NCBI RefSeq assembly: GCF_001613935.1
Contig: NZ_LQCI01000014.1
Coordinates: 193,383-257,382, forward strand
DNA from: Amycolatopsis regifaucium
Lineage (GTDB): Bacteria > Actinomycetota > Actinomycetes > Mycobacteriales > Pseudonocardiaceae
Length of the DNA: 64,000 nucleotides
Direction: 5' to 3'
The notes under the pieces were generated by a model. The model searched no databases. It worked only from the letters and a program-made list of their open reading frames with translations, and was not told the origin of the DNA. The position numbers were made by a program, and so were the translations under genes. Positions 1 through 64,000 of the stretch are shown one piece after another. The first letter of the stretch is position 1. The number at the start of each line of letters is the position of its first letter.

Positions 1-1913
1 CAGGACCCGGTCTCCGGTTCCAGCACCTTGACCCGGTGGGCGAGAGTGCCCTGGATCCGGTATCCGCCCTTGGTCTCGATCCGGCGGGTGGGCTCCTCGC
101 CGTTGACGTAGAACTTCGTGGCTCGGCGCGGGCCTTCGTCGGTCGCGACCGTGAACTCGACATCCTGCCAGCGGTCTCCGTACAGATCGCCGAGTTCGGA
201 GAGCCGGGCCAGTCCACGATCGGTGGTGACCAGGGTGTCCGCGGTCAGGCATCCGGTGGGCGCGAGTACTGAGGCTTGCGCGTTGCGCCAGCCGCTGGTC
301 TCGCCCAGCTCGATTCCGCGCTTCCATTCCTGGGCCGCGAGCGCGCGGACCGCGGCGTCTCCTGTGTGGTAGGTCCGCACCAGTTCGTTGGCCGCGGCGT
401 GCTTGCGCATGACCCGCTGGTGCGCCTCGGCGTTGCGCGCGTAGCCCTCGTACGGACCGACGGCCTCGGCGAGTTCGGCCGAACGCCGGTACGAGACACC
501 GGTCATCAGCGAAGTGATCGCGGCGGCGAGCGCACGGCCACCGTCGGAGTCGTAGGCGTGCCCGAGCGCCATCAGCAGTGCGCCCAGGTTCGCGTATCCG
601 ATACCGAGCTGGCGGAACTTGCGCGTCGTGTCGCCGATCGCCTCGGTCGGGAAATCGGCGAAGCAGATCGAGATGTCCATCGCGGTGATGACCAGCTCGA
701 CGGCCTTCGCGAACAACGGTGCGTCGAAACCGCCATCGGCGGTGGCGAACTTGAGCAGGTTCAGCGAGGCCAGGTTGCAGCTGGAGTTGTCCAGGTGCAG
801 GTACTCCGAGCACGGGTTGGACGCGGTGATCCGGCCCGATTCCGGGCAGGTGTGCCAGTCGTTGATCGTGTCGTCGTACTGCAGGCCCGGGTCCGCGCAC
901 TCCCAGGCGGCCTGCGCGATGGTGCGGAACAGCTTCTTGGCGTCGACCCGGTCGATGACCTCGCCGGTCATCCTCGCCCGCAGGCCGAACTCGCCCCCGG
1001 ACTCGACGGCCTGCATGAACTCGTCGGAGACGCGGACCGAGTTGTTCGCGTTCTGGTACTGGACGGAGGTGATGTCGGAACCGGAGAGGTCCATGTCGAA
1101 CCCGGCGTCGCGGAGGACCTTGATCTTCTCCTCTTCCCGGGCCTTGGTCCGGACGAACTCTTCGATGTCCGGGTGGTCGACGTCGAGCACGACCATCTTC
1201 GCCGCGCGCCGGGTGGCGCCGCCGGACTTGATGGTGCCCGCGGAAGCGTCGGCACCCCGCATGAACGAGACCGGGCCGGACGCGGTGCCGCCGGAGGACA
1301 GCAGCTCACGCGAGGAACGGATGCGGGAGAGGTTCAGGCCGGCGCCGGAGCCGCCCTTGAAGATCAGGCCCTCCTCGCGGTACCAGTTGAGGATCGACTC
1401 CATGGTGTCGTCGACCGCGAGGATGAAACACGCCGAGACCTGCTGCTTCGAGGCGGTTCCGACGTTGAACCACACCGGCGAGTTGAAGCTGAACACCTGG
1501 TGCAGCAGCATCCAGGTCAGCTCGTGTTCGAAGACCTCGGCGTCGGCGGGGCTCGCGAAGTAGCCGTGTTCGCGGCCCGCGTTGACATAGGCGTGGACGA
1601 CGCGGTCGATCAGCTGTTTGAGGCTCTGCTCGCGCTGGGCGGAGCCGACGGCGCCGCGGAAGTACTTGCTGGTGACGATGTTCGTCGCGTTGACCGACCA
1701 GAAGTCGGGGAACTCGACCCCGCGCTGCTCGAAGTTGACCGTGCCGTCGCGCCAGTTCGTCATCACGACGTCCCGGTTCTCCCAGGTGACCTGGTCGTAC
1801 GGATGGACGCCCTCGGTGGTGAAGACCCGGCGCACGGTGAGCCCGCCTGCCTGTTTCTTCTTCCCGCTCGTCCGCGCTGTGGCCGGGTCGCCTGTTCCCA
1901 CGGTCTCGGTCAT
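1..1913 (-). CDS. nrdJ: Vitamin B12-dependent (class II) ribonucleotide reductase, 3' part missing
   Basis: The first ~637 residues of an adenosylcobalamin-dependent ribonucleoside-diphosphate reductase, which makes deoxyribonucleotides in the cytoplasm without needing oxygen. The ATG at 1913 opens a Lys-rich leader followed by family blocks: VSACFIL (catalytic Cys region), GSGAGLNLSRIRSS, TASNPCSEYLHLDNSSCNLASLNL-type active-site segment, and DFPTEAIGDTTRKFRQLGIGYANLGALL. The frame is open to the window edge, so the C-terminal redox-active cysteines lie outside. It sits 33 bp downstream of nrdR on the same strand, as in other actinomycetes, and probably forms an nrdR-nrdJ operon repressed by NrdR when dATP is plentiful. 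Identification is firm; the exact start is likely. Confidence 0.95.
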   Translation of the reverse strand, partial: MTETVGTGDPATARTSGKKKQAGGLTVRRVFTTEGVHPYDQVTWENRDVVMTNWRDGTVNFEQRGVEFPDFWSVNATNIVTSKYFRGAVGSAQREQSLKQLIDRVVHAYVNAGREHGYFASPADAEVFEHELTWMLLHQVFSFNSPVWFNVGTASKQQVSACFILAVDDTMESILNWYREEGLIFKGGSGAGLNLSRIRSSRELLSSGGTASGPVSFMRGADASAGTIKSGGATRRAAKMVVLDVDHPDIEEFVRTKAREEEKIKVLRDAGFDMDLSGSDITSVQYQNANNSVRVSDEFMQAVESGGEFGLRARMTGEVIDRVDAKKLFRTIAQAAWECADPGLQYDDTINDWHTCPESGRITASNPCSEYLHLDNSSCNLASLNLLKFATADGGFDAPLFAKAVELVITAMDISICFADFPTEAIGDTTRKFRQLGIGYANLGALLMALGHAYDSDGGRALAAAITSLMTGVSYRRSAELAEAVGPYEGYARNAEAHQRVMRKHAAANELVRTYHTGDAAVRALAAQEWKRGIELGETSGWRNAQASVLAPTGCLTADTLVTTDRGLARLSELGDLYGDRWQDVEFTVATDEGPRRATKFYVNGEEPTRRIETKGGYRIQGTLAHRVKVLEPETGS

Positions 1914-1946
1914 GGGTCTTCCCTCACTCCCACGCGGGAGGCGGCA

Positions 1947-2435
1947 TCAGCCGTCTTTCGCGTCTTGATCGCTCTCGTCCGGTGCGGCAGCCATGGCCTC
2001 GCGAAGGTCCGAGATCTCCTTTTCGAAGTCCTCGACCGAGGAAAAGGAGCGGTAGACACTCGCGAACCGGAGATACGCGACGCCGTCGAGTTCACGCAAG
2101 GGACCCAGGATCGCCAGGCCGACCTCGTGACTCGGGATCTCCGCCAGCCCCGCCGACCGGATCGACTCCTCGACCCGCTGCGCGAGCTGCTGCAGCGCGT
2201 CGTCGTCGACCGGCCTGCCCTGGCAGGCGCGTCGCACCCCCCGGACCACCTTGTCCCGGCTGAACTGCTCGGTGACCCCGGACCGCTTGACGACGGCGAG
2301 CACCATCGTCTCCGAAGTGGTGAAGCGCCGGCCGCAAGCGGCGCACGAGCGCCTCCGCCGGATCGCTTGACCCTCATCCACCTCTCGGGAGTCGACGACC
2401 CGAGAGTCCGCATGCCGGCAGAACGGGCACCTCAT
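1947..2435 (-). CDS. nrdR: Transcriptional repressor NrdR
   Basis: 162-residue regulator of ribonucleotide reductase genes. The start was set at the ATG at 2435, because the protein then opens with the diagnostic zinc ribbon [18 protein letters not shown]3, C6, C31 and C34 bind zinc, and an ATP-cone domain follows at about residues 46-136 that senses ATP/dATP. A longer in-frame extension upstream has no family similarity and was discarded. Length is typical (150-165 aa). It is the first gene of an apparent nrdR-nrdJ unit, and two NrdR-box-like sequences lie about 160-200 bp upstream, suggesting autoregulation of the whole unit. Confidence 0.95.
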
Positions 2436-2590
2436 CCGCCGATCACCTTCCCCTCCGCGCCGGCCGGTCCCCGAGTGGACGCCCGCCCCGTCGCCACGCA
2501 ACGACGGAAAAGATCGACATGTGGATCGATCTGTGGACATCCGGTGGGTGAACACCGGCCAGCTGTGGACAACTGGTACCGAGTCTACCC

Positions 2591-2632
2591 CAAGCTATGG
2601 ACCAACTACAGCCATGTAACTACTACATATAG
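2591..2632. promoter_or_regulatory. Putative tandem NrdR boxes upstream of nrdR-nrdJ
   Basis: CTACATATAG at 2623-2632 matches the NrdR-box core CwAtATaTwG at 9 of 10 positions. A weaker copy, CAAGCTATGG at 2591-2600 (7 of 10), lies 32 bp away, about three helical turns, which is the known spacing of paired NrdR boxes. They fall in the roughly 300-bp gap upstream of nrdR. Binding is inferred from sequence only. Confidence 0.55.
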
Positions 2633-2736
2633 CGGTGGAGACTAGAACGCAGGTGGGACGCACGCAAGCGCGACCGCGGGGTCGATCAGACACGAAAGTG
2701 GACATCACCCGCGGTGGGTGAAAACGGTCTCCAGGC

Positions 2737-3231
2737 TCACCTCCGACCCTCGGCGACGTCGGCCGCGACCGGAACGGTGAGCGGCAGTCCGGGCACCAGA
2801 ACGGTGTCTTCCAGGGAGTTGAGCTCCTTGATCTTGGCGACGACCGCGCCGGTGTCACTCCCCGGCGCGAAGCGCGCGGCGAGATCCGCCAGCGACTCCC
2901 CCGCCGAAACGGACACCGTGGTGGTCCGCTCGGGCACCGCGGCACCGGGCACACCGGTCAAAAACAGACCCAATCCGGTGACGACGCCGGCGACGAGCAA
3001 GGCCATCGTGACGAGCGACGGCCAGCGGAGCGGGAGCCGCCGGGGCGCCGGGCAACCCGGGGAGACGGTGGCGACGCCGGGGCGATGGCCCGCCACGACC
3101 CGCGCTCGCGACGGGGGCCGCAGCGGCTCGGCGCGCCTGCCCCGGACCACCCGCGCCGGCCGGGTCAGCCCTGCCGGAACGGGCCCGGGGGCACTGTGTC
3201 GCATCAGTCCTCGATCAGCCAGAATCGACAT
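2737..3231 (-). CDS. LysM-domain membrane protein, SOS-linked cell-division suppressor (ChiZ/Rv2719c-like)
   Basis: 164-residue protein with a long Arg/Pro-rich cytoplasmic N-terminus, one transmembrane helix at about residues 71-92 and a C-terminal LysM peptidoglycan-binding motif at about 105-153 (TVSAGESLADLAARF). The ATG at 3231 is preceded by GAGGAGG at good spacing. The position next to and divergent from lexA, with the same domain order, matches M. tuberculosis Rv2719c (ChiZ) and the YneA/DivS class of SOS-induced septation inhibitors. LexA-box-like sequences directly upstream support damage-induced expression. No separate hydrolase domain is visible, so a lytic activity is not claimed. 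Function is inferred from context and domain order. Confidence 0.8.
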   Translation of the reverse strand: MSILADRGLMRHSAPGPVPAGLTRPARVVRGRRAEPLRPPSRARVVAGHRPGVATVSPGCPAPRRLPLRWPSLVTMALLVAGVVTGLGLFLTGVPGAAVPERTTTVSVSAGESLADLAARFAPGSDTGAVVAKIKELNSLEDTVLVPGLPLTVPVAADVAEGRR

Positions 3232-3292
3232 CGGAACCTCCTCGCATCCTGCTTCACTCAGGTCCAGCGCCGGGCGGCCCCGGCGATCAAGA

Positions 3293-3324
3293 TCGAACAC
3301 GCGTTCTATCGAACGCCCGTGCGA
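3293..3324. promoter_or_regulatory. LexA (SOS) box on the chiZ-like side, plus an abutting degenerate copy
   Basis: TCGAACACGCGTTCTA at 3293-3308 contains the core GAAC-N4-GTTC recognised by actinobacterial LexA. TCGAACGCCCGTGCGA at 3309-3324 directly abuts it and differs from the core by one base (GTGC for GTTC). The pair lies 62-93 bp upstream of the LysM gene start, suitable for LexA repression. Confidence 0.75.
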
Positions 3325-3372
3325 ATGTGTACCACCTCCCACCGACAAAAATCGAGCGACACGGCGTGTCCA

Positions 3373-3388
3373 TCGAACAGATGTTTGA
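3373..3388. promoter_or_regulatory. LexA (SOS) box in the lexA promoter
   Basis: TCGAACAGATGTTTGA agrees with the mycobacterial-type SOS consensus TCGAAC-N4-GTTYGA. It lies about 175 bp upstream of the lexA start codon and fits autoregulation of lexA. Confidence 0.8.
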
Positions 3389-3561
3389 AATCGTCGTCCC
3401 GGCGGGCTAACGTCGTTGACCAGGGCGTCTGCTGTGCGGACGCCGTCGGTGCCGTGGGCGGGAAGATCGTCCGCCACCGGCGAAGACAGCGAGGACACGC
3501 GAAGTCGGTCCGGGGGACCGGACGTACTGGGAGGCGACGCAGGAGATGAAGGAGCGAGACG

Positions 3562-4278
3562 GTGGCTAAGGAGAGCAAGGCGGGGAACGCGCCTAGGCGC
3601 TCGGGCAAGGTGCGCGCCTTGCCCGAGGTCTACGAGGTGGACGAGACCCTGACCGTGCGGCAGCAGCAGGTGCTCGACGTGATCAAGCTGTGGGTGAGCC
3701 GGTTCGGCTACCCGCCGAGCGTGCGGGAGATCGGCGAGGCGGTCGGGCTGACCTCCACCTCGTCGGTGTCGCACCAGTTGCAGGCCCTGCAGCGCAAGGG
3801 TTATCTGCGACGCGACCCGAACCGCCCGCGTGCGGTGGGCGTACTCGCCGTGACGGACGACAACCCGATGGGCATCGACGTCGAGCAGCCGCAGTCGGCC
3901 GCGAAGGCCGCGTACGTGCCGCTCGTCGGCCGGATCGCCGCCGGTGGGCCGGTTCTGGCCGAGCAGGCGATCGAAGACGTCTTCCCCTTGCCGCGGGAAA
4001 TCGTCGGTGAGGGTGAGCTCTTCCTGCTCAGCGTCACCGGTGACTCGATGATCGACGCCGCCATCACCGACGGCGACTGGGTGGTCGTGCGCCAGCAGCC
4101 CACGGCCGACCCCGGGGAGATCGTGGCGGCGATGATCGACGGTGAGGCCACGGTCAAGACGTTCAAGCGCAAGGACGGCCACATCTGGCTGATGCCGCAC
4201 AACGAGGCGTACGAGCCCATCCCGGGTGACAACGCCACGATCCTCGGCAAGGTCGTGGCCGTTCTCCGCAGGCTTTAG
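3562..4278 (+). CDS. lexA: SOS repressor LexA
   Basis: 238-residue repressor of the DNA-damage response. A winged-helix DNA-binding domain covers about residues 30-95 ([12 protein letters not shown], then [13 protein letters not shown]). The C-terminal S24 peptidase domain has the autocleavage bond A127-G128 (RIAAGGP), nucleophile S162 in GDSM and general base K199 in TVKTFKR. The start is GTG at 3562, after AGGAG-type sequences at 3541-3554; the nearby ATG at 3546 is out of frame. The gene is divergent from the LysM division suppressor with SOS boxes between them. RecA, whose filament triggers cleavage, is encoded at 32.3 kb. Confidence 0.97.
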
Positions 4279-4363
4279 TCCCGAACCGGAGCGCGCCGGG
4301 ATCCCAGGTCGCGAGACCACGGGTCAGACCCGGCAAGCTTCGGTGGCCTCGACCTCCTCCAGG

Positions 4364-5371
4364 TCAGGTGCGCCGTTTGCGCAGCCTGCCGACCAGGAGG
4401 AGACCGCCGATCACGACGACCGCGGCGATGCCGACCTGCACGTACGGGAAGTCGGTTCCCTGGCCCTTGCCACCGGCCGCGGAAGTCCCGCCCGACGTGC
4501 TGCCCTCGGCCTTGGCCGTGGCGAGCGCGGCCGCGCCCTTCACCGCACGGATCTGCTCCCCGACGCCCTCACCGCCGGACAGCAGCGTCCCGTCCGGATC
4601 GAAGGCGAGCGCCTCCCCCTGTTTTTCGTTCGGCAGCGGCACGCGCACGGGTTCGCGCTGCAACGCGCCCGCCAGATCGCCGTCGGTGACGGCGTAGAGA
4701 TAGGCATCGGTGTAGGTGCGCAGCGCGACCACCGATCCGTCGGCCATCGACGCCGCCCCGGTGACCGTCATCGAACCGATCGAGCCGACCGGCCCGCCCG
4801 GGGTCGAAGTCTCCTTGATCTGCAGCGAGCCCACGCTCTCCAGCGGGGTCGGACCGGGACTGGCGAGCGGCCCGGTGGGCCGGTACACCTTCGCGTCGCC
4901 GAAGACATCCTTGGTGATCAGGTACGGCGTACCCGAGCGATCCATGATCAGCGCTTCGACGTCGTGCTGGCCGTCGGGGTAAGTGAGCCGGTGCAGTGTC
5001 GCCTTGCCCTGCGGGGTCAGCGAGATCAGGGCGACCGTGTCTCGCTTCTTGCGGTTGTCGCCGGTGTCGGACAGCCAGAAGGTGCCGTCCGCGGTGCGGG
5101 CGAGGTCTTCGGGGTCGTACGGATCCGTCGCGGCCGAGATGACCTTCTGGACCTTGCAGTCGCGGCCGAGGACGAAGACCTGCGTCTTGGTTCCACCGTC
5201 GTTGAGGGCGTACAGATGCTCTCCGTCGGAGACCAGTCCGGAAAGCTCGCTGAGCCGGGAGTCGCTGTTCTTGCACACCGGCTGCGGCGCCGGGACCTCC
5301 TGCGCCAGGGCGGGGGCCGTCCCGCCGATGAACGCCGCCAGCACGACCGTCGCCGCGACAATCCCCCGCAC
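4364..5371 (-). CDS. Secreted, C-terminally anchored beta-propeller-like protein
   Basis: 335 residues. The GTG at 5371 was chosen because GGAGG lies just upstream and it leads directly into a signal peptide (VRGIVAATVVLAAFIGG, cleavage probably near ALA-QE). The exported part has repeated short motifs such as LSGLVSDGEHLYALNDGG, DPEDLARTADGTFWLSDTGDN and DVEALIMDRSGTPYLITKD, typical of a six-bladed propeller. A Gly/Ser-rich linker, one transmembrane helix (VQVGIAAVVVIGGLLLVG) and a basic tail end the protein. This is the layout of a cell-surface protein with its propeller outside. No enzymatic function is assigned. In-frame sequence upstream of 5371 overlaps repeat DNA and is rejected as coding. 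Confidence 0.8.
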   Translation of the reverse strand: MRGIVAATVVLAAFIGGTAPALAQEVPAPQPVCKNSDSRLSELSGLVSDGEHLYALNDGGTKTQVFVLGRDCKVQKVISAATDPYDPEDLARTADGTFWLSDTGDNRKKRDTVALISLTPQGKATLHRLTYPDGQHDVEALIMDRSGTPYLITKDVFGDAKVYRPTGPLASPGPTPLESVGSLQIKETSTPGGPVGSIGSMTVTGAASMADGSVVALRTYTDAYLYAVTDGDLAGALQREPVRVPLPNEKQGEALAFDPDGTLLSGGEGVGEQIRAVKGAAALATAKAEGSTSGGTSAAGGKGQGTDFPYVQVGIAAVVVIGGLLLVGRLRKRRT

Positions 5372-5494
5372 ATCCACCTCCGTACCGCGGAACCCCTGAA
5401 GCCCCACACTACGGAGACGTCCGGGACGGCGCGCAGTTCGGTGCGAACGCCGAGATGGGGCGGAATGTCGCGAAGGCCACTTCGAGCCGACCAT

Positions 5495-5516
5495 GCATTT
5501 AGTCCTCTGAATGCGG
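5495..5516. repeat. Half copy of intergenic repeat family B
   Basis: GCATTTAGTCCTCTGAATGC at 5495-5514 reproduces the left arm of the family B inverted repeats at 41.6, 52.4 and 63.6 kb. No opposing arm is present; a family A hairpin follows 15 bp downstream. The half copy is itself a small imperfect palindrome (GCATT...AATGC). Confidence 0.7.
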
Positions 5517-5531
5517 AGGGCTCCGGGCACA

Positions 5532-5567
5532 CGAAGGCCCCCTTCATGTGCAAGAAGGGGGCCTTCG
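5532..5567 (-). terminator. Family A hairpin downstream of hflX
   Basis: Perfect 14-bp arms CGAAGGCCCCCTTC / GAAGGGGGCCTTCG separated by ATGTGCAA. It lies 12 bp beyond the hflX stop codon and upstream of the next gene on the same strand, so it probably ends hflX transcription. There is no long T run on either strand. Confidence 0.65.
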
Positions 5568-5579
5568 GGTATCTGCTGC

Positions 5580-7013
5580 TTACAGGGCCGAGCCGTTCGT
5601 CTGGAAGTCGCTCAGCGCCGCGGCCAGCTCAGGCCTGCCCCGGACGACCAGGCGGGTGCCGGTCTCGACGTGCTCCTCTTCCAGCACCTCGCCGTCGGCG
5701 TGGGCGCGGGAGACGAGTTCGCCCCGCGAGTACGGGATGAGCACTTCGACCACGATCTCCGGCCTCGGCAGCCGCTCCGCGATCGCCTCGGCCAGCTCCG
5801 TGATCCCGGTGCCGGTCCGCGCCGACACCTGCACCGACCCGGCCATCTGGTGCCGCAGCCGGGCCAGCGACACCTCGTCGGCGGCGTCGGCCTTGTTGAT
5901 CACCAGCAGCTCCGGCGGGAGGGGCTCGGAACGGCGCTTCGTGATCTCGGTGAGCACCTCACGCACCGCGTTGACCTGCTCTTCCGGCGTCGGGTCGGCA
6001 CCGTCGACGACGTGCACGAGCAGGTCGGCGCTCGCCGCCTCCTCCAGCGTCGAACGGAACGCGTCCACCAGCTGGTGCGGCAGGTGCCGCACGAAACCGA
6101 CGGTGTCGGTCAGCGTGTAGGTGCGGCCGTCGGGTGTCTGTGCGCGCCGGGTCGTCGGATCCAGCGTGGCGAACAGTGCGTCCTCGACCAGCACCCCGGC
6201 GCCTGTCAGCGCGTTGAGCAGACTCGACTTGCCGGCGTTGGTGTAGCCGACGATCGCGACGCTCGGCACCTCGTTGGCCACCCGGCGACCGCGTTTGGTC
6301 TCGCGGATGGTGTCCATCGCGGCGATCTCCCGGCGCAGCTTCGAAACGCGCTTGCTGATCCGCCGCCGGTCGGTTTCGAGCTTGGTCTCACCGGGGCCAC
6401 GCAGACCCACACCACCGTTGGCGCCACCGGCGCGGCCACCGGCCTGCCGGGACAGCGCCGCACCCCACCCGCGAAGCCGCGGGATCAGGTACTGCAGCTG
6501 GGCCAGTTCGACCTGCGCCTTGCCTTCCTTGGAGCTGGCGTGCTGCGCGAAGATGTCGAGGATCAGGGCGGTGCGGTCGATGACCTTCACCTTGACCTTC
6601 TCCTCCAGCTGGCGCAGCTGGCCCGGCGAAAGTTCACCGTCGCAGATCACCGTGTCGGCACCGGTGGCCGCCACGATCTCGCGCAGTTCCTTGACCTTGC
6701 CCGAGCCGATATAGGTGGCGGGATCCGGCCGGAGCCGGCGCTGTACCAGGCCTTCCAGCACCTCGGAGCCCGCCGTTTCGGCCAGCCGGGCGAGTTCGGC
6801 GAGCGAGGCCTCGGACTGGAGAGCGGTGCCCTCGGTCCACACCCCGACCAGAACGACGCGCTCCAGGCGCAGCTGCCGGTATTCGACCTCGGTGACGTCC
6901 GCGAGTTCGGTGGACAGGCCCGCTACCCGGCGGAGCGAGGCGCGATCCTCGAGCTCCAGCTCACCGGTCGATGGGTCCATGTCGTTCAGATCGTTGTGTG
7001 TCAGTTCCGTCAT
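5580..7013 (-). CDS. hflX: GTPase HflX
   Basis: 477-residue ribosome-associated GTPase of the Obg-HflX group, which splits stalled ribosomes. The N-terminal HflX domain contains RPDPATYIGSGKVKEL. A coiled GPGETKLETDRRRI linker follows, then the G domain with G1 GYTNAGKSSLLNALT, G2/switch FATLDPTTRR, G3 DTVGFV and G4 NKAD. The ATG at 7013 starts MTELTHNDLND; the upstream reading frame belongs to a shadow of the next gene. Gene order hflX-dapF-miaA parallels M. tuberculosis Rv2725c-Rv2727c, although here an HTH/MFS pair has been inserted between hflX and dapF. Confidence 0.95.
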   Translation of the reverse strand: MTELTHNDLNDMDPSTGELELEDRASLRRVAGLSTELADVTEVEYRQLRLERVVLVGVWTEGTALQSEASLAELARLAETAGSEVLEGLVQRRLRPDPATYIGSGKVKELREIVAATGADTVICDGELSPGQLRQLEEKVKVKVIDRTALILDIFAQHASSKEGKAQVELAQLQYLIPRLRGWGAALSRQAGGRAGGANGGVGLRGPGETKLETDRRRISKRVSKLRREIAAMDTIRETKRGRRVANEVPSVAIVGYTNAGKSSLLNALTGAGVLVEDALFATLDPTTRRAQTPDGRTYTLTDTVGFVRHLPHQLVDAFRSTLEEAASADLLVHVVDGADPTPEEQVNAVREVLTEITKRRSEPLPPELLVINKADAADEVSLARLRHQMAGSVQVSARTGTGITELAEAIAERLPRPEIVVEVLIPYSRGELVSRAHADGEVLEEEHVETGTRLVVRGRPELAAALSDFQTNGSAL

Positions 7014-7056
7014 CGTGCCTCCATGGTCCCACGTTTCCGCGTCGGGACCGAATTCA

Positions 7057-7554
7057 TTAGTCGCTGGGATACCTCGACAGGTATATCGCCGTGCGCTTCG
7101 CGTTCGTGTCCACCGGCCGGGCGAGAAACTCGTCGAGCAGCTCGTTGAGCCGGCCTTCGAACTCGGCGATCTGCTCCTCCGGTAGCTGCAGGACCAGCCT
7201 CGTCTGGCGTAGGTCGTCGAACCCGGTCTCGGCGATCTCGGCCAGATACGCCTCGAAGATCGCCTGATCGATCCCCCTGTCGAGAGAATCAAGATGCCAG
7301 GACAACCCGGTGGAGCGATACGGAATTTCTTTCGCACCGCGTTTGCCGCGCCGTGCCGGGAGAGCTTCGAGGAAACCCGTGTCGACGAGTCTGCGCACGT
7401 GGTGCAGCGTCGTCGCCGGGTCGCGGCCGAGCCGTTCGGCGAGTTCCTTGTTGGTCAACGCCTCCGAGTAGGTCAACCGGATGATGCGCAGCCTTATTCC
7501 GGAGGCCATGGCCGCCGCTTCGGCCTCGGTGGCGGCACGTCGTGAGGTAGGCAC
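7057..7554 (-). CDS. ArsR-like winged-helix regulator
   Basis: 165 residues. Residues 20-75 form a winged helix-turn-helix (RIIRLTYSEALTNKELAERLG, then DPATTLHHVRRLVDTGFL with a basic wing ARRGKRGAKEIPYRST). The C-terminal half is helical and predicted to bind a ligand or form the dimer interface. The start is a GTG at 7554 without an obvious Shine-Dalgarno. It is divergent from an MFS exporter, and the 63-bp gap contains a perfect palindrome, so this protein most likely controls the exporter and itself. The ligand is unknown. Confidence 0.8.
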   Translation of the reverse strand: MPTSRRAATEAEAAAMASGIRLRIIRLTYSEALTNKELAERLGRDPATTLHHVRRLVDTGFLEALPARRGKRGAKEIPYRSTGLSWHLDSLDRGIDQAIFEAYLAEIAETGFDDLRQTRLVLQLPEEQIAEFEGRLNELLDEFLARPVDTNAKRTAIYLSRYPSD

Positions 7555-7575
7555 GGCGACAGCCTAAGGACGAAA

Positions 7576-7599
7576 AGTGATTGACACTTTCCAATCACT
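7576..7599. promoter_or_regulatory. Operator-like palindrome between the HTH regulator and the MFS gene
   Basis: AGTGATTG-N8-CAATCACT is a perfect 8+8 inverted repeat with an 8-bp spacer that includes TTGACA-like bases. It lies 18 bp upstream of the GTG chosen for the exporter and 22 bp upstream of the regulator, the expected place for the regulator's binding site. Confidence 0.6.
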
Positions 7600-7616
7600 C
7601 GCGCGAGGGTGGCCCG

Positions 7617-8867
7617 GTGCGCAGAGACTCCCTCTTCTTCCATGCTGACTTCCGGCGACTGTGGGCGGGGGACACGGCCAGCCAGGTCGGCGCGTTCGCC
7701 GGGCATACCGTGATCCCGCTGCTCGCGGCCACCGTGCTGGCCGCGACGCCGTTCCAGATGGGGCTGCTCACCGCGGCGGAGACGGTGGCGTTCCTGGTCA
7801 TCGGCCTGCCCGCGGGAGTGTGGGTGGACCGGATGCGGCGCCGCACGCTGATGCTGCGGGCCGACTTCGTCCGCGCCGCGTTGCTGCTCAGCATCCCGGT
7901 CGCCTGGTGGGCCGGAGCGCTGACGCTGACCCAGCTCGTCGTGGTCGCCACGCTCGTCGGCACCGCGACGGTGTTCTTCGACATCGCCTACCAGTCGTAT
8001 CTGCCGACGCTGGTCGGCCGCGAACATCTTCTCGAGGGCAACGCGAAGCTGCAGGCCAGCCAATCCGTGGCGTTCCTGGCCGGTCCGGGTATCGGGGGCG
8101 GACTGGTGCAACTGGCCGGCGCGGCCAACGCCGTGCTCACGACCGGGCTCGGTTTCCTCACCTCGGCGCTGTGCCTGCTGCGGATCCGCACCGTCGAACC
8201 GGAGCCCGAGCGGCACGAAGACGCGAAGCTGCTCCCCCAGATCGTCGAGGGCCTGCGGTTCGTGTTCACCGACACCGCGCTGCGCTCGATCGTCGCCTGC
8301 ACCGCGACCGCGAACCTGTTCAACGGCGTCTTCGTCGCGGTGGAAATCCTGTTCCTGAACCGTGATCTGGGCCTGTCCCCCGCGGCCGTCGGTCTCGTGC
8401 TCGCGACCGGCGGGGTGGGCGGGATCACGGGCGCGATCTTCGCCAACGCCATCACCCGGCGGATCGGGCAGGCCAGGTCGATCTGGCTCGTTCCGCTGCT
8501 GACCTGGCCGTTCTACCTGCTGCTCCCCCTGGCCGCGCCGGGCTGGCGGATCGGCCTGTTCCCGGTGGCGACGATGATCGCCGGGTTCGGGATCATCGTC
8601 TACAACGTCGCGCAGGTCTCCTACCGCCAGGCCGTCTGCCCGGACCGGCTGCTCGGCCGGATGAACGCGAGTGTGCGGTTCGTGGTGTGGGGGATGCTGC
8701 CGCTGGGCGGGCTGCTCGGCGGTGTCCTCGGCGAGGCGATCGGGATCAGGGGCACGCTGTGGGTCGCCGTGGGCGGCGAGACCGCGGCGCTGCTGTGGGT
8801 GGTCTTCTCCCCGCTCCGGAAACTCCGTGACCTGCCGAGCGAACCGATCGCCCAGCCGGTGGGCTAA
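7617..8867 (+). CDS. MFS transporter, probable drug/metabolite exporter
   Basis: 416 residues with twelve predicted membrane segments. The start was taken as GTG 7617 (VRRDSLFFHADFRRLWAGD), which matches the usual N-terminus FRRLWxGxxxSxxG of the enterobactin-exporter-like (DHA3) MFS group. A longer TTG start at 7581 would place codons across the operator palindrome. The loop motif GLPAGVWVDRMRRRTLM between helices 2 and 3 is the MFS motif A. It is controlled, by inference, by the divergent winged-helix gene. The 3' end overlaps convergent dapF by 4 bp. Confidence 0.85.
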   Translation: MRRDSLFFHADFRRLWAGDTASQVGAFAGHTVIPLLAATVLAATPFQMGLLTAAETVAFLVIGLPAGVWVDRMRRRTLMLRADFVRAALLLSIPVAWWAGALTLTQLVVVATLVGTATVFFDIAYQSYLPTLVGREHLLEGNAKLQASQSVAFLAGPGIGGGLVQLAGAANAVLTTGLGFLTSALCLLRIRTVEPEPERHEDAKLLPQIVEGLRFVFTDTALRSIVACTATANLFNGVFVAVEILFLNRDLGLSPAAVGLVLATGGVGGITGAIFANAITRRIGQARSIWLVPLLTWPFYLLLPLAAPGWRIGLFPVATMIAGFGIIVYNVAQVSYRQAVCPDRLLGRMNASVRFVVWGMLPLGGLLGGVLGEAIGIRGTLWVAVGGETAALLWVVFSPLRKLRDLPSEPIAQPVG

Positions 8868-9691
8868 GCGCCGAGGCCTGCCCACCAGTGTTCGTCGAGT
8901 TCGCCGCGCGCGACGATCTCGGCGGGGCCGGTGAGGGTGGACGCGCCGCGGCGGACCTCGACCACCACCCGGCCGCCGGGGACGTCGACGGTCGCTTCGC
9001 CGGTGTCGGTGCCCGCGAGGTGCAGGGCGGCCGCGACGGCGGCGACCGTGCCGGTGCCACAGGAGCGTGTCTCGCCGACGCCGCGTTCGTGGACGCGCAT
9101 CTTCAGCGCGTCGCCACCGAGCAGGTTGATGAACTCGAGGTTCACCCCGTCCGGGAACACGTCGGAGTCGAAATCGGGCTGGTCACGAAGGTCCAGCTCG
9201 TCGACGTCGTCCTCGACGACCGAAACCAGGTGGGGGTTGCCGACGTTGACCGCGACGCCGGAGAACGGCTTCCCGGCGACCACGGTGACCGAGGTGCCGG
9301 TGATCGTCGCCGGTCCCATCTCCACGGTCACCGAGTCATCGGCGTGCATCCGCACCGGCCGGTCCCCGGCGCGGGTGCCGATGACGAAGTCGCGCTCCGC
9401 CACGAGTCCGGAGTCGACCAGGTGGCGCACGAAGACCCGGACGCCGTTGCCGCACATCTCGGCGAGGGAACCGTCGGCGTTGCGGTAGTCCATGAACCAT
9501 TCGCCGCCGGACTCGATCCCCAGCGCGGACGACCGCACGATCCGCAGCACGCCGTCGGCGCCGAGCCCCCGCCGGCGGTCGCACAGTGCCGCCACCCGAG
9601 CCTCGGTCAGCTCAAGGCGGCCGTCGGGGTCGGGAAGCAGCACGAAATCGTTCTGTGTGCCGTGTCCCTTAAGGAATTCGATGCCGCCCAT
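8864..9691 (-). CDS. dapF: Diaminopimelate epimerase
   Basis: 275 residues. It converts LL- to meso-diaminopimelate, the last step before lysine and the cross-linking residue of peptidoglycan. The two catalytic cysteines are in their signature motifs: C80 in EMCGNG and C211 in SCGTGT. Substrate-binding motifs GHGTQNDF near the N-terminus and NVGNPH at about 149-154 are also present. The ATG at 9691 is 10 bp downstream of the miaA stop, so it is probably co-transcribed with miaA and the gene before it. Confidence 0.97.
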   Translation of the reverse strand: MGGIEFLKGHGTQNDFVLLPDPDGRLELTEARVAALCDRRRGLGADGVLRIVRSSALGIESGGEWFMDYRNADGSLAEMCGNGVRVFVRHLVDSGLVAERDFVIGTRAGDRPVRMHADDSVTVEMGPATITGTSVTVVAGKPFSGVAVNVGNPHLVSVVEDDVDELDLRDQPDFDSDVFPDGVNLEFINLLGGDALKMRVHERGVGETRSCGTGTVAAVAAALHLAGTDTGEATVDVPGGRVVVEVRRGASTLTGPAEIVARGELDEHWWAGLGA

Positions 9692-9701
9692 GGCCTTGAG
9701 A

Positions 9702-10604
9702 TTACTGGGCCGTCACCTCGAGGACGCGCTCGGCCAGCCGATCCGAACCGCCGTCGAACCACTCGATGCGCTTGTCCCGCCGGAACCAGGAACGTTGCCT
9801 CCGTACGAACCTCCGGGTCGCCTGCGCGGTGGCCTGGGCGGCGGCCGCGAAATCGCCATCGCCGTCCAGTGCGGCGATCACCTGTCGGTAGCCCAGCGCC
9901 CTCGACGCGGTGAGCCCGTCGCGAAGCCCTTGTCCCAGCAGCGTCCGGACTTCGTCGACGAGACCGGCTTCGAACATGATCTCCACCCGCCGGTCGACGC
10001 GGGCGTCGAGCTCGCCGGGTTCGCGGTCCACGCCGATCATGACCGTGCCGTAGCGCGCGGGCCCCGGTTTCGGCAGATTCGCCGAGAACGGTTCTCCGGT
10101 GATCTCGATGACTTCCAGCGCGCGCACGATGCGGCGGGTGTTGGTCGGCAGGATCGCCGTGGCGGCGACCGGGTCCAGTCCGGTGAGCCGGGCGTGCATC
10201 GCGGCGGCGCCGATCTCGTCGGCCTCGGCGGTCAACCGCGCGCGGACGGCGGGATCGGTGCCCGGGAACTTGAGCTCGTCGAGCACGGCCTGGATGTAGA
10301 GCCCGGATCCGCCGGTGAGGATCGGCACGCGGCCCGCGTCGAGGAGTTCTTCGACGCACTGGCGCGCGTCGCGCTGGTACGCGGCCACGGAGGCCGTCTC
10401 GGTGACGTCGAGGACGTCCAGCAGGTGATGCGGCACGCCTCGCCGCTCTTCGACGGTCGCCTTGGCCGTCCCGATGTCCATCCCGCGGTACAGCTGCAGC
10501 GCGTCGGCGTTGATCACCTCGCCGCCGAGGGTGAGCGCGAGTTCGACCGCCAGCGCGGTTTTCCCGGTCGCCGTGGGCCCGACGACCGCGACCGGCCGGA
10601 TCAC
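9702..10604 (-). CDS. miaA: tRNA dimethylallyltransferase
   Basis: 300 residues. It transfers the dimethylallyl group to A37 of tRNAs reading UNN codons. The P-loop GPTATGKTALA is at residues 9-19, followed by the family motifs DALQLYRGMDIGTAK, VPHHLLDV, GGSGLYIQAVLDEL, and the RQxxxFRR-like C-terminal segment RRQRSWFRRDKRIEWFD. Its start overlaps the end of the preceding gene by 4 bp, indicating translational coupling. The product is a substrate for MiaB, encoded at 13.8 kb. Confidence 0.97.
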   Translation of the reverse strand: MIRPVAVVGPTATGKTALAVELALTLGGEVINADALQLYRGMDIGTAKATVEERRGVPHHLLDVLDVTETASVAAYQRDARQCVEELLDAGRVPILTGGSGLYIQAVLDELKFPGTDPAVRARLTAEADEIGAAAMHARLTGLDPVAATAILPTNTRRIVRALEVIEITGEPFSANLPKPGPARYGTVMIGVDREPGELDARVDRRVEIMFEAGLVDEVRTLLGQGLRDGLTASRALGYRQVIAALDGDGDFAAAAQATAQATRRFVRRQRSWFRRDKRIEWFDGGSDRLAERVLEVTAQ

Positions 10605-11290
10605 GCGTGCTCCCAGACGGCGACGTGGTAGCCGACACCGAACGGCGCGGCCGAGTAGAGCACTTCGGCGGCCCAGTCTCCGTCGGCCGCCAGCCCGGCG
10701 AGGACCTGCCAGGGGGCGCGGCCGCCTGCCCCCAGTTCGGCGGCGAGGGCGGGGTCGAGCGCGGCGAGCGCGCCGGTGTCGGCTTTGGCCAGCGCGTCGC
10801 GGATCCCGGCGTCGAAACCTTCCGCGCGCTCGTCCTCGCCACCGGGAGACCGGGGGCCGTGCCTGCTCGAACCGTCGCCGAGGACGAGTACCGCGGCGGG
10901 CTCCCCCAGCTCACGGCCGGCCAGCGCGCAGTGCTCGGCCGGGGCGGCGGGATCGACGAGGTGGACGCGGACGGATGACGCGTTCGCCCGCGCACGCAGC
11001 CAGCCGGCCACGAGTGCGGGCAACGGCAGCTCGGTCTCCGCCCCTGTCACCCGGCTGAGTGAGACGCGGATGTCGACGCCGAAACCGCGGAAGGAGCCAC
11101 TCGCGTGTTCCGGCACTTCAGGTGCGCCCGCGGCCGCGCCGACGACGACCCAGTCCCGCGAAACGCCGGCCAGGCGCGCCACGGCTTGAAGGCATGCTTC
11201 GCGCAGCTCGGCGCATTCATCCGCCGCTCCGGCGGCGAGTTCGGGAATGAGGAGTGGGGGTTGCGGAAGCACGGCGACACGGCGGATCAC
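10601..11290 (-). CDS. Class III extradiol dioxygenase-like protein (Rv2728c family)
   Basis: 229 residues from GTG 11290 (VIRRVAVLPQPPLLIPELA). The N-terminal PQPPLLIPELAAG and the later VLGDGSSRHGPRSPGG resemble the class III extradiol ring-cleavage dioxygenase / LigB-like fold, the annotation usually given to its actinobacterial relatives next to miaA. The gene overlaps miaA by 4 bp and is first in the dapF-miaA unit. The substrate is unknown, and an enzymatic role has not been shown for this branch as far as I know. The longer upstream reading frame has no start signal. Confidence 0.75.
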   Translation of the reverse strand: MIRRVAVLPQPPLLIPELAAGAADECAELREACLQAVARLAGVSRDWVVVGAAAGAPEVPEHASGSFRGFGVDIRVSLSRVTGAETELPLPALVAGWLRARANASSVRVHLVDPAAPAEHCALAGRELGEPAAVLVLGDGSSRHGPRSPGGEDERAEGFDAGIRDALAKADTGALAALDPALAAELGAGGRAPWQVLAGLAADGDWAAEVLYSAAPFGVGYHVAVWEHA

Positions 11291-11524
11291 GGCCGCCGAC
11301 GTTACCTTCCCCGCGCGAAGCGGCCCGCAACCGACCGCCACGGAACGTCCTCCGGAAGTAGGATCACTGGCCTCTGGTGGTTCATCCGGTTCCACGGTGG
11401 ACGCTGAGCTGCTTGAATGCCGCAAGGGGTTGATACCCCGAAGCAAGACGGCAACGCATTACCCGGCCCCGCCGCTAGGCGGGGCGCCCGCGCCAGCGGG
11501 CGTACAGGCGATAAGGAGCCTGCG

Positions 11525-12838
11525 ATGGCCCAGGAGAACACGTCCACCGGTACCCCGGCTCCGCACCCGGTACCGCACGCGCTCGGTGGCGGGCAGCCCG
11601 CGCCCCCCGTGCCGCCCGCCGAGCCCAGCCCGTCCGCTTGGGGCAGGGTCGACGACGAAGGCACGGTGTACGTCAACACGCCCGACGGCGAACGCGCGGT
11701 CGGGGTCTGGCAGGCCGGGAGCCCGGACGAGGGTCTGCTCCACTACGCGCGCCGGTTCGACGACCTGCGTACCGAGGTCGAACTGCTGGAGACGCGGCTG
11801 GAATCCGGCGCGGGCGACCCGAAGCACGCCCTGGCGACCGCCACGCAGCTGCGCGACGGCCTCGCCGAAGCCGCCGTCGTCGGCGACATCGCCGCGCTGA
11901 GCGGCCGTATCGAGCAGGTCATCTCCCACGCCGGGAAGGCGCTGGCCGCGGCCAAGCAGGAGCGTGAAGCGGCCCGCGCCGCCGCTGTCGTCCGCAAGCA
12001 GGCCCTGGCCGACGAAGCCGAGAAACTCGCCGCCGAGTCGACTCAGTGGAAGGCCGCCGGTGACCGGCTCCGCGCGATCCTGGACGAGTGGAAGACCGTC
12101 AAGGGCGTCGACCGCAAGACCGACGACGAGCTGTGGAAGCGCTTCTCCAAGGCCCGCGAGGCGTTCAACCGGCGCCGTGGGTCGCACTTCGCCGAGCTGG
12201 ACAAGCAGCGGGCCGGGGCGAAGCAGCGCAAGGAAGAGCTGATCGCCGAAGCCGAGGCGCTGTCGGAGTCGTCGGACTGGGGCGAGACGGCGGGCCGCTA
12301 CAAGGACCTGATGACCGAGTGGAAGGCCGCCGGCCGCGCGCCCAAGGACAGCGACGAGGCGCTCTGGCAGCGGTTCCGCGCCGCGCAGGACAAGTTCTTC
12401 GCCCGGCGGTCCGCGGTGTTCTCCGAGCGGGACGCCGAATTCGCGACCAACGCGCAGCAGAAGGAAGAGCTGCTCGTCGAGGCCGAAAAGATCGACCCCG
12501 CGGCGAACCTCGAAGCGGCGAAGCAGCACATGCGGCGCATCCAGGATCAGTGGGATGAGATCGGCAAGGTCCCGCGCGAGCGCATCCGCGAGCTGGACGG
12601 GCGCCTGAAGGCCGTGCAGGACGCGATCAAGTCGGCCGAGGACAGCAAGTGGCGGCGGACCGATCCGGAGGCGCAGGCCAGGGCGGCGCAGTTCCGCGAG
12701 CGGGTCGAGCAGTTCGAGTCGCAGGCGGCGAAGGCCCGCGCGGCGGGCGACGAGCGGCGCGCGAAGAAGGCCGACGAGCAGGCCGCGCAGTGGCGTGAAT
12801 GGCTCGAGGCGGCGGAAGCGGCCATCGCGGACCGCTGA
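11525..12838 (+). CDS. DUF349 domain-containing protein
   Basis: 437 residues from ATG 11525, preceded by AAGGAG. A Pro-rich N-terminus leads into a long, highly charged helical region with repeated DUF349 units: W-K-x-A/V-G, D-x-x-LW-x-RF-x-A-x-x-x-F, then E-E-L-L-x-E-A-E. Examples are at about residues 205-245, 285-325 and 360-400. It corresponds to Rv2731, conserved beside miaA/miaB in actinobacteria. The function is not established; coiled-coil content suggests a structural or RNA/protein-binding role. Confidence 0.9.
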   Translation: MAQENTSTGTPAPHPVPHALGGGQPAPPVPPAEPSPSAWGRVDDEGTVYVNTPDGERAVGVWQAGSPDEGLLHYARRFDDLRTEVELLETRLESGAGDPKHALATATQLRDGLAEAAVVGDIAALSGRIEQVISHAGKALAAAKQEREAARAAAVVRKQALADEAEKLAAESTQWKAAGDRLRAILDEWKTVKGVDRKTDDELWKRFSKAREAFNRRRGSHFAELDKQRAGAKQRKEELIAEAEALSESSDWGETAGRYKDLMTEWKAAGRAPKDSDEALWQRFRAAQDKFFARRSAVFSERDAEFATNAQQKEELLVEAEKIDPAANLEAAKQHMRRIQDQWDEIGKVPRERIRELDGRLKAVQDAIKSAEDSKWRRTDPEAQARAAQFRERVEQFESQAAKARAAGDERRAKKADEQAAQWREWLEAAEAAIADR

Positions 12839-12864
12839 GCGGTCACCGACACCGCCTCACGCGC

Positions 12865-12917
12865 GCAATGAAGGGGCCTTTCATCGCAAATTTTGCGATG
12901 AAAGGCCCCTTCATTGC
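12865..12917. repeat. Family A inverted repeat, perfect 26-bp arms
   Basis: Two identical-complement 26-bp arms (12865-12890 and 12892-12917) separated by one base. Each arm contains ATGAAGGGGCCTTTCAT, itself nearly palindromic, so the sequence could extrude a cruciform. It sits 27 bp after the DUF349 stop codon and may act as its terminator, though no T run follows. It is closely related to the copies at 47.3 and 56.5 kb, sharing the centre GCAAATTT. Confidence 0.85.
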
Positions 12918-12960
12918 AACGGATGTCCCGAGCCTGGCGGTAGCTCCACTGTGGAGGGAC

Positions 12961-13341
12961 GTATCGCTCCTTGGTGCCCATTCGGGCGCTTCCGCGCTTA
13001 ACCGTGCTCCTGAAATCAGCAAGAAGAAGGTCAAACTCGACGCCTCGCTCAGCAAGAAGGAGGCCAAGGTCAACGAAAAGGTCACCCTCAAGGGGAGCCT
13101 GCGGGTCGACGACGGTACCCGGTCCGAAGGGACGGACAGTCTCGAGGCGATCATCGTGCAGCAGCTTCAGGGCAATGTCTGGGTGAACATCGCCGACACC
13201 ACCTGCCGGCCCAACTCGACGTTCTCCCTGAAGCTCAGCTTCTCCTTCAGCGCGGTGATCACGTTGCGGGCCTATCACCCCGAAACGTCGCTGTACGCGA
13301 GTGCCTACACGTCCAGCAACCTCACCTTGCGCGTCGGCTAG
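12961..13341 (+). pseudogene. Remnant of a secreted Ig-like protein
   Basis: The C-terminal ~110 residues read as a secreted beta-sandwich domain: KVKLDASLSKKEAKVNEKVT, then LKGSLRVDDG, VWVNIADTTC and [14 protein letters not shown], the pattern of Ig-like/carbohydrate-binding modules in exported actinobacterial proteins. Upstream there is no ribosome binding site or credible signal peptide. The frame runs into the family A repeat, and the hydrophobic stretch is interrupted by WRD. I read it as a 5'-truncated gene. An unusual intact small protein starting at the ATG at 12899 inside the repeat cannot be excluded. The Lys-rich, lower-GC codon use differs from its neighbours. Confidence 0.45.
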
Positions 13342-13820
13342 CTCCGCGAGAAGGCGGCACGCATCCAGTAGCAGGCCAGCGCGACGGTGGCGATCCAAGC
13401 GACGATCAGCCCGGCGCCCGGACCGCCACCGGCCGCGCCGGTCGCGTGTGAGGACTGTTGCGACCAGATCGCGAGCAGCCCGTCGACCGAGGCGAACCAG
13501 CCGCCCGCGGCACAGACCCAGGCCAGCCACCAGCGGCGGGTCACCAGCGCGACGGCGGAGGCGAACACCCCGATCCCGGTGGAGGTCGCGGCGAACAGCT
13601 GCGGGATCCCGCCGCCGCGGCCGAGCAGCACTTCCCAGCCGGCGTGGTCGCCGACCCAGGGCAGCAGCTGGGCCACCAGCAGCACGAACACCAGCACGGC
13701 GATGGAGAACCCGCGCCTGCCCAGCTCGATCGTCTTGGCCGCGCGTTCACCCACCTCGTTGATCTCGGCGGCGAGTTCGTCGATCTCGGGATGGTTCTTC
13801 GGTTCGGTCACAGCGCACAT
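13338..13820 (-). CDS. Conserved membrane protein (Rv2732c-like)
   Basis: 160 residues from ATG 13820; GTG 13811 is an in-frame alternative that would give a GTGA overlap with the miaB stop. A short acidic N-terminus ([22 protein letters not shown]) is followed by four hydrophobic segments: [57 protein letters not shown] and [18 protein letters not shown]. The position immediately after miaB matches Rv2732c. It is probably translationally coupled to miaB. Function unknown. Confidence 0.85.
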
Positions 13821-15289
13821 CCGCTCACCGGTTCCGGCGTGACGGCCGGGGCGCCGAAGCCCGGCAGGCCCAGCGTCACGCCGTTGGTCTTCGGCCGGAG
13901 TCCGGCCTCGGAGTTGTCGCCCGCCTTCGTCCGGCGGTGCGACAGCAGGTCGCCGTCGGCGACGAGGTGGTGCGGGGCGCCGTAGGTCACGACGGTCTCG
14001 ACGACGTCGCCCGGCCGCACGGCGCGGTCCACCAGCGGTCCCGTCGGCGCGAAGTGGACGAGCCTGCCGTCGCGGGCGCGGCCGCTCATCCGGTGCGTCT
14101 CGGTGTCCTTGCGGCCCTCGCCGGAGGCGACCAGCAGCTCGACGCGACGGCCGACGACCTTCTTGTTCTCTTCCCAGGAGATGTCGTTCTGCAGCTTCAC
14201 GAGCCGTTCGTAGCGCTCCTGCACGACCTCCTTGGGCAGCTGCCCGTCCATCTCGGCGGCCGGGGTGCCGGGCCGGATCGAGTACTGGAAGGTGAACGCG
14301 CTGGAGAACCGGGCCTGCGCGACGACGTCGAGCGTGGCCTGGAAGTCTTCCTCGGTCTCGCCGGGGAAGCCGACGATGATGTCGGTGGTGATCGCGGCGT
14401 CGGGCATCGCTTCGCGCACGCGGTCGAGGATCTTGAGGTAGCGAGCCGAGCGGTAGGACCGCTTCATCTCGCGCAGTACCCGGTCCGAGCCGGACTGCAG
14501 CGGCATGTGCAGCTGGTGGCACACGTTCGGCGTCTCGGCCATCGCGTCGATGACGTCCTCGGTGAACGCCGCCGGATGCGGCGAAGTGAACCGGACGCGC
14601 TCCAGGCCTGCCACCCCACCGCAGGCGCGCAGCAGCTTCCCGAACGCGAGCCGGTCGCCGAATTCCACGCCGTAGGAGTTCACGTTCTGGCCGAGCAGGG
14701 TCACTTCGAGCACGCCCTCGGCGACGAGCGCCTCGACCTCGGCCAGGATCTCGCCGGGACGGCGATCTCGTTCCTTGCCGCGCAACGCGGGCACGATACA
14801 GAAGGTGCAGGTGTTGTTGCAGCCCACCGAAATCGACACCCAGCCCGCGTACGCGGACTCACGGCGGGCAGGCAGGGTCGAGGGGAAGGTTTCGAGCGCT
14901 TCGAGGATCTCGACCTCGGCCTCGGCGTTGTGCCGCGCGCGTTCCAGCAGCGTCGGCAGCGCGCCGATGTTGTGCGTGCCGAACACGACGTCGACCCAGG
15001 GCGCGCGTTTGACGATCTCGCCGCGGTCCTTCTGCGCGAGGCAGCCGCCGACGGCGATCTGCATGTCCGGCTTCGCGGTCTTCTGCGGCCGCAGGTGGCC
15101 GAGGGTGCCGTAGAGCTTGTTGTCCGCGTTCTCCCGCACGGCGCAGGTGTTGAACACGATCAGGTCGGGTGTGGTCTCGCCGTCACCCGGAACGTAGCCG
15201 GCGTCTTCGAGCTGCCCGGCAAGACGTTCGGAGTCATGCACGTTCATCTGGCAGCCGAAGGTGCGGATCTGGTATGTGCGCGCGCTCAT
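13808..15289 (-). CDS. miaB: tRNA-2-methylthio-N6-dimethylallyladenosine synthase
   Basis: 493 residues. This radical-SAM methylthiotransferase adds the methylthio group to i6A37 made by MiaA. The start at ATG 15289 gives the family N-terminus [21 protein letters not shown]. Three N-terminal cysteines (C13, C49 in [11 protein letters not shown]83 in VGGCLAQ) hold one cluster; the radical-SAM cluster motif is in [16 protein letters not shown], followed by [10 protein letters not shown] and [23 protein letters not shown]-type RNA-binding domain ends the protein. An extension upstream of 15289 overlaps the divergent lipoprotein gene and is not credible. Confidence 0.97.
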
Positions 15290-15320
15290 CTCGCCTTCGA
15301 GGGTACGCGGGCGGGGTTCC

Positions 15321-16244
15321 ATGGCACGATCGACCCTCATGAGGAGACCAGGGGTGCTGGCGGTGGTGATCGCCGTGGCCTGCGCCCTGGTCGCCGGGTG
15401 CGGGCCGGACCTGTCCGGGACACACGTGCGGATCGCGGCGGGGCTCAACGGCGGCGTCTACGACAAGCTGGCCGAGGCGCTGGCCGACGCGTGGGCCGCG
15501 CAGCTCGGCGCCGAGCGGCCCGAGATCCAGGAGACCCAGGGCTCACCGGACAACATCGGCCGCGTCCGCGCGGGCAAGGCCGACGTCGCTTTCGTGGCCG
15601 CCGACGTCGCCACCGAGAAGACCGCCGGGCTCGCCGCGCTGGCCCGGGTGCACGACGACTACCTGCACGTCGTCGTCCGGGCCGACTCCACGATCACCTC
15701 GTTCGCGCAGCTGCGGGGCCTCAAGGTCGCGATCGGCTCCCCCGACTCCGGCGTCGAGTTCCTGTCGAAACAGCTGCTCGAGGTGTCCGGGCTGACCGGC
15801 GCGGTGGACCGGCGCAACCTCGGGCTCACCGAAGCGCTCCCCGCGCTGGAGAACCGCCAGATCGACGCCGTCATCTGGTCCGGTGGCCTGCCGACGCCGT
15901 CGATCACGGAGCGCGCGAGCAAGGTCCGGCTGCTCGACATCACCGATCTCGCGGACGACCTGCGGGCGAGGAATCCGGTGTACCGCACGGCGACCATCCC
16001 GGTGACGGCCTATCACCTGCAGGCGCCGGTGACCACGCTCGTGCTGCCGAACTTCCTGGTCGTGCCGGCCTCGATGCCGGACGACCTCGCGGAAGCGCTG
16101 GTCCGCGGGCTGTTCGACGCACGCGGTGAGCTGGTCAAGGCCGCCGGGGCCGCGTTGTCGATCGACGTCCACCCGGCCATCGAGACCTCGCCGCTGCCGC
16201 TGCATCCCGGCGCGCTGCGCTACTTCCGCTCGCTCAAGAACTGA
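15321..16244 (+). CDS. TAXI-family TRAP-type solute-binding lipoprotein
   Basis: 307 residues from ATG 15321 (ATG 15339 also fits). A short signal peptide ends in the lipobox LVAGC, so the protein should be anchored outside the membrane through the cysteine. The mature part matches the TAXI (NMT1/TRAP) substrate-binding fold: [58 protein letters not shown]. No TRAP permease genes are nearby. The 3' end overlaps the convergent sensor kinase gene by 11 bp. This suggests a sensing role, delivering a bound metabolite to the kinase, rather than uptake; that is inference. Confidence 0.85.
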
Positions 16245-17646
16245 CGACAGGCAGCGTCACGGTCACTTCGAGCCCGCCGCCCTCGGGTGAGCCGAGCCGC
16301 AGCGAACCGCTCGAGCGGGCCATGATCTCCGTGACGATCGCCAGGCCCAGCCCGGATCCGGGGATATTCTGATGCGAGGTGCTGCGCCAGAACCGGTCCG
16401 CCGCGCGCTCGAGTTCGTCTTCGCGCAGGCCGGGCCCGTGGTCGCGGACGGCGATGTCGACCTTCCCGTCCGCCTCGGTGACGGTGACCCGCACCTCGGT
16501 CCCCGGCTCGGTGAACTTCAGCGCGTTGTCCAGCAGCGCGTCGAGCACCACTTCGAGTCCGCGCGCCGGGGTGAGCACCCGCAGCCCGCCGCCGAGTCCG
16601 GACGCGGTCAGCGAGATGTCCCGGGACCGGCCGACCACGGTCCAATCGGCGACCCGGGCGCCCACCACCTCGTCGAGGGCGACCGGGACCAGTTCGCCGC
16701 CCGAGGCCTCGGCGCGAGCCAAGGAGAGGAGTTCGTCGAGGATCTGGTTCAGCCGCCGCGCGTCCACGACGGCGGCTTCGAGGTCCGCGGCGGCAAGGTC
16801 GTCGTCGACGTGCCCGTCGAGGTTGCCGAGCCGGATCTTCAGCGCGGTCAACGGGTTCCGCAGCTGGTGGGAGGCATCGGCGACGAAGGCGCGCTGCGCC
16901 GAAAGAGCCTCGTCGACACTCGCGGCCATCCGGTCGAAGGACCGTTCGAGCTGCCGCAGTTCCGGCGGCCCGCCCGTCTCCCCCACCCGCTGTACCTCCT
17001 GGCCGCTGACCACGGCGGCGACCAGTTCCCCGGTCGCCTCGTCCAGGCGGCGGACCGGGCGAAGGATCCAGCGCACCACCGGCACGGCGATGAGCAGCGC
17101 GAACCCGAACGCCAGCACGGCACCCGCCGCGATGAGCAGCCACCACCACAGCAGTTCGGTCCGGGCGCGTTCGGTCGAGGACAGGGTGATCACCGCGCCC
17201 CGTACCTCGCCGTCGATGAGGATCGGTTCCGCGAGCACCAGTGGCTCGGTGTTCCACGGCATCAGCAGCGGGCCGGGTTCCGACCGCCGTCCGGCCAAGG
17301 CCGCCTGGATATGCGAGGCGATGGCGGCGTCCTTCAGATTGATGCGGGCGGCCGCGCCGGGTCCGCCGCCGAGCGCGCTCACCACGGCTTCGCCGTCCTG
17401 GTCGACGATCACCACCGGGACGTTGTAGACCTCGGTGTAGCGGCGGAGTTCGTCCTCGATCAGGTCCGGCCGGTTCTCCACCAGCGGGCGCTGCGCCAGC
17501 GAGGCGAATCGGGAGGTGTCGGTGAGCCGGTCGAGGAAGAGGTCGAGCTGCACACTGGCCGCCACGCTGAGCGCGAGCGGGATGCCGAGGCCGAACACGA
17601 GTGCCGCGACCAGCGTCAGCACGATCGCCTGGAGCCGGACGCGCAC
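16234..17646 (-). CDS. Two-component sensor histidine kinase
   Basis: 470 residues, GTG start. Membrane helices at about 7-30 and 166-190 enclose an extracytoplasmic sensor domain of ~135 residues. A HAMP region (PVRRLDEATGELV) leads to the phosphoacceptor H260 in FVADASHQLRNPLTALK. The ATPase domain carries N-box LLDNALKF, G1 DHGPGL and G2 GSGLGLAIV. It is co-transcribed with the response regulator 4 bp upstream. The neighbouring TAXI lipoprotein is a candidate external partner, as in TctC/TctDE-type systems. Confidence 0.93.
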   Translation of the reverse strand: MRVRLQAIVLTLVAALVFGLGIPLALSVAASVQLDLFLDRLTDTSRFASLAQRPLVENRPDLIEDELRRYTEVYNVPVVIVDQDGEAVVSALGGGPGAAARINLKDAAIASHIQAALAGRRSEPGPLLMPWNTEPLVLAEPILIDGEVRGAVITLSSTERARTELLWWWLLIAAGAVLAFGFALLIAVPVVRWILRPVRRLDEATGELVAAVVSGQEVQRVGETGGPPELRQLERSFDRMAASVDEALSAQRAFVADASHQLRNPLTALKIRLGNLDGHVDDDLAAADLEAAVVDARRLNQILDELLSLARAEASGGELVPVALDEVVGARVADWTVVGRSRDISLTASGLGGGLRVLTPARGLEVVLDALLDNALKFTEPGTEVRVTVTEADGKVDIAVRDHGPGLREDELERAADRFWRSTSHQNIPGSGLGLAIVTEIMARSSGSLRLGSPEGGGLEVTVTLPVVSS

Positions 17647-17650
17647 CGGC

Positions 17651-18337
17651 TCAGCCCTCTTCCGGGCCGTAGGCGCCGCCGAGGCGGTACCCCACGCCGC
17701 GGACGGTCTCGATCAGCGCGGGCCTGCCCAGTTTGGTCCGCAGGGTGGCGACGTGGACGTCGAGCGAGCGGCTCTCCGCGGGGCCGCGGTGACCCCAGAC
17801 CTCGCTCAGCACGTGGTCGCGGGCGCAGACCGCGCCGCGGGCGGTGACCACCAGCGCGAGTACCTGGAACTCCTTGCGCGACAACGAAACCGGCTGCCCG
17901 TCGACCTGGACCTCATGCCGTCCGATATCGACCGAGACGTCACCCGCCCGGATGACCCCCGCCGGTTCGGGCCCGGCCGGGCGTTCGCCCCGGCGGCGGC
18001 GCACGGCCTCGACGCGGGCGACGAGTTCGTCGACGTCGTAGGGCTTCACGAGATAGTCGTCGGCGCCGGACCGCAGGCCCTGGATCCGGTCGTCGACCTC
18101 GCCTCGCGCCGATACGACGATCACCGCGACGTCGCTGACCGCGCGGATCCGGCGGCACAGCACGATCCCGTCGACGTCGGGAAGGCCGAGGTCGAGCAGC
18201 ACGACGTCGACCTCGTGCACCAGGTCGAGCACCCCGGCGCCGGAGGCGAGGCGTTTGATCGTCAGACCGCGCCGGGTCAGCGCGGGCGTCAGCGCGCCAG
18301 CGACCCGGTCGTCGTCCTCCACCAGCAGTACCCGCAC
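17651..18337 (-). CDS. OmpR-family response regulator
   Basis: 228 residues from GTG 18337 (VRVLLVEDDD). The receiver domain has the acidic pair D8-D9, phosphoacceptor D49 (LLDLGLPDVDG) and K98 (YLVKPYD). The C-terminal winged helix (SLSRKEFQVLALVV, SRSLDVHVATLRTKLG, VRGVGYRL) binds DNA. The ATG 30 bp upstream is possible but adds Arg/Gly-rich residues absent from the family. It forms an operon with the kinase. A short palindrome 56 bp upstream of the start may be its own site. Confidence 0.92.
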   Translation of the reverse strand: MRVLLVEDDDRVAGALTPALTRRGLTIKRLASGAGVLDLVHEVDVVLLDLGLPDVDGIVLCRRIRAVSDVAVIVVSARGEVDDRIQGLRSGADDYLVKPYDVDELVARVEAVRRRRGERPAGPEPAGVIRAGDVSVDIGRHEVQVDGQPVSLSRKEFQVLALVVTARGAVCARDHVLSEVWGHRGPAESRSLDVHVATLRTKLGRPALIETVRGVGYRLGGAYGPEEG

Positions 18338-18392
18338 CCGTGTTTCCCTTCCCCGCCATCCCCGCACCGCGACGACTGAAGAACGACTCTAT

Positions 18393-18407
18393 GGGGTGAG
18401 TCACCCC
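18393..18407. promoter_or_regulatory. Palindrome upstream of the response regulator
   Basis: GGGGTGA-G-TCACCCC, perfect 7-bp arms, lies 56-70 bp upstream of the response regulator start. It is a candidate autoregulatory site; the binding protein is unknown. Confidence 0.35.
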
Positions 18408-18478
18408 GAGCGCTCCCCGTACCGATCGGCCGTCCGGCCCAGTGACGACCCCACCGCAGGCGGTAATGGTCACGATGC

Positions 18479-18497
18479 GTCACAGATCTTGTGTGAC
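18479..18497. promoter_or_regulatory. Inverted repeat upstream of gluABCD
   Basis: GTCACA-N7-TGTGAC lies about 210 bp upstream of gluA, in the 370-bp gap between the response regulator and the importer. Just downstream are AT-richer bases (GGATATCC, CTAGGCT) that could include a promoter. It resembles half-sites of CRP-type regulators in reverse order; the identity of the regulator is not settled. Confidence 0.35.
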
Positions 18498-18706
18498 CCC
18501 GGTTACGGGATATCCCCGCCTTGTCTAGGCTGATCAGCGCCGGACGGGCGTGGATCGGGGCCGTCCGGCGGCTTGGAACGATACGGACTTGAAACCCTAA
18601 GTATTGGTCAAGCCGCCTTTACAAGCGGTCCGACGGGAGTAGGTTTCCGCCATCGCGTGGTGCCTGACCCCGCAGTCCCCTGCAAACGAACGCTCCTGGA
18701 GGCCAG

Positions 18707-19459
18707 ATGACCGCGGAGGTGGCGGCGCCGATGATCAAGGCGGCCGCCGTGAACAAGTACTTCGGCGACCTGCACGTGCTCAAGGAGATCAACCTCGAGG
18801 TGCCGCGCGGGCAGGTCGTGGTCGTGCTCGGGCCGTCCGGGTCTGGCAAGTCGACGCTGTGCCGGGCGATCAACCGGCTGGAGCCCATCAACTCCGGCGA
18901 GATCGCGGTGGACGGCGTTCCGCTGCCCGCCGAAGGAAAGGCGCTGGCCGCGCTGCGCGCCGACGTCGGCATGGTGTTCCAGTCGTTCAACCTGTTCGCG
19001 CACAAGACGATCGTCGAGAACGTCATGCTCGCGCCGATGAAGGTCCGCAAGGTCAACTCGGCCGAAGCCCGCAAGACCGCGATGGACCTGCTCGAACGCG
19101 TCGGCATCGCCAACCAGGCCGACAAGTACCCGGCCCAGCTCTCCGGCGGGCAGCAGCAGCGGGTGGCGATCGCCCGCGCGCTGGCGATGCGCCCCAAGGT
19201 GATGCTGTTCGACGAGCCGACCTCGGCGCTGGACCCGGAGATGGTCCAGGAGGTCCTCGACGTCATGACCACGCTCGCGAAGGACGGGATGACGATGCTC
19301 GTCGTCACCCACGAGATGGGCTTCGCGCGGCGAGCGGCGAACCGGGTGGTGTTCATGTCCGAGGGCGAGATCGTCGAAGACTCCACCCCGGACGAGTTCT
19401 TCACCAAGCCCAAGACCGACCGGGCGAAGGACTTCCTCGGCAAGATCCTTACCCACTAG
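18707..19459 (+). CDS. gluA: Glutamate-type ABC transporter ATP-binding protein
   Basis: 250 residues. The ATPase of a polar amino acid importer: Walker [10 protein letters not shown] (42-50), Q-loop [12 protein letters not shown], signature [15 protein letters not shown], Walker [16 protein letters not shown] and switch His VVTHEMGFA. The order ATPase, binding protein, permease, permease is that of gluABCD in Corynebacterium, which likewise lies in the recA/recX/miaB neighbourhood. The substrate (glutamate/glutamine/aspartate) is inferred from family and order. Confidence 0.92.
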
Positions 19460-19691
19460 GCGCCTGTTGGCGGAGCTGAAGACTTACCTCGAAAAGGGAC
19501 CACATGCGTGAACCCGCCCCGGCCGAAGGCCCCGCTATCGCGGTGGCAGGACGCCCTGATCGACCACGTGACGTGGAAGATCACGCAGCGTCCTGCCGAC
19601 GTCGATCGTGGACGCGGGTTCACCGACAGACACCAAGGACTTCCCCGCCGGCCGGTATGGCTGGACAAGATTCGGAAGGAAACTGAGAAGA

Positions 19692-20549
19692 ATGCGGTTG
19701 AACCGAGTTCTGCGAATGAGCGCGGCCGTCGTGGCGGCCGGTCTCGCCCTCTCCGCCTGTGGTGGCGGCGGGTCGGACGCCGGCAGCGGCTCCAGCGGCG
19801 CCAAGAACGTGGTGGCGAAGGCCAAGAACGACAAGAAGCTGACCATCGGCATCAAGTTCGACCAGCCCGGCCTCGGCCAGAAGCAGGCCGACGGCACCTA
19901 CGCCGGGTTCGACGTCGACGTGGCGAAGTACATCGCCAAGGAGCTCGGTGTCGAAGAGTCGGGGATCACGTGGAAGGAAGCGCAGTCCGCGCAGCGTGAG
20001 GACCTGATCAAGAAGGGTGAGGTCGACTTCATCGTCGCCACCTACTCGATCACCGACAAGCGCAAGAACGAGGTCTCCTTCGCGGGCCCGTACTTCATCG
20101 CCCACCAGGACCTGCTGGTGCGTGCCGACAGCACCGACATCACCGGCCCCGAGTCGCTGACCGGCAACAAGAAGCTCTGCTCGGTCAAGGGTTCGACCCC
20201 GGCGCAGAACGTCAAGGAGAAGTACGCCAAGGACGTGCAGCTCCAGGAAGTCGGCAAGTACACCGACTGCGTCACCTCGCTGCTCAACAAGACCGTCGAC
20301 GCGATGACCACCGACGACGTCATCCTCGGTGGCTACGCCGCGCAGCAGCCGGGCAAGCTGAAGCTGGTCGGCAAGGGCTTCACCGACGAGAAGTACGGTG
20401 TCGGCCTGAAGAAGGACGACGCCGAGAGCGTCACCGCGATCAACAACGCCATCAAGAAGATGCAGCAGGACGGCGCGTGGAAGGCCGCTCTGGAGAAGAA
20501 CGTCGGTCCGTCGGGCTACAAGATCCCCGAGCCCCCGGCCATCTCCTGA
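19692..20549 (+). CDS. gluB: Glutamate-binding lipoprotein of the ABC importer
   Basis: 285 residues from ATG 19692, chosen because it opens a lipoprotein signal peptide (MRLNRVLRMSAAVVAAGLAL) with lipobox LSAC. The mature protein is a family 3 solute-binding protein: LTIGIKFDQPGLGQK, DGTYAGFDVDVAKYIAKELG, VDFIVATYSITDKRKNEVSFAGPYF. The 232 bp between gluA and gluB are unusually long for this operon; I see no convincing gene in them. Confidence 0.92.
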   Translation: MRLNRVLRMSAAVVAAGLALSACGGGGSDAGSGSSGAKNVVAKAKNDKKLTIGIKFDQPGLGQKQADGTYAGFDVDVAKYIAKELGVEESGITWKEAQSAQREDLIKKGEVDFIVATYSITDKRKNEVSFAGPYFIAHQDLLVRADSTDITGPESLTGNKKLCSVKGSTPAQNVKEKYAKDVQLQEVGKYTDCVTSLLNKTVDAMTTDDVILGGYAAQQPGKLKLVGKGFTDEKYGVGLKKDDAESVTAINNAIKKMQQDGAWKAALEKNVGPSGYKIPEPPAIS

Positions 20550-20633
20550 CACCCGGCTCCCTGAGCCGCTGAATCAAAGGAATCGAACGGTGCGCCGTGT
20601 ACCGCGGCGCACCGTTCCCATACCGAGGCTGGG

Positions 20634-21329
20634 TTGAGCACCTTGTTCGATTTCCTCGACAATCCCAATTACGACTTGCTCGGCGCCTTCTGGATGACGA
20701 TCAAGCTCACCTTCTTCTCCGCCATCGGCTCCCTGATCTGGGGAACGATCCTGGTGGGGATGCGGGTGAGCCCGGTTCCGATCATGCGGGCGTTCGGCAC
20801 CGCCTACGTCAACATCTTCCGGAACACCCCGCTGACGGTGATCATCGTCTTCACGTCGCTGGGATTGTCCTCCACCCTTGGCCTCAACCTGGCCTCGTCG
20901 GACTCGACGACGTCGTTGGAGGACAACGCCTTCCGGCTCGCGATCCTCGGCTTCGTCGCCTACACCGCCACGTTCGTCTGTGAATCGCTGCGGTCGGGCA
21001 TCAACACCGTTCCCGTCGGGCAGGCGGAAGCGGCCCGCGCACTGGGGCTCGGTTTCACCCAGGTGCTGACGCTGATCGTGCTGCCGCAGGCGTTCCGGTC
21101 GGTGATCGCACCGCTGGCGAACGTCATGATCGCCCTGCTGAAGAACACCACGGTCGCGTCGATCATCGGTGTCGCCGAGGCGTCGCTGCTGATGTCGGAA
21201 ATGATCGAGAACGAGTCCGACTCACTGCTCCTGGTGTTCCTGCTCTTCGCCGTCGGGTTCGTCATCCTGGTCCTCCCCCTCGGCCTGCTGCTGGGCTGGG
21301 TCGCCAAGAAGGTCGAGGTCAAGCGATGA
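20634..21329 (+). CDS. gluC: Amino acid ABC transporter permease
   Basis: 231 residues, TTG start. An integral membrane subunit of the His/Glu/Gln (HisM-type) class with five or so helices and the EAA loop GQAEAARALGLGFTQVLTLIVLPQAFR that docks on the ATPase. The end overlaps gluD by 4 bp (ATGA), indicating coupling. Confidence 0.9.
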   Translation: MSTLFDFLDNPNYDLLGAFWMTIKLTFFSAIGSLIWGTILVGMRVSPVPIMRAFGTAYVNIFRNTPLTVIIVFTSLGLSSTLGLNLASSDSTTSLEDNAFRLAILGFVAYTATFVCESLRSGINTVPVGQAEAARALGLGFTQVLTLIVLPQAFRSVIAPLANVMIALLKNTTVASIIGVAEASLLMSEMIENESDSLLLVFLLFAVGFVILVLPLGLLLGWVAKKVEVKR

Positions 21330-22231
21330 GCGCGCAGACCGTCCTCTATGACATTCCCGGGCCGAAGGCGCGGGCACGGAACTGGCTCTACTCGGTTCTT
21401 TTCGTGCTCGTCCTGGCGCTGGTCGTGTACTTCATCTACGCGGGCTTCGATGAGAAGAACCAGTGGGCCGGCGCCCTGTGGGAGCCCTTCCTCAAGGGCT
21501 CCACCTGGACCGAATTCATCCTGCCCGGTCTGCTCAACACCCTGAAGGCCGCGGCGCTGTCGATCGTGATCGCGTTGCCGATCGGCGCGCTGCTCGGGAT
21601 CGGCAGGCTGTCCGACCACAAATGGGTGCGGATCCCGGTCGGCGCCGTCGTCGAGTTCTTCCGGGCCATCCCGGTGCTGCTGCTGATGGTCTTCGCCGCC
21701 GCGTTCTACGCGTTCTACACCGACATCGACGCCGAGATCCGCCCGCTGTTCGCCGCGGTGACGGGTCTGGTGCTCTACAACGGCTCAGTCATGGCCGAGG
21801 TGTTCCGGGCGGGCATCCTTTCGCTGCCCAAGGGTCAAGGCGAGGCCGCGTCCGCGCTGGGCATGCGCAAGACCCAGATCATGATGACCGTCCTGCTGCC
21901 GCAGGCGGTCACCCTGATGCTGCCCGCGCTGGTCAGCCAGCTGGTGGTCATCCTCAAGGACACCGCGCTGGCCGGTCAGCTGACCATCGGCTTCAACGAG
22001 CTGATCCGGAGTACCGGGCCGCTCACCGGTCTCTACGGCAACACGATCCCGACGCTGATCGTCGTCGCGATCATCTTCATCGTGCTGAACCTGCTTCTGT
22101 CCTGGTTCGCGTCGTGGCTGGAGAACAAGCTGGCGCGGCGGAAGAAGGCCCCCAAGGGCGCCAAGCCGGTGCACGACGCTCCGGCGTCCGTCGTCGACGC
22201 CACCGACTTCAACACCGGCCGGTCGGTGTAG
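21326..22231 (+). CDS. gluD: Amino acid ABC transporter permease
   Basis: 301 residues. The second HisM-type permease, with an extra N-terminal helix, the EAA loop GQGEAASALGMRKTQIMMTVLLPQAV and a long basic cytoplasmic tail. It forms the transmembrane heterodimer with the gluC product. A family A hairpin 8 bp after the stop codon closes the operon. Confidence 0.9.
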   Translation: MSAQTVLYDIPGPKARARNWLYSVLFVLVLALVVYFIYAGFDEKNQWAGALWEPFLKGSTWTEFILPGLLNTLKAAALSIVIALPIGALLGIGRLSDHKWVRIPVGAVVEFFRAIPVLLLMVFAAAFYAFYTDIDAEIRPLFAAVTGLVLYNGSVMAEVFRAGILSLPKGQGEAASALGMRKTQIMMTVLLPQAVTLMLPALVSQLVVILKDTALAGQLTIGFNELIRSTGPLTGLYGNTIPTLIVVAIIFIVLNLLLSWFASWLENKLARRKKAPKGAKPVHDAPASVVDATDFNTGRSV

Positions 22232-22239
22232 CTCCGTAA

Positions 22240-22294
22240 GTACATGAAGGCCCCCTTCCTTGCGCCTAGGTACAGGAAGGGGGCCTTCATGTAC
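22240..22294 (+). terminator. Family A hairpin ending gluABCD
   Basis: Perfect 21-bp inverted repeat (arms 22240-22260 and 22274-22294, beginning GTACATGAAGG) with a 13-base loop. It lies directly after gluD and most likely ends its transcript. No T tract follows on the plus strand. Confidence 0.7.
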
Positions 22295-22355
22295 CTGGAG
22301 GGATAGGCCTCTTGGTCCTGTCGGGACGGTGATCCCGTCGGCTAGCGTCGGCGCT

Positions 22356-22799
22356 ATGTCGGACCAGGCCACGACGCTGCTCGAAGTGCTACCGGATCTG
22401 GCGGGCAGGTCGGTACTGGTCGTCGGATGCGGCGATGGCCGCTATCCCCGGCTGTTCCGCCGAGAAGGCGCTCGCCGCGTGATCGGTGTGGACGCCGACC
22501 AGGTGCTGATCGCGGCCGCGCAGCGCGAAGAGGAACGCGATCCGAGCGGGATCTCCTACGAGGTCCATCAGCTGGACCGGCTGCCGGTGATGGGGACCTT
22601 CGACATCGTCCTGGCCTTCCTGGACTCCCCCGACCACCTCGGCCGCATCGCCGCGAGCCTGGTGACGGGCGGACATCTCGTCGTCGTCGCCACGAACGGG
22701 CTCACGCTGGAAAAGGGCCTGCGCGACAACGGTTTCCAGGACATCATGTTGCATCGCCACGAACGCGGCGACGTGCACAGCGCCCGCAAAGGCGCCTGA
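22356..22799 (+). CDS. Small SAM-dependent methyltransferase-like protein
   Basis: 147 residues from ATG 22356. A Rossmann-type glycine motif (RSVLVVGCGDGRYPRLF) is followed by an acidic end of strand 2 (VIGVDADQ) and FDIVLAFLDSPDHLGRIAASLVTGGHLVVVA, the class I methyltransferase pattern. It is shorter than usual (200-250 aa) and lacks a clear substrate-binding cap, so it may be a minimal or degenerate enzyme. It stands alone between two structured intergenic regions; substrate unknown. Confidence 0.75.
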   Translation: MSDQATTLLEVLPDLAGRSVLVVGCGDGRYPRLFRREGARRVIGVDADQVLIAAAQREEERDPSGISYEVHQLDRLPVMGTFDIVLAFLDSPDHLGRIAASLVTGGHLVVVATNGLTLEKGLRDNGFQDIMLHRHERGDVHSARKGA

Positions 22800-22800
22800 G

Positions 22801-22870
22801 TCGCGCACCCTGGTGTCGAACCAGGCTGGCCGGGGCTATGAATCCCGGCCGGTCGCCGGACCGTGCGCGT
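22801..22870 (-). ncRNA. Compact tRNA-like cloverleaf with CAT in the anticodon position
   Basis: Read on the minus strand, the sequence folds into a four-arm structure. The acceptor stem is CGCGCAC with GTGCGCG (7 bp) plus a 3' A. The D-like arm is GGTC-CGGC-GACC. The anticodon-like arm is GGCCGGG ... CCCGGCC with loop ATTCATAGC (reading as U33, CAT, A37 if drawn with a 7-base loop). The T-arm is perfect, CCTGG-TTCGACA-CCAGG, matching the tRNA B box GGTTCGANNCC. It departs from tRNA in lacking T8 and the 8-9 linker, in a four-base D loop, in an A-C mismatch for a 5-bp anticodon stem, and in having no encoded CCA. It could be a degenerate tRNA, a tRNA-like RNA, or a strong hairpin cluster. 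It lies directly after the methyltransferase stop codon. Confidence 0.4.
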
Positions 22871-22872
22871 CT

Positions 22873-22988
22873 GGCGGTGTGGAGCACACGGACCCCACAC
22901 CGCCGCACCGGTACGACGGAACAGGATTCCCCGCCGTGCCGGGGATTTTGGCCTGGAACACGGTCCGGCACGCACGCGCGCCGGACCG
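22873..22988. other. Cluster of stable hairpins next to the tRNA-like element
   Basis: Three stems occur without an ORF that looks coding. GGCGGTGTGG with CCACACCGCC (22873-22904) is the first. The second is TCCCCG with CGGGGA (near 22928-22945). CGGTCCGGC with GCCGGACCG (22961-22988) is the third, extended by an outer GGAAC/GTTCC pairing. Strand of activity is unclear; together with the cloverleaf they make the 22.80-23.07 kb gap a densely structured region. Confidence 0.5.
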
Positions 22989-23035
22989 CTTCGTTCCAGA
23001 AAACAGGGTTCACCGGGAGAAGCGCACCACGAAAA

Positions 23036-23067
23036 AGCCGCCCGTTCCGGTTTCCCGAAGGGCGGCT
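23036..23067 (-). terminator. Rho-independent terminator of the 22-codon ORF
   Basis: On the minus strand AGCCGCCC and GGGCGGCT pair across a 16-base loop and the 3' arm runs into TTTTT. It begins 19 bp after the stop codon of the small ORF at 23087-23155, the textbook position. Confidence 0.8.
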
Positions 23068-23086
23068 CCGCGGCTGCGACGTCCTG

Positions 23087-23155
23087 TCAGGACGACGGCG
23101 GGTAGCCGGTTTTCTCTTTCATACCAAGGGCCATGGCATACCAGCGTCGCGTCAT
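23087..23155 (-). CDS. 22-residue peptide ORF, unknown
   Basis: A minus-strand ORF beginning ATG ACG CGA CGC TGG TAT, coding for MTRRWYAMALGMKEKT followed by GYPPSS and TGA. A strong Shine-Dalgarno (GGGAGGA) is placed 4 bases before the ATG, and an intrinsic terminator follows. Another terminator separates it from sdhB upstream, so it should have its own promoter in the 60 bp before it. The peptide is basic at the front, has Trp-Tyr and three Met residues in the middle and a Pro-Pro-Ser-Ser end. I do not recognise a family with certainty. It could be a small functional protein, a leader peptide, or a modified-peptide precursor; no maturation enzyme is adjacent. Confidence 0.6.
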   Translation of the reverse strand: MTRRWYAMALGMKEKTGYPPSS

Positions 23156-23215
23156 GTGTCCTCCCTCGGTGGTGTGCGGTAAGTGTGCAACGAGCCGGTG
23201 AGCACGGGCAAACGA

Positions 23216-23266
23216 TTAAAACCCGAGTGGTGATGACGGTTGGAACCGTCATCACCACTCACGGGT
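23216..23266 (-). terminator. Terminator of the succinate dehydrogenase operon
   Basis: GAGTGGTGATGACGGTT (23225-23241) and its exact complement at 23244-23260 form a 17-bp stem with a two-base loop. On the minus strand the stem is followed by CGGGTTTTAATCG. It starts 10 bp after the sdhB stop codon. Confidence 0.85.
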
Positions 23267-23270
23267 TTTT

Positions 23271-24023
23271 CTACTTGTCCCGCCGGAAAAGCTTGTTCCC
23301 CAGCCACACGATGGGGTCGTACTTCCGGTCCGCGACGCGTTCCTTCATCGGGATGAGCGCGTTGTCGGTGATGTGGATGCCCTCCGGGCACACGTCCGAG
23401 CAGCACTTGGTGATGTTGCAGTACCCGAGCCCGTGTTCCTCCTGCGCCGCGTCCCGCCGGTCGGCGACGTCGAGGGGGTGCATTTCGAGTTCGGCGATGC
23501 GCATGAGGTACCGGGGCCCGGCGAAGGCCTCCTTGTTCTCCTCATGGTCGCGCACCACGTGACAGGTGTTCTGGCACAGGAAGCATTCGATGCACTTGCG
23601 GAACTCCTGCGAGCGCTCGACGTCGACCTGCTGCATCCGGTAGTCCCCCGGCTTCAGCTCCGGGGGCGGGGTGAACGACGGGATCTCACGGGCCTTGGTG
23701 TAGTTGAACGACACGTCGGTCACCAGGTCGCGGATCACCGGGAACGTCCGCATCGGGGTCACGGTGATGACCTCGTCCTCGGTGAAGGTCGACATCCGGG
23801 TCATGCACAGCAGCCGCGGTTTGCCGTTGATCTCCGCCGAGCACGAACCGCATTTGCCCGCCTTGCAGTTCCACCGCACCGCCAGATCCGAGGCTTGGGT
23901 GGCCTGCAACCGGTGGATGATGTCGAGCACGACCTCGCCTTCGTTGACCTCGACGCTGTAGTCCTGCAGCTCACCCGAGTCGGCGTCGCCACGCCAGACC
24001 CGGAAACTCGCCTTGTAGCTCAT
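23271..24023 (-). CDS. sdhB: Succinate dehydrogenase iron-sulfur subunit (Sdh1 type)
   Basis: 250 residues. It carries electrons from the flavoprotein to the membrane anchor. The [2Fe-2S] site is in NCKAGKCGSCSAEINGKPRLLC; the [4Fe-4S] and [3Fe-4S] ligands are in CIECFLCQNTCHVVRDHEE and CNITKCCSDVCPEGIHITDNAL. The ATG start overlaps the end of sdhA by 4 bp. It is most similar in layout to M. tuberculosis Rv0247c. Confidence 0.96.
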   Translation of the reverse strand: MSYKASFRVWRGDADSGELQDYSVEVNEGEVVLDIIHRLQATQASDLAVRWNCKAGKCGSCSAEINGKPRLLCMTRMSTFTEDEVITVTPMRTFPVIRDLVTDVSFNYTKAREIPSFTPPPELKPGDYRMQQVDVERSQEFRKCIECFLCQNTCHVVRDHEENKEAFAGPRYLMRIAELEMHPLDVADRRDAAQEEHGLGYCNITKCCSDVCPEGIHITDNALIPMKERVADRKYDPIVWLGNKLFRRDK

Positions 24024-25936
24024 GCCGGACTCCCGGGGTGCGAGGCCAGTTCTTCGTCGGTGTAGTACTTCCCCAGCTCGGACAGTTCGAACAGCTCCAG
24101 CAGGTCCTGTCGCAGCGGGGTCTGTTCCTTGACCTCGATACCGATCTCCGGCACCACCGGGTTGTCGCCCGGCGTGGCCGAGCAGACGAGGAGTTTGTTG
24201 CGCCACTGGGGGTCCATGCCCGGGTGGTCGTCGCGGGTGTGGCCGCCCCGGCTCTCCGTGCGCATCAACGCGGCCCGCGCCACGCATTCACTGACCATCA
24301 GCATGTTCCGCAGGTCGACGGCGAGATGCCAGCCGGGATTGAACTGCCGGTGCCCCTCGACGGTGACCCGCTTGACCCGCTCGCGCAGTTCCCCGAGCTT
24401 CTCCAGCGCCCGCTCGATCTCCTCCGCCTTGCGGATGATGCCGACCAGATCGTTCATCGACTGCTGCAGTTCGGTGTGCAGGCTGTACGGATTCTCCTCG
24501 ACGCCGTCACCCGGCGGATCGAACGGCGCGAGCGCCATCGCCGCGGCGGCGTCCACATCGGACTGGCTGACCTTCGGACGGTCCTTCAGTTCCGACACGT
24601 AGGACGCGGCGCCGAGTCCGGCGCGACGGCCGAAGACGAGCAGGTCCGACAGCGAGTTCCCGCCGAGCCGGTTCGAGCCGTGCATCCCGCCCGAACACTC
24701 GCCCGCGGCGAACAGGCCCGGCACGCTCGACGACGCGGTGTCCGGATCGACCTCGATCCCGCCCATCACGTAGTGACAGGTCGGGCCGACCTCCATCGGC
24801 TCCTTGGTGATGTCGACGTCGGCGAGTTCCTTGAACTGGTGGTACATCGACGGCAGCCGCTTGCGGATCTCCTCCGCGGGCAGCCTGCTGGCGATGTCGA
24901 GGAAGACCCCGCCGTGCGGCGATCCCCGGCCGGCCTTGACCTCGGAGTTGATCGCGCGCGCCACCTCGTCCCGGGGCAGCAGGTCCGGGGTGCGGCGGTT
25001 CTTCTCCTGGTCGGTGTACCAGCGGTCGGCCTCTTCCTCGCTGTCCGCGTACTGCCCCTTGAACACGTCAGGGACGTAGGAGAACATGAACCGCTTGTCC
25101 TCGGTGTTCTTGAGGACCCCGCCGTCACCGCGCACGCCTTCGGTGACCAGGATCCCCTTCACACTCGGCGGCCAGACCATGCCGGTCGGGTGGAACTGGA
25201 CGAACTCCATGTTGATGAGCGCCGCCCCGGCCCGGAGTGCCAGCGCGTGCCCGTCGCCGGTGTACTCCCACGAGTTCGAGGTGACCTTGAACGACTTCCC
25301 GATGCCGCCGGTGGCCAGCACCACCGCCGGCGACTCGAACAGGATGAACCGGCCGCTTTCCCGCCAGTACCCGAAAGCGCCGGAGATCCGGCCGTCATCG
25401 GTCAGCAGTTCGGTGATCGTGCATTCGGCGAAGACCTTGATCCTCGCCTCGTAGTCGCCGGTCTCCTTGAAGTCCTCTTGTTGCAGCGAAACGATTTTCT
25501 GCTGCATGGTGCGGATCAGTTCGAGTCCGGTGCGGTCGCCGACGTGCGCCAGCCGCGGATAGGTGTGCCCGCCGAAGTTGCGCTGGCTGATCCGCCCGTC
25601 CTTCGTGCGGTCGAACAGCGCCCCGTAGGTCTCCAGTTCCCAGACCCGGTCCGGCGCCTCCTTGGCGTGCAGCTCGGCCATCCGCCAATTGTTGAGGAAC
25701 TTCCCGCCGCGCATGGTGTCGCGGAAGTGGACCTGCCAGTTGTCGTTGGAGTTCGCGTTGCCCATCGACGCCGCGCAGCCGCCTTCGGCCATCACCGTAT
25801 GCGCCTTGCCGAACAGCGATTTGCACACCACCGCGACGCTGAAGCCGCGCTCGCGGGCCTCGATGACCGCGCGGAGACCGGCGCCACCTGCCCCGATCAC
25901 CACCACGTCGTAGTTGAACGTTTCGACCTCGGTCAT
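24020..25936 (-). CDS. sdhA: Succinate dehydrogenase flavoprotein subunit
   Basis: 638 residues from ATG 25936, which has GAGGTGG upstream (the in-frame GTG at 25948 is part of that ribosome binding region). The FAD-binding motif VVVIGAGGAGLRAVIEARERG is at the N-terminus, with HTVMAEGGCAASMGNANSNDN around the flavin attachment region, active-site QFHPTGM and the HGSNRLGGNSLSDLLVFGRRAG block. It oxidises succinate to fumarate with SdhB and the anchor protein. Counterpart of Rv0248c. Confidence 0.96.
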   Translation of the reverse strand: MTEVETFNYDVVVIGAGGAGLRAVIEARERGFSVAVVCKSLFGKAHTVMAEGGCAASMGNANSNDNWQVHFRDTMRGGKFLNNWRMAELHAKEAPDRVWELETYGALFDRTKDGRISQRNFGGHTYPRLAHVGDRTGLELIRTMQQKIVSLQQEDFKETGDYEARIKVFAECTITELLTDDGRISGAFGYWRESGRFILFESPAVVLATGGIGKSFKVTSNSWEYTGDGHALALRAGAALINMEFVQFHPTGMVWPPSVKGILVTEGVRGDGGVLKNTEDKRFMFSYVPDVFKGQYADSEEEADRWYTDQEKNRRTPDLLPRDEVARAINSEVKAGRGSPHGGVFLDIASRLPAEEIRKRLPSMYHQFKELADVDITKEPMEVGPTCHYVMGGIEVDPDTASSSVPGLFAAGECSGGMHGSNRLGGNSLSDLLVFGRRAGLGAASYVSELKDRPKVSQSDVDAAAAMALAPFDPPGDGVEENPYSLHTELQQSMNDLVGIIRKAEEIERALEKLGELRERVKRVTVEGHRQFNPGWHLAVDLRNMLMVSECVARAALMRTESRGGHTRDDHPGMDPQWRNKLLVCSATPGDNPVVPEIGIEVKEQTPLRQDLLELFELSELGKYYTDEELASHPGSPA

Positions 25937-25987
25937 AGAGAGAGCCACCTCAAAGCTTGTCGCCGGGGACGGGAGATTCCCGTGCCA

Positions 25988-26818
25988 CTAGTTGATGAAC
26001 CGCAGGTCCGAAATCGCCCCGCCGGCCACGAGCATCACGTAGAAGTCGGTCAGCACGAGCGTGCCGAGCGTCGTCCACGCCAGCGCCATGTGCCGGGTGT
26101 TGAGCTTCGTGATCTGCGTCCAGATCCAGTAGCGGACCGGATGTTTCGAGAAGTGCTTCAGCCTGCCGCCGGTCACGTGACGGCACGAGTGGCACGACAA
26201 CGTGTAGGCCCACAACAGGATCACGTTGCCGAGCAGCACGACGTTGCCGAGCCCGAAACCGAACCCGCCGGTCTTGCCGTGGAAGGCGGTGATCGCGTCG
26301 TAGGTGTTGATCAGCGAGACGACCACGGCGACGTAGAAGAAGTAGCGGTGGGCGTTCTGGATGATCAACGGCAGCCGCGTCTCGCCGGTGTACTTCGCGT
26401 GCGGTTCGGCGACCGCGCACGCTGGCGGCGAGAACCAGACCGCGCGGTAGTAGGCCTTGCGGTAGTAGTAACAGGTCAGCCGGAACCCCAGCAGGAACGG
26501 CAGGACGAGAAAGCCGAGCGGGATGAAGCCCGGCAGCTCGCCGATCCAGGCCCCGAAATGCCGGGAGCCTTCGACGCAGGATTCCGAGACACAGGGCGAA
26601 TAGAACGGCGTCAGGTAGTGGTACTCGGGCACCCAGTAGGCGGTGCGGACGAAGGACCTGATCGTCGCGTAGACGATGAAGGCGGAGAGGCCGAGGACGG
26701 TCAGCAGCGGGGAGAGCCACCACCGGTCGGTGCGCAGCGTGCGTTCGGCGATCCGGGCCCGCGACGGCGCGCGGACCCCCGTACCCCGTCCGGCCTCATC
26801 GCCGGCGGGGGCGCTCAC
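25988..26818 (-). CDS. sdhC: Succinate dehydrogenase membrane anchor subunit (Rv0249c-like)
   Basis: 276 residues, GTG start overlapping the stop of the preceding gene by 4 bp. Five hydrophobic segments are visible: LSPLLTVLGLSAFIVYATI, FIPLGFLVLPFLLGFRLTCYYY, YFFYVAVVVSLINTYDAI, NVVLLGNVILLWAYTLSCH and HMALAWTTLGTLVLTDFYVML. His residues in several of them (HRYFFY, CHSCRH, RHMALAW) could ligate haem. A single large anchor rather than separate small SdhC and SdhD is the pattern of mycobacterial Sdh1. Confidence 0.9.
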   Translation of the reverse strand: MSAPAGDEAGRGTGVRAPSRARIAERTLRTDRWWLSPLLTVLGLSAFIVYATIRSFVRTAYWVPEYHYLTPFYSPCVSESCVEGSRHFGAWIGELPGFIPLGFLVLPFLLGFRLTCYYYRKAYYRAVWFSPPACAVAEPHAKYTGETRLPLIIQNAHRYFFYVAVVVSLINTYDAITAFHGKTGGFGFGLGNVVLLGNVILLWAYTLSCHSCRHVTGGRLKHFSKHPVRYWIWTQITKLNTRHMALAWTTLGTLVLTDFYVMLVAGGAISDLRFIN

Positions 26819-27102
26819 CGCTGGTCGCGCTTGTAGCCGCCGACGCCTTCGTCATCGGCGCCATGCCAGAGCGCCGGGTCGTAGGGCGTGTCGGGCACCT
26901 GGACCCGATCGACGGCCTTCGCCTGCGCGGGCACCGCGTTCGGGGTCGTGTCGAGATCTGCGGCGTCGATGTCGAGCCGCTCCACGTCGTTCGCCAGGCG
27001 TCGCACCGCCGACGCGTCGCCGTATCGGGATCGCAGCGTGCCGACGCACTGCCTCAACTGACCGATGGCTCGCCGAAGTTCGGCGATCTCTGTGGTGGAC
27101 AT
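26815..27102 (-). CDS. Small conserved protein leading the sdh operon (Rv0250c-like)
   Basis: 95 residues with a strong Shine-Dalgarno (GGAGGT) before ATG 27102. A helical N-terminus (STTEIAELRRAIGQLRQCVGTL) may form a coiled coil; the C-terminus is acidic/aromatic (YDPALWHGADDEGVGGYKRDQR). No catalytic motif. Position and size match Rv0250c, first gene of the M. tuberculosis sdh1 operon. It could be an assembly or regulatory factor of the complex; that is inference from linkage. Confidence 0.8.
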   Translation of the reverse strand: MSTTEIAELRRAIGQLRQCVGTLRSRYGDASAVRRLANDVERLDIDAADLDTTPNAVPAQAKAVDRVQVPDTPYDPALWHGADDEGVGGYKRDQR

Positions 27103-27192
27103 CGGTACCTCCCGATGGTCGGTTCGGTTGGCCGCTCGAGCCTTCGAAGGCAAGCGATCCTCGCCGTCTCGACTCTGCCGCGCATTGTGCAA

Positions 27193-27238
27193 TGTGACAA
27201 GTAGCACAGTAGAACTCGACGACGTGACGGAGGTCACG
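27193..27238. promoter_or_regulatory. Two CRP/GlxR-type sites between the sdh operon and edd-eda
   Basis: CGTGACGGAGGTCACG at 27223-27238 has both half-sites GTGA-N6-TCAC intact. TGTGACAAGTAGCACA at 27193-27208 matches TGTGA-N6-TCACA at all but one base. The two start exactly 30 bp apart, about three helical turns. Both lie in the 263-bp divergent promoter region, 91-136 bp upstream of the sdh leader gene and 128-173 bp upstream of edd. Confidence 0.65.
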
Positions 27239-27365
27239 CGAGTCGATCTTCTGTATCGATTTTGATTCGCGGTTTCCCCCGAGGTACTGTGGCCACTGTC
27301 ACGACCCAGCGACGTCAGCGTTGCCGTCCCGCGGACCACCACGACCAGTGATCCGGAGCCGGACA

Positions 27366-29255
27366 ATGAGCACCGCCCCGAACGTCCACCCCATCATCGC
27401 CGAAGTCACCGAACGCATCGCCGCCCGCAGTGCCGAGACCCGCGCCGCGCATCTCGAGCGGGTCGCCGCCGCCTACGAAGAAGGTCCGGTGCGGCGCGGA
27501 CTCGACTGCAGCAACCTCGCACACGGCTTCGCCGCGATGGAGGGAGTCGACAAAGCGGCATTGCGCGCCGTGCGGGCGCCGGGTGTCGCGATCGTGTCCT
27601 CCTACAACGACATGCTTTCGGCGCACCAGCCGATGCAGGAGTACCCCGCGTTGGTGAAAGGTTCGGTCCGCCAAGTGGGCGGCGTGGCCCAGTTCGCCGG
27701 CGGCGTCCCCGCGATGTGCGACGGCGTCACCCAAGGCCGTCCGGGCATGGAGCTGTCGCTGTTCAGCCGCGAGGTGATCGCGATGTCGACCGCGATCGCC
27801 TTGTCCCACGACATGTTCGACGCGGCGCTGCTGCTCGGCGTCTGCGACAAGATCGTGCCGGGTCTGCTGATCGGCGCGCTGTCCTTCGGGCACCTCCCGG
27901 CGATCCTGGTGCCGGCCGGGCCGATGAACTCGGGCCTGCCGAACCAGGAGAAGGCGCGCGTGCGCCAGCTGTACGCCGAGGGCAAGGCGACCCGCGAAGA
28001 CCTTCTGGACGCCGAAGCGGCTTCGTATCACTCGGCGGGAACCTGCACCTTCTACGGCACGGCCAACTCGAACCAGATGGTCGTCGAGGTGATGGGCCTG
28101 CACCTGCCGGGCGCCAGCTTCGTGCAGCCGAACTCGTCGTTGCGCCGCGCGCTCACCGAGGAGGCCGGGCGCCGCGTCGTGCGGATCTCCCGCGGCGAGG
28201 AGTACACCCCGGTCTCGCGGGTGATCGACGAGAAGGCCGTCGTCAACGGCGTCATCGCGCTGCTCGCGACGGGCGGTTCGACCAACCACACGATGCACCT
28301 CGTCGCGATCGCCGCAGCCGCGGGCATCCAGCTCACCTGGGACGACTTCTCGGACCTGTCGTCGGTGATCCCGCTGCTGGCGCGGGTGTACCCGAACGGC
28401 AGCGCCGACATCAACCACTTCCACGCCGCCGGTGGCATCCAGTTCCTGGTCGGCACGCTGCTCGACGCGGGCCTGCTGCACGAGGACGTCCAGACCGTCG
28501 CCGGGCCGGGGCTGAGCCGCTATCGGCAGGAGCCGATCCTGTCCGAGGACGGACTGGTCTGGCGCGAGGTGCCGACGCGCAGCCTCGACGAAGACGTCCT
28601 GCGCCCGGCGTCGCGGCCGTTCGCCGCCGACGGCGGGCTGCGGATGGTGGCGGGCAACCTCGGCCGTGCGGTGATCAAGGTGTCGGCGGTGGCGCCCGGA
28701 CATCGCGTCGTCCAGGCCCCGGCGCGGGTGTTCACCGACCAGAAGTCCTTCAAGGACGCTTTCGAGGCGGGCGAGCTGGACCGGGACGTCGTCGTGGTCA
28801 TCCGGCAGCAGGGCCCGCAGGCCAACGGGATGCCCGAACTGCACGGCCTCACCCCGGCGCTGGGCGTGCTGATGGACCGCGGGCACCAGGTGGCGCTGCT
28901 CACCGACGGCCGCATGTCCGGCGCGTCCGGCAAGATCCCCGCCGCGATCCAGGTGACCCCGGAAGCCGCCGTGGGCGGCCCGATCGCGCGGATCGCCGAC
29001 GGCGACGTCGTCCGGCTCGACGCGCAGGCCGGGACGCTCGACGTCTTCGTGGGTGACGAAGAACTCGCCCGTCGTGAACTGGTGGACTCCCCTCCTTCGG
29101 AGGCATCCTGGACCGGCACCGGCCGGGAGCTGTTCGCGGCGCTGCGCCGCGCGGTCGGTCCCGCCGATCAGGGCGCGAGCGTGTTCGGACCGCTCACGCC
29201 GGAACACTTCGGCGCTCCGGCGCACACGTTGAACCCTGTGGAGGTAAGTCAGTGA
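27366..29255 (+). CDS. edd: 6-phosphogluconate dehydratase
   Basis: 629 residues from ATG 27366. It dehydrates 6-phosphogluconate to KDPG, the first reaction special to the Entner-Doudoroff pathway. It belongs to the IlvD/Edd family: [76 protein letters not shown], with cysteines that bind the Fe-S cluster, and [18 protein letters not shown] near the C-terminus. The length and the MCDGVTQG signature favour Edd over dihydroxyacid dehydratase. The downstream aldolase, overlapping by 4 bp, confirms the pathway. Confidence 0.95.
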
Positions 29256-29872
29256 CCACCGGCGCCGACCTGCTCGGCCTGTCCCCTGTGATGCCCGTCG
29301 TCGTCCTCGACGACGCCGCCGACGCGGTGCCCACCGCGCGCGCCCTGCTCGCGGGCGGCATCGGCGTGATCGAGCTGACCCTGCGCACCCCGGCGGCCCT
29401 CGCCTCCATCGAGCGCATCGCCGCGGAGGTCCCGGAGATCGTCATCGGCGCCGGGACGGTCACCGCACCGGAACACGCCAAGCAGGCCGCCGACGCCGGC
29501 GCGAAGTTCCTGGTGACCCCGGGCTGCACAGACTCGGTCCTGGACGCCGCGTTCGACACCGGACTGCCGTTCCTGCCGGGCGCGAGCACGGTTTCGGAGG
29601 CGATGCGGCTCGCCGAACGCGGGCTGACGGCGCTGAAGTTCTTCCCCGCCGAGGCCAGCGGCGGCGTCGCGTACCTGAAGTCGATCAGCGGCCCGTTGCC
29701 GGGGCTGCGCTTCTGCCCGACCGGCGGCATCACCGTGAAGACCGCGCCGGACTACCTCGCCCTGTCCACTGTGGGCTGTATCGGCGGTTCATGGCTGACC
29801 CCGAAGGATGCCTTGGCGGACAAGGACTTCGGGAAAATCGAGGCTCTCGCCGCGGAGGCGTCGAGGCTCTGA
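29252..29872 (+). CDS. eda: KDPG aldolase
   Basis: 206 residues, GTG start within a GTGA overlap with edd. It cleaves 2-keto-3-deoxy-6-phosphogluconate to pyruvate and glyceraldehyde-3-phosphate. Schiff-base lysine K129 sits in ALKFFPAE, E41 in VIELTLRTP, with GAGTVTAPE and FCPTGGI as phosphate-binding and barrel motifs. A hairpin terminator follows 9 bp after the stop. Confidence 0.96.
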
Positions 29873-29880
29873 TCGATCGC

Positions 29881-29912
29881 GTGAAGGCCGCCCTCACGAG
29901 GGCGGCCTTCAC
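29881..29912 (+). terminator. Terminator of edd-eda
   Basis: GTGAAGGCCGCCCTC and GAGGGCGGCCTTCAC form a perfect 15-bp stem with a two-base loop, followed by TGTTTT on the plus strand. The arms resemble family A repeats. Confidence 0.85.
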
Positions 29913-29926
29913 TGTTTTAAGAGTGC

Positions 29927-30364
29927 TCAGAGTGGTAACTGGTACTGAATGAAGCCTCGGTTGACCGCGACCTGGTCGTACAGGCGGCGCGCGGTGGCGT
30001 TGGTTTCCTTGGTGTGCCAGTAGACCCGGTCACAGCCGCGGCTACGCGCCCAGTCCGCCACCGCCGCGATCAGCTCCCGCGCCACACCCTTGCCCCGGGC
30101 TCGCGGAGCGGTGAAGAGGTCCTGGAGATAACAGACGTCGGTGAGCGCGGAAGTGCTGGGGTGGATCAGAAAGTGCGTGATTCCGACGAGTTCGCCGTCG
30201 AGGCGGGCGACGAGCGCGTGCATCCGTTCCCCCGAGCGGAATTCCCGCCAAGCGCGGTCGTAGACCTCTTGGGGCGAAACACGTTCGTAGAAGGCGACGT
30301 AGGCACGGAACAGGTTCTCCCAGGCTTCACGGTCTTCGGGTTCCAGTGGCGCGATGGTGATCAT
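29927..30364 (-). CDS. GNAT-family N-acetyltransferase
   Basis: 145 residues. It has the GNAT fold order: acceptor-side N-terminus (MITIAPLEPEDREAWENLFRAYVAFY), strand 4 LVGITHFLIHPS, then the acetyl-CoA pyrophosphate loop DLFTAPRARGKGVARELI and the late motif RVYWHTKETNATARRLYDQVA. Single gene after the convergent eda terminator; substrate unknown. Confidence 0.88.
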   Translation of the reverse strand: MITIAPLEPEDREAWENLFRAYVAFYERVSPQEVYDRAWREFRSGERMHALVARLDGELVGITHFLIHPSTSALTDVCYLQDLFTAPRARGKGVARELIAAVADWARSRGCDRVYWHTKETNATARRLYDQVAVNRGFIQYQLPL

Positions 30365-30413
30365 GGTGTCCTCCCAGTGATCACCCGAGCCTAGGGATTC
30401 CCCCCACCGCGAG

Positions 30414-30449
30414 GAGTGGCCAATCGTGCGGTAAAGCGCATTGCCACTC
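30414..30449 (-). terminator. Hairpin after the DUF1801-type gene
   Basis: GAGTGGCCAAT pairs with ATTGCCACTC with one bulged C, loop of 15 bases. It lies 14 bp past the stop of the gene at 30464-30907 on the minus strand. The GAGTGGC...GCCACTC arms recur at 61.9 kb. Confidence 0.5.
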
Positions 30450-30463
30450 GTGCTGTTCGCGAC

Positions 30464-30907
30464 TCAGCTCACGGCCTGCTTCACGAGCGCGGCGATGCGC
30501 TTCTCCACGGCGGCCGTCATCTCGGTCAGCGCGAACGCGGTCGCCCACATCGCGCCATCGTCCAACTTGGCCTCCTCGTTGAAGCCGAGCGTCGCGTAGC
30601 GCGTCTTGAACTTGGCCGCGGCTTGGAAGAAGCAGACGATCTTGCCGTCGAGGGCGTAGGCGGGCTGGCCGTACCAGAGCTTCGGCGCGAGCATCGGGGC
30701 GTTGGCTTTGACGATGGCGTGGACCCGCTCGGCCAGCACACGGTCGTCGTCGGACATCTCGGCGATCTTGTCGACCACGTCTTGCTCCGCGGCCGCGGCC
30801 TTGTCGGCGGCCGAACCGCGGCGGGCCGCCTTCTTCATGTCCTGGGCGTGTTCCTTCATCGCGGCCTTCTCTTCGGCCGAGAATCCTTCGTAAGTGGTGC
30901 TGCTCAT
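30464..30907 (-). CDS. DUF1801/YdhG-like protein
   Basis: 147 residues from ATG 30907 with GGAGGAAA upstream. A charged helical N-terminus (FSAEEKAAMKEHAQDMKKAARRG) precedes a YdhG-like domain: ERVHAIVKANAPMLAPKLWYGQPAYALDGKIVCFFQ, TRYATLGFNEEAKLDDG. Such proteins are common in actinobacteria; a specific role is not known. It follows a VOC-domain gene by 50 bp and is probably co-transcribed. Confidence 0.8.
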   Translation of the reverse strand: MSSTTYEGFSAEEKAAMKEHAQDMKKAARRGSAADKAAAAEQDVVDKIAEMSDDDRVLAERVHAIVKANAPMLAPKLWYGQPAYALDGKIVCFFQAAAKFKTRYATLGFNEEAKLDDGAMWATAFALTEMTAAVEKRIAALVKQAVS

Positions 30908-30957
30908 GGCGTTTCCTCCTCGGTAGGCGGCGAGTGGGGGCATCCGGTAGTGGCACA

Positions 30958-31584
30958 TCAGGACTGGGCGGCGAGCGTGGAGGTCTCCCAGCGGAAGCCG
31001 TCCGGGTCGGTGAACGGCGCGGCGGGACCGCTGACCGCGATCCGGTGTGAACCGGTGCCCTCCGGGGCGACGCCCGCGTCCTTGGCGAGGGCCTTGCGCC
31101 GGTACAGCGCCAGCTTGACCGGGCTCGACCCGGATTCGAACTCGACATACACCCGGCCGAAGCTCTTGCCCACGGTGAGACCGTGCTCGACGTAGAACTT
31201 CTTGCTAGCGGAGATGTCGGCGACGCCCAGCAGCAACACGATGCCGTCGATCTCGCGAGTGGCCGGTCCGGTGTTCTTTTTCGCCGAGGTGGCGATCTTC
31301 CAGATCGCGCCGTCCGGGGCCTGGACGACCCCGCCGTAGCCCCACATCGACTTCGAGGCGGGTTTGATCGCGGTCGCGCCGGCGGCGAGGGCGGCTTCGA
31401 TCAGGGCGTCGACGTTGGCGGGCTGCGACACCGTGAGGGAGAGGGTGTAGCCGCGGAAGCCGGTGGTGGGCTCCTGAGCGGCCCGCAGGCGAAGCTGGGT
31501 GTCGAGGCCGAAGGCGGTGGTGTAGAAGCGTTCGGCGGCCGCGGTGTCGGCCACTTCGAGGGTGATGGCGTCGATCAAGTTCAT
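30958..31584 (-). CDS. VOC-family (glyoxalase/bleomycin-resistance fold) protein
   Basis: 208 residues from ATG 31584. Two beta-alpha-beta-beta-beta modules: MNLIDAITLEVADTAAAERFYTTAFGLDTQLRL and later IDGIVLLLGVADISASKKFYVEHGLTVGKSFGRVYVEF, each with a G-(V/A)-V-x-x-P-D-G-like or DPDGFRWE end. Metal ligands are not clearly conserved in the first module, so enzymatic activity is uncertain. Possible operon with the DUF1801 gene. Confidence 0.82.
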   Translation of the reverse strand: MNLIDAITLEVADTAAAERFYTTAFGLDTQLRLRAAQEPTTGFRGYTLSLTVSQPANVDALIEAALAAGATAIKPASKSMWGYGGVVQAPDGAIWKIATSAKKNTGPATREIDGIVLLLGVADISASKKFYVEHGLTVGKSFGRVYVEFESGSSPVKLALYRRKALAKDAGVAPEGTGSHRIAVSGPAAPFTDPDGFRWETSTLAAQS

Positions 31585-31726
31585 GCCGGTAACGCTATTT
31601 CCCGGCGGGCGCCCGATGCTTCTCGATTCCTGATCGGTCGTGTCGGCGCTGGTCGCGGTCTGCCGTGGAAAGCACAACACCGGTCGGCGGGCACGGGGGC
31701 CCGCTCGACCGGTGAGCAGCTCGGAC

Positions 31727-32269
31727 TCAGTCGAGGGCGGGGTCGTCCAAGAGGGCGGCCTCGGCGCCGAACTCGCGGAGTTCGTCGCGGATCACGGTGT
31801 AGGCCAGCCCCTGGGGATAGCCCTTGCGGGCGAGGACGCCCAGCAGGCGACGGATCGCCGTCTGTTCGTCGACGTCGCCCAAGGAGCGCATACGCTTGCG
31901 TACCAGCTCTCGGGCGCGCTGCTCCTCTGCCTCTCGGTCCACCTCTTCGGCGGCCTGGACGGCGATATCCCCATCTATTCCTTTGCGTTTGAGTTCGGCC
32001 ACGAGCGCGTTCCGTGCCAGGCCCATGTTGGCGTGGCGGGAACGAACCCACATTTCGGCGAACTCGGCGTCGTTGACGAGCCCTGCCTGGTCCAGCTTAC
32101 CGAGCAGGGTCTCCGTCGTCTCCTCGTCGAAGCCTTTGCGCTTGAGGGCCTGACGCAGTTCCTCCGTGGAGCGCGGGCGCGCGGCCAGGAGATCAAAGCA
32201 GATCTCCTTGGCCTTCTTCCTCCGCTCGTCCGGCGGCAACTCCGCCGGATCCACCTTGGGCGCTCGCAA
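31727..32269 (-). CDS. recX: RecA modulator RecX
   Basis: 180 residues, TTG start with GGAGGAA upstream. All-helical RecX repeats are visible: AKEICFDLLAARPRSTEELRQALKRKGF, then LDQAGLVNDAEFAEMWVRSR and AELKRKGIDGDIAVQAAEEV. It binds RecA filaments and limits their activity. It lies 11 bp after recA on the same strand, the usual actinobacterial arrangement. Confidence 0.95.
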   Translation of the reverse strand: MRAPKVDPAELPPDERRKKAKEICFDLLAARPRSTEELRQALKRKGFDEETTETLLGKLDQAGLVNDAEFAEMWVRSRHANMGLARNALVAELKRKGIDGDIAVQAAEEVDREAEEQRARELVRKRMRSLGDVDEQTAIRRLLGVLARKGYPQGLAYTVIRDELREFGAEAALLDDPALD

Positions 32270-32280
32270 ACCCGTTCCTC

Positions 32281-33321
<1,041 letters not shown>

Positions 33322-33461
33322 GGAGTCCACCTCGTTGGTTGAGCCGGTAGGGCTTGTTTCAGTTCTGAGCTGTCGGGCTCGACGCTACGGGCGACCACCG
33401 ACAATTCCAGGCCTCGCGCCCAAGCTGTGGATCGCTGACCCCGTTGTGGACAACACCATAG

Positions 33462-33477
33462 ACGAACGTGTGTTCGA
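33462..33477. promoter_or_regulatory. LexA box upstream of recA
   Basis: ACGAACGTGTGTTCGA contains the core GAAC-N4-GTTC and matches the 16-bp SOS consensus except for its first base. Located 141-156 bp upstream of the recA start. Confidence 0.8.
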
Positions 33478-33527
33478 GCCCGTGACCGACACGCCGTCGC
33501 GCTAGGGTGCTCGCCTTCATCCCGAGG

Positions 33528-33722
33528 TCAGCGCCGCTCCGGCGGGATCTCGAAGGCCTCGCAGACCGCCCGCCAGATGTCCTTGGCCGAGATTCCGGAG
33601 TCAAGGGCCTGTTCGACGGTCCGGCCCCCGAGTTCACCGAAGACGTGATCCCTCGAGAGGGTTTCCGCACGTCCGGGACCGAATTCGTCGGCCATCAGCC
33701 GCCGGAAGACCGTGATACGCAT
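33528..33722 (-). CDS. DUF3046 protein
   Basis: 64 residues: RITVFRRLMADEFGPGRAE, then DHVFGELGGRTVEQALDSG and DIWRAVCEAFEIPPERR, the complete DUF3046 pattern found beside recA in actinobacteria (Rv2738c). Function unknown. It is read in the same direction as recA but is separated from it by about 200 bp containing the SOS box. Confidence 0.92.
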   Translation of the reverse strand: MRITVFRRLMADEFGPGRAETLSRDHVFGELGGRTVEQALDSGISAKDIWRAVCEAFEIPPERR

Positions 33723-34332
33723 CGGGGGAAGTCTAGCCCCGGGCTCGATCCGAACCGCGCGAAGGGCTTCTTCACCGGCAGTGAAGGCCTCCTTGAGGGA
33801 ACCCGAGTCTCCTCAGCAGTCCCAATAGCACCACCAGCCACAACGACGGCCGGACTGGGCTCTCAACTGTCCACAAGGGACGCTTTCCCGACCACGGCGC
33901 TCGATTCGGGTGATTCGCGCCGTGTCGGCATGAAGCAAACGTGGCGTGTCTCGGTCCGCCTCACCGGGAGTCTCATGACTGTCGCCAGTCGATGAAGGCC
34001 TCCTTCACTACCTTGAGGGTAGGCAAGGCCAGGCGGACCGAGGGCATCGACTGGGTGGATTTCGGGACGTTGGGTGACCAGAAATCCACCCAGTCCCGCG
34101 TGACCGGTCCAGTCACACCGGCCAGACTCGTGAAGACGTGAGGGGGTGGGTGGAAATAGAGACAGCGAACGTCCCTATTTCCACCCACCCCTCACCGTGA
34201 GTGACAACTCACGCTCGCGTCAACCCCGCTGAGAAACGTACATAGAGACATCCCTTGTCGGCGCTGAACCCGGGTCGGCGCCCGGAAACAGGAGACCTTC
34301 ACGGCCCCGGATTCAGCCCCGCACCAGCGGAC
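33723..34332. other. Non-coding, hairpin-rich region
   Basis: About 610 bp with no credible gene. It holds two copies of TGAAGGCCTCCTT (near 33782 and 34005), related to family A, a 14-bp inverted repeat GACTGGGTGGATTT / AAATCCACCCAGTC (34049-34062 and 34082-34095), and a larger stem, about 21 bp with one bulged G, around GGGTGGGTGGAAATAG / CTATTTCCACCCACCC (34139-34194). The last is placed to serve the Hsp70-like gene's 3' end (minus strand). The others do not flank a gene end. Confidence 0.7.
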
Positions 34333-36234
34333 CTATTCACCCGGTTGGATGCTCTTTTCGAAGTAGTCGGCCAGTTCGCCCGGCGTCGGGCTCTGCCCTT
34401 CGGCCGGGACCTGGTAGATGAAGCCGGCCAGCGGCCGGTCGGTCACGGTGAACACCAGCACGGCCGCGTTCCGCCCGGCGGCCGAGGAGTACTGGCCTTC
34501 CAGGGCGTTGCCCACCCACTTGGCCTCGGTGCGGTCACCGCCGGCGAAGGCGAGCAGCTGGTCGGTGTAGGCCTTGAGCTTCTCCGCGGAGTCGCTCTGC
34601 AGATAGGTCACCTGGGTTCCGGCGCGGCCCGGCGCGGAACAGGTCGACGTCACGCCGAGATCTTCCGCCGGTTTCGCCGGTCCATTACCCATTCCGGGCT
34701 TGCAGTCGCCGGTGTCGGCGATCTTCCCGGCGAGCTGGCGCAGGCAGCCGGTGAGCCCCTTGTCGTCGGCCGCGCCGGGAGTCTTGCACTCGTCGGCGGT
34801 GTAGGTGGTCACCGACGAAGAGGTCAGGAAGTACACGAGCCCGGCGGCGATCAGCACGATGACGGCCGCGAGCGCGCCGATGACGAGCGGCTTCTTCTTG
34901 CTCGCGGTCGCCTTCTCGCCGCTGTCACCGCCGGCCAGGGAGTACGTCGGGAAGTTCGTCGGCGCGGGCTGTTGCTGCACCTGCTGCGGGCCGCTGTTCG
35001 GATAGCCCGACTGCGGGAAACCGCCGGACTGGCCGGGGCCGGACTGATAACCGGGAATCGACGCGACCTGCTGTGGAGGCGCGTACGGGCCCGAAACGCC
35101 GGGGTGCGCACCGGTGCCGGCGGCGAGCTGTCCTTCCACCCCCTGTGTCCGGGAGCTGATGCCGTCGGAGGCGACGTGCTGGGCGCCGAGGGCGACCGCG
35201 GTCTCGGGCTGGTCGAGGCTGCCGGGCACGACGCCGAGCTTCTCCGCGATCAGGCTGCCGACCAGCGGAAGCCTGCTCGAACCGCCGACGAGGTAGATAC
35301 CGGCGAGCCGGTCCGGCGTCATTCCGGCCGAGCGGACCACGCGCGCCATCAGCTCGACACTGCGCAGCATCGACGGTCGTACCAGCGCCTCGAGTTCACC
35401 GCGGGTGACGAGTACGTCCTCGAACGGCTCCGGCATCGGAACCTCGGTCTGCGGGTGCCGCGAAAGAGCCTCCTTCGCCGCCTTCACGTCCTCTTGCAGC
35501 GCGCGTCGCGTACGGCGGTCCGGAGTGGACTCGGGCCGCAGGACCCGCTGCCAGCGCTGGGGATCCTTGTGCGAGACCTCGCGGCCGACGTGCACCAGCA
35601 GTGCCTGGTCGACGTCGAGGCCGCCGAGGTCGGGAAGGCCGTCTTCGGCGACGACGGTGAAGCCGCCGTTCGGGGTGGCGCCGACGATGGCGACGTCGAA
35701 GGTGCCGGCACCGAGGTCGTACACGGCGAGTGCCTGGCCGGGGGCGAGCGTCTTGCCGGGGAACGACGCGAAATGCGCCGCCGCGGCGACCGGCTCGGGG
35801 ACGAGCACCAGGTTGCCGCCCATTCCGGCGAGGCGGGCGGCGGACAGCAGCACGTTGCGGCGCGTCTGGCCCCACTGGGCGGGATGCGTCAGCCGGACCT
35901 CGTCGGGCAGTTCGCCGCCGAGCTGGCGGGTGGTCTCGTCGAGGACGCGGCGCAGGATCGCGGCCAGCACCTCGGTGACCGGGATCACGTCGGTGCCGAG
36001 CAGCAGCGTCTGCTCGTCGATGCGGCGTTTGGGGTTGGGCTCGAAGCGGGTCGGGTCGAGCCGGGCACGGCGTTCGGCGTCACGGCCGACCATGATCGTG
36101 CCGTCCTCGGTGGCGAAGACCGCGGAGGGCATGTTGGCCGAACCGTCGACCTCGACCACCCGCGGCGGCCTCCCGTGCGCCGAAAGGACGGCCACGGTGT
36201 TGGACGTCCCGAGGTCCACCGACAGGATCCGCAC
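34333..36234 (-). CDS. Membrane-anchored Hsp70-like ATPase
   Basis: 633 residues, GTG start. The first ~350 residues are an Hsp70/actin-type ATPase: DLGTSNTVAVL phosphate 1 loop, LTHPAQWGQTRRNVLL, VYDLGAGTFDVAIVG and YLVGGSSRLPLVGSLIAEKLG. The canonical substrate-binding domain is replaced by a Gln/Pro/Gly-rich linker, one transmembrane helix (about 448-470) and an exported C-terminal domain of ~160 residues with four cysteines. The chaperone domain is therefore cytosolic and the C-terminus faces outward. Actinobacteria have several such Hsp70-TM proteins of unknown role; an envelope signalling function is a guess. Confidence 0.85.
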   Translation of the reverse strand: MRILSVDLGTSNTVAVLSAHGRPPRVVEVDGSANMPSAVFATEDGTIMVGRDAERRARLDPTRFEPNPKRRIDEQTLLLGTDVIPVTEVLAAILRRVLDETTRQLGGELPDEVRLTHPAQWGQTRRNVLLSAARLAGMGGNLVLVPEPVAAAAHFASFPGKTLAPGQALAVYDLGAGTFDVAIVGATPNGGFTVVAEDGLPDLGGLDVDQALLVHVGREVSHKDPQRWQRVLRPESTPDRRTRRALQEDVKAAKEALSRHPQTEVPMPEPFEDVLVTRGELEALVRPSMLRSVELMARVVRSAGMTPDRLAGIYLVGGSSRLPLVGSLIAEKLGVVPGSLDQPETAVALGAQHVASDGISSRTQGVEGQLAAGTGAHPGVSGPYAPPQQVASIPGYQSGPGQSGGFPQSGYPNSGPQQVQQQPAPTNFPTYSLAGGDSGEKATASKKKPLVIGALAAVIVLIAAGLVYFLTSSSVTTYTADECKTPGAADDKGLTGCLRQLAGKIADTGDCKPGMGNGPAKPAEDLGVTSTCSAPGRAGTQVTYLQSDSAEKLKAYTDQLLAFAGGDRTEAKWVGNALEGQYSSAAGRNAAVLVFTVTDRPLAGFIYQVPAEGQSPTPGELADYFEKSIQPGE

Positions 36235-36406
36235 AGCTCTTTCCCCTTCACAGACGAACGGCGACCGCCCCAGCACTGATCCGGTCGCGCTGGCCGTGAT
36301 GCTCCCATGAGCGAGGTCACCGTACGTGCGGAACCCGCCGAACTCGTCCCCGACCGGGTGCCTTGTCACCGGCTTCGGAGCGAAACTGTCGGGGGTCCGG
36401 CGCACT

Positions 36407-39400
36407 ATGGAGGGCGTGGCAGACGTACTCGACCTCTTCTCCCCCGCGACCAGGGACTGGTTCACCGGGGCCTTCGCCGCGCCCACCCGCGCGCAGGAAG
36501 GGGCTTGGCGAGCCGCGCACGCCGGGGAACACGCGCTGGTCGTGGCCCCCACAGGGTCCGGTAAGACCCTTTCGGCGTTCCTCTGGGCCCTGGACAGGCT
36601 GTCGGTCGAACCGCCGCCCGCCGAGCCGCGGAAACGCTGCCGTGTCCTCTATGTCTCACCGCTGAAGGCGCTGGCGGTCGACGTGCAGCGCAACCTGCGG
36701 GCTCCGCTGGCCGGTATTTCCCAGGCGTCGCGGCGGCTGGGGCTGCCGGTGCCGGACATCGGGGTCGGCATGCGCACCGGCGACACCACGGCCGCCGAAC
36801 GGCGCTCCTTCGGCAAGACACCGCCGGATGTGCTGGTCACCACACCGGAGTCGCTGTTCCTCATCCTCACCTCCTCCGCGCGCGATTCGCTGCGCGGCGT
36901 GGAGACGGTGATCGTCGACGAGGTGCACGCGGTCGCCGGCGGCAAACGCGGCGCGCATCTGGCCCTCTCGCTCGAACGGCTCGACGCGCTCTTGGCGAAA
37001 CCTACCCAGCGGATCGGGCTCTCGGCGACGGTCCGCCCGATCGACGAGGTCGCTTCGTTCCTCGCCGGCGGCAGGCCCGTCACCGTCGTGCAGCCGAAGC
37101 TGGCGAAGACGATCGAGGTCCGCGTCGAGGTCCCGGTCGAGGACATGTCCAATCTCGACAGTCCACAGGGGCCGAAGCAGAACGAAGACCTCGACGCGGG
37201 GCTCGCCAGGCTGCCGGGCGCGCTGGAGGAGATCGACGGCGCGCCGCGGAGGCCGTCCATCTGGCCAGCCGTGGAGGAACGGGTCCTCGAACTGATCCAA
37301 TCCCACCGGTCGACGATCGTGTTCGCCAACTCGCGGCGGCTGACCGAGCGGATGACGGCCCGGCTCAACGAACTCGTCGCGGAGCAAGCCGAGCTGGAGC
37401 CCGACCAGCGGTATCCGGCCGAGGCGATCGGCCAGTCCGGGCTCACCACGGGCGCGGCGCCGGTGATCGCGCGGGCGCACCACGGGTCGATGTCGCGGGA
37501 GCAGCGCACCCACGTCGAAGAGGAACTCAAGACGGGCCGCCTCGCCTGTGTCGTGGCGACGTCCTCGCTGGAACTGGGCATCGACATGGGCGCGGTGGAT
37601 CTCGTCGTGCAGATCGAGGCGCCGCCGACGGTCGCTTCGGGACTGCAGCGGGTCGGCCGGGCCGGGCACCAGGTCGGCGCGGTGTCGAGCGGGGTGATGT
37701 TCCCGAAGTTCCGGGGCGACCTCGTCTCCTGCGCGGTGGTCGCGGAACGGATGGCGGCCGGGGCGATCGAGGCGGTGCGGTACCCGCGCAATCCGCTGGA
37801 CGTGCTCGCGCAGCAGATCGTGGCGATGGTGGCGCTGGAATCGTGGACGGTCGACGACGTGGCCGCCCTCGTCCGCCGCGCGGCGCCGTTCGCCTCCCTC
37901 CCGGACGACGCGTTGCTGGCGGTACTCGACATGCTCGCCGGCCGGTACCCGAGCGAGGAGTTCGGTGAACTACGCGCCCGGATCACCTGGGACAGGGTCA
38001 GCGGCGAACTGCACGGCCGCCCGGGCTCGCAGCGGCTGGCGGTGACCTCCGGTGGCACGATCCCCGATCGCGGCCTGTTCACCGTGATGACGCCGGGTGC
38101 CGACGACAAACCCGGCTCGCGGGTGGGTGAACTCGACGAGGAGATGGTCTACGAATCCCGCGTGGGGGACACGATCCTGCTCGGTACCTCCTCCTGGCGG
38201 ATCACCGACATCACCCATGACCGCGTGCTCGTCGTGCCCGCGCCCGGCGAGCCGGCGCGGATGCCGTTCTGGAAGGGCGACGCCCCCGGCCGCCCGCTGG
38301 AACTGGGGCGGGCGCTGGGCGCGTTCGTCCGCGAACTGTCCACTTTGGAGCCTTCGGTGGCCAGGGAACGCGCCGCCGTCGCCGGGCTGGACGAGTACGC
38401 CTGCGACAACCTGCTGGCGTATCTGGAAGAACAGAAGTCGGCGACCCGGCATGTCCCGAACGACAAGACCGTCCTGCTGGAACGGTTCCGCGACGAACTC
38501 GGCGACTGGCGGGTCATCCTGCACTCCCCGTTCGGGGCTCAGGTCAACGCGCCGTGGGCGCTCGCGATCGCGGCCCGGCTGCGGGAGAACCGCGGGGTCG
38601 ACGCGCAGGTGGCGCATTCCGACGACGGCATCGTGCTGCGGCTGCCGGAAGCCTTGGACTCCGAGGGCTCGGAAATCACCATCGGCGTCGAAGACGTGCT
38701 GCTCGATCCGGAAGAGGTCGAGCAGCTGATCGTGGCCGAGGTCGGCGGTTCGGCGGTGTTCGCCGCCCGGTTCCGGGAATGCGCGGCCCGATCGCTGCTG
38801 CTCCCCCGCCGCGATCCGCGCCGCCGCACCCCGCTGTGGCAGCAGCGACAGCGTGCGTCGCAACTGCTTTCGGTCGCGGCCAAGTACGAACGGTTCCCCG
38901 TGGTGCTGGAAGCGATGCGGGAAGTCCTCCAGGACGTGTACGACGTCGGCGGGCTGCGCGAGCTGATGGCCGACGTCCGGTCGCGGAAGGTCAAGCTGGT
39001 CGAGGTCGAGACGCCGTCGGCGTCACCGTTCGCGCGCAGCCTGCTCTTCGGTTACGTCGGGATGTTCCTGTACGAGACCGATGCCCCGCTCGCGGAACGG
39101 CGCGCGGCGGCGCTGGCGCTGGATTCGACCCTGCTGGCCGAACTGCTCGGCACCGAGGCGATCCGGGAACTGCTGGACGCCGAGGTCGTCGCCGAAGTCG
39201 AGCGATCGTTGCAGCGGCTCGACCCCGACAGGCACGCCCGCAACGCCGAGGAGGCCGCGGATCTGTTGCGGTTCCTCGGAGATCTCTCGATCGAGGAGGC
39301 CGCGGCACGCGGAATCCAGCGGGAATGGCTGGAGGAGCTGGAAGCCGCGCGGCGGGTGCTCCGGGTCCGCATCGGCGGCGGTGAACGTTTCATCGCCATC

Positions 39401-41029
39401 GAGGACGCGGGCCGGGTGCGGGACGCGCTGGGGACGGCGTTGCCGGTGGGGGTGCCGGAGGCGTTCACCGAACCGGTCGAGGATCCCGTCGGGGACCTGC
39501 TCAGCCGCTATTCCCGCAGTCGCGGCCCGTTCAGTGCCCGGCAGGCCGCCGAACGGTTCGGACTGGGGACGGCGGTGGTCACCGGTGTGCTGGACAGGCT
39601 GACCGCGCAGGGCAGGCTGGTGCGGGGTGAGCTGAGCCCGGTCGGACATCCGGAAACCCACGGCGTCGGGATGGAGTTCTGTGACGCGTCGGTGCTGCGC
39701 AGGCTCCGGAGGGCGTCACTGGCGCGGCTGCGGGCCGAGGTCGAACCGGTCGAACCGGCGGCCTTGGGCCGGTTCCTGCCGTCGTGGCACGGCATCGGCG
39801 CGCGAGTGCGGTCGGCGCCGACGGCGGACGACGTGCTGTCCGCGGTCGAGCAACTGGCCGGGGCCCCGCTCCCGGCGAGCGCGGTCGAATCGCTGATCCT
39901 GCCGAGCAGGCTGCCCGGCTACACGCCGTCGCTGCTCGACGAACTGACCACGGCGGGCGAGGTCACCTGGTGCGGCTGCGGTTCCCTGTCCGGCGGGGAC
40001 GGCTGGCTGGCGCTCGCGCCGACGGACGTCGCCGATCTGCTGCTGCCCGACCTCGACGACGATCTGCCCTCCGGCCCGCTCCACGCGGCCATCCTGTCCA
40101 CTTTGGAGGGTGGTGCGCAGTTCTTCCGCCAGCTCGTGGACCGGGCGTCACCGTTGGTCGAAACCCCGCCCAACGACGGTGAAGTCGTTGCCGCGCTGTG
40201 GGATCTGGTGTGGGCCGGGCTGGTCACCGGGGACACGCTCGGCCCGTTGCGGGCGCAGGTCTCCGGTTCGGGCGCGGCGCACAAGCCACGACGGCAGGCT
40301 CCTCGCGGCCGGTACGCGCGGCTTCGGGCCGGACGGCCGGCGATGCCGTCGCGCAGCGGTCCGCCGACGGTCGCCGGGCGTTGGGCGCTGACCCCGGAAC
40401 GCGCACCGGACCCGACCCGGCGTGCGCTCGCGCGGACGGAGGCGTTCCTGGAACGGCACGGCGTCCTCACCCGCGGCGCACTCGACACCGAGCGGGTGAC
40501 CGGCGGTTTTTCCGGGATCTACAAGGTTTTGCGCGGGATGGAGGACTCGGGCCAGGTCGTCCGTGGCTACGTCGTCGAGGGACTCGGAGCCGCGCAGTTC
40601 GCGGCGAAAGGCGCCGTCGACAGGCTGCGCGCGCAGTCCGGGAACCAGCGCACCACCCGGGAGGGGGCGGTCGTGCTCGCCGCCGCCGACCCCGCCCAGC
40701 CCTACGGTGCCGCGTTGCCGTGGCCTGCCGCGACGGGTGACACGAAGCACCGTCCCGCAAGGAAAGCGGGAGCGCTGGCGGTGCTCGTGGACGGTGTCCC
40801 GGCGATGTACGTCGAACGCGGTGGCCGGTCCCTGCTGAGTTTCACCGAGGATCAGGAGACCTTGCGGTCGGCCGCGCGGGCACTGTCCACAGCGGTACGG
40901 GAAGGCTGGCTGGGACAGCTCGCGGTGCAGAAGGCCGACGGCGAAGTGGCACTCACCTCCGAGCTGTCGGCGGTGCTCCAGGAGGCGGGATTCCGGGCGA
41001 CTCCGAAGGGCCTGCGCCTGCGGGCCTAG
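36407..41029 (+). CDS. lhr: ATP-dependent helicase Lhr
   Basis: 1540 residues from ATG 36407 (GTG 36416 also possible). A superfamily 2 helicase of the long Lhr class involved in DNA repair. Q-motif region TRAQEGAWRAAHAG, motif I APTGSGKT (47-54), Ia YVSPLKALAVDVQRNL, motif II VDEVHAV, III LSATVRP, IV-VI TIVFANSRRLTERM, SLELGIDMGAVDLVVQI, LQRVGRAGHQVG. The RecA-like core and winged helix are followed by the long Lhr C-terminal domain typical of ~1500-residue members. Divergent from the Hsp70-like gene and probably co-transcribed with def. Confidence 0.96.
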   Translation: MEGVADVLDLFSPATRDWFTGAFAAPTRAQEGAWRAAHAGEHALVVAPTGSGKTLSAFLWALDRLSVEPPPAEPRKRCRVLYVSPLKALAVDVQRNLRAPLAGISQASRRLGLPVPDIGVGMRTGDTTAAERRSFGKTPPDVLVTTPESLFLILTSSARDSLRGVETVIVDEVHAVAGGKRGAHLALSLERLDALLAKPTQRIGLSATVRPIDEVASFLAGGRPVTVVQPKLAKTIEVRVEVPVEDMSNLDSPQGPKQNEDLDAGLARLPGALEEIDGAPRRPSIWPAVEERVLELIQSHRSTIVFANSRRLTERMTARLNELVAEQAELEPDQRYPAEAIGQSGLTTGAAPVIARAHHGSMSREQRTHVEEELKTGRLACVVATSSLELGIDMGAVDLVVQIEAPPTVASGLQRVGRAGHQVGAVSSGVMFPKFRGDLVSCAVVAERMAAGAIEAVRYPRNPLDVLAQQIVAMVALESWTVDDVAALVRRAAPFASLPDDALLAVLDMLAGRYPSEEFGELRARITWDRVSGELHGRPGSQRLAVTSGGTIPDRGLFTVMTPGADDKPGSRVGELDEEMVYESRVGDTILLGTSSWRITDITHDRVLVVPAPGEPARMPFWKGDAPGRPLELGRALGAFVRELSTLEPSVARERAAVAGLDEYACDNLLAYLEEQKSATRHVPNDKTVLLERFRDELGDWRVILHSPFGAQVNAPWALAIAARLRENRGVDAQVAHSDDGIVLRLPEALDSEGSEITIGVEDVLLDPEEVEQLIVAEVGGSAVFAARFRECAARSLLLPRRDPRRRTPLWQQRQRASQLLSVAAKYERFPVVLEAMREVLQDVYDVGGLRELMADVRSRKVKLVEVETPSASPFARSLLFGYVGMFLYETDAPLAERRAAALALDSTLLAELLGTEAIRELLDAEVVAEVERSLQRLDPDRHARNAEEAADLLRFLGDLSIEEAAARGIQREWLEELEAARRVLRVRIGGGERFIAIEDAGRVRDALGTALPVGVPEAFTEPVEDPVGDLLSRYSRSRGPFSARQAAERFGLGTAVVTGVLDRLTAQGRLVRGELSPVGHPETHGVGMEFCDASVLRRLRRASLARLRAEVEPVEPAALGRFLPSWHGIGARVRSAPTADDVLSAVEQLAGAPLPASAVESLILPSRLPGYTPSLLDELTTAGEVTWCGCGSLSGGDGWLALAPTDVADLLLPDLDDDLPSGPLHAAILSTLEGGAQFFRQLVDRASPLVETPPNDGEVVAALWDLVWAGLVTGDTLGPLRAQVSGSGAAHKPRRQAPRGRYARLRAGRPAMPSRSGPPTVAGRWALTPERAPDPTRRALARTEAFLERHGVLTRGALDTERVTGGFSGIYKVLRGMEDSGQVVRGYVVEGLGAAQFAAKGAVDRLRAQSGNQRTTREGAVVLAAADPAQPYGAALPWPAATGDTKHRPARKAGALAVLVDGVPAMYVERGGRSLLSFTEDQETLRSAARALSTAVREGWLGQLAVQKADGEVALTSELSAVLQEAGFRATPKGLRLRA

Positions 41030-41066
41030 AATTGCCGCTCAGGCCAGCGGAGAAGGACGTTCGAAC

Positions 41067-41567
41067 ATGGTGATGCGCGACCTGCGCTACTTCGGGGATC
41101 CCGTGCTCAAGACCGTATGCGACCCGGTCACGAAATTCGACAAGAAGGTCGAGGCGCTGGTCACCGACCTGATGGACGGGGTGAAACCGGCCGGGCGCGC
41201 GGGTCTCGCGGCGCCGCAGATCGGGGTCGGCCTTCGCGTGTTCAGCTACGACGTCGGCGGGCTGACCGGGTACGTGATCAACCCGGAGCTCGTCGAACTC
41301 TCCGAGGAGACACACGAGATCGGCGAGGGCTGCCTTTCCGTGCCGGAACTGTGGTTCCCGGTCGTCCGCGCGAAGCGGGCCGTCGTCCGCGGGGTCGACT
41401 TGCGCAACGAACCGATCGAGGTCGAAGGCGTCGACGTGCTCGCGCAGTGCCTGCAGCACGAGACCGATCACCTCGACGGCAAGCTGTACCTGGACCGCCT
41501 CACCCCTGAGCGCAAGAAGCGAGCGCTGGGCGAGGCCCGCGGCAAAGACTGGTTCTGGAAGCGCTGA
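41067..41567 (+). CDS. def: Peptide deformylase
   Basis: 166 residues. It removes the formyl group from new proteins. Motif 1 GLAAPQIG (46-53), motif 2 EGCLS with metal ligand C89, motif 3 QHETDHLDG with H131 and H135 are complete. The sequence MVMRDLRYFGDPVL is a typical start. Follows lhr by 37 bp. A family B repeat begins 8 bp after its stop codon. Confidence 0.96.
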   Translation: MVMRDLRYFGDPVLKTVCDPVTKFDKKVEALVTDLMDGVKPAGRAGLAAPQIGVGLRVFSYDVGGLTGYVINPELVELSEETHEIGEGCLSVPELWFPVVRAKRAVVRGVDLRNEPIEVEGVDVLAQCLQHETDHLDGKLYLDRLTPERKKRALGEARGKDWFWKR

Positions 41568-41575
41568 CCTCCCTT

Positions 41576-41640
41576 CGCGTTTAGTCCTCTGAATGCGGTA
41601 GTTGGCCCTACGGACCAGCGCGTTCAGAGGACTAAACGCG
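41576..41640. repeat. Family B inverted repeat, copy 1
   Basis: Perfect 18-bp arms CGCGTTTAGTCCTCTGAA (41576-41593) and its complement (41623-41640). Each arm is itself an imperfect palindrome. It lies between convergent genes, and the right arm supplies the last codons (CGC GTT) and TAG stop of the minus-strand gene. It may act as a bidirectional terminator. Confidence 0.85.
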
Positions 41641-42717
41641 GGGGTCGGGGAGCGTGAAGCGCAGGGTGCCGGACTCGCCGGGGAGGCGTTCGGGGCGAAG
41701 ACCCGCCCGGGCGCCGGTGCGGTAGAGGGAGTCGTCGCCGGGCAGGCAGACGGCGACGAGTTCGCGCTCCCCGTTGGCCGTGGCGAGAACGGCGAGCCGG
41801 GAGAGCAAGGCCGTGCCGATGCCCCGCCGCTGCCAGGAATCCTCGACCAGGAGCGAGACTTCGGCCGCCCCGCCGCCGGCGGCGGGGATCAGCTGACCGA
41901 GGCCGATCACGTCGCGGCCGCAGACCGCGAGCAGGCTCACTCCGCGCGGCGGCATCAGGAGCCGGTGCAGCCAGCGACGCGGTACGGCGCGCATTCCGGT
42001 GTGGTAGCGGTGGAACAACGTCGTCATCGAGCATCTCTGGTGCAGCGCGGACACCGCCTCCGCGTCACCGGGGACCCCCTTCCGCAGGACGATCGCGGCG
42101 CCGTCGAGCCGGTCGAGCACGATCGGCCCGGTCACGTTGTCGCGGACGGCGGTCATCAGGCCGATCAGCGCGAAGGCCCGGCTCAGTTCGAGTTCGACGA
42201 ACGGCGACCACCGTCGGCGAGCGACGAACGCGGTCCCGTCCCCGGCGGGGAACACCGCCCGGTGCCCGCCCTCCGTCCGGGCGGGGTTCGCCTCGATGGA
42301 GGGAACCTTCGTGACGACGTCGGCCGCGAGGACGCCGCGAAGCACCTCCGCGAGTTCGCCGGGCGCCTCGACGGCCTGTTTGGCCGCGGTGAACGTCGAG
42401 GTGGCCGGATCGACCAGTTCGGCCAGGTCGGCGTCGATGACGGCGGAGCATTCGCAGCCTTCGTCGCGGATCGCGTCGATGAGCAGCTGCCGGGGCAGGC
42501 CTACGGCCGGCCGCAGGACGATCTCGTCGAGCACGCCGCCGGGGACCGGCAGCACCGAGAGCCCGAGGATGTTGCACTCGAGGTCGGCCAGCCTGATCGC
42601 GATCCTGGCGAGGGTGCCCGGCCGGTCGTCCACGCCGATCCGGACCCGCCAGGCCGACGCGGCCGCCGTCTCCGCACCGGAATGGACCTGGGTGGGCCGG
42701 ATTCGATAGGTCTCCAT
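41632..42717 (-). CDS. ACT-domain / GNAT fusion protein
   Basis: 361 residues from ATG 42717. Residues ~18-90 form an ACT-type ligand-binding domain (WRVRIGVDDRPGTLARIAIRLADLECNILGLSVLPV, LRPAVGLPRQLLIDAIRDEGC). The C-terminal third is a GNAT acetyltransferase: VSLLVEDSWQRRGIGTALLSRLAVLA for acetyl-CoA and a late GARAGLRPERLPGESG. The fusion suggests acetylation controlled by a small effector, probably an amino acid. The stop codon lies inside a family B repeat, so the last residues (DPRV) are partly repeat-derived. Confidence 0.82.
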   Translation of the reverse strand: METYRIRPTQVHSGAETAAASAWRVRIGVDDRPGTLARIAIRLADLECNILGLSVLPVPGGVLDEIVLRPAVGLPRQLLIDAIRDEGCECSAVIDADLAELVDPATSTFTAAKQAVEAPGELAEVLRGVLAADVVTKVPSIEANPARTEGGHRAVFPAGDGTAFVARRRWSPFVELELSRAFALIGLMTAVRDNVTGPIVLDRLDGAAIVLRKGVPGDAEAVSALHQRCSMTTLFHRYHTGMRAVPRRWLHRLLMPPRGVSLLAVCGRDVIGLGQLIPAAGGGAAEVSLLVEDSWQRRGIGTALLSRLAVLATANGERELVAVCLPGDDSLYRTGARAGLRPERLPGESGTLRFTLPDPRV

Positions 42718-42812
42718 GACCTCAACGGTCCCCGCCGGTTGTTGCCTTCCCACGGCGCCGGTGTTTCGCTCAGGTCAGCGTTCGGCGCCGCCGCGCAACC
42801 CCGGCGAAACAC

Positions 42813-43496
42813 TCAGCGCGGGGAAAGCACGCTGAACTCGTTGCCCTCCGGGTCCACCATGGCCACGGCGCCTTGTCTCACCGAACCCTGCCCTGTCGCG
42901 CCGAGCTCCCGGAGTCGCCGGACCTCGGCGGCCCGGCTTCCGCCTCGCCGTGGCGCGATCTCGAACCGCAACCGGTTCCTGTGCCGTTTCTCCTCTGCGG
43001 TGACGAGGAACTCGATCCATGGACCGCGCTCACCCGGCGGTCGCAAGCCCACGATCGACTTTTCCCGGACACCGATCTCCCGGCCGAGCGCGGCCGCCCA
43101 GAACCGCGCGAGCCGCTCCGGGTCCCTGGCGTCGGTGACGACCGAGGCGATCGCACCGGTGCCCGCGTACTGCTCGCGGGGTTCGAGGACACAGAACTCG
43201 TTGCCCTCGGGATCCGCCAGCACCACCCACGGCACCCGTTTCTCCTCCGGCGGGCCCTGGCCGATGTCGATGTGCCGTGCGCCGAGGGACAGCGCACGGT
43301 CCACCAGTTCGGCCTGGTGTTCCGGCGAACGGCTCGCCAGATCCAGGTGCAGCCGGTTCTTGCCCCGTTTGGGCCCGGCCTCCGAGCGGAAGGCCGGGTC
43401 GAACGGGGCGTCCCAGCTGAACAGCCCTTCCCAGAAACCCGCCAGATCTCTGGGAAGGGCCGAGTCGAAGACCAGGTTCACCAGGTGTGCTGCCAC
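42813..43496 (-). CDS. Tandem VOC-domain protein
   Basis: 227 residues from GTG 43496 (a GTG at 43550 would add 18 residues). Two glyoxalase-fold modules: VNLVFDSALPRDLAGFWEGLFSW with VPWVVLADPEGNEFCVLEPR, and IASVVTDARDPERLARFWAAALGREIG with VAMVDPEGNEFSVLSPR. The glutamate-containing PEGNEF motif in both suggests metal binding. Catalytic role unknown; related proteins are often annotated as glyoxalases without proof. Confidence 0.82.
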   Translation of the reverse strand: MAAHLVNLVFDSALPRDLAGFWEGLFSWDAPFDPAFRSEAGPKRGKNRLHLDLASRSPEHQAELVDRALSLGARHIDIGQGPPEEKRVPWVVLADPEGNEFCVLEPREQYAGTGAIASVVTDARDPERLARFWAAALGREIGVREKSIVGLRPPGERGPWIEFLVTAEEKRHRNRLRFEIAPRRGGSRAAEVRRLRELGATGQGSVRQGAVAMVDPEGNEFSVLSPR

Positions 43497-43557
43497 ACCG
43501 GTGAACCTAGACGAGACCACCGACAGCTCTGACCGGTTTGGCTTCCCCACCGACCGG

Positions 43558-44322
43558 TCATCGGGTCGCGAGCCGCAGAAGGGCCCAGAGTTGTCCCGCC
43601 ATGTCCTGGTCTCCGCTGACCGTCACCGCCGTCGGACCCGCCCGGCCCCAGAGCCAGCGGTAGATCTTGTCCGGCTGTCCGGTGACCAGATCGTCCGCGC
43701 GCTGGGCATCCTCGGCCGAGCATCGCCAGGCGACCGTTTCCGTCGGCCCGGCTCTGGCGATCCAGTGATGGCCCGCGGTGCGCACGCCGACCGATCCGGT
43801 CTTCGTCCCGGACAGTCCCAGCAACGGCAGCCGCTGGCCGAACCAGAGCGCCAGCGCCTCGTCGATCCCGTCGAGTGCCACGTCCTCGGGGATCTCCGAC
43901 ACTTCCCGCCCGGCCGCGTTCTCCGCGTCGATCCGGTGGATCGTCGCTTCGTGCGCCATCCGCCGCCGCCAGAACCCGTAGCTGCGGTCCGCCGGCCACC
44001 AGGTCGGCGCCGGTTCGTCCGCGTCGTGCGCCGACAGTTCGGCGACGAGTTCGTCCCGGCCCTGGCGGAAGTACTCGTCCAGGGTCTGGCCCGGCCCCGG
44101 TTTGCGCTGCCAGTGCTCGGGACGACGCCCGTCGGTGATCCACCGGCGGGTGACCCGGTACACACTGCCCACGTGCCGGAGCACCTCGCCGAGGGTCCAG
44201 CCGGGGCAGGTCGGGACCGGCGCGTCGGCGGACGCGTTGTGCGCCACCTGGGACATCAGCTCGGTTTCGGCGCCGATCACCGCCAGAAACCTGCCCTGGT
44301 CGATCATGGCCTGCCCGGCCAT
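43558..44322 (-). CDS. Maleylpyruvate isomerase-family (DinB-like, mycothiol-dependent type) protein
   Basis: 254 residues. The N-terminal DinB-like four-helix bundle contains PVPTCPGWTLGEVLRHVGSVYR and FWRRRMAHEATIHRIDAE, whose histidines form the metal site of mycothiol-dependent enzymes (H51-, HExxH-like AHEATIHR). A C-terminal domain with WLWGRAGPTAVTVSGDQ follows, as in MDMPI-C. Mycothiol is the actinobacterial thiol, which fits the host. The substrate is unknown. Confidence 0.85.
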   Translation of the reverse strand: MAGQAMIDQGRFLAVIGAETELMSQVAHNASADAPVPTCPGWTLGEVLRHVGSVYRVTRRWITDGRRPEHWQRKPGPGQTLDEYFRQGRDELVAELSAHDADEPAPTWWPADRSYGFWRRRMAHEATIHRIDAENAAGREVSEIPEDVALDGIDEALALWFGQRLPLLGLSGTKTGSVGVRTAGHHWIARAGPTETVAWRCSAEDAQRADDLVTGQPDKIYRWLWGRAGPTAVTVSGDQDMAGQLWALLRLATR

Positions 44323-44346
44323 CGGCCACCCCCTCTCCGCGGCGCG

Positions 44347-44829
44347 CTAGGCCACATGCGCCGAATCACCCATCGGCAGCCCGTGCACCACCCGCCGGAC
44401 CAGTTCCAGGAACACCGTGGCGGCCTTCGTCAGCTCGTCCGCCAGTTCGACGGTGACCTTGCCCGTGATGCCCGCCTGCGCGGCCGCCCGCGTCCCGGAG
44501 TTGGCCGCGAAGAACGCCGCCCATTCCTTCAGTTCGGGCGCGACCGATTCGAGCAGCACCCAGCCGCTCGTGGGCCGGGCACGGCCCCGGTGCGGACGGC
44601 CCCGGGCCTCCAGGACCGCCGCCGCACCCCGCAGTGCGGCGAGGTACGCGCCGATGAACCGCTCCGCGGGATCGCTCTCCCGCTCTGCTTCGCCAAGGCC
44701 ACGCCTTGCCTGTGCGTACAAGGAGACCGCCGCGGGTGGTGCCGGCGGGCGCAACGACATCGGCAGGGCGGGCTGCGCGGAGCCCCCTGGCCTCTCGGCT
44801 TCGTCAGGGGACACGACCGAAACGGACAT
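44347..44829 (-). CDS. SAV_6107-family HEPN-domain protein
   Basis: 160 residues with GGAGGAGGG before ATG 44829. After a Pro-rich start, the helical HEPN-like domain runs VSLYAQARRGLGEAERESDPAERFIGAYLAALRGAAAVLEARGRP, SGWVLLESVAPELKEWAAFFAA, TVELADELTKAATVFLELVRRVV. Its close relatives are often encoded near DNA polymerase IV genes. A near-perfect LexA box 101 bp upstream implies induction by DNA damage. HEPN domains are often RNases in toxin systems, but the R-x4-6-H motif is not clearly present here, and no partner nucleotidyltransferase is adjacent. Confidence 0.85.
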   Translation of the reverse strand: MSVSVVSPDEAERPGGSAQPALPMSLRPPAPPAAVSLYAQARRGLGEAERESDPAERFIGAYLAALRGAAAVLEARGRPHRGRARPTSGWVLLESVAPELKEWAAFFAANSGTRAAAQAGITGKVTVELADELTKAATVFLELVRRVVHGLPMGDSAHVA

Positions 44830-44929
44830 GACGACCCTCCTCCTGTACGTGAGCGCCGGCCGGTGCCCGGCGCCGAGGCGCTTCCCCCGCCCCCGCGCCG
44901 GGCACCTACCGGTGCGCGCTCACCGGATG

Positions 44930-44945
44930 TCGAACGTCTGTTCGA
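44930..44945. promoter_or_regulatory. LexA box upstream of the HEPN gene
   Basis: TCGAACGTCTGTTCGA is a perfect palindromic SOS box (TCGAAC-N4-GTTCGA), 101 bp upstream of the minus-strand HEPN gene and 121 bp upstream of the plus-strand YbaK gene. The distance and typical promoter placement favour the HEPN gene. Confidence 0.75.
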
Positions 44946-45065
44946 ACAAGTCCAATGTAACCCTGAAGTGCCCCTTTCTTCAACCCCGGCCCCCTCGAAC
45001 CCGTAGCCGGGTGGTCGCCGCATGTGGCGCGGGACACGGGATCGGGCTCGTGATCTCATAGGGTC

Positions 45066-45596
45066 ATGAGCACCATCGACCAGTCCGGCCATCCCTCGGT
45101 CGCCAAGGTCGCGGCCGCGCTCGCCGGGGCGGGTCAGCAGGCCGCCGCGGCCGGGATCCGGATCCTCCCCGCCGAAGTCCGCACGGCCGCGCAAGCCGCC
45201 GAGGCACTCGGCGTCGAGGTCGGCGCGATCGCGAACAGCCTCGTGTTCCGCAGCCGCACCGGCGACACGGTGTCGGCGCTGCTCGCACTGACCTCCGGCG
45301 CGCACCGCGCCGACACCGGGCTGCTGGCCGCGCTGACCGGCGCCGACGAGATCGGCAAGGCGGACGCGGAGTTCGTCCGCGCGCACACCGGGCAGCCGAT
45401 CGGCGGGGTCGCCCCGATCGGTCACCCGAAGGCGTTGACCACCCTCGTCGACACCGCGTTGCGCGCCCACGACGTCGTCTGGGCCGCCGCCGGGCATCCG
45501 AAGTCCGTGTTCCCCACGACGTTCGAGGAACTGCTCGCGCTGACCGGGGGCACTCCCGCGGCCGTCGCGGGCGGCGGGCAGGATGGACGCCCGTGA
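45066..45596 (+). CDS. YbaK/EbsC-type aminoacyl-tRNA deacylase
   Basis: 176 residues. The prolyl-tRNA-editing fold is recognised by AAQAAEALGVEVGAIANSLVFRS, and GVAPIGHPKALTTLVDTALRAHDVVWAAAGHPKSVFPTTFEEL, with the conserved Lys and GxxPxGH loop. It trans-edits mischarged tRNA. Overlaps the next gene by 4 bp (GTGA), so the two are translationally coupled. Confidence 0.92.
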   Translation: MSTIDQSGHPSVAKVAAALAGAGQQAAAAGIRILPAEVRTAAQAAEALGVEVGAIANSLVFRSRTGDTVSALLALTSGAHRADTGLLAALTGADEIGKADAEFVRAHTGQPIGGVAPIGHPKALTTLVDTALRAHDVVWAAAGHPKSVFPTTFEELLALTGGTPAAVAGGGQDGRP

Positions 45597-46156
45597 CCGC
45601 GATGTCCTCGGAATGCACCCGCTATGTCCAGTTGTCCGCGGACGAGTTCCGCGCCCGGCTCCCCGAGGCGCTGACCATCTACGTCAACGCCATGCGCTAC
45701 CCCGAAGGCACGGCGGAGCAACGCGCGCCGATGTGGCTCACGCACGCGCTGCGCGAAGGCTGGCGCTGCATGGCCGCACTCGACGCGGACGGCGTCCTGC
45801 TCGGGATCGCCTACGGCTACAAGGGCCGCGGCGGCCAGTGGTGGCATGAGCAGGTCCGCCATGGTCTGACCCGCCGCGAGGGCCAGGCCGCCGCCGAGCA
45901 CTGGATGTCCGACTACTTCGAGCTCACCGAGATCCACGTCAGCCCCGAAAGCCAGGGGAAGCGGATCGGCGAGGACCTCCTGCGACGGCTGCTCGACGGC
46001 GTGCCCAACGCCCATGTCCTCCTTTCCACGCCGGAAGGCACCAGCCGGGCCTGGAACCTGTACCGGCGCGTCGGGTTCGTCGATGTGCTGCGGGACTACC
46101 ACTTCGCCGGGGATCCGCGGGCGTTCGCGATCCTCGGCCGGACGCTGCCGCTCTAG
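45593..46156 (+). CDS. GNAT-family acetyltransferase (Rv2170-like)
   Basis: 187 residues, GTG start. The N-terminus YVQLSADEFRARLPEALTIYVNAMRYPEGTAEQRAPMW and the motif ELTEIHVSPESQGKRIGEDLLRRLLDGV (acetyl-CoA loop) with RAWNLYRRVGFVDVLRDYHFAGDPRAFAILGRTLPL match a conserved actinobacterial GNAT encoded near metF and the dcw region (Rv2170). Substrate not known from sequence. Confidence 0.88.
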   Translation: MTAMSSECTRYVQLSADEFRARLPEALTIYVNAMRYPEGTAEQRAPMWLTHALREGWRCMAALDADGVLLGIAYGYKGRGGQWWHEQVRHGLTRREGQAAAEHWMSDYFELTEIHVSPESQGKRIGEDLLRRLLDGVPNAHVLLSTPEGTSRAWNLYRRVGFVDVLRDYHFAGDPRAFAILGRTLPL

Positions 46157-47040
46157 CTCGCGGGCCGCAGATAGGCGACGCCGAGCGCGGCGATGAGCAC
46201 CACCGCGCCGCACCAGCCCACGACGCCGAGCCGCTCCCCGAGCACGGCCATGGACAGCAGCGCGGCGGTCAGCGGTTCGAGCAGCGCGGACAACGCGGCC
46301 AGCACGGGATGCGCGCCTTCGAGACCGCGGAAATACGCGGCGTACGCCAGCGCCGTGGGAACGACGCCGAAGTACAAAACGAGCGCGAGAACATCAGCGT
46401 GCGGCGGCACCGCCATCCCGAACCACACCGCGGCGGGGGCGAGTACGGCGCCGCCGATCAGGCAACCGAAAGCCGTGGTGGGCAAGGGATCCAGTCCCTC
46501 GACGCGGGTCGCGGTCACCAGGGTCAACGCGGCGAACCCGGCCGCGGCGAGCAAGGCGAACAGCACTCCGGCGACGTCGACCTTCTCGCCGGGCGTCCAC
46601 TGCAGCAGCGCGAGCCCGGTGAGGGAACCGGCCAGTGACACCAAGGTCCACGTCGCGGGAAGCCGCCGGGACTTGACGACCGTCACGATGGCGAGCAGCA
46701 CCGGCGCGCTGCCGATGGTGGTCATCGTCGCGACGCTCACCGAACTCAGCGAGACAGCGACGAAGTAGCTGGTCTGAAAGAGGGCGAACAGGCCGCCGAC
46801 GGTCAAGAGGCGACGGCGGGCCTCCCGCGTGCGCGGAAGGCCGCGGAGACCGCCGGTGAGCCAGAGGTAGCCGGTGGCGATCACGCCGCCGATCAGCAGC
46901 CGGTACGCGGCGACACCCATCGGATGGAGTCCCGTGCGGGACGCCAGCAGGGATCCGGCGAGGCCACCGGTCCCCCACAGGACACCGGCGAGAACGAGCG
47001 CGGCCGACGATCGGGCGCGCGTGGGTACGGCAACGGACAT
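46153..47040 (-). CDS. EamA-family (DMT) exporter
   Basis: 295 residues with ten hydrophobic segments in two EamA repeats: ALVLAGVLWGTGGLAGSLLASRTGLHPMGVAAYR in the first and VAGVLFALLAAAGFAALTLVTATRVEG in the second, ending LGERLGVVGWCGAVVLIAALGVAYLRP. Typical of metabolite/amino acid exporters. Convergent overlap of 4 bp with the GNAT gene. A possible leaderless 13-codon ORF precedes it. Confidence 0.9.
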   Translation of the reverse strand: MSVAVPTRARSSAALVLAGVLWGTGGLAGSLLASRTGLHPMGVAAYRLLIGGVIATGYLWLTGGLRGLPRTREARRRLLTVGGLFALFQTSYFVAVSLSSVSVATMTTIGSAPVLLAIVTVVKSRRLPATWTLVSLAGSLTGLALLQWTPGEKVDVAGVLFALLAAAGFAALTLVTATRVEGLDPLPTTAFGCLIGGAVLAPAAVWFGMAVPPHADVLALVLYFGVVPTALAYAAYFRGLEGAHPVLAALSALLEPLTAALLSMAVLGERLGVVGWCGAVVLIAALGVAYLRPAS

Positions 47041-47155
47041 GGGGAAACGCTCCTGCGTCTGTGTCTGTCGGAAAGGACGTCGACGACGCGGGGTGCTTCA
47101 GTGCATCACGAAGAGGCCGGGCGGCTGGAACGCCGCGCGGCCGGAGACACCCCGC

Positions 47156-47197
47156 TCAGGAGGCGGGGGGCGGGGTGACGAGGAAGATCCGGTGCAC
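47156..47197 (-). CDS. Possible 13-residue leader peptide before the EamA exporter
   Basis: GTG CAC CGG ATC TTC ... TGA encodes MHRIFLVTPPPAS. A -10-like TACGTT lies about 7 bases upstream of the GTG, which would make the transcript leaderless. Three consecutive prolines are a known ribosome-pausing motif, and a GC-rich stem can form across the stop codon (CCCCGC with GCGGGG). An attenuation role for the exporter is a guess; no homologues could be checked. Confidence 0.3.
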   Translation of the reverse strand: MHRIFLVTPPPAS

Positions 47198-47268
47198 GGG
47201 GTGAACGTATCAAGGCTTGGGTGGCGGCGGCACCTGAATTGCGGCACGGCGGAGGCCCCCTCCGGATG

Positions 47269-47319
47269 CCATGAAAGGTCCTTTCCTTGCAAATTTCGCA
47301 AGGAAAGGACCTTTCATGG
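47269..47319. repeat. Family A inverted repeat
   Basis: Perfect 22-bp arms (47269-47290 and 47298-47319; CCATGAAAGGTCCTTTCC core) around AAATTTC. Near-identical to the copy at 56.5 kb and related to that at 12.9 kb. It lies 20 bp past the stop of the DUF885 gene (minus strand) and likely terminates it. Confidence 0.85.
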
Positions 47320-47339
47320 CACTGCCGGAGGCGAGAAGC

Positions 47340-49025
47340 TCAGTCCAGCGTCGCCAGCATCTCCCGCAGCGTGTCCAGCCCCATCCCGCCGAGCGCCAGC
47401 GCTCGCGTGTGGAACTGCTTGATGTCGAACGCGTCGCCCTGCCGGGCACGGGCCTCGTCGCGCGCGGCGAGCCACAGGCGTTCGCCGAGCTTGTACGACG
47501 GCGCTTGCCCGGGCCAGCCCAGGTAGCGGTCGATCTCGTCGTGCACGTGGGCCGGGTCGGTCACGGTCCGGGTGAGCATGAACTCCAGGCCGAGTTCGGG
47601 CGTCCACCGCTCGCCCTCGTGGAATCCGGTCCCGGCCGGGATCTCCAGCTCCAGGTGCATGCCGATGTCGACGATCACCCGCGCGGCGCGGAACAGCTGC
47701 TCGGACAGCATGCCGAACAGTTCGCCGTCGTCGGCGAGGAATCCGAGGTCCTGCATCAGCCGCTCGGAGTACAGCGCCCAGCCCTCGGCGTGCCCGGAGG
47801 TGAACGCCAGCAGCCGCTGGTACTTGTTGAGCGACTTCGACTGGTCGACGGCGGTCGCGATCTGCAGGTGGTGGCCCGGCGCGCCCTCGTGGTAGACGGT
47901 GCTGACCTCGCGCCAGGTGGTGAACTCGTCCCGGCCCTGCGGCAGTGACCACCACATGCGGCCGGGGCGGGAGAAGTCCTCGCTGGGGCCGGTGTAGTAC
48001 GCGCCGACGGTGCCACCGGGCGGGGCGATCTTGCACTCCAGCGCCATCACCCGGTCGGAGATGTCGAAGTGCTTGCCGCGCAACGACTTCAGCGCGTTGT
48101 CCGACAAGTTCTGCATCCAGGCCTGGAATTCCGACCGGCCGCGCACGACGTACTTCGGATCGGCGTCGAGGGCGGTGGCCGCCTCGGCCAGCGTGGCGCC
48201 GAGCTTGATCCGGGCGGCGACCTCGAGCATTTCCGCTTCGATGCGGGTGAACTCGGCCCAGCCCCAGGCGTAGGCCTCGTCCAGGTCGAGCGTGGCGCCG
48301 GTGAACACCCGGGACCACAGTTTGTACACCTCGGCGCCGACGGCGTCCTTGACCGGCGCGAGCGGGGCGAGTTCGGCGCGAAGGAAACCGGCGAACTCCG
48401 CGTACGCCTCCTGTGCGGCGTTCGCGGCCTGGTCGAGTTCGGCGCGAAGCTGGTCGCTCAGGCCCTTCGCGCCCGAAGCCATGGCGCTGAAGAACCCGGT
48501 CTCCTCCTTGAGGCCCGCCCAGGTTTCGGCCTGCTCGGCGACCTTGCCGACCTGCCGCAACGCCGCCACCCGGCCGGCGCCCGCGGCCCCGAGCAGCGAG
48601 GCGCGGATGCCGTCGAGCGCTTCGGGCACCTTCGCCATCCGGACGGCGATGGTCGCCCAGTCCTCCGCGGTGTCGGTGGGCATGAGGTCGAAGACCATGC
48701 GCAGTTCCTGGACGGGGCTTTCCATCACGTTCAGCGCCGCGATGTCGAGACCCGCCTCGTGGATCTCCAGCTGCAACCCGATCCGCTCGGTGAACACCGC
48801 CTTGGCCGCGCGCTCGCCGTCGTCGGCGGGTTCGGCCGCTTCGATGTCGGCCAGCGCGCGGGCGGCGATGGCGGCCCGCGCCGCGTGCCCGGCGGGCGAG
48901 TAGTCGGTCAGCTGGTCGTCGTATCCGGAGATACCGAACGTGGTCGCGGCGACCGGGTCGGCCGCGGCGTACTCGTCGACGTACCGGTCACAGATCTGGT
49001 GCACACTTCGCGCGGTTGAAGCCAT
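47340..49025 (-). CDS. DUF885-family metalloprotein
   Basis: 561 residues from ATG 49025. The family hallmark is the zinc-binding VYHEGAPGHHLQ at about residue 378, with GHAEGWALYSERLMQDLGF and RVIVDIGMHLELEIPAGTGFHEG downstream; together these resemble the thermolysin-like/carboxypeptidase Taq arrangement. The N-terminus has no signal peptide, so it should be cytoplasmic. Probable peptidase; substrate unknown. Confidence 0.88.
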   Translation of the reverse strand: MASTARSVHQICDRYVDEYAAADPVAATTFGISGYDDQLTDYSPAGHAARAAIAARALADIEAAEPADDGERAAKAVFTERIGLQLEIHEAGLDIAALNVMESPVQELRMVFDLMPTDTAEDWATIAVRMAKVPEALDGIRASLLGAAGAGRVAALRQVGKVAEQAETWAGLKEETGFFSAMASGAKGLSDQLRAELDQAANAAQEAYAEFAGFLRAELAPLAPVKDAVGAEVYKLWSRVFTGATLDLDEAYAWGWAEFTRIEAEMLEVAARIKLGATLAEAATALDADPKYVVRGRSEFQAWMQNLSDNALKSLRGKHFDISDRVMALECKIAPPGGTVGAYYTGPSEDFSRPGRMWWSLPQGRDEFTTWREVSTVYHEGAPGHHLQIATAVDQSKSLNKYQRLLAFTSGHAEGWALYSERLMQDLGFLADDGELFGMLSEQLFRAARVIVDIGMHLELEIPAGTGFHEGERWTPELGLEFMLTRTVTDPAHVHDEIDRYLGWPGQAPSYKLGERLWLAARDEARARQGDAFDIKQFHTRALALGGMGLDTLREMLATLD

Positions 49026-49067
49026 GCCCGGCACGCTACCGGGATGCCGGGCTACTTCGGTACGGAG

Positions 49068-49952
49068 TTACGCCCTGGCGGGGACCAGACCGAGCCTGCT
49101 GACCACCTCGCGCGTGGCCTTGGACCGGTTGAACGTGTAGAAGTGCAGGTCGGGGACGCCTTCGGCGATGAGCCGCTCGCAGAGTTCGGTCACCGTGTCG
49201 ATCCCCGCCGCGCGGAAGGCCTTCGGATCGTCGGCCAGCGGTTCGAGCCGGTCCAGCAGCCGCCGCGGCGCGGGGGCGCCGGACAGCTTGATCGTCGTGT
49301 GCAGGGTCCGCAGCGTGGTCAGCGGCATGATGCCGGGGATGACCAGGGCTTCGCAGCCGGTGGCGGCGACCCGGTCCCGCAGGCGGAGGAAGTCTTCGGG
49401 CTCGAAGAACAGCTGCGCGATCGCGAAATCCGCGCCCGCGCGGAGCTTGCGCACGAGGTATTCGGTGTCGGCTTCGAGGTTCGCCGACCGCGGGTGGCCG
49501 TACGGGAACGCCGAGACGCCGACGCAGAAGTCACCGAGCGAACGCACCAGTTCGACGAGTTCCTCGGCGTAGTTGAGCCCCTCCGGATGGGGGACCCAGT
49601 CGCCGTAGACGTCGCCCGGCGGGTCGCCCCGCAGCGCGAGGATGTTCCGCACGCCGACAGCGGCGTACCAGCCGATGACGTTGCGCAGCTCCGCGACCGA
49701 GTGGTTCACGGCGGTGAGGTGCGCCATCGGCACCAGCGTGGTCTCGGTGGCGACGCGGGCGATGCTGCGGATCGTGCCGTCGCGGCTGGACCCGCCGGCG
49801 CCGTAGGTGATCGACATGTACGCCGGGTCCAGTGGCTCGAGTTCCCGGATCGACTTCCACAGCACGGCCTCGTCGGCCGCGTCGCGAGGCGGGAAGAACT
49901 CGATGGAGAACACGGGTCCATCACCCTGCAACCGCTCGACCACCGACGTCAT
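49068..49952 (-). CDS. metF: 5,10-methylenetetrahydrofolate reductase
   Basis: 294 residues. It makes 5-methyltetrahydrofolate for methionine synthesis. Family motifs FSIEFFPPRDAADEAVLW, MSITYGAGGSSRDGT, VPMAHLTAVNHS, NILALRGDPPGD, GVSAFPYGHPRS, ADFAIAQLFFEPEDFLRLRDR and PGIMPLTTLRTL are all present. The flavin-binding TIM barrel is complete. Start ATG 49952. Confidence 0.96.
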   Translation of the reverse strand: MTSVVERLQGDGPVFSIEFFPPRDAADEAVLWKSIRELEPLDPAYMSITYGAGGSSRDGTIRSIARVATETTLVPMAHLTAVNHSVAELRNVIGWYAAVGVRNILALRGDPPGDVYGDWVPHPEGLNYAEELVELVRSLGDFCVGVSAFPYGHPRSANLEADTEYLVRKLRAGADFAIAQLFFEPEDFLRLRDRVAATGCEALVIPGIMPLTTLRTLHTTIKLSGAPAPRRLLDRLEPLADDPKAFRAAGIDTVTELCERLIAEGVPDLHFYTFNRSKATREVVSRLGLVPARA

Positions 49953-50088
49953 ACCGCCATGTTAAGGGGGGAAGTCCGCTGGCTGGGAGTCCCCTCTCAG
50001 GCAGTGGGCATGCGACTTCAGCCACTTTCGCGCGGTTGCCGAGTGGCGCGAGCCTGGGGAGACTCGATGACGAGCACAGGGAGCCGCC

Positions 50089-50775
50089 ATGAGCGCCGAA
50101 ACCGACACCAGCTGGGACGAAGACGTCCGCGTCGCGGTCTACCGCGCGTTCGCCGAGCACGGGAGGCCGCCGACGGCCCCGGAACTGGCCGACGCGGCCC
50201 ATGGGTCGCTGGCGGTGGCGAAGCAGGCGCTGCACCGGCTCGCCGAGCAGCGGCATCTGGTGCTCGACACCCGTGAGCATGTGGCGATGGCGCATCCGTT
50301 CGCGGCGATTCCGCTGGGGTTCTCCGTGATGGGCGAGCGGACGCTGTGGTGGGGCGGCTGCGCGTGGGACTCGTTCGCGATCCCGCAGCTGGTCAAGGCC
50401 GAACCCGAGGTGCTGGTGTCCACGCGCTGCCGCGGCTGCGGTGAACCGCAGGCGTTGCTGGTGAACGACCAGGCCCCGCCGAAGGGTGATCTGGTCGCGC
50501 ACTTCCTGGTGCCGGCGGCGCGGATGTGGGACGACGTCGTGCACACCTGCGGAAACCAGCGGCTGTTCTGCGGCGAGTCCTGTGTGGACGAATGGCTCGC
50601 GGAAACGGGGCAGGACAAGGGTTACGTCATGGATCTGACGACGCTGTGGCGGCTGGCGGCCGGCTGGTACGAAGGCAGGCTCGACCACGGCTACACCCGC
50701 CGGGACCCGGCGGCCGCGGCGGCGTACTTCAAGGAAGCCGGGCTGAGCGGACCGTTTTGGAGCACTGGGGGCTAA
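50089..50775 (+). CDS. Organomercurial lyase (MerB)-like protein
   Basis: 228 residues. An N-terminal helical/winged segment (VRVAVYRAFAEHGRPPTAPELADAAHGSLAVAKQALHRLAEQ) is followed by a MerB-type core: GGCAWDSFAIP holds C91 and D94 in the CxxD arrangement of the MerB active site (C96/D99 in the plasmid enzyme), and HTCGNQRLFCGESCVDEWL offers C154, C161 and C165 as candidates for the second active-site cysteine. There is no merR, merA or mercury transport gene nearby. It may be a MerB relative acting on another substrate; many actinobacterial homologues lack mer neighbours. Confidence 0.7.
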   Translation: MSAETDTSWDEDVRVAVYRAFAEHGRPPTAPELADAAHGSLAVAKQALHRLAEQRHLVLDTREHVAMAHPFAAIPLGFSVMGERTLWWGGCAWDSFAIPQLVKAEPEVLVSTRCRGCGEPQALLVNDQAPPKGDLVAHFLVPAARMWDDVVHTCGNQRLFCGESCVDEWLAETGQDKGYVMDLTTLWRLAAGWYEGRLDHGYTRRDPAAAAAYFKEAGLSGPFWSTGG

Positions 50776-50853
50776 GTCAAACGTGGTCTGACGGTGCCCC
50801 TTGCTGGCAACGAGCCGATCACGCCATAGTTGCCTTACCCCTCACGAGAACCC

Positions 50854-51162
50854 TCAGAGGAGCAAAAAACGCAGTGCGGCGGTGACGACGACGCCGCAGA
50901 GGATCGCGGCGAGCACCGGCACGCGCAGTACGTAGGTCACCGCGATCGCGGCCAGTCCGGCGCAGAGCGTCCAGTCGACCCCGGACCAGGCCGGGCCGGT
51001 CACGTCGGTGAGCACGAGCCCGGCCAGGAGCGCGGGTGCGAGCAGCGCGATGACCCCGGCCAGCCGCGGCGGCAGTTCCCGGTCGCCGAGCAGGACCGGG
51101 CCCGCCGCCTTGAATCCGATGCTGACAGCCGCGACGGCGACGATGGCGATCCAGAGGGTCAT
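50854..51162 (-). CDS. azlD: Branched-chain amino acid exporter subunit AzlD
   Basis: 102 residues with three or four membrane helices (MTLWIAIVAVAAVSIGFKAAGPVLLGDREL, LAGVIALLAPALLAGLVLTD, VLAAILCGVVVTAALRFLLL). The small partner of AzlC; its ATG overlaps the azlC stop by 4 bp. Confidence 0.88.
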   Translation of the reverse strand: MTLWIAIVAVAAVSIGFKAAGPVLLGDRELPPRLAGVIALLAPALLAGLVLTDVTGPAWSGVDWTLCAGLAAIAVTYVLRVPVLAAILCGVVVTAALRFLLL

Positions 51163-51827
51163 CGCCGGGCCCCCAAGCCCACCAGCGCGGCCACCGAAGC
51201 GCCGATCAGCGCGAGTCCCACCGGGACGAACAGCACCAGGACGCCGGCGAGACAGGCGGCGAGCGCCGCCGTCCAGACCGCCTCCCGCGATCGGCGGAGT
51301 TCGTCGATGAGCAGGACCAGGAAGAAGCCGGGGAACACGACGTCGAGACCGAAGCGCGCGACGATGTCCGGCGACGGGGCGGCGAGGACGCCGAGCACGG
51401 TGCCCAGGACCCACGCGGGTAACTGGACGAGCGTGCAGCCGATGAGCTTCTCGCGGTCGAAGCGCCCTCCGCCGAGGTGGGCGGCGACCCAGGAGCCGTC
51501 GACGACGGCCTGGCCCTCCCAGGCCCGGCGCAGGCGCCCGCCGCGCAGGTCCGCGGCGACGGCGGCGCCCATCGGCAGGAAACGGGCGTTGATCAGGGCC
51601 GCGGCGCCGACCGCGACGGCGATGTTGCCGCCGCCCGCGAGCGCGGTGGCCATCGCGAACTGGGCCGAACCGGAGAACACGATGATCGACGCGACGATCG
51701 GGGCGGCGATTCCCCAGGCCAGAGTCTGACTGTAGGCGCCGAAGGTGACACCGAGGACGAAGGTCGCGACACCCAGTCCGAGCCCGACTCGGACGCCGGA
51801 AAGATAGTGCTGCCGGAGCGTGGTCAT
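51159..51827 (-). CDS. azlC: Branched-chain amino acid exporter subunit AzlC
   Basis: 222 residues. AzlC hallmarks: LGVATFVLGVTFGAYSQTLAWG, SIIVFSGSAQFAMATALAGGGN, and AALINARFLPMGAAVAADLRG, across about seven helices. Forms the exporter with AzlD. It is divergent from a CGNR-type DNA-binding gene, its likely regulator, with only 48 bp between the starts. Confidence 0.92.
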   Translation of the reverse strand: MTTLRQHYLSGVRVGLGLGVATFVLGVTFGAYSQTLAWGIAAPIVASIIVFSGSAQFAMATALAGGGNIAVAVGAAALINARFLPMGAAVAADLRGGRLRRAWEGQAVVDGSWVAAHLGGGRFDREKLIGCTLVQLPAWVLGTVLGVLAAPSPDIVARFGLDVVFPGFFLVLLIDELRRSREAVWTAALAACLAGVLVLFVPVGLALIGASVAALVGLGARR

Positions 51828-51875
51828 ACGACCGAGCCTAACAAGCTAAACTGAGTTTGACCATTAGGAGGGCCT

Positions 51876-52424
51876 GTGGACCACCATTGGGACGGGTACG
51901 ACAGCATCGGCGGGAGTGTGCCGTTGGACCTGGTCAACACCGTTTCCTGGCGGCGCGATCCGGCCAGGCGGGAAGACCGGCTTTCGGATCCGGCGCGGCT
52001 GTCCGAATGGGTCGTCCTGGTGGGTGCGAGTAGCGAACGACTGGAAATCTCCGAAGCCGTCCTCGAGAGGGTGAAGGCGTTCCGCGAGACGCTCTACCGC
52101 GTGCTCGTGTCGGATCCGCCGGACCTCACGACGCTGCGGAAGCCCCTGATCGAGGCGTACCGGCACGCGTCGCTTCCGTCGTCCTTGCCGCTGCGGTGGG
52201 TGGTACCGCTGGACGACGGCGCCGCTCTGCCGCACTTCCTCGCGTTGGCGACCGAAGACCTGTTGCGCTCCGAAGCACTCGATCGGGTCCGGGAGTGCGA
52301 AGGGCCGGGCTGCGGCTGGGTCTTCACCGATCACACGCGCAACCGGTCGCGGCGCTGGTGCAGTTCGGCGGACTGCGGAAACCGGGCGCGGGCGAAGCGG
52401 CACTACGCCAAAACCCGCGTTTAG
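51876..52424 (+). CDS. CGNR zinc-finger (ABATE) regulator
   Basis: 182 residues. The ABATE domain (LDLVNTVSWRRDPARREDRLSDPARLSEWV, AVLERVKAFRETLYRVL) precedes the C-terminal CGNR finger: CEGPGCGWVFTDHTRNRSRRWCSSADCGNRARAKRHYAK, with zinc cysteines C-x4-C and C-x4-C. Presumed transcriptional regulator of the divergent azlCD. The last two codons and TAG stop lie in the left arm of a family B repeat. Confidence 0.88.
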   Translation: MDHHWDGYDSIGGSVPLDLVNTVSWRRDPARREDRLSDPARLSEWVVLVGASSERLEISEAVLERVKAFRETLYRVLVSDPPDLTTLRKPLIEAYRHASLPSSLPLRWVVPLDDGAALPHFLALATEDLLRSEALDRVRECEGPGCGWVFTDHTRNRSRRWCSSADCGNRARAKRHYAKTRV

Positions 52425-52480
52425 TCCTCTCAGTGCGGTAATTGCGCGCGCAAGGACCGCGTTCAGAGGACTGAACGCGG
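52415..52480. repeat. Family B inverted repeat, copy 2
   Basis: CCGCGTTTAGTCCTCT (52415-52430) and AGAGGACTGAACGCGG (52465-52480) pair with one mismatch, around a 34-base centre that contains GCGCGC. The left arm includes the stop codon of the CGNR gene. Confidence 0.8.
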
Positions 52481-52546
52481 CGAGTTCCGCCACATTCGAC
52501 GGCACCCGACTGGGTCACGACGACGTCCTTCCCGGAGGATGTGCGC

Positions 52547-53638
52547 ATGGACACGTCCGCCTACGACGCCGATCTGCCCGCCAACGTCGAGCGGGCGCTG
52601 GCGGGGTTCCTCGAGCGCGCCGGTGCCGAAATCCGCCGCACCGAACCGAGTGTCGGCGTCGGGATCGACGCGCTGGCCGGGTTCGTGCTGGGCGGCGGCA
52701 AACGCCTGCGCCCGACGTTCGCCTGGTGGGGCTGGCGCGGCGCGGGCGGAGATCCGGCCGGGCCGGACGTCGAAGGCGTGCTGCAGGCGGTGGCGAGCCT
52801 GGAGCTGATCCAGGCGTGCGCGCTGATCCACGACGACCTCATCGACTCCTCCGATTCGCGCCGCGGTTCGCCGACGGTGCACATCGCGGGCGCGAAGCTG
52901 CACGCCGACAGCGGCTGGCTGGGTTCGCCGAGTACGTTCGGGCTCGCGACCGCCGTCCTGGTCGGGGACCTCGCGCTGGCCTGGGCCGACGACATGTTCG
53001 GCGAGGCTCCGCTGCCGCCCGCGGCGCTGGCCGCCGCGCGGCCGGCGTGGCGCGCGATGCGTACCGAGGTGCTCGCCGGGCAGTACCTCGACGTCCGCAC
53101 GCAGGCCACCGGCGACGCCTCCCCCGAGGCGGCACTGCACATCTGCAAGCTCAAGACGGCCGCGTACACCGTCCAGCGCCCGCTTCACCTCGGTGCCGCG
53201 CTCGGCGGAGCCGACGAGACCCTGATCGCGACCCTGCGCGAGTTCGGTGACGAGGTCGGCGTGGCGTTCCAGCTGCGGGACGACCTGCTCGGCGTGTTCG
53301 GCGACCCCTCGGTCACCGGGAAACCGGCGGGCGACGATCTGCGCGAGGGCAAGCGCACCCTGCTGGTCGCCCTCGGTCTCCAGCGCGCGGCCGAACAGGG
53401 CAAGGAAGCGGCGGAGAAGGTCATCTCCGACGCCATCGGCGACGCTCACCTTTCCGAAGAGGCCGTCGAGACCGTGCGCGAGGCGCTGCGGGACGTCGGC
53501 GCGGTCGACGCGGTCGAACGCCGGATCGACGAGCTGACCGATTCCGCGATGGCCGCGCTGGACCGCGCGCACCTGGCCGAACCCGCTCCCGCCGCGCTGA
53601 CCGGGCTGGTCGTCAAGGCGACCCAGCGGACCTACTGA
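52547..53638 (+). CDS. Polyprenyl diphosphate synthase (idsA2-like)
   Basis: 363 residues from ATG 52547 with GGAGG 8 bp upstream (GTG 52541 in frame). A trans-prenyl chain elongation enzyme: first aspartate-rich motif DDLIDSSD begins at D96, preceded by GGGKRLRPTFAWWG; second motif near residue 245 (FQLRDDLLGVFGDP). It sits where M. tuberculosis has idsA2 (Rv2173). Being first in an overlapping unit with phytoene desaturase and phytoene synthase genes, it probably makes geranylgeranyl diphosphate for carotenoids. Confidence 0.92.
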   Translation: MDTSAYDADLPANVERALAGFLERAGAEIRRTEPSVGVGIDALAGFVLGGGKRLRPTFAWWGWRGAGGDPAGPDVEGVLQAVASLELIQACALIHDDLIDSSDSRRGSPTVHIAGAKLHADSGWLGSPSTFGLATAVLVGDLALAWADDMFGEAPLPPAALAAARPAWRAMRTEVLAGQYLDVRTQATGDASPEAALHICKLKTAAYTVQRPLHLGAALGGADETLIATLREFGDEVGVAFQLRDDLLGVFGDPSVTGKPAGDDLREGKRTLLVALGLQRAAEQGKEAAEKVISDAIGDAHLSEEAVETVREALRDVGAVDAVERRIDELTDSAMAALDRAHLAEPAPAALTGLVVKATQRTY

Positions 53639-55113
53639 TGCGCACCGTCACCGGTCCGAGTGACCACGTGGTGGTGATCGGTGGCGGGCTGGCCGGGCTG
53701 ACGGCGACGCTGCACCTGCTCGGCGCCGGACGCCGGGTGACGCTGCTGGAGCAGGACAAGGCCCCCGGCGGCCGCGCCGGGCAAGCGAACTTCGGCGGCA
53801 ACACCGTCGACACCGGGGCCAGCGTGCTGACCATGCCGGAACTGCTCGACGAGGCCTTCGCGGCGGTCGGCGAATCGCTGGCGGACAACCTGACGCTGAC
53901 CCGGCTCGACCCGGCCTACCGCGCCCGCTTCGCCGACGGCAGCACGATCGCCGTGCACACCGACGCGGCGGCGATGGAGGCCGAGATCCGCGCGGCCGCC
54001 GGTCCGGCCGAAGCCGAGGGTTACCGTCGGCTCCGGCGCTGGCTGACCGAGTTGTACGCGGTGCAGAAGGACCGGTTCATCGGCGCGAACTTCGACTCCC
54101 CGCTCGATCTCGCGCGCCCGGAACTGGCGAAACTGGCCGCACTGGGCGGTTTCGGACGACTCGGCCCGAAGATCGGCGGTTTCCTGCGCGACGACCGGGT
54201 ACGCCGCCTGTTCTCCTTTCAGGCGCTCTACGCGGGACTCGACCCGGCCCGCGCGATCGGCGCGTACGGCGTCATCTCCTTCATGGACACCGTCGGCGGG
54301 GTCTACTACCCGTCGGGCGGGATGGGCGAGATCGCGCGGGCGCTGACGGCCGCGGCCGGACGGGCCGGTGCGGAGGTGCGGTTCGGCACCGAAGCCGCTT
54401 GGCTGGAAAGGGTTTCCTCGCGCGTGCGCGCGGTGCGGACCCGTTCGGGTGAGCGGATCCCTTGTGACACCGTGGTTCTCGCGACCGAACTCGGTACCGC
54501 GTACCGGCTGCTCGGCGCCCGCCCCCGGCGGCCGCTGCCGCTGCGGTACTCGCCGTCGGCCGTCGTACTGCACGGGCACGCGCCGCGGTCGTGGCCGGAT
54601 CTGGGCCACCACACCATTTTCTTCGGCCATGCCTGGGAAAAGACGTTCTCGGAGATCATCCGCGAGGGCAAGCTGATGAGCGACCCTTCACTGCTGGTGA
54701 CCCGGCCGACCGCGACCGAACCGGGCCTCGCCTCCAGCGGCGACCAGGTGATCTCGGTACTGGCACCGGCGCCGAACCTGCGCCGAGGCAAGATCGACTG
54801 GGACCGGGTCGGGCCCGCTTATCGCGCGGAACTGCTGAGCACCTTGGAAAAGCGCGGCCTCACCGGCTTCGCGGACGAATTCACCGTCGACGAGATGATC
54901 ACCCCCGCGGGCTGGGCGGAGCGCGGGCTCACCGCGGGCACGCCGTTCTCCCTCGCGCACACCTTCGCCCAGACCGGCCCGTTCCGGCCGGGAAATCTGG
55001 TGCGGGCGGCGGAAAACGTGGTGCTCGCCGGCTGCGGGACCACGCCGGGTGTCGGTATCCCGCCGGTGGTGATCTCCGGCAGGCTCGCGGCGGAACGGGT
55101 CACCGGGCGATGA
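53638..55113 (+). CDS. crtI: Phytoene desaturase (CrtI type)
   Basis: 491 residues, starting in a TGATG overlap with the prenyl synthase. FAD-binding [38 protein letters not shown] covers about residues 11-47. [22 protein letters not shown] and the C-terminal [29 protein letters not shown] are characteristic CrtI signatures. The frame is intact, so the enzyme could be functional even though the phytoene synthase next to it is broken. Confidence 0.93.
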
Positions 55114-55748
55114 ACGAGCTCGACGCCGCGGGTATCACCGGACAGGCGTTGCGGGCGGCGTACACCGAGTGCCGCCGGATCAACGCGCGCCATGGCCGCA
55201 CCTTCTTCCTCGCGACCCGGCTGCCGCCGCCGCGGGGCGCGGCCGTTCGCGCACGCGCTGGACGAGGTCGCCGCTTCGGCCGGGCGGGTTTTCGACGGTG
55301 TCAGCCGCGGGCCGTTCGACGCGTTCCTGCGGTCCATGGCGATGGACATCGAGATCACCGAGTACGCGACCTATGCGATCTGCGGGAGTACATCCACGGC
55401 TCGGCCGGGGTGATCGGCCTGCAGATCTCGACCGGGGAAGGCTTTACCTGCCCACCGAGGAGCTGGCCGCGTTCGGCGTCGACCGCGAACTGCTCGAGTG
55501 GTCGCGTTCGAGGGGGCTCGGTGTACCGCCGCGCGGAAGCGGGAATCCCGTTGCTGCGCGAGGAATCCCGGGCCTGCGTGCGGACCGCGCTCGTCCTCTG
55601 CGAAGGCATCCTCGACGAGATCGTGGCACTCGATTACGACGTGCTGAACACCCGCGTGGTCGTGCCGCGCCGCCGCCGGACGGGGGTCGCCTTGCCGGGT
55701 CTGTTGACGAGCGCGTGGAGCAACTCCAGGCTTAGGGTGCGGTCATGA
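55110..55748 (+). pseudogene. crtB: Phytoene synthase, decayed by internal deletions and frameshifts
   Basis: CrtB sequence is spread over three frames. Frame 0 reads MNELDAAG...[21 protein letters not shown]. At about 55235-55243 it jumps to frame +1 ([19 protein letters not shown] ... ITEYATYA), losing the segment with the first aspartate-rich site. A single missing base near 55376 returns to frame 0 ([16 protein letters not shown]). Near 55425 another deletion removes the second Asp-rich motif region and resumes in frame +2 at [28 protein letters not shown] last deletion near 55510 returns to frame 0 ([22 protein letters not shown]...). No stop codon interrupts frame 0, so a 212-residue ORF exists, but the enzyme (normally ~300 aa) cannot be active. 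Overlaps crtI by 4 bp. Confidence 0.88.
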
Positions 55749-56530
55749 CCACTGCTGCGAACAGGAAGATCCGGATCGGCGTCCAGCTGCAGCCGCAGCA
55801 CGCCGAGTACAAGGCGATCCGCCGGGCGGCCTCGGAGGCCGAAGACCTCGGTGTGGACATCGTGTTCAACTGGGACCACTTCTACCCGCTGTTCGGCGAC
55901 CCCGACGGTTTGCACTACGAGTGCTGGACGATGCTGGGCGCCTGGGCGGAGTCCACGTCGCGGGTCGAGATCGGCGCACTGGTGACGTGCAACAGCTACC
56001 GCAACCCCGAACTGCTGGCCGACATGGCCCGCACCGTCGACCACATCTCCGACGGTCGGCTCATCCTCGGCATCGGCTCCGGCTGGTTCGAGAAGGACTA
56101 CGACGAGTACGGCTACGAGTTCGGCACGGCGGGCGGGCGGCTCGACGACCTCGCCGAGGCGCTCCCGCGGATCGAGAGCAGGCTCGGCAAACTGAACCCG
56201 GCGCCGACCCGCAAGATCCCGGTGCTGATCGGTGGCGGCGGCGAGAAGAAGACGCTGCGCCTGGTCGCGAAGCACGCCGACATCTGGCACGGCTTCGGCG
56301 ACCCGGAGGTCGTCGAGCGCAAGGTCAAGATCCTCGACCAGCACTGTGCCGACATCGGCCGGGACCCGAAGGAGATCGAGCGTTCGGTCGGCGTCGACGG
56401 CGACCCCGAGGAGCTGGGCCCGAAGCTGCTGGAGCACGGCGTCTCGCTGTTCACCGTGGCGACCGGCGGACCGGACTACAACTTCGACAAGCTGCGCGCC
56501 TGGATCCAGTGGCGCGACAAGCAGTCCTGA
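55745..56530 (+). CDS. LLM-class F420-dependent oxidoreductase (Rv2161c-like)
   Basis: 261 residues, ATG overlapping the stop of the crtB remnant. A luciferase-like TIM barrel: RIGVQLQPQHAEYKAIRRAASEAEDLGVDIVFNWDHFYP, TSRVEIGALVTCNSYRNPELLADMARTVDHISDGRLILGIGSGWFEKDYDEYGYEFG and IPVLIGGGGEKKTLRLVAKHADIWHGF. The GSGWFEKDY block is typical of F420-dependent members. Substrate unknown. A family A repeat follows 18 bp after the stop. Confidence 0.9.
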   Translation: MTTAANRKIRIGVQLQPQHAEYKAIRRAASEAEDLGVDIVFNWDHFYPLFGDPDGLHYECWTMLGAWAESTSRVEIGALVTCNSYRNPELLADMARTVDHISDGRLILGIGSGWFEKDYDEYGYEFGTAGGRLDDLAEALPRIESRLGKLNPAPTRKIPVLIGGGGEKKTLRLVAKHADIWHGFGDPEVVERKVKILDQHCADIGRDPKEIERSVGVDGDPEELGPKLLEHGVSLFTVATGGPDYNFDKLRAWIQWRDKQS

Positions 56531-56548
56531 GGTTCTTCCGCGCGCCAG

Positions 56549-56591
56549 GAAAGGTCCTTTCCTTGCAAATTTCGCGAGGAAAGGACCTTTC
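56549..56591. repeat. Family A inverted repeat
   Basis: GAAAGGTCCTTTCCTTGC (56549-56566) pairs with GCGAGGAAAGGACCTTTC (56574-56591), one mismatch, centre AAATTTC. Located between convergent genes. The stop codon of the minus-strand gene (TGA in CATGAAAGG) falls at its right edge. Confidence 0.82.
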
Positions 56592-57150
56592 ATGGCGTCT
56601 CGGGTGGCTTACGCCGGTGAGCAGCCACCCGCTCCCGGGTCGCACACCGCGTCGAGCAGTACCGACGCGGACTCCCCCCACCCAAGTGCGCGAAGGGCTT
56701 CCCGCAGCCCGAAGCGGCGCATAGACCGCCCGGAGGCGCCTGGCGGTCCGCCAGCAACACCGCCAGTGCCAGCGCGGACGACGTCACCAGCCACGCACCC
56801 CACGGCCCGTCGTCGTCGGCATCGACGTGCAGATGCCAGCCGAACCCGGAGTCGTGGTCGGTCAGCCGCGGCGGATGCGCGTGCCGGGCCAGCAACCGGT
56901 TGAGCACCTCGGCCGCCTCCGCGACCTCCCGCGCCGCGAACACCTCACGCAGCTCCAAGGCCGCCTCGCGCAACGACGTCACGTCCGAAGGCGTCAGCTC
57001 GACGCCGGTCTCCCCGTGCGCCTCCAGCACGGTTCGTACAGCCTCGACCGAGGGGTCCGGGGCGAGCAGAACCTCCAGGAGGTCCACCGCCCGCTGCGCC
57101 GCCGCCCGCGCGGAGCGGCCCGGCAGGAAATCCCGCTGCGCTGAAGTCAT
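56590..57150 (-). CDS. CGNR zinc-finger (ABATE) regulator
   Basis: 186 residues from ATG 57150. The ABATE domain (AAQRAVDLLEVLLAPDPSVEAV, SLREAALELREVFAAREVAEAAEVLNRLLA) leads to the finger CAASGCGKPFAHLGGGSPRRYCSTRCATRERVAAHRRK with C-x4-C and C-x3-C. A further ATG at 57174 overlaps the start codon of the divergent MFS gene by two bases and is less likely. Second CGNR gene of the window and again divergent from a transporter, its probable target. Confidence 0.85.
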   Translation of the reverse strand: MTSAQRDFLPGRSARAAAQRAVDLLEVLLAPDPSVEAVRTVLEAHGETGVELTPSDVTSLREAALELREVFAAREVAEAAEVLNRLLARHAHPPRLTDHDSGFGWHLHVDADDDGPWGAWLVTSSALALAVLLADRQAPPGGLCAASGCGKPFAHLGGGSPRRYCSTRCATRERVAAHRRKPPETP

Positions 57151-57172
57151 ATCCCACTGTAACGTCTTTTTC

Positions 57173-58351
57173 ATGAGAGGCCGTTACAGACTCGCCGTCT
57201 ACCTCACCGGAGCGACGGTCGCCAGGACCGGTGACGAGCTGTCCGGGCCGGCGTTGCTGCTGCTCGGTCTCAGTGTCGACGGCTCGGCCGCCACGGGATC
57301 CGCGCTGCTCGCCGGCTTGACGATCGCCGCGGCGGCGGGCGGGCCGCTGCTCGGCGCGCTGCTCGACCGCAGTCCCCGGCCGGGACGGCTGCTGGCGTGG
57401 GCGTTGCTCGCCTACGCGGGCGGGCTCGGGGCGGTACTCGCGCTCGTCGAAGTCCCCGCGGCGATCGCGGTCGCCGTCGCGGCGGGACTGCTCAACCCGG
57501 CACTGGCCGGCGGCTGGACGGCTCAGCTGCCCCACGTCCGCGGTGGGACCTCCTTGCCGAGGGCCAGTGCGCTGGACGCGATGACGTTCACCGCGGCGAG
57601 CCTCATCGGGCCGGGACTGGCCGGGCTGGTGACCGCTTACGTCGGCGCCCCGGCCGCGGTCGCCGTCGCGATCACCCTCGTCGCGGCGGCCTTCCCGGCC
57701 GCGTGGTCGCTACCCGCCGTCGAGGCCCAGCCCGCGAAACCGATCCGCCACCGGCTCGCCGAGGGGTTCGCCGTCCTCTTCCGCAATCGCTCGCTGCTGC
57801 GGGCGACCGCGACGTCCACGGTGTCCTTCGTCGGCATCGGGATCGCCGTGGTCTGCTACCCGCTGCTCGGCGCCCAACGGCTGGGGAACGCGGGGTTCGG
57901 CGCGCTCCTGCTCACCGCGCTGGCCGCCGCGTCACTGGTCGCGAACGCCGTGCTGGCCCGCAAGCCGCCACCACCGGATCGCACCGTGCTCGTCAGCACC
58001 GTCCTGCTGGGCGTGAGCTTCCTGGTCGCGGCGGCCGGGCACGACGTGGCGACCTTGCTGGCCGCCGCCGTGCTCGCCGGTTTCGCCGAAGGACCCCAGC
58101 TTTCGGCGCTCTTCGCCATCCGGCATCGCGAAGCACCCGCAGGGGTGCGGGCGCAGGTTTTCACGACGGCGGCAAGCGTGAAGATCACCGGACTCGCGGC
58201 GGGCGCCGCGGTCGCGGGACCGCTGAGCGCACTCTCCGTAACCACCGGGCTGTGCGCCGCCGCGGGCTGTCAACTGCTCGCGGCTGCGACGTATGTCCTG
58301 GTCGGAACGTCCGGACGGACTAGAACGCCATCGCCTGCGCGCGCCGCTTGA
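57173..58351 (+). CDS. MFS transporter
   Basis: 392 residues from ATG 57173. Twelve predicted helices, starting YRLAVYLTGATVARTGDELSGPALLLLGL; the motif GGPLLGALLDRSPRPGRLLAW between helices 2 and 3 is an MFS A-motif variant. Probably an exporter of the DHA type. Only 22 bp separate its start from that of the divergent CGNR regulator, so their promoters must overlap coding or be leaderless. The 3' end overlaps the convergent gene by 32 bp. Confidence 0.85.
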   Translation: MRGRYRLAVYLTGATVARTGDELSGPALLLLGLSVDGSAATGSALLAGLTIAAAAGGPLLGALLDRSPRPGRLLAWALLAYAGGLGAVLALVEVPAAIAVAVAAGLLNPALAGGWTAQLPHVRGGTSLPRASALDAMTFTAASLIGPGLAGLVTAYVGAPAAVAVAITLVAAAFPAAWSLPAVEAQPAKPIRHRLAEGFAVLFRNRSLLRATATSTVSFVGIGIAVVCYPLLGAQRLGNAGFGALLLTALAAASLVANAVLARKPPPPDRTVLVSTVLLGVSFLVAAAGHDVATLLAAAVLAGFAEGPQLSALFAIRHREAPAGVRAQVFTTAASVKITGLAAGAAVAGPLSALSVTTGLCAAAGCQLLAAATYVLVGTSGRTRTPSPARAA

Positions 58352-58688
58352 CCTCGGTGCCGTGGCTGGTCCGGAGCGCGTTGACCGGGGTGGCCCCCGG
58401 CAGGGTCTCGTCCTCGGCGAAGAGCCAGCGCAGCATCTCGGTCCGGCTGAAGCCGGAGTCCGCGAGCACCGTGATGGTGCCGGCCAGGCCCTTGACCACG
58501 CCGTCCTTCACCAGGAACGCGCCGGGAACGTACAGCTCACCCTTGCGCCGGACGGCGATCAGATGACCGTCACGCAACATCTGGCGGACCTTGTTGGCCG
58601 AAACGTTCAGCGCGGTCGCGACCTCCGAGATCGGCAGAACGGCCACATCTGCACCGAGAACGTCGTCGGCGACGGGAATACCACTCAC
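58320..58688 (-). CDS. Rv2175c-like DNA-binding protein
   Basis: 122 residues. A winged helix-turn-helix occupies VLPISEVATALNVSANKVRQMLRDGHLIAVRRKGELYVPGAFLVKDG; the C-terminal half (VVKGLAGTITVLADSGFSRTEMLRWLFAEDETLPG) forms the rest of the small domain. In M. tuberculosis the homologue Rv2175c is phosphorylated by the adjacent kinase PknL, reducing DNA binding. The divergent arrangement with pknL is conserved here. Confidence 0.9.
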   Translation of the reverse strand: MSGIPVADDVLGADVAVLPISEVATALNVSANKVRQMLRDGHLIAVRRKGELYVPGAFLVKDGVVKGLAGTITVLADSGFSRTEMLRWLFAEDETLPGATPVNALRTSHGTEVKRRAQAMAF

Positions 58689-58872
58689 AGGTCACACTGT
58701 GCCACATTCCGTCTCGCGTCCCGTTACTGCGCACGGGTGACGACTCCGCCATGACGGAAAGTGCCCGTTCGGTGACGCATACCACCGTTCCGACGAAATG
58801 GCGGAAATCGTGATCCCGCCCGTGCCAGGTCCCGTACACCAGAACATGGGCACTTCCGTACGATCCATAGCC

Positions 58873-60945
58873 GTGACACGCACGGACCCCACTCTGGTGG
58901 GCACTCTGCTCGAGGGCCGTTACCGGGTGGACAAGCTGCTCGCGCGCGGCGGGATGTCGTCGGTGTACCGCGGCGTCGACACCCGCCTGGACCGTCAGGT
59001 CGCCATCAAGATCATGGACCCCCGCTTCGCCGACGACAGGTCGTTCGTCGAGCGCTTCGAACGGGAGGCCCGTTCGGCGGCCCGGCTGCACCATCCGCAC
59101 GTGGTGGCGGTACACGACCAGGGCTTCGACACCCCCGGCGGGGAGGAGTCCGGGCGCGCGTTCCTGGTCATGGAACTCGTCGACGGCGGAACCCTGCGCG
59201 AACTGCTCGCCGAACGCGGCCCGCTCGACGTCGCGCTCGCGCTGAGCATCGCCGAACCGGTGCTGTCCGCCCTCGCGGCGGCGCACGCGGCCGGGCTGGT
59301 GCACCGCGACGTCAAACCGGAGAACGTGCTCATCGGCCGCGGCGGCACGGCGCTTTCCGGCGGCGTGGTCAAGGTCGGTGACTTCGGTCTGGTCCGCGCG
59401 ATCGCGAGCGCGGGGACCACGAGTTCGAGTGTCATCCTCGGCACCGTCGCCTACGTCTCGCCCGAACAGGTCGCCACCGGCGCGACCACCTCCAGCGGCG
59501 ACGTCTACTCCGCCGGGATCCTGCTGTACGAAATGCTCACCGGCCGGGCCCCCTACACCGGCGACACCGCCATCTCGGTGGCGTACCGGCACGTCAACGA
59601 CGACGTCCCGCGCCCGAGTGAACTGCGGCCGGGCATCCCGCCCGCGCTGGACGAGCTGATCCTGCGCGCCACCCGCCGCGACCCCGAACAGCGGCCGTCC
59701 GACGCGGCGGTGTTCCTCGCCGAGCTGAACCATCTGCGCACCATCCTCGGCATCCCCTCCGTCCCGGTACCCGTGCCGCTGCCGCCCGACGCCGACCGGG
59801 AGACCGACGCCGAACGCACCACCCCCGGCATCCCGGCCGTCCCCGCGATGAACGCCGCGACGGCGACGACGGTGCTGGCCCCGGTCGCCGAGGCGACCTT
59901 GCCGGTCACCGGCCCGCGTGGGACGCAGGCGCTGCACCGGGAGCCGCGGTTCCCGCCCACCCCGCCGCCCGGCACCCAGCCGCCGCGGACGCCGCCTCCC
60001 CGGGCCAAGCCGCCCGCGGACGACGAAGACCAGCCGCGGTCGCGAAAACGCCTTTACCTGATGATCGCGGCCGCGGTCCTGGTACTCGGGGGCCTGATCG
60101 GCGCGTTCGCCTTCATCCTCAACGACTCCGGTCCGACGTCGTCCTCGGTGCCGAAGCTGGCCGGGATGAACCAGGCCGCCGCCGGTGACGCGCTCCGTTC
60201 GGCGAAGCTGACCCCGGCCTACACCGAGGAGTACAGCGACACCGCGGCGCAGCACACGGTGATCCGGTCCGATCCGGCGGCGGGCGCGTCGCTCGCGCCG
60301 GGCTCGACGGTCAACGTGGTGCTGTCCAAGGGCCGCCCGATCGTGCCGGACATCCAGGCCGGGACCAGCCAGCAGGACGCCGAGACGGCGATCAAGGCCG
60401 CACAGCTCACCCCGGCGCGAGGTGAGCAGGAGTTCAGCGACGTCGCCAAGAACAAGGTGATCCGCGTCGACCCGAGCCCCGGTTCGCAGCTGAACATCGG
60501 CGGGCAGGTCACGATCATCCTCTCGAAGGGCCCCGAGCCGCTGCCGCCGGTCCCCGACGTCACGGGCCAGAGCAAGGACGCCGCGTTCTCCATCCTCCAG
60601 CAGGCCGGTTTCCAGCCGTTCCAGGCCGGTGAGGAGTTCTCCGACCAGTTCGCCGCCGGCCAGGTGATCCGCACGGACCCGAAGGGCGGCGGCAAGGCGA
60701 GCAATCGCCGCATCGGGGTCTTCGTTTCGAACGCCGTCGAAGTACCGAACGTGACCTTCAAGCGGATGGAGGAGGCGTTCCAGATCCTGCGACAGGCAGG
60801 TCTGGAGCCCGACCGTCAGGGTCGCGGAAACGGCAACGGCCACGGCGGCGGAAACGGTGGTTTCGACTTCGTTCTGGAGCAGGATCCGCAGCCCGGCACC
60901 AAGGTCCCGAAGGGCTCAAAGGTGCGGATCAGGGGCTTCGGGTAA
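58873..60945 (+). CDS. pknL: Serine/threonine protein kinase with PASTA domains
   Basis: 690 residues from GTG 58873, chosen because the protein then begins shortly before GRYRVDKLLARGGMSSVYRG; a TACGAT -10-like hexamer 8 bases upstream would make the mRNA leaderless. Catalytic residues: K46 in VAIKIMD, HRDVKPEN near 144, GDFGLVR. A Pro-rich juxtamembrane segment, one membrane helix at about 395-416, and four extracellular PASTA repeats (from SSVPKLAGMNQAAAGDAL on) follow. PASTA domains bind muropeptides, so it likely senses cell-wall state. The partner substrate is the Rv2175c-like gene. Confidence 0.93.
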   Translation: MTRTDPTLVGTLLEGRYRVDKLLARGGMSSVYRGVDTRLDRQVAIKIMDPRFADDRSFVERFEREARSAARLHHPHVVAVHDQGFDTPGGEESGRAFLVMELVDGGTLRELLAERGPLDVALALSIAEPVLSALAAAHAAGLVHRDVKPENVLIGRGGTALSGGVVKVGDFGLVRAIASAGTTSSSVILGTVAYVSPEQVATGATTSSGDVYSAGILLYEMLTGRAPYTGDTAISVAYRHVNDDVPRPSELRPGIPPALDELILRATRRDPEQRPSDAAVFLAELNHLRTILGIPSVPVPVPLPPDADRETDAERTTPGIPAVPAMNAATATTVLAPVAEATLPVTGPRGTQALHREPRFPPTPPPGTQPPRTPPPRAKPPADDEDQPRSRKRLYLMIAAAVLVLGGLIGAFAFILNDSGPTSSSVPKLAGMNQAAAGDALRSAKLTPAYTEEYSDTAAQHTVIRSDPAAGASLAPGSTVNVVLSKGRPIVPDIQAGTSQQDAETAIKAAQLTPARGEQEFSDVAKNKVIRVDPSPGSQLNIGGQVTIILSKGPEPLPPVPDVTGQSKDAAFSILQQAGFQPFQAGEEFSDQFAAGQVIRTDPKGGGKASNRRIGVFVSNAVEVPNVTFKRMEEAFQILRQAGLEPDRQGRGNGNGHGGGNGGFDFVLEQDPQPGTKVPKGSKVRIRGFG

Positions 60946-61075
60946 CGCGAAAGGTGTGATGAAACCGTTCAGTACCGGCATGGTCATCGGATACCGTGAA
61001 CCGCATGGTGGTCTTTGACGGCGTGAGCGGCATGTCGGACAGGTTCGCCCCGCGTGCAGTCGCGCCTGGTCCGCG

Positions 61076-61876
61076 ATGAGCTTCTTCACGGACGGCCCGC
61101 GCAGCCGTCCCCTGTTCCCGGTGCCGGAACAGGAGCTGTTCGGCTACAACGGCCGCCCTTGGGTCGACCCGCCGCGCGAGTACATCGTCCCGGCGATCCT
61201 GCCCTGGTCGATGCCGCTGGGCCGCGCCGAGCGGACCATCGTGGCGCTGCGCGGTATCGAGGTGTGGCCGGAGTCGGTGACCTTCCAGCTGTCGGTGTAC
61301 GCGCGCGACCTGCTGTTGGACGAACCCGCCGAAGGTCTGATCGACCACCGTCGCGTGCCGGACTACAACGCGCTGCTCGTCGGAGTGCTCTTCCCGGACG
61401 GCCGCCGCGCCAGTTCGGAGAACATCTCCGTGCCTTCGGCGTCGAAGCCGGACCAGCCGGTGCTGCGCGCGCAGGGCCTCGGCGGTACGTCATTCCACGT
61501 CGACCACGAGATCTTCCTGTGGCCGCTGCCGCCCGCCGGGCCGCTGGAGTTCGTCGTCCAGTGGCTCGACCGCGACATCGAAGAGACGCGGACCTCGCTC
61601 GACGGCACCGCGATCCGCGACGCCGCCAAGGAGGCGGGCGAGATCTGGCCCGGCCTGCCCGCCCGCGAGGCGCACGGGCTGCCCGTCCGCCGGGTCGGGG
61701 CGCAGGCGATGATCACGCCCGCCTGGCCCCGCGAGTCGCAGGCCCCGCCTCCGCTGCCCCAGCCTCAACGGAAGTCCCAGCCGCTCCCGCCCGCCCCGCA
61801 GCCCGCTCAGGTGACGGCGGACCGGCCGCGGCGTGGCGCACCGCTGCCGACCCGCCTGCCCCGGCGGGCTCGCTGA
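61076..61876 (+). CDS. Conserved hypothetical protein
   Basis: 266 residues. I do not recognise a family. Residues 1-200 look like a folded beta-rich domain (YIVPAILPWSMPLGRAERTIVALRGIEVWPESVTFQLSVYARDLL, NALLVGVLFPDGRRAS, FHVDHEIFLWPLPPAGPLEFVVQWLDRDIEETRTSLDG). The final 60 residues are Pro/Gln/Arg-rich and probably disordered. No signal peptide or membrane helix. It stands alone between pknL and a convergent oxidoreductase gene. Confidence 0.75.
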   Translation: MSFFTDGPRSRPLFPVPEQELFGYNGRPWVDPPREYIVPAILPWSMPLGRAERTIVALRGIEVWPESVTFQLSVYARDLLLDEPAEGLIDHRRVPDYNALLVGVLFPDGRRASSENISVPSASKPDQPVLRAQGLGGTSFHVDHEIFLWPLPPAGPLEFVVQWLDRDIEETRTSLDGTAIRDAAKEAGEIWPGLPAREAHGLPVRRVGAQAMITPAWPRESQAPPPLPQPQRKSQPLPPAPQPAQVTADRPRRGAPLPTRLPRRAR

Positions 61877-61890
61877 ACTCAAGCTGATCC

Positions 61891-61958
61891 TGAGTGGCGA
61901 TTCGGGCTGGAGCGAACCCTCTCTTAGGCGAAGTACATGATGGGGAAATCGCCACTCA
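61891..61958. terminator. Inverted repeat between convergent genes
   Basis: TGAGTGGCGATT (61891-61902) and AATCGCCACTCA (61947-61958) are perfect 12-bp complements, 44 bp apart. Between the stops of the genes at 61876 and 61965 it could serve both. Arms resemble those at 30.4 kb. Confidence 0.5.
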
Positions 61959-61964
61959 TGACCC

Positions 61965-62798
61965 TCAGCGGAACGCTTCGACGTTCGCCACCGCCCACTG
62001 CTCATAGGTGACCCCGGGCCGTCCGGTGAGTTCCTGGACGACGCCCGTGGGCGTGTCGGGATGCTCGGTGAAGTACGCGAAGCCGTCGAGCAGCCACTTC
62101 GCGATCCCCGGCGGAATGCCGGCGTCGGTCCACTGCTTGTCCGCCTCCTCCCGGGTGAGTTCGTGGAAGGCGACCTCCTCGCCGAGCGCGGCCGAGATGG
62201 CGGCGACCTGTTCGCGCTGGCTGATCGCCGTCGGTCCGCTCAGGGTGTACTTCTCGCCGACGTGCCCCTCGGTCAGGATGACGTGCGCCGCCACGGCCGC
62301 GATGTCCCCGAGATCGATGGGCGTCATGCGGGCTTCGGGGTAGGCGTCGCGGACCACCCGTTCGGCCTTGATCCGCTCCGCCCAGCCGAGCGTGTTGTTC
62401 ATGAACGCGCCCGGTCGCAGGAACGTCCAGTCGAACCCGGCCCCCTGGACCGCCTTTTCGATGATCGCGTAGGCCACGCCGCTCGAGTTCTCCACCGGGT
62501 CATCGGCGTTGCTGCCCGACAGCGCCACCACCCGGCGCACCCCGGCCTCCCGCGCCAGCCGCACGAAGTCGTCCACCGTGTCCGCCAGTGGCGCCAGGTA
62601 CACGGTCTCGACACCCTTCAGCGCCTCGGGCAGCGTCTCCGGCTTGCCCAGATAGCCCTTGGCGACCTCCACCTGAGGCGGCAGCGCCGCCTTCGCCGGG
62701 TTGACGGTCAGCGCCCGCACCGGCGCCCCGGCCTTGACCAGTTCGTCGACCACGAGTCTGCCGACGCTACCGGTCGCACCGGTCACCAGGATCGTCAC
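61965..62798 (-). CDS. NmrA/azoreductase-like NAD(P)-binding protein
   Basis: 277 residues from GTG 62798 (GGAGTGGGG upstream). An atypical short-chain dehydrogenase of the NmrA group: nucleotide motif ILVTGATGSVGRLVVDEL, RRVVALSGSNA, WTFLRPGAFMNNTL and YTLSGPTAISQREQVAAISAALG. The tyrosine of the active SDR triad is absent, so it may be a redox sensor or quinone reductase. Divergent from a TetR gene, probably its regulator. Confidence 0.88.
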   Translation of the reverse strand: MTILVTGATGSVGRLVVDELVKAGAPVRALTVNPAKAALPPQVEVAKGYLGKPETLPEALKGVETVYLAPLADTVDDFVRLAREAGVRRVVALSGSNADDPVENSSGVAYAIIEKAVQGAGFDWTFLRPGAFMNNTLGWAERIKAERVVRDAYPEARMTPIDLGDIAAVAAHVILTEGHVGEKYTLSGPTAISQREQVAAISAALGEEVAFHELTREEADKQWTDAGIPPGIAKWLLDGFAYFTEHPDTPTGVVQELTGRPGVTYEQWAVANVEAFR

Positions 62799-62893
62799 GA
62801 TTCCCCACTCCTTTTCGTACGCCCTACGGGATTGCTTCAACCGTACCGCATACGAGAATGTAGAATCCAGCTTCACGGCCGAGTGGAGTGTGG

Positions 62894-63637
62894 ATGGACT
62901 TCGAGCGCAGTCTCGAACTGTTGTGGCGTGACCGCGGCCAAGCCCGGCAGCCGACCAGGGGACGGAAACCGAAACTCACCCTCGACCGGGTGATCGCCAC
63001 CGCCGTCGCCCTCGCCGACGGAGCGGGCGAGGCGACCGTGTCGATGAGCCAGATCGCCAAGGAACTCGACGTAGGCACGATGACGCTCTACACCTACGTC
63101 CCCGGCAAGACGGAACTGCTCGACCTCATGGTGGACTCGGTCCTCGCCGCTCGGGACCTCCCCGGCCCCGGCGAACCCAGGCCGGACGGCTGGCGCGAGC
63201 GGGTACGGCTCTACGCCGACCGCACCCTGGCCGTGTACCGCGAGCACCCGTGGCTGCGGTCGGCGTCGTCGGTGCGGCCGGTGCTCGGACCGGGGCTGAT
63301 GGCGGGACAGGAATACCTGATCGCGGCGGTCGCGGACATCGGGCTGCCACCGCGCGAGGTGACCGCGGCCGCGCAGAGCATCGAGGTGTACGTCCAGGCG
63401 AACGCGGCGCTTTCGGCGGAGACGGCCCAGATCGAACAGCGGACCGGGGAGTCGACCGACGCCTGGTGGGGGCAGCGGTCGGTGTTCTGGGAAAAGTACT
63501 TCGACGTCGAACGGCATCCGGCGATGACCCGGATGTGGGAGAGCGGCGGTTACGACGCCGACAGCTGCGAAGCCGCCTACGACACCTTCACGTTCGGCCT
63601 GGAGCGCCTGCTGGACGGCATCGAGGCCCGCGTTTAG
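62894..63637 (+). CDS. TetR-family regulator
   Basis: 247 residues from ATG 62894 with GGAG at -9 (a GTG two codons earlier is also in frame). The DNA-binding domain is LTLDRVIATAVALADGAGEATVSMSQIAKELDVGTMTLYTYVPGKTELLDLM. The C-terminal part resembles the TetR_C_1 ligand domain (YREHPWLRSA... FTFGLERLLDGI). Presumed repressor of the divergent NmrA-type gene, sharing a 95-bp promoter region. The stop codon lies in a family B repeat, giving the end EARV. Confidence 0.9.
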   Translation: MDFERSLELLWRDRGQARQPTRGRKPKLTLDRVIATAVALADGAGEATVSMSQIAKELDVGTMTLYTYVPGKTELLDLMVDSVLAARDLPGPGEPRPDGWRERVRLYADRTLAVYREHPWLRSASSVRPVLGPGLMAGQEYLIAAVADIGLPPREVTAAAQSIEVYVQANAALSAETAQIEQRTGESTDAWWGQRSVFWEKYFDVERHPAMTRMWESGGYDADSCEAAYDTFTFGLERLLDGIEARV

Positions 63638-63693
63638 TCCTCTAGATGCGGTAGTTCGCCCGGCCAACTACCGCATTTAGAGGACGAAATGCG
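63629..63693. repeat. Family B inverted repeat, copy 3
   Basis: 28-bp arms (63629-63656 and 63666-63693) with three mismatches, loop of nine bases. The left arm begins CGCGTTTAGTCCTCTAGATG and contains the TetR stop codon; the right arm ends directly at the ftsQ stop codon. Confidence 0.85.
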
Positions 63694-64000
63694 TCAGGAG
63701 ACGGTGGGCAGATCGGGCGCCGAGACGTCGAAGACCTTGCCCTCGCGGGTGAGCAGCGCGGCCAGCACCTTGGCCTTGCGTTCGGTGTCGGCCGAGGTCC
63801 CCCAGCGGACGGTCTTCCCGTCGGCCAGCGCGAACTCGACACTGCCGGGTGTCTTCGCCGTCGCGGTCGTGACCTGCTTCAGCAACTGCTGCGGGATCAC
63901 GCCGAGGACGCCGGTCACCGCACGGGTCACCGGGTCGTCGGCCGACACCGACGGCAGCTTCAATTCGGGCAGCCCCGCCGGCCGCTCCTTGAGCGTCTTG
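63694..64000 (-). CDS. ftsQ: Cell-division protein FtsQ, C-terminal end
   Basis: The last ~102 residues. AVTGVLGVIPQQLLKQVTTA, VEFALADGKTVRWGTSADTERKAKVLAALLTREGKVFDVSAPDLPTVS match the C-terminal beta domain of actinobacterial FtsQ, including the typical YDVS-PDLPTV ending. The start lies beyond the window. FtsQ is a single-pass divisome protein. ftsZ, normally the next gene, is not here: a family B repeat and a convergent TetR gene follow instead. Confidence 0.82.
   Translation of the reverse strand, partial: KTLKERPAGLPELKLPSVSADDPVTRAVTGVLGVIPQQLLKQVTTATAKTPGSVEFALADGKTVRWGTSADTERKAKVLAALLTREGKVFDVSAPDLPTVS

Follow-up and report, generated by a model that had tools for sequence, protein, structure and literature searches.

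A compact 69-nt tRNA-Met gene of Amycolatopsis regifaucium, probably left from a tRNA gene array, and its relatives in Actinobacteria

A tRNA-Met(CAU) gene of 69 nt lies on the minus strand of a 64,000-nt stretch of the Amycolatopsis regifaucium genome (hereafter the window; contig NZ_LQCI01000014.1). It folds into a cloverleaf with a reduced core and belongs to a covarying family that is linked to tRNA gene arrays and is also present in viral contigs. The reading we favour is that the gene probably encodes a working, core-reduced tRNA-Met of the elongator type, a remnant of an eroded array whose spare tRNAs would back up translation when normal tRNAs are damaged.

Results

The gene and its arms occupy the following positions.

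22869 to 22801, minus strand: compact tRNA-Met(CAU) gene, 69 nt; discriminator A at 22801; CCA not encoded; 100 bits with model R1
22863..22869, minus strand: 5' half of the acceptor stem, pairing with 22802-22808; pair 6-63/65 and pair 7 covary
22851..22862, minus strand: D arm, 4-bp stem and 4-nt loop CGGC; 3 of 4 pairs with double-sided changes among 77 distinct sequences
22829..22849, minus strand: anticodon arm, 7-bp stem and 7-nt loop; each of the 7 pairs shows a double-sided change somewhere, 92.4% of cells paired (77 distinct sequences)
22838..22840, minus strand: anticodon CAT, kept in 77 of 77 distinct homologues
22809..22825, minus strand: T arm, 5-bp stem and loop TTCGACA; 100% of cells paired, 2 of 5 pairs with double-sided changes

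The first-pass annotation of this DNA had described a minus-strand cloverleaf here, and the cloverleaf is confirmed with a span one base shorter than it gave. Its four nested stems are readable directly from the sequence (acceptor 7 bp, CGCGCAC/GTGCGCG; D 4 bp; anticodon 7 bp; T 5 bp), and so are the departures from tRNA rules that it listed at position 8, in the D loop and in the anticodon stem. The D stem abuts the acceptor stem without a linker, leaving bases 8-9 absent, the D loop has 4 nt, and the anticodon stem has 7 bp. A single base separates the D arm from the anticodon stem, the anticodon loop is 7 nt long (TTCATAG), and the variable region has 3 nt. For the 70-nt strand the folding energy is -42.2 kcal/mol (z -4.32), a value equalled by 0 of 200 shuffles. 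The predicted fold shows a 9-nt anticodon loop, because the top pair of the 7-bp anticodon stem is A.C in the window copy.

Chance is an unlikely source of these stems, as had been supposed. A blueprint fixed after the family had been seen was scanned over both strands of the window and found 22 of 23 pairs at 22869-22801 and at most 19 at any other position; in a first-order Markov control of 39,997,280 positions, 22 pairs were reached once. Since the blueprint was settled in this order, the comparative evidence is the stronger part.

The tRNA finders proposed for checking the element gave divided answers. ARAGORN reports tRNA-Met(cat) at 22800-22869 as its only tRNA call in the window, and the Rfam tRNA model (RF00005), run over the whole window at the gathering threshold, has no match there. 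At a loose threshold (up to E 10), the region 22600-23300 has 17 Rfam matches, with no tRNA among them and none reaching its gathering score. The host genome has 49 tRNAs over the Rfam cut-off and 50 Rfam tRNA matches up to E 1, and the compact gene is absent from the latter. Four ordinary CAU tRNAs are encoded by the host, so the compact gene would not be needed for normal growth. With canonical tRNAs the gene shares a 7-bp acceptor stem, a 5-bp T stem, a 7-nt T loop with C56 and an A73-type discriminator end; it lacks bases 8-9, a D loop of ordinary size, a 5-bp anticodon stem and a match to RF00005. These features agree with the earlier statement that it is not an ordinary tRNA. The compact gene probably works like a tRNA yet is non-canonical by these features.

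Compensatory base changes in relatives had been proposed as a check, and they are present in all four stems, the opposite of the outcome that would speak against the element. In an alignment of 7 sequences made with MAFFT alone and not fitted to a model (A1), double-sided changes occur in 6 of 23 pairs, and all four stems are represented. The larger alignment (A3) holds 84 matches out of 85 sources, including 5 of the 18 near-identical window-site loci; it is nearly gap-free, 79 of the 84 are exactly 69 nt long, and 77 sequences are distinct. Among the 77, with a 7-nt anticodon loop, 96.5% of cells pair (acceptor stem 96.5%, T stem 100%), double-sided changes are seen in 16 of 23 pairs, and covariation scores 0.405, compared with 0.164 when shuffled and at most 0.090 when slid, although A3, like the alignment of tRNA-Ala described below (A5), was fitted to its model and leans toward structure. 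The 7-bp anticodon stem with its 7-nt loop is itself backed by covariation in these sequences. Left out of the covariation count were L066-L070, L109-L111, two viral contigs and the match in genome G025 (L151, 42 bits, below threshold).

The letters conserved in the family are those of a working tRNA: A73 and C56 are each found in 77 of the 77 distinct sequences, T33 in 75, and a D loop CGG[C/T] in 73. Comparison of 18 Amycolatopsis-type species (one genome each) at the window site shows purifying selection on the gene. Of its 69 sites, 2 vary, and the mean pairwise difference is 0.006. The leader varies at 20 of 80 sites (0.074) and the methyltransferase gene next door at 156 of 325 (0.145), and farther upstream the difference is 0.12-0.31.

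The bacterial Met determinants listed in Table 1 of PMC9976931 include CAU, A73, G2-C71, C3-G70, U4-A69 and A5-U68. CAU and A73 are present in all 77 distinct sequences, G2-C71 in 75/77 and C3-G70 in 76/77. The two remaining determinants differ, with position 4-69 being G-C in 73/77 and position 5-68 being C-G in 74/77. Descent from an initiator tRNA may be considered: some members have an anticodon arm like that of an initiator, but the 1-72 mismatch of initiator tRNAs is absent (C1-G72 in 77/77).

An identical 69-nt layout is found in array tRNA-Ala(tgc). A model built from three array tRNA-Ala sequences matches 62 of 386 genomes at E <= 0.001. Of these, 42 reach at least 50 bits (41 at least 79); the other 20 score 36-39 bits over 73 nt and look like ordinary tRNAs. 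By comparison of the lists, 40 of the 42 compact-Ala genomes also carry Met-model matches, and in some genomes, for example G252, the two genes lie on different contigs. The Ala model has 44 matching places with 50 bits or more; alignment A5 combines 21 of these (19 distinct) with the window sequence, and G3.U70, listed as an AlaRS determinant in PMC9976931 (Table 1), is present in 19 of the 19 distinct sequences. The Ala model alone recovers the window Met gene at full length with 50.3 bits. We regard the Ala form with G3.U70 as the best indirect sign that the layout may be that of a chargeable tRNA. Other tRNA genes of the 80 loci show reduced D arms as well, less uniformly, with calls that place the anticodon at position 32 or lower: Trp 15/19, Cys 21/25, Ile 2/5, His 1/9 and Tyr 1/16.

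A search of 60 genomes recovered the window site and diverged copies. Larger sets of genomes were searched with a covariance model built from 7 sequences. Under the stricter filters used in searches of more than 40 genomes, which may miss weak members, matches at E <= 0.01 were found in 107 of 390 genomes of the host's taxonomic family, 106 at 61 bits or more and one at 42. Samples of the order, class and phylum gave matches in 24 of 397 genomes (18 of these in the host's own family), 3 of 345 (own genome included) and 7 of 356 (own genome the only one held certain), respectively. The best matches outside the host's family, L064 (66 bits) and L065 (62 bits), are both in one other family of the order. 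Scanning named genomes with a pattern yielded 56 stretches, the majority in Amycolatopsis and Lentzea and the rest in Saccharothrix, Actinophytocola, Actinokineospora, Kibdelosporangium, Streptoalloteichus, Allokutzneria and some others. Several weak model matches were set aside: L284 and L285 are 73-nt ordinary tRNAs, L067/L110 is called as a 75-nt tRNA, L288 has no Met tRNA call, and L069 has no tRNA call and is probably a chance match. ARAGORN detects the compact gene in 1 of the 18 species at the window site. We considered C54 as the cause of its missing the sister copies and dropped this idea, because ARAGORN does call L097, which carries C54.

The homologues are mostly found in tRNA clusters, and the first-pass annotation missed this link to tRNA arrays. 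Other tRNA genes are clustered with the compact Met gene at 70 of the 75 loci examined, and it stands alone at 5. Chained at 1 kb, the clusters at the 75 loci range from 1 to 25 genes, with 20 or more in 2 loci, and tRNA-Cys follows the compact Met gene within 200 nt in 22. A composite order, drawn by eye, is Trp, Tyr, Arg, Gly, Glu, Arg, Asp, Pro, Glu, Phe, Leu, Thr, Leu, Gln, Leu, Ser, Ile, Ser, Lys, Arg, Asn, Ala, Val, Val, compact Met, Cys; the complete array is found in no single locus. All loci were found through the Met gene, so the array context is conditional on it and the compact Met is not proven to be the most often kept array gene. At the window site, 7 of the 18 species have an upstream tRNA-Arg(acg) and 10 a tRNA-Glu(ttc); the window has neither. 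A tRNA array unit is defined in PMC5966550 as 20 or more tRNA genes with a density of no less than two per kb, and the window, with one tRNA gene only, falls outside this definition. Two plasmid arrays (Arthrobacter and M. alvei) carry a tRNA-Met of ordinary size in place of the compact form, and the reduced form is therefore not general to arrays.

Protein neighbours of the family are varied. Among 41 flanks, called with a home-made GC3-filter ORF caller, no ORF cluster is shared by more than 7, and thus there is no obligatory partner gene. Ten proteins beside five arrays showed nothing recurrent: DpdA, an APH-fold kinase, WD40, a metallo-beta-lactamase fold and DUF418 were seen once each, four proteins were without a match, and so was one more (L107). 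The DpdA-like gene (deazaguanine in DNA), at L086:3281-4171, lies upstream of a 26-gene tRNA array. Two kinds of gene with a bearing on RNA were found in or beside arrays.

L086:7826-9436, L087:6472-8082 and L111:7979-9610: TROVE/Ro60-like genes (Pfam PF05731), in or beside tRNA arrays; two directly before compact tRNA-Ala
L109:10343-11638: RtcB RNA ligase gene inside a tRNA array, a single case (G593, weaker family match of 50 bits)

In a search of 40 genomes, 22 have a TROVE gene and 3 have one within 10 kb of a family match, against about 0.05 expected by our own arithmetic; one of the three (G719) goes with a weaker family match of 42 bits. These TROVE and RtcB neighbours are leads toward RNA repair, not proof of it.

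In the window, the compact gene lies between a methyltransferase-like ORF, convergent to it and ending at 22799, and an upstream gene ending at 23271, which from reading its sequence we take to be a fumarate reductase/succinate dehydrogenase iron-sulphur subunit (sdhB-like). Three hairpins precede the tRNA.

22873..22904, minus strand: conserved leader hairpin just 5' of the tRNA, seen by eye in the 18-species alignment
22953..22999, minus strand: long perfect hairpin dividing the leader from the missing tRNA positions; its letters vary across species and pairing is apparently kept, as judged by eye without pair counting
23031..23069, minus strand: terminator-like hairpin followed by a T run at the upstream end of the block, seen by eye and absent from the consensus-scan listing

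The hairpin at 22953-22999, which lies between the two upstream tRNA positions, could be a processing or regulatory RNA. A consensus scan of 22600-23400, a weak test in high-GC actinobacteria, found no promoter-like site. In the relative G021, whose sdhB-like protein is 98.4% identical, the flanking genes are about 0.11 kb apart and the whole block is absent, compared with a gap of 0.47 kb in the window; this may reflect either a loss in G021 or a gain in the window. A strong two-way terminator-like hairpin lies at 23224-23261, directly after the sdhB-like gene. Upstream of the tRNA, a small ORF of 22 codons (MTRRWYAMALGMKEKTGYPPSS) with a GGAGG-like site ahead of it lies at 23087-23155 on the minus strand; a similar end (LGMxEKxGSPP) is seen by eye in the alignment of sister species, and the ORF has no NCBIfam match.

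Members of the family also occur in viral DNA. The family model matches 2 of 50 viral contigs preselected by a loose pattern (64 and 59 bits). On a 28.6-kb contig, the compact Met gene lies between an HNH endonuclease gene and a portal gene, with a terminase gene beyond, and its acceptor letters, compared by eye, are unlike those of the bacterial family. For the second contig, none of six proteins that were compared has a PHROG match. The window locus has no match over 80% of the query in plasmids, nor does a 69-nt homologue in phages and plasmids. When a 25-gene array was compared with 589 phage records and 95 plasmid records, coverage stayed below 80% in all of them, and the array is thus contained in no annotated phage or plasmid record. 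Phage Jace, a candidate from these comparisons, has only the T arm in common, carried by a tRNA-Met of ordinary size.

Discussion

These observations suggest that a cluster of spare tRNA genes once stood at this site and that the window gene is probably all that remains of it. The array would have consisted of spare tRNAs of the kind borne by phages and mobile elements, with the window gene left last. Its RNA would be trimmed and then receive CCA; MetRS would charge it through CAU, A73, G2-C71 and C3-G70, and the charged tRNA would read AUG. The 4-nt D loop could still present GG to the T loop. Because most of the normal D loop and core is absent, the RNA could stay intact when nucleases or toxins damage ordinary tRNAs, and translation would continue. 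That phage tRNAs offset tRNA-cleaving host defence is established for T5-like phages and retron-Eco7 (PMC11555353), and array tRNAs of mycobacteria are suspected of the same role (PMC12803027). The protective role is suggested by this analogy and by four neighbouring genes, three for TROVE and one for RtcB, of which two accompany weaker members of the family. In view of the lack of a promoter-like site, the two Met determinants that differ and the ordinary-sized Met in two plasmid arrays, we hold the charged-tRNA part more firmly than the protective part.

We also put forward, tentatively, a wider proposal. Actinobacteria and their phages may possess a second tRNA architecture, used for Met, Ala and perhaps further isotypes and fixed at 69 nt, in which bases 8-9 are missing, the D loop has 4 nt and the anticodon stem has 7 bp. 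Such tRNAs would be charged and decode while evading nucleases or toxins that recognise the normal core; hosts might keep single genes as standing protection from tRNA damage.

Some chance, though a small one, must be given to a conserved tRNA-like RNA that does not decode and acts as a decoy for tRNA-cutting nucleases or a synthetase, or as a Y-RNA-like partner of Ro60 (TROVE) proteins. The non-canonical core, the excess of TROVE genes within 10 kb and the RtcB gene in one array all fit such a role. A decoy, however, would not require the anticodon, U33, the discriminator, the synthetase identity pairs and the G3.U70 of the Ala form, all of which are kept. Against a Y RNA, no Y-RNA family of Rfam matches at the gathering threshold in the window or in 7 array loci, the 104 matches in the latter being tRNA and tmRNA only, and the window genome is without a TROVE match.

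It is less probable still that the RNA is a lysidine-modified tRNA-Ile(CAU) that reads AUA as isoleucine instead of AUG. Such a tRNA has the same anticodon letters and A73, and an array needs both kinds. C4-G69, listed as a bacterial Ile pair in PMC9976931 (Table 1), is nevertheless found in 0 of 77 compact sequences, and one ordinary host CAU tRNA (L260) has it.

We consider it very unlikely that the gene is a functionless relic of a tRNA array kept by chance, as one option of the first-pass annotation would have it. The apparent loss of adjacent tRNA genes in the window, the lack of a promoter-like match and the absence of the whole block from G021 are what a relic would predict, but 2 varying sites among 69 in 18 species while the flanks change, together with compensatory changes in four stems across the family, argue against it. 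An attachment-site scar of an integrated element, the other unsupported option, is scarcely credible: tRNA genes are common integration sites and close relatives either have the whole block or, like G021, lack all of it, but the same site is kept in 18 species with whole tRNA genes alongside in 17, homologues sit in mostly different neighbourhoods (at most 7 of 41 flanks share an ORF cluster), and the 69 nt are complete and covarying. From the first-pass annotation we therefore retain the stems, the broken rules and its third option, a functional tRNA-like RNA, which we judge to be right.

tRNA arrays and unusual bacterial tRNAs are already known. The array units of mycobacteria and of their phages and plasmids likewise group spare tRNAs that serve many amino acids, and they occur in chromosomes as well as on phages and plasmids; the window differs in having one gene, and the accessible parts of PMC5966550 and PMC12803027 do not describe a fixed 69-nt Met/Ala layout for array units. 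T5-like phages likewise carry spare tRNA genes on mobile DNA, and the role proposed here is the same; it was tested there (PMC11555353), whereas the compact form is core-reduced, is also fixed in chromosomes and would have this role by analogy. Reduced D loops and altered core contacts are shared with tRNA-Sec (4-nt D loop) and with D-arm-less tRNAs of metazoan mitochondria. According to PMC7609411, the D stem of tRNA-Sec is 6 bp long and its acceptor domain 13 bp, whereas the compact form has 4 bp and 12 bp and an anticodon stem of 7 bp, and the D-arm-less mitochondrial tRNAs are not bacterial. In the literature searched, which was partly open access, we found no description of a fixed core-reduced 69-nt layout common to two isotypes; this does not prove that none exists.

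The cores of bacterial tRNAs show little variation, and a selected, covarying family of two isotypes that has lost bases 8-9 together with most of the D loop therefore makes a minimal core testable. Compact tRNA genes are probably under-annotated, since the window copy escapes the Rfam tRNA model and the gene has an ARAGORN call in 1 of the 18 species at this site. If the protective role is true, single surviving genes would offer a simple system for studying why phages and hosts keep spare tRNAs.

Two further forms of D-arm reduction were seen. Several array tRNA-Cys genes, for example L075:9970-10041, have a 6-bp D stem with a 3-nt loop and are slightly tRNA-Sec-like. In two genomes of the same phylum (G1026 and G1087), L286 and L287 are lone CAU tRNAs with a differently shrunken D arm and the anticodon at position 30, perhaps an independent reduction.
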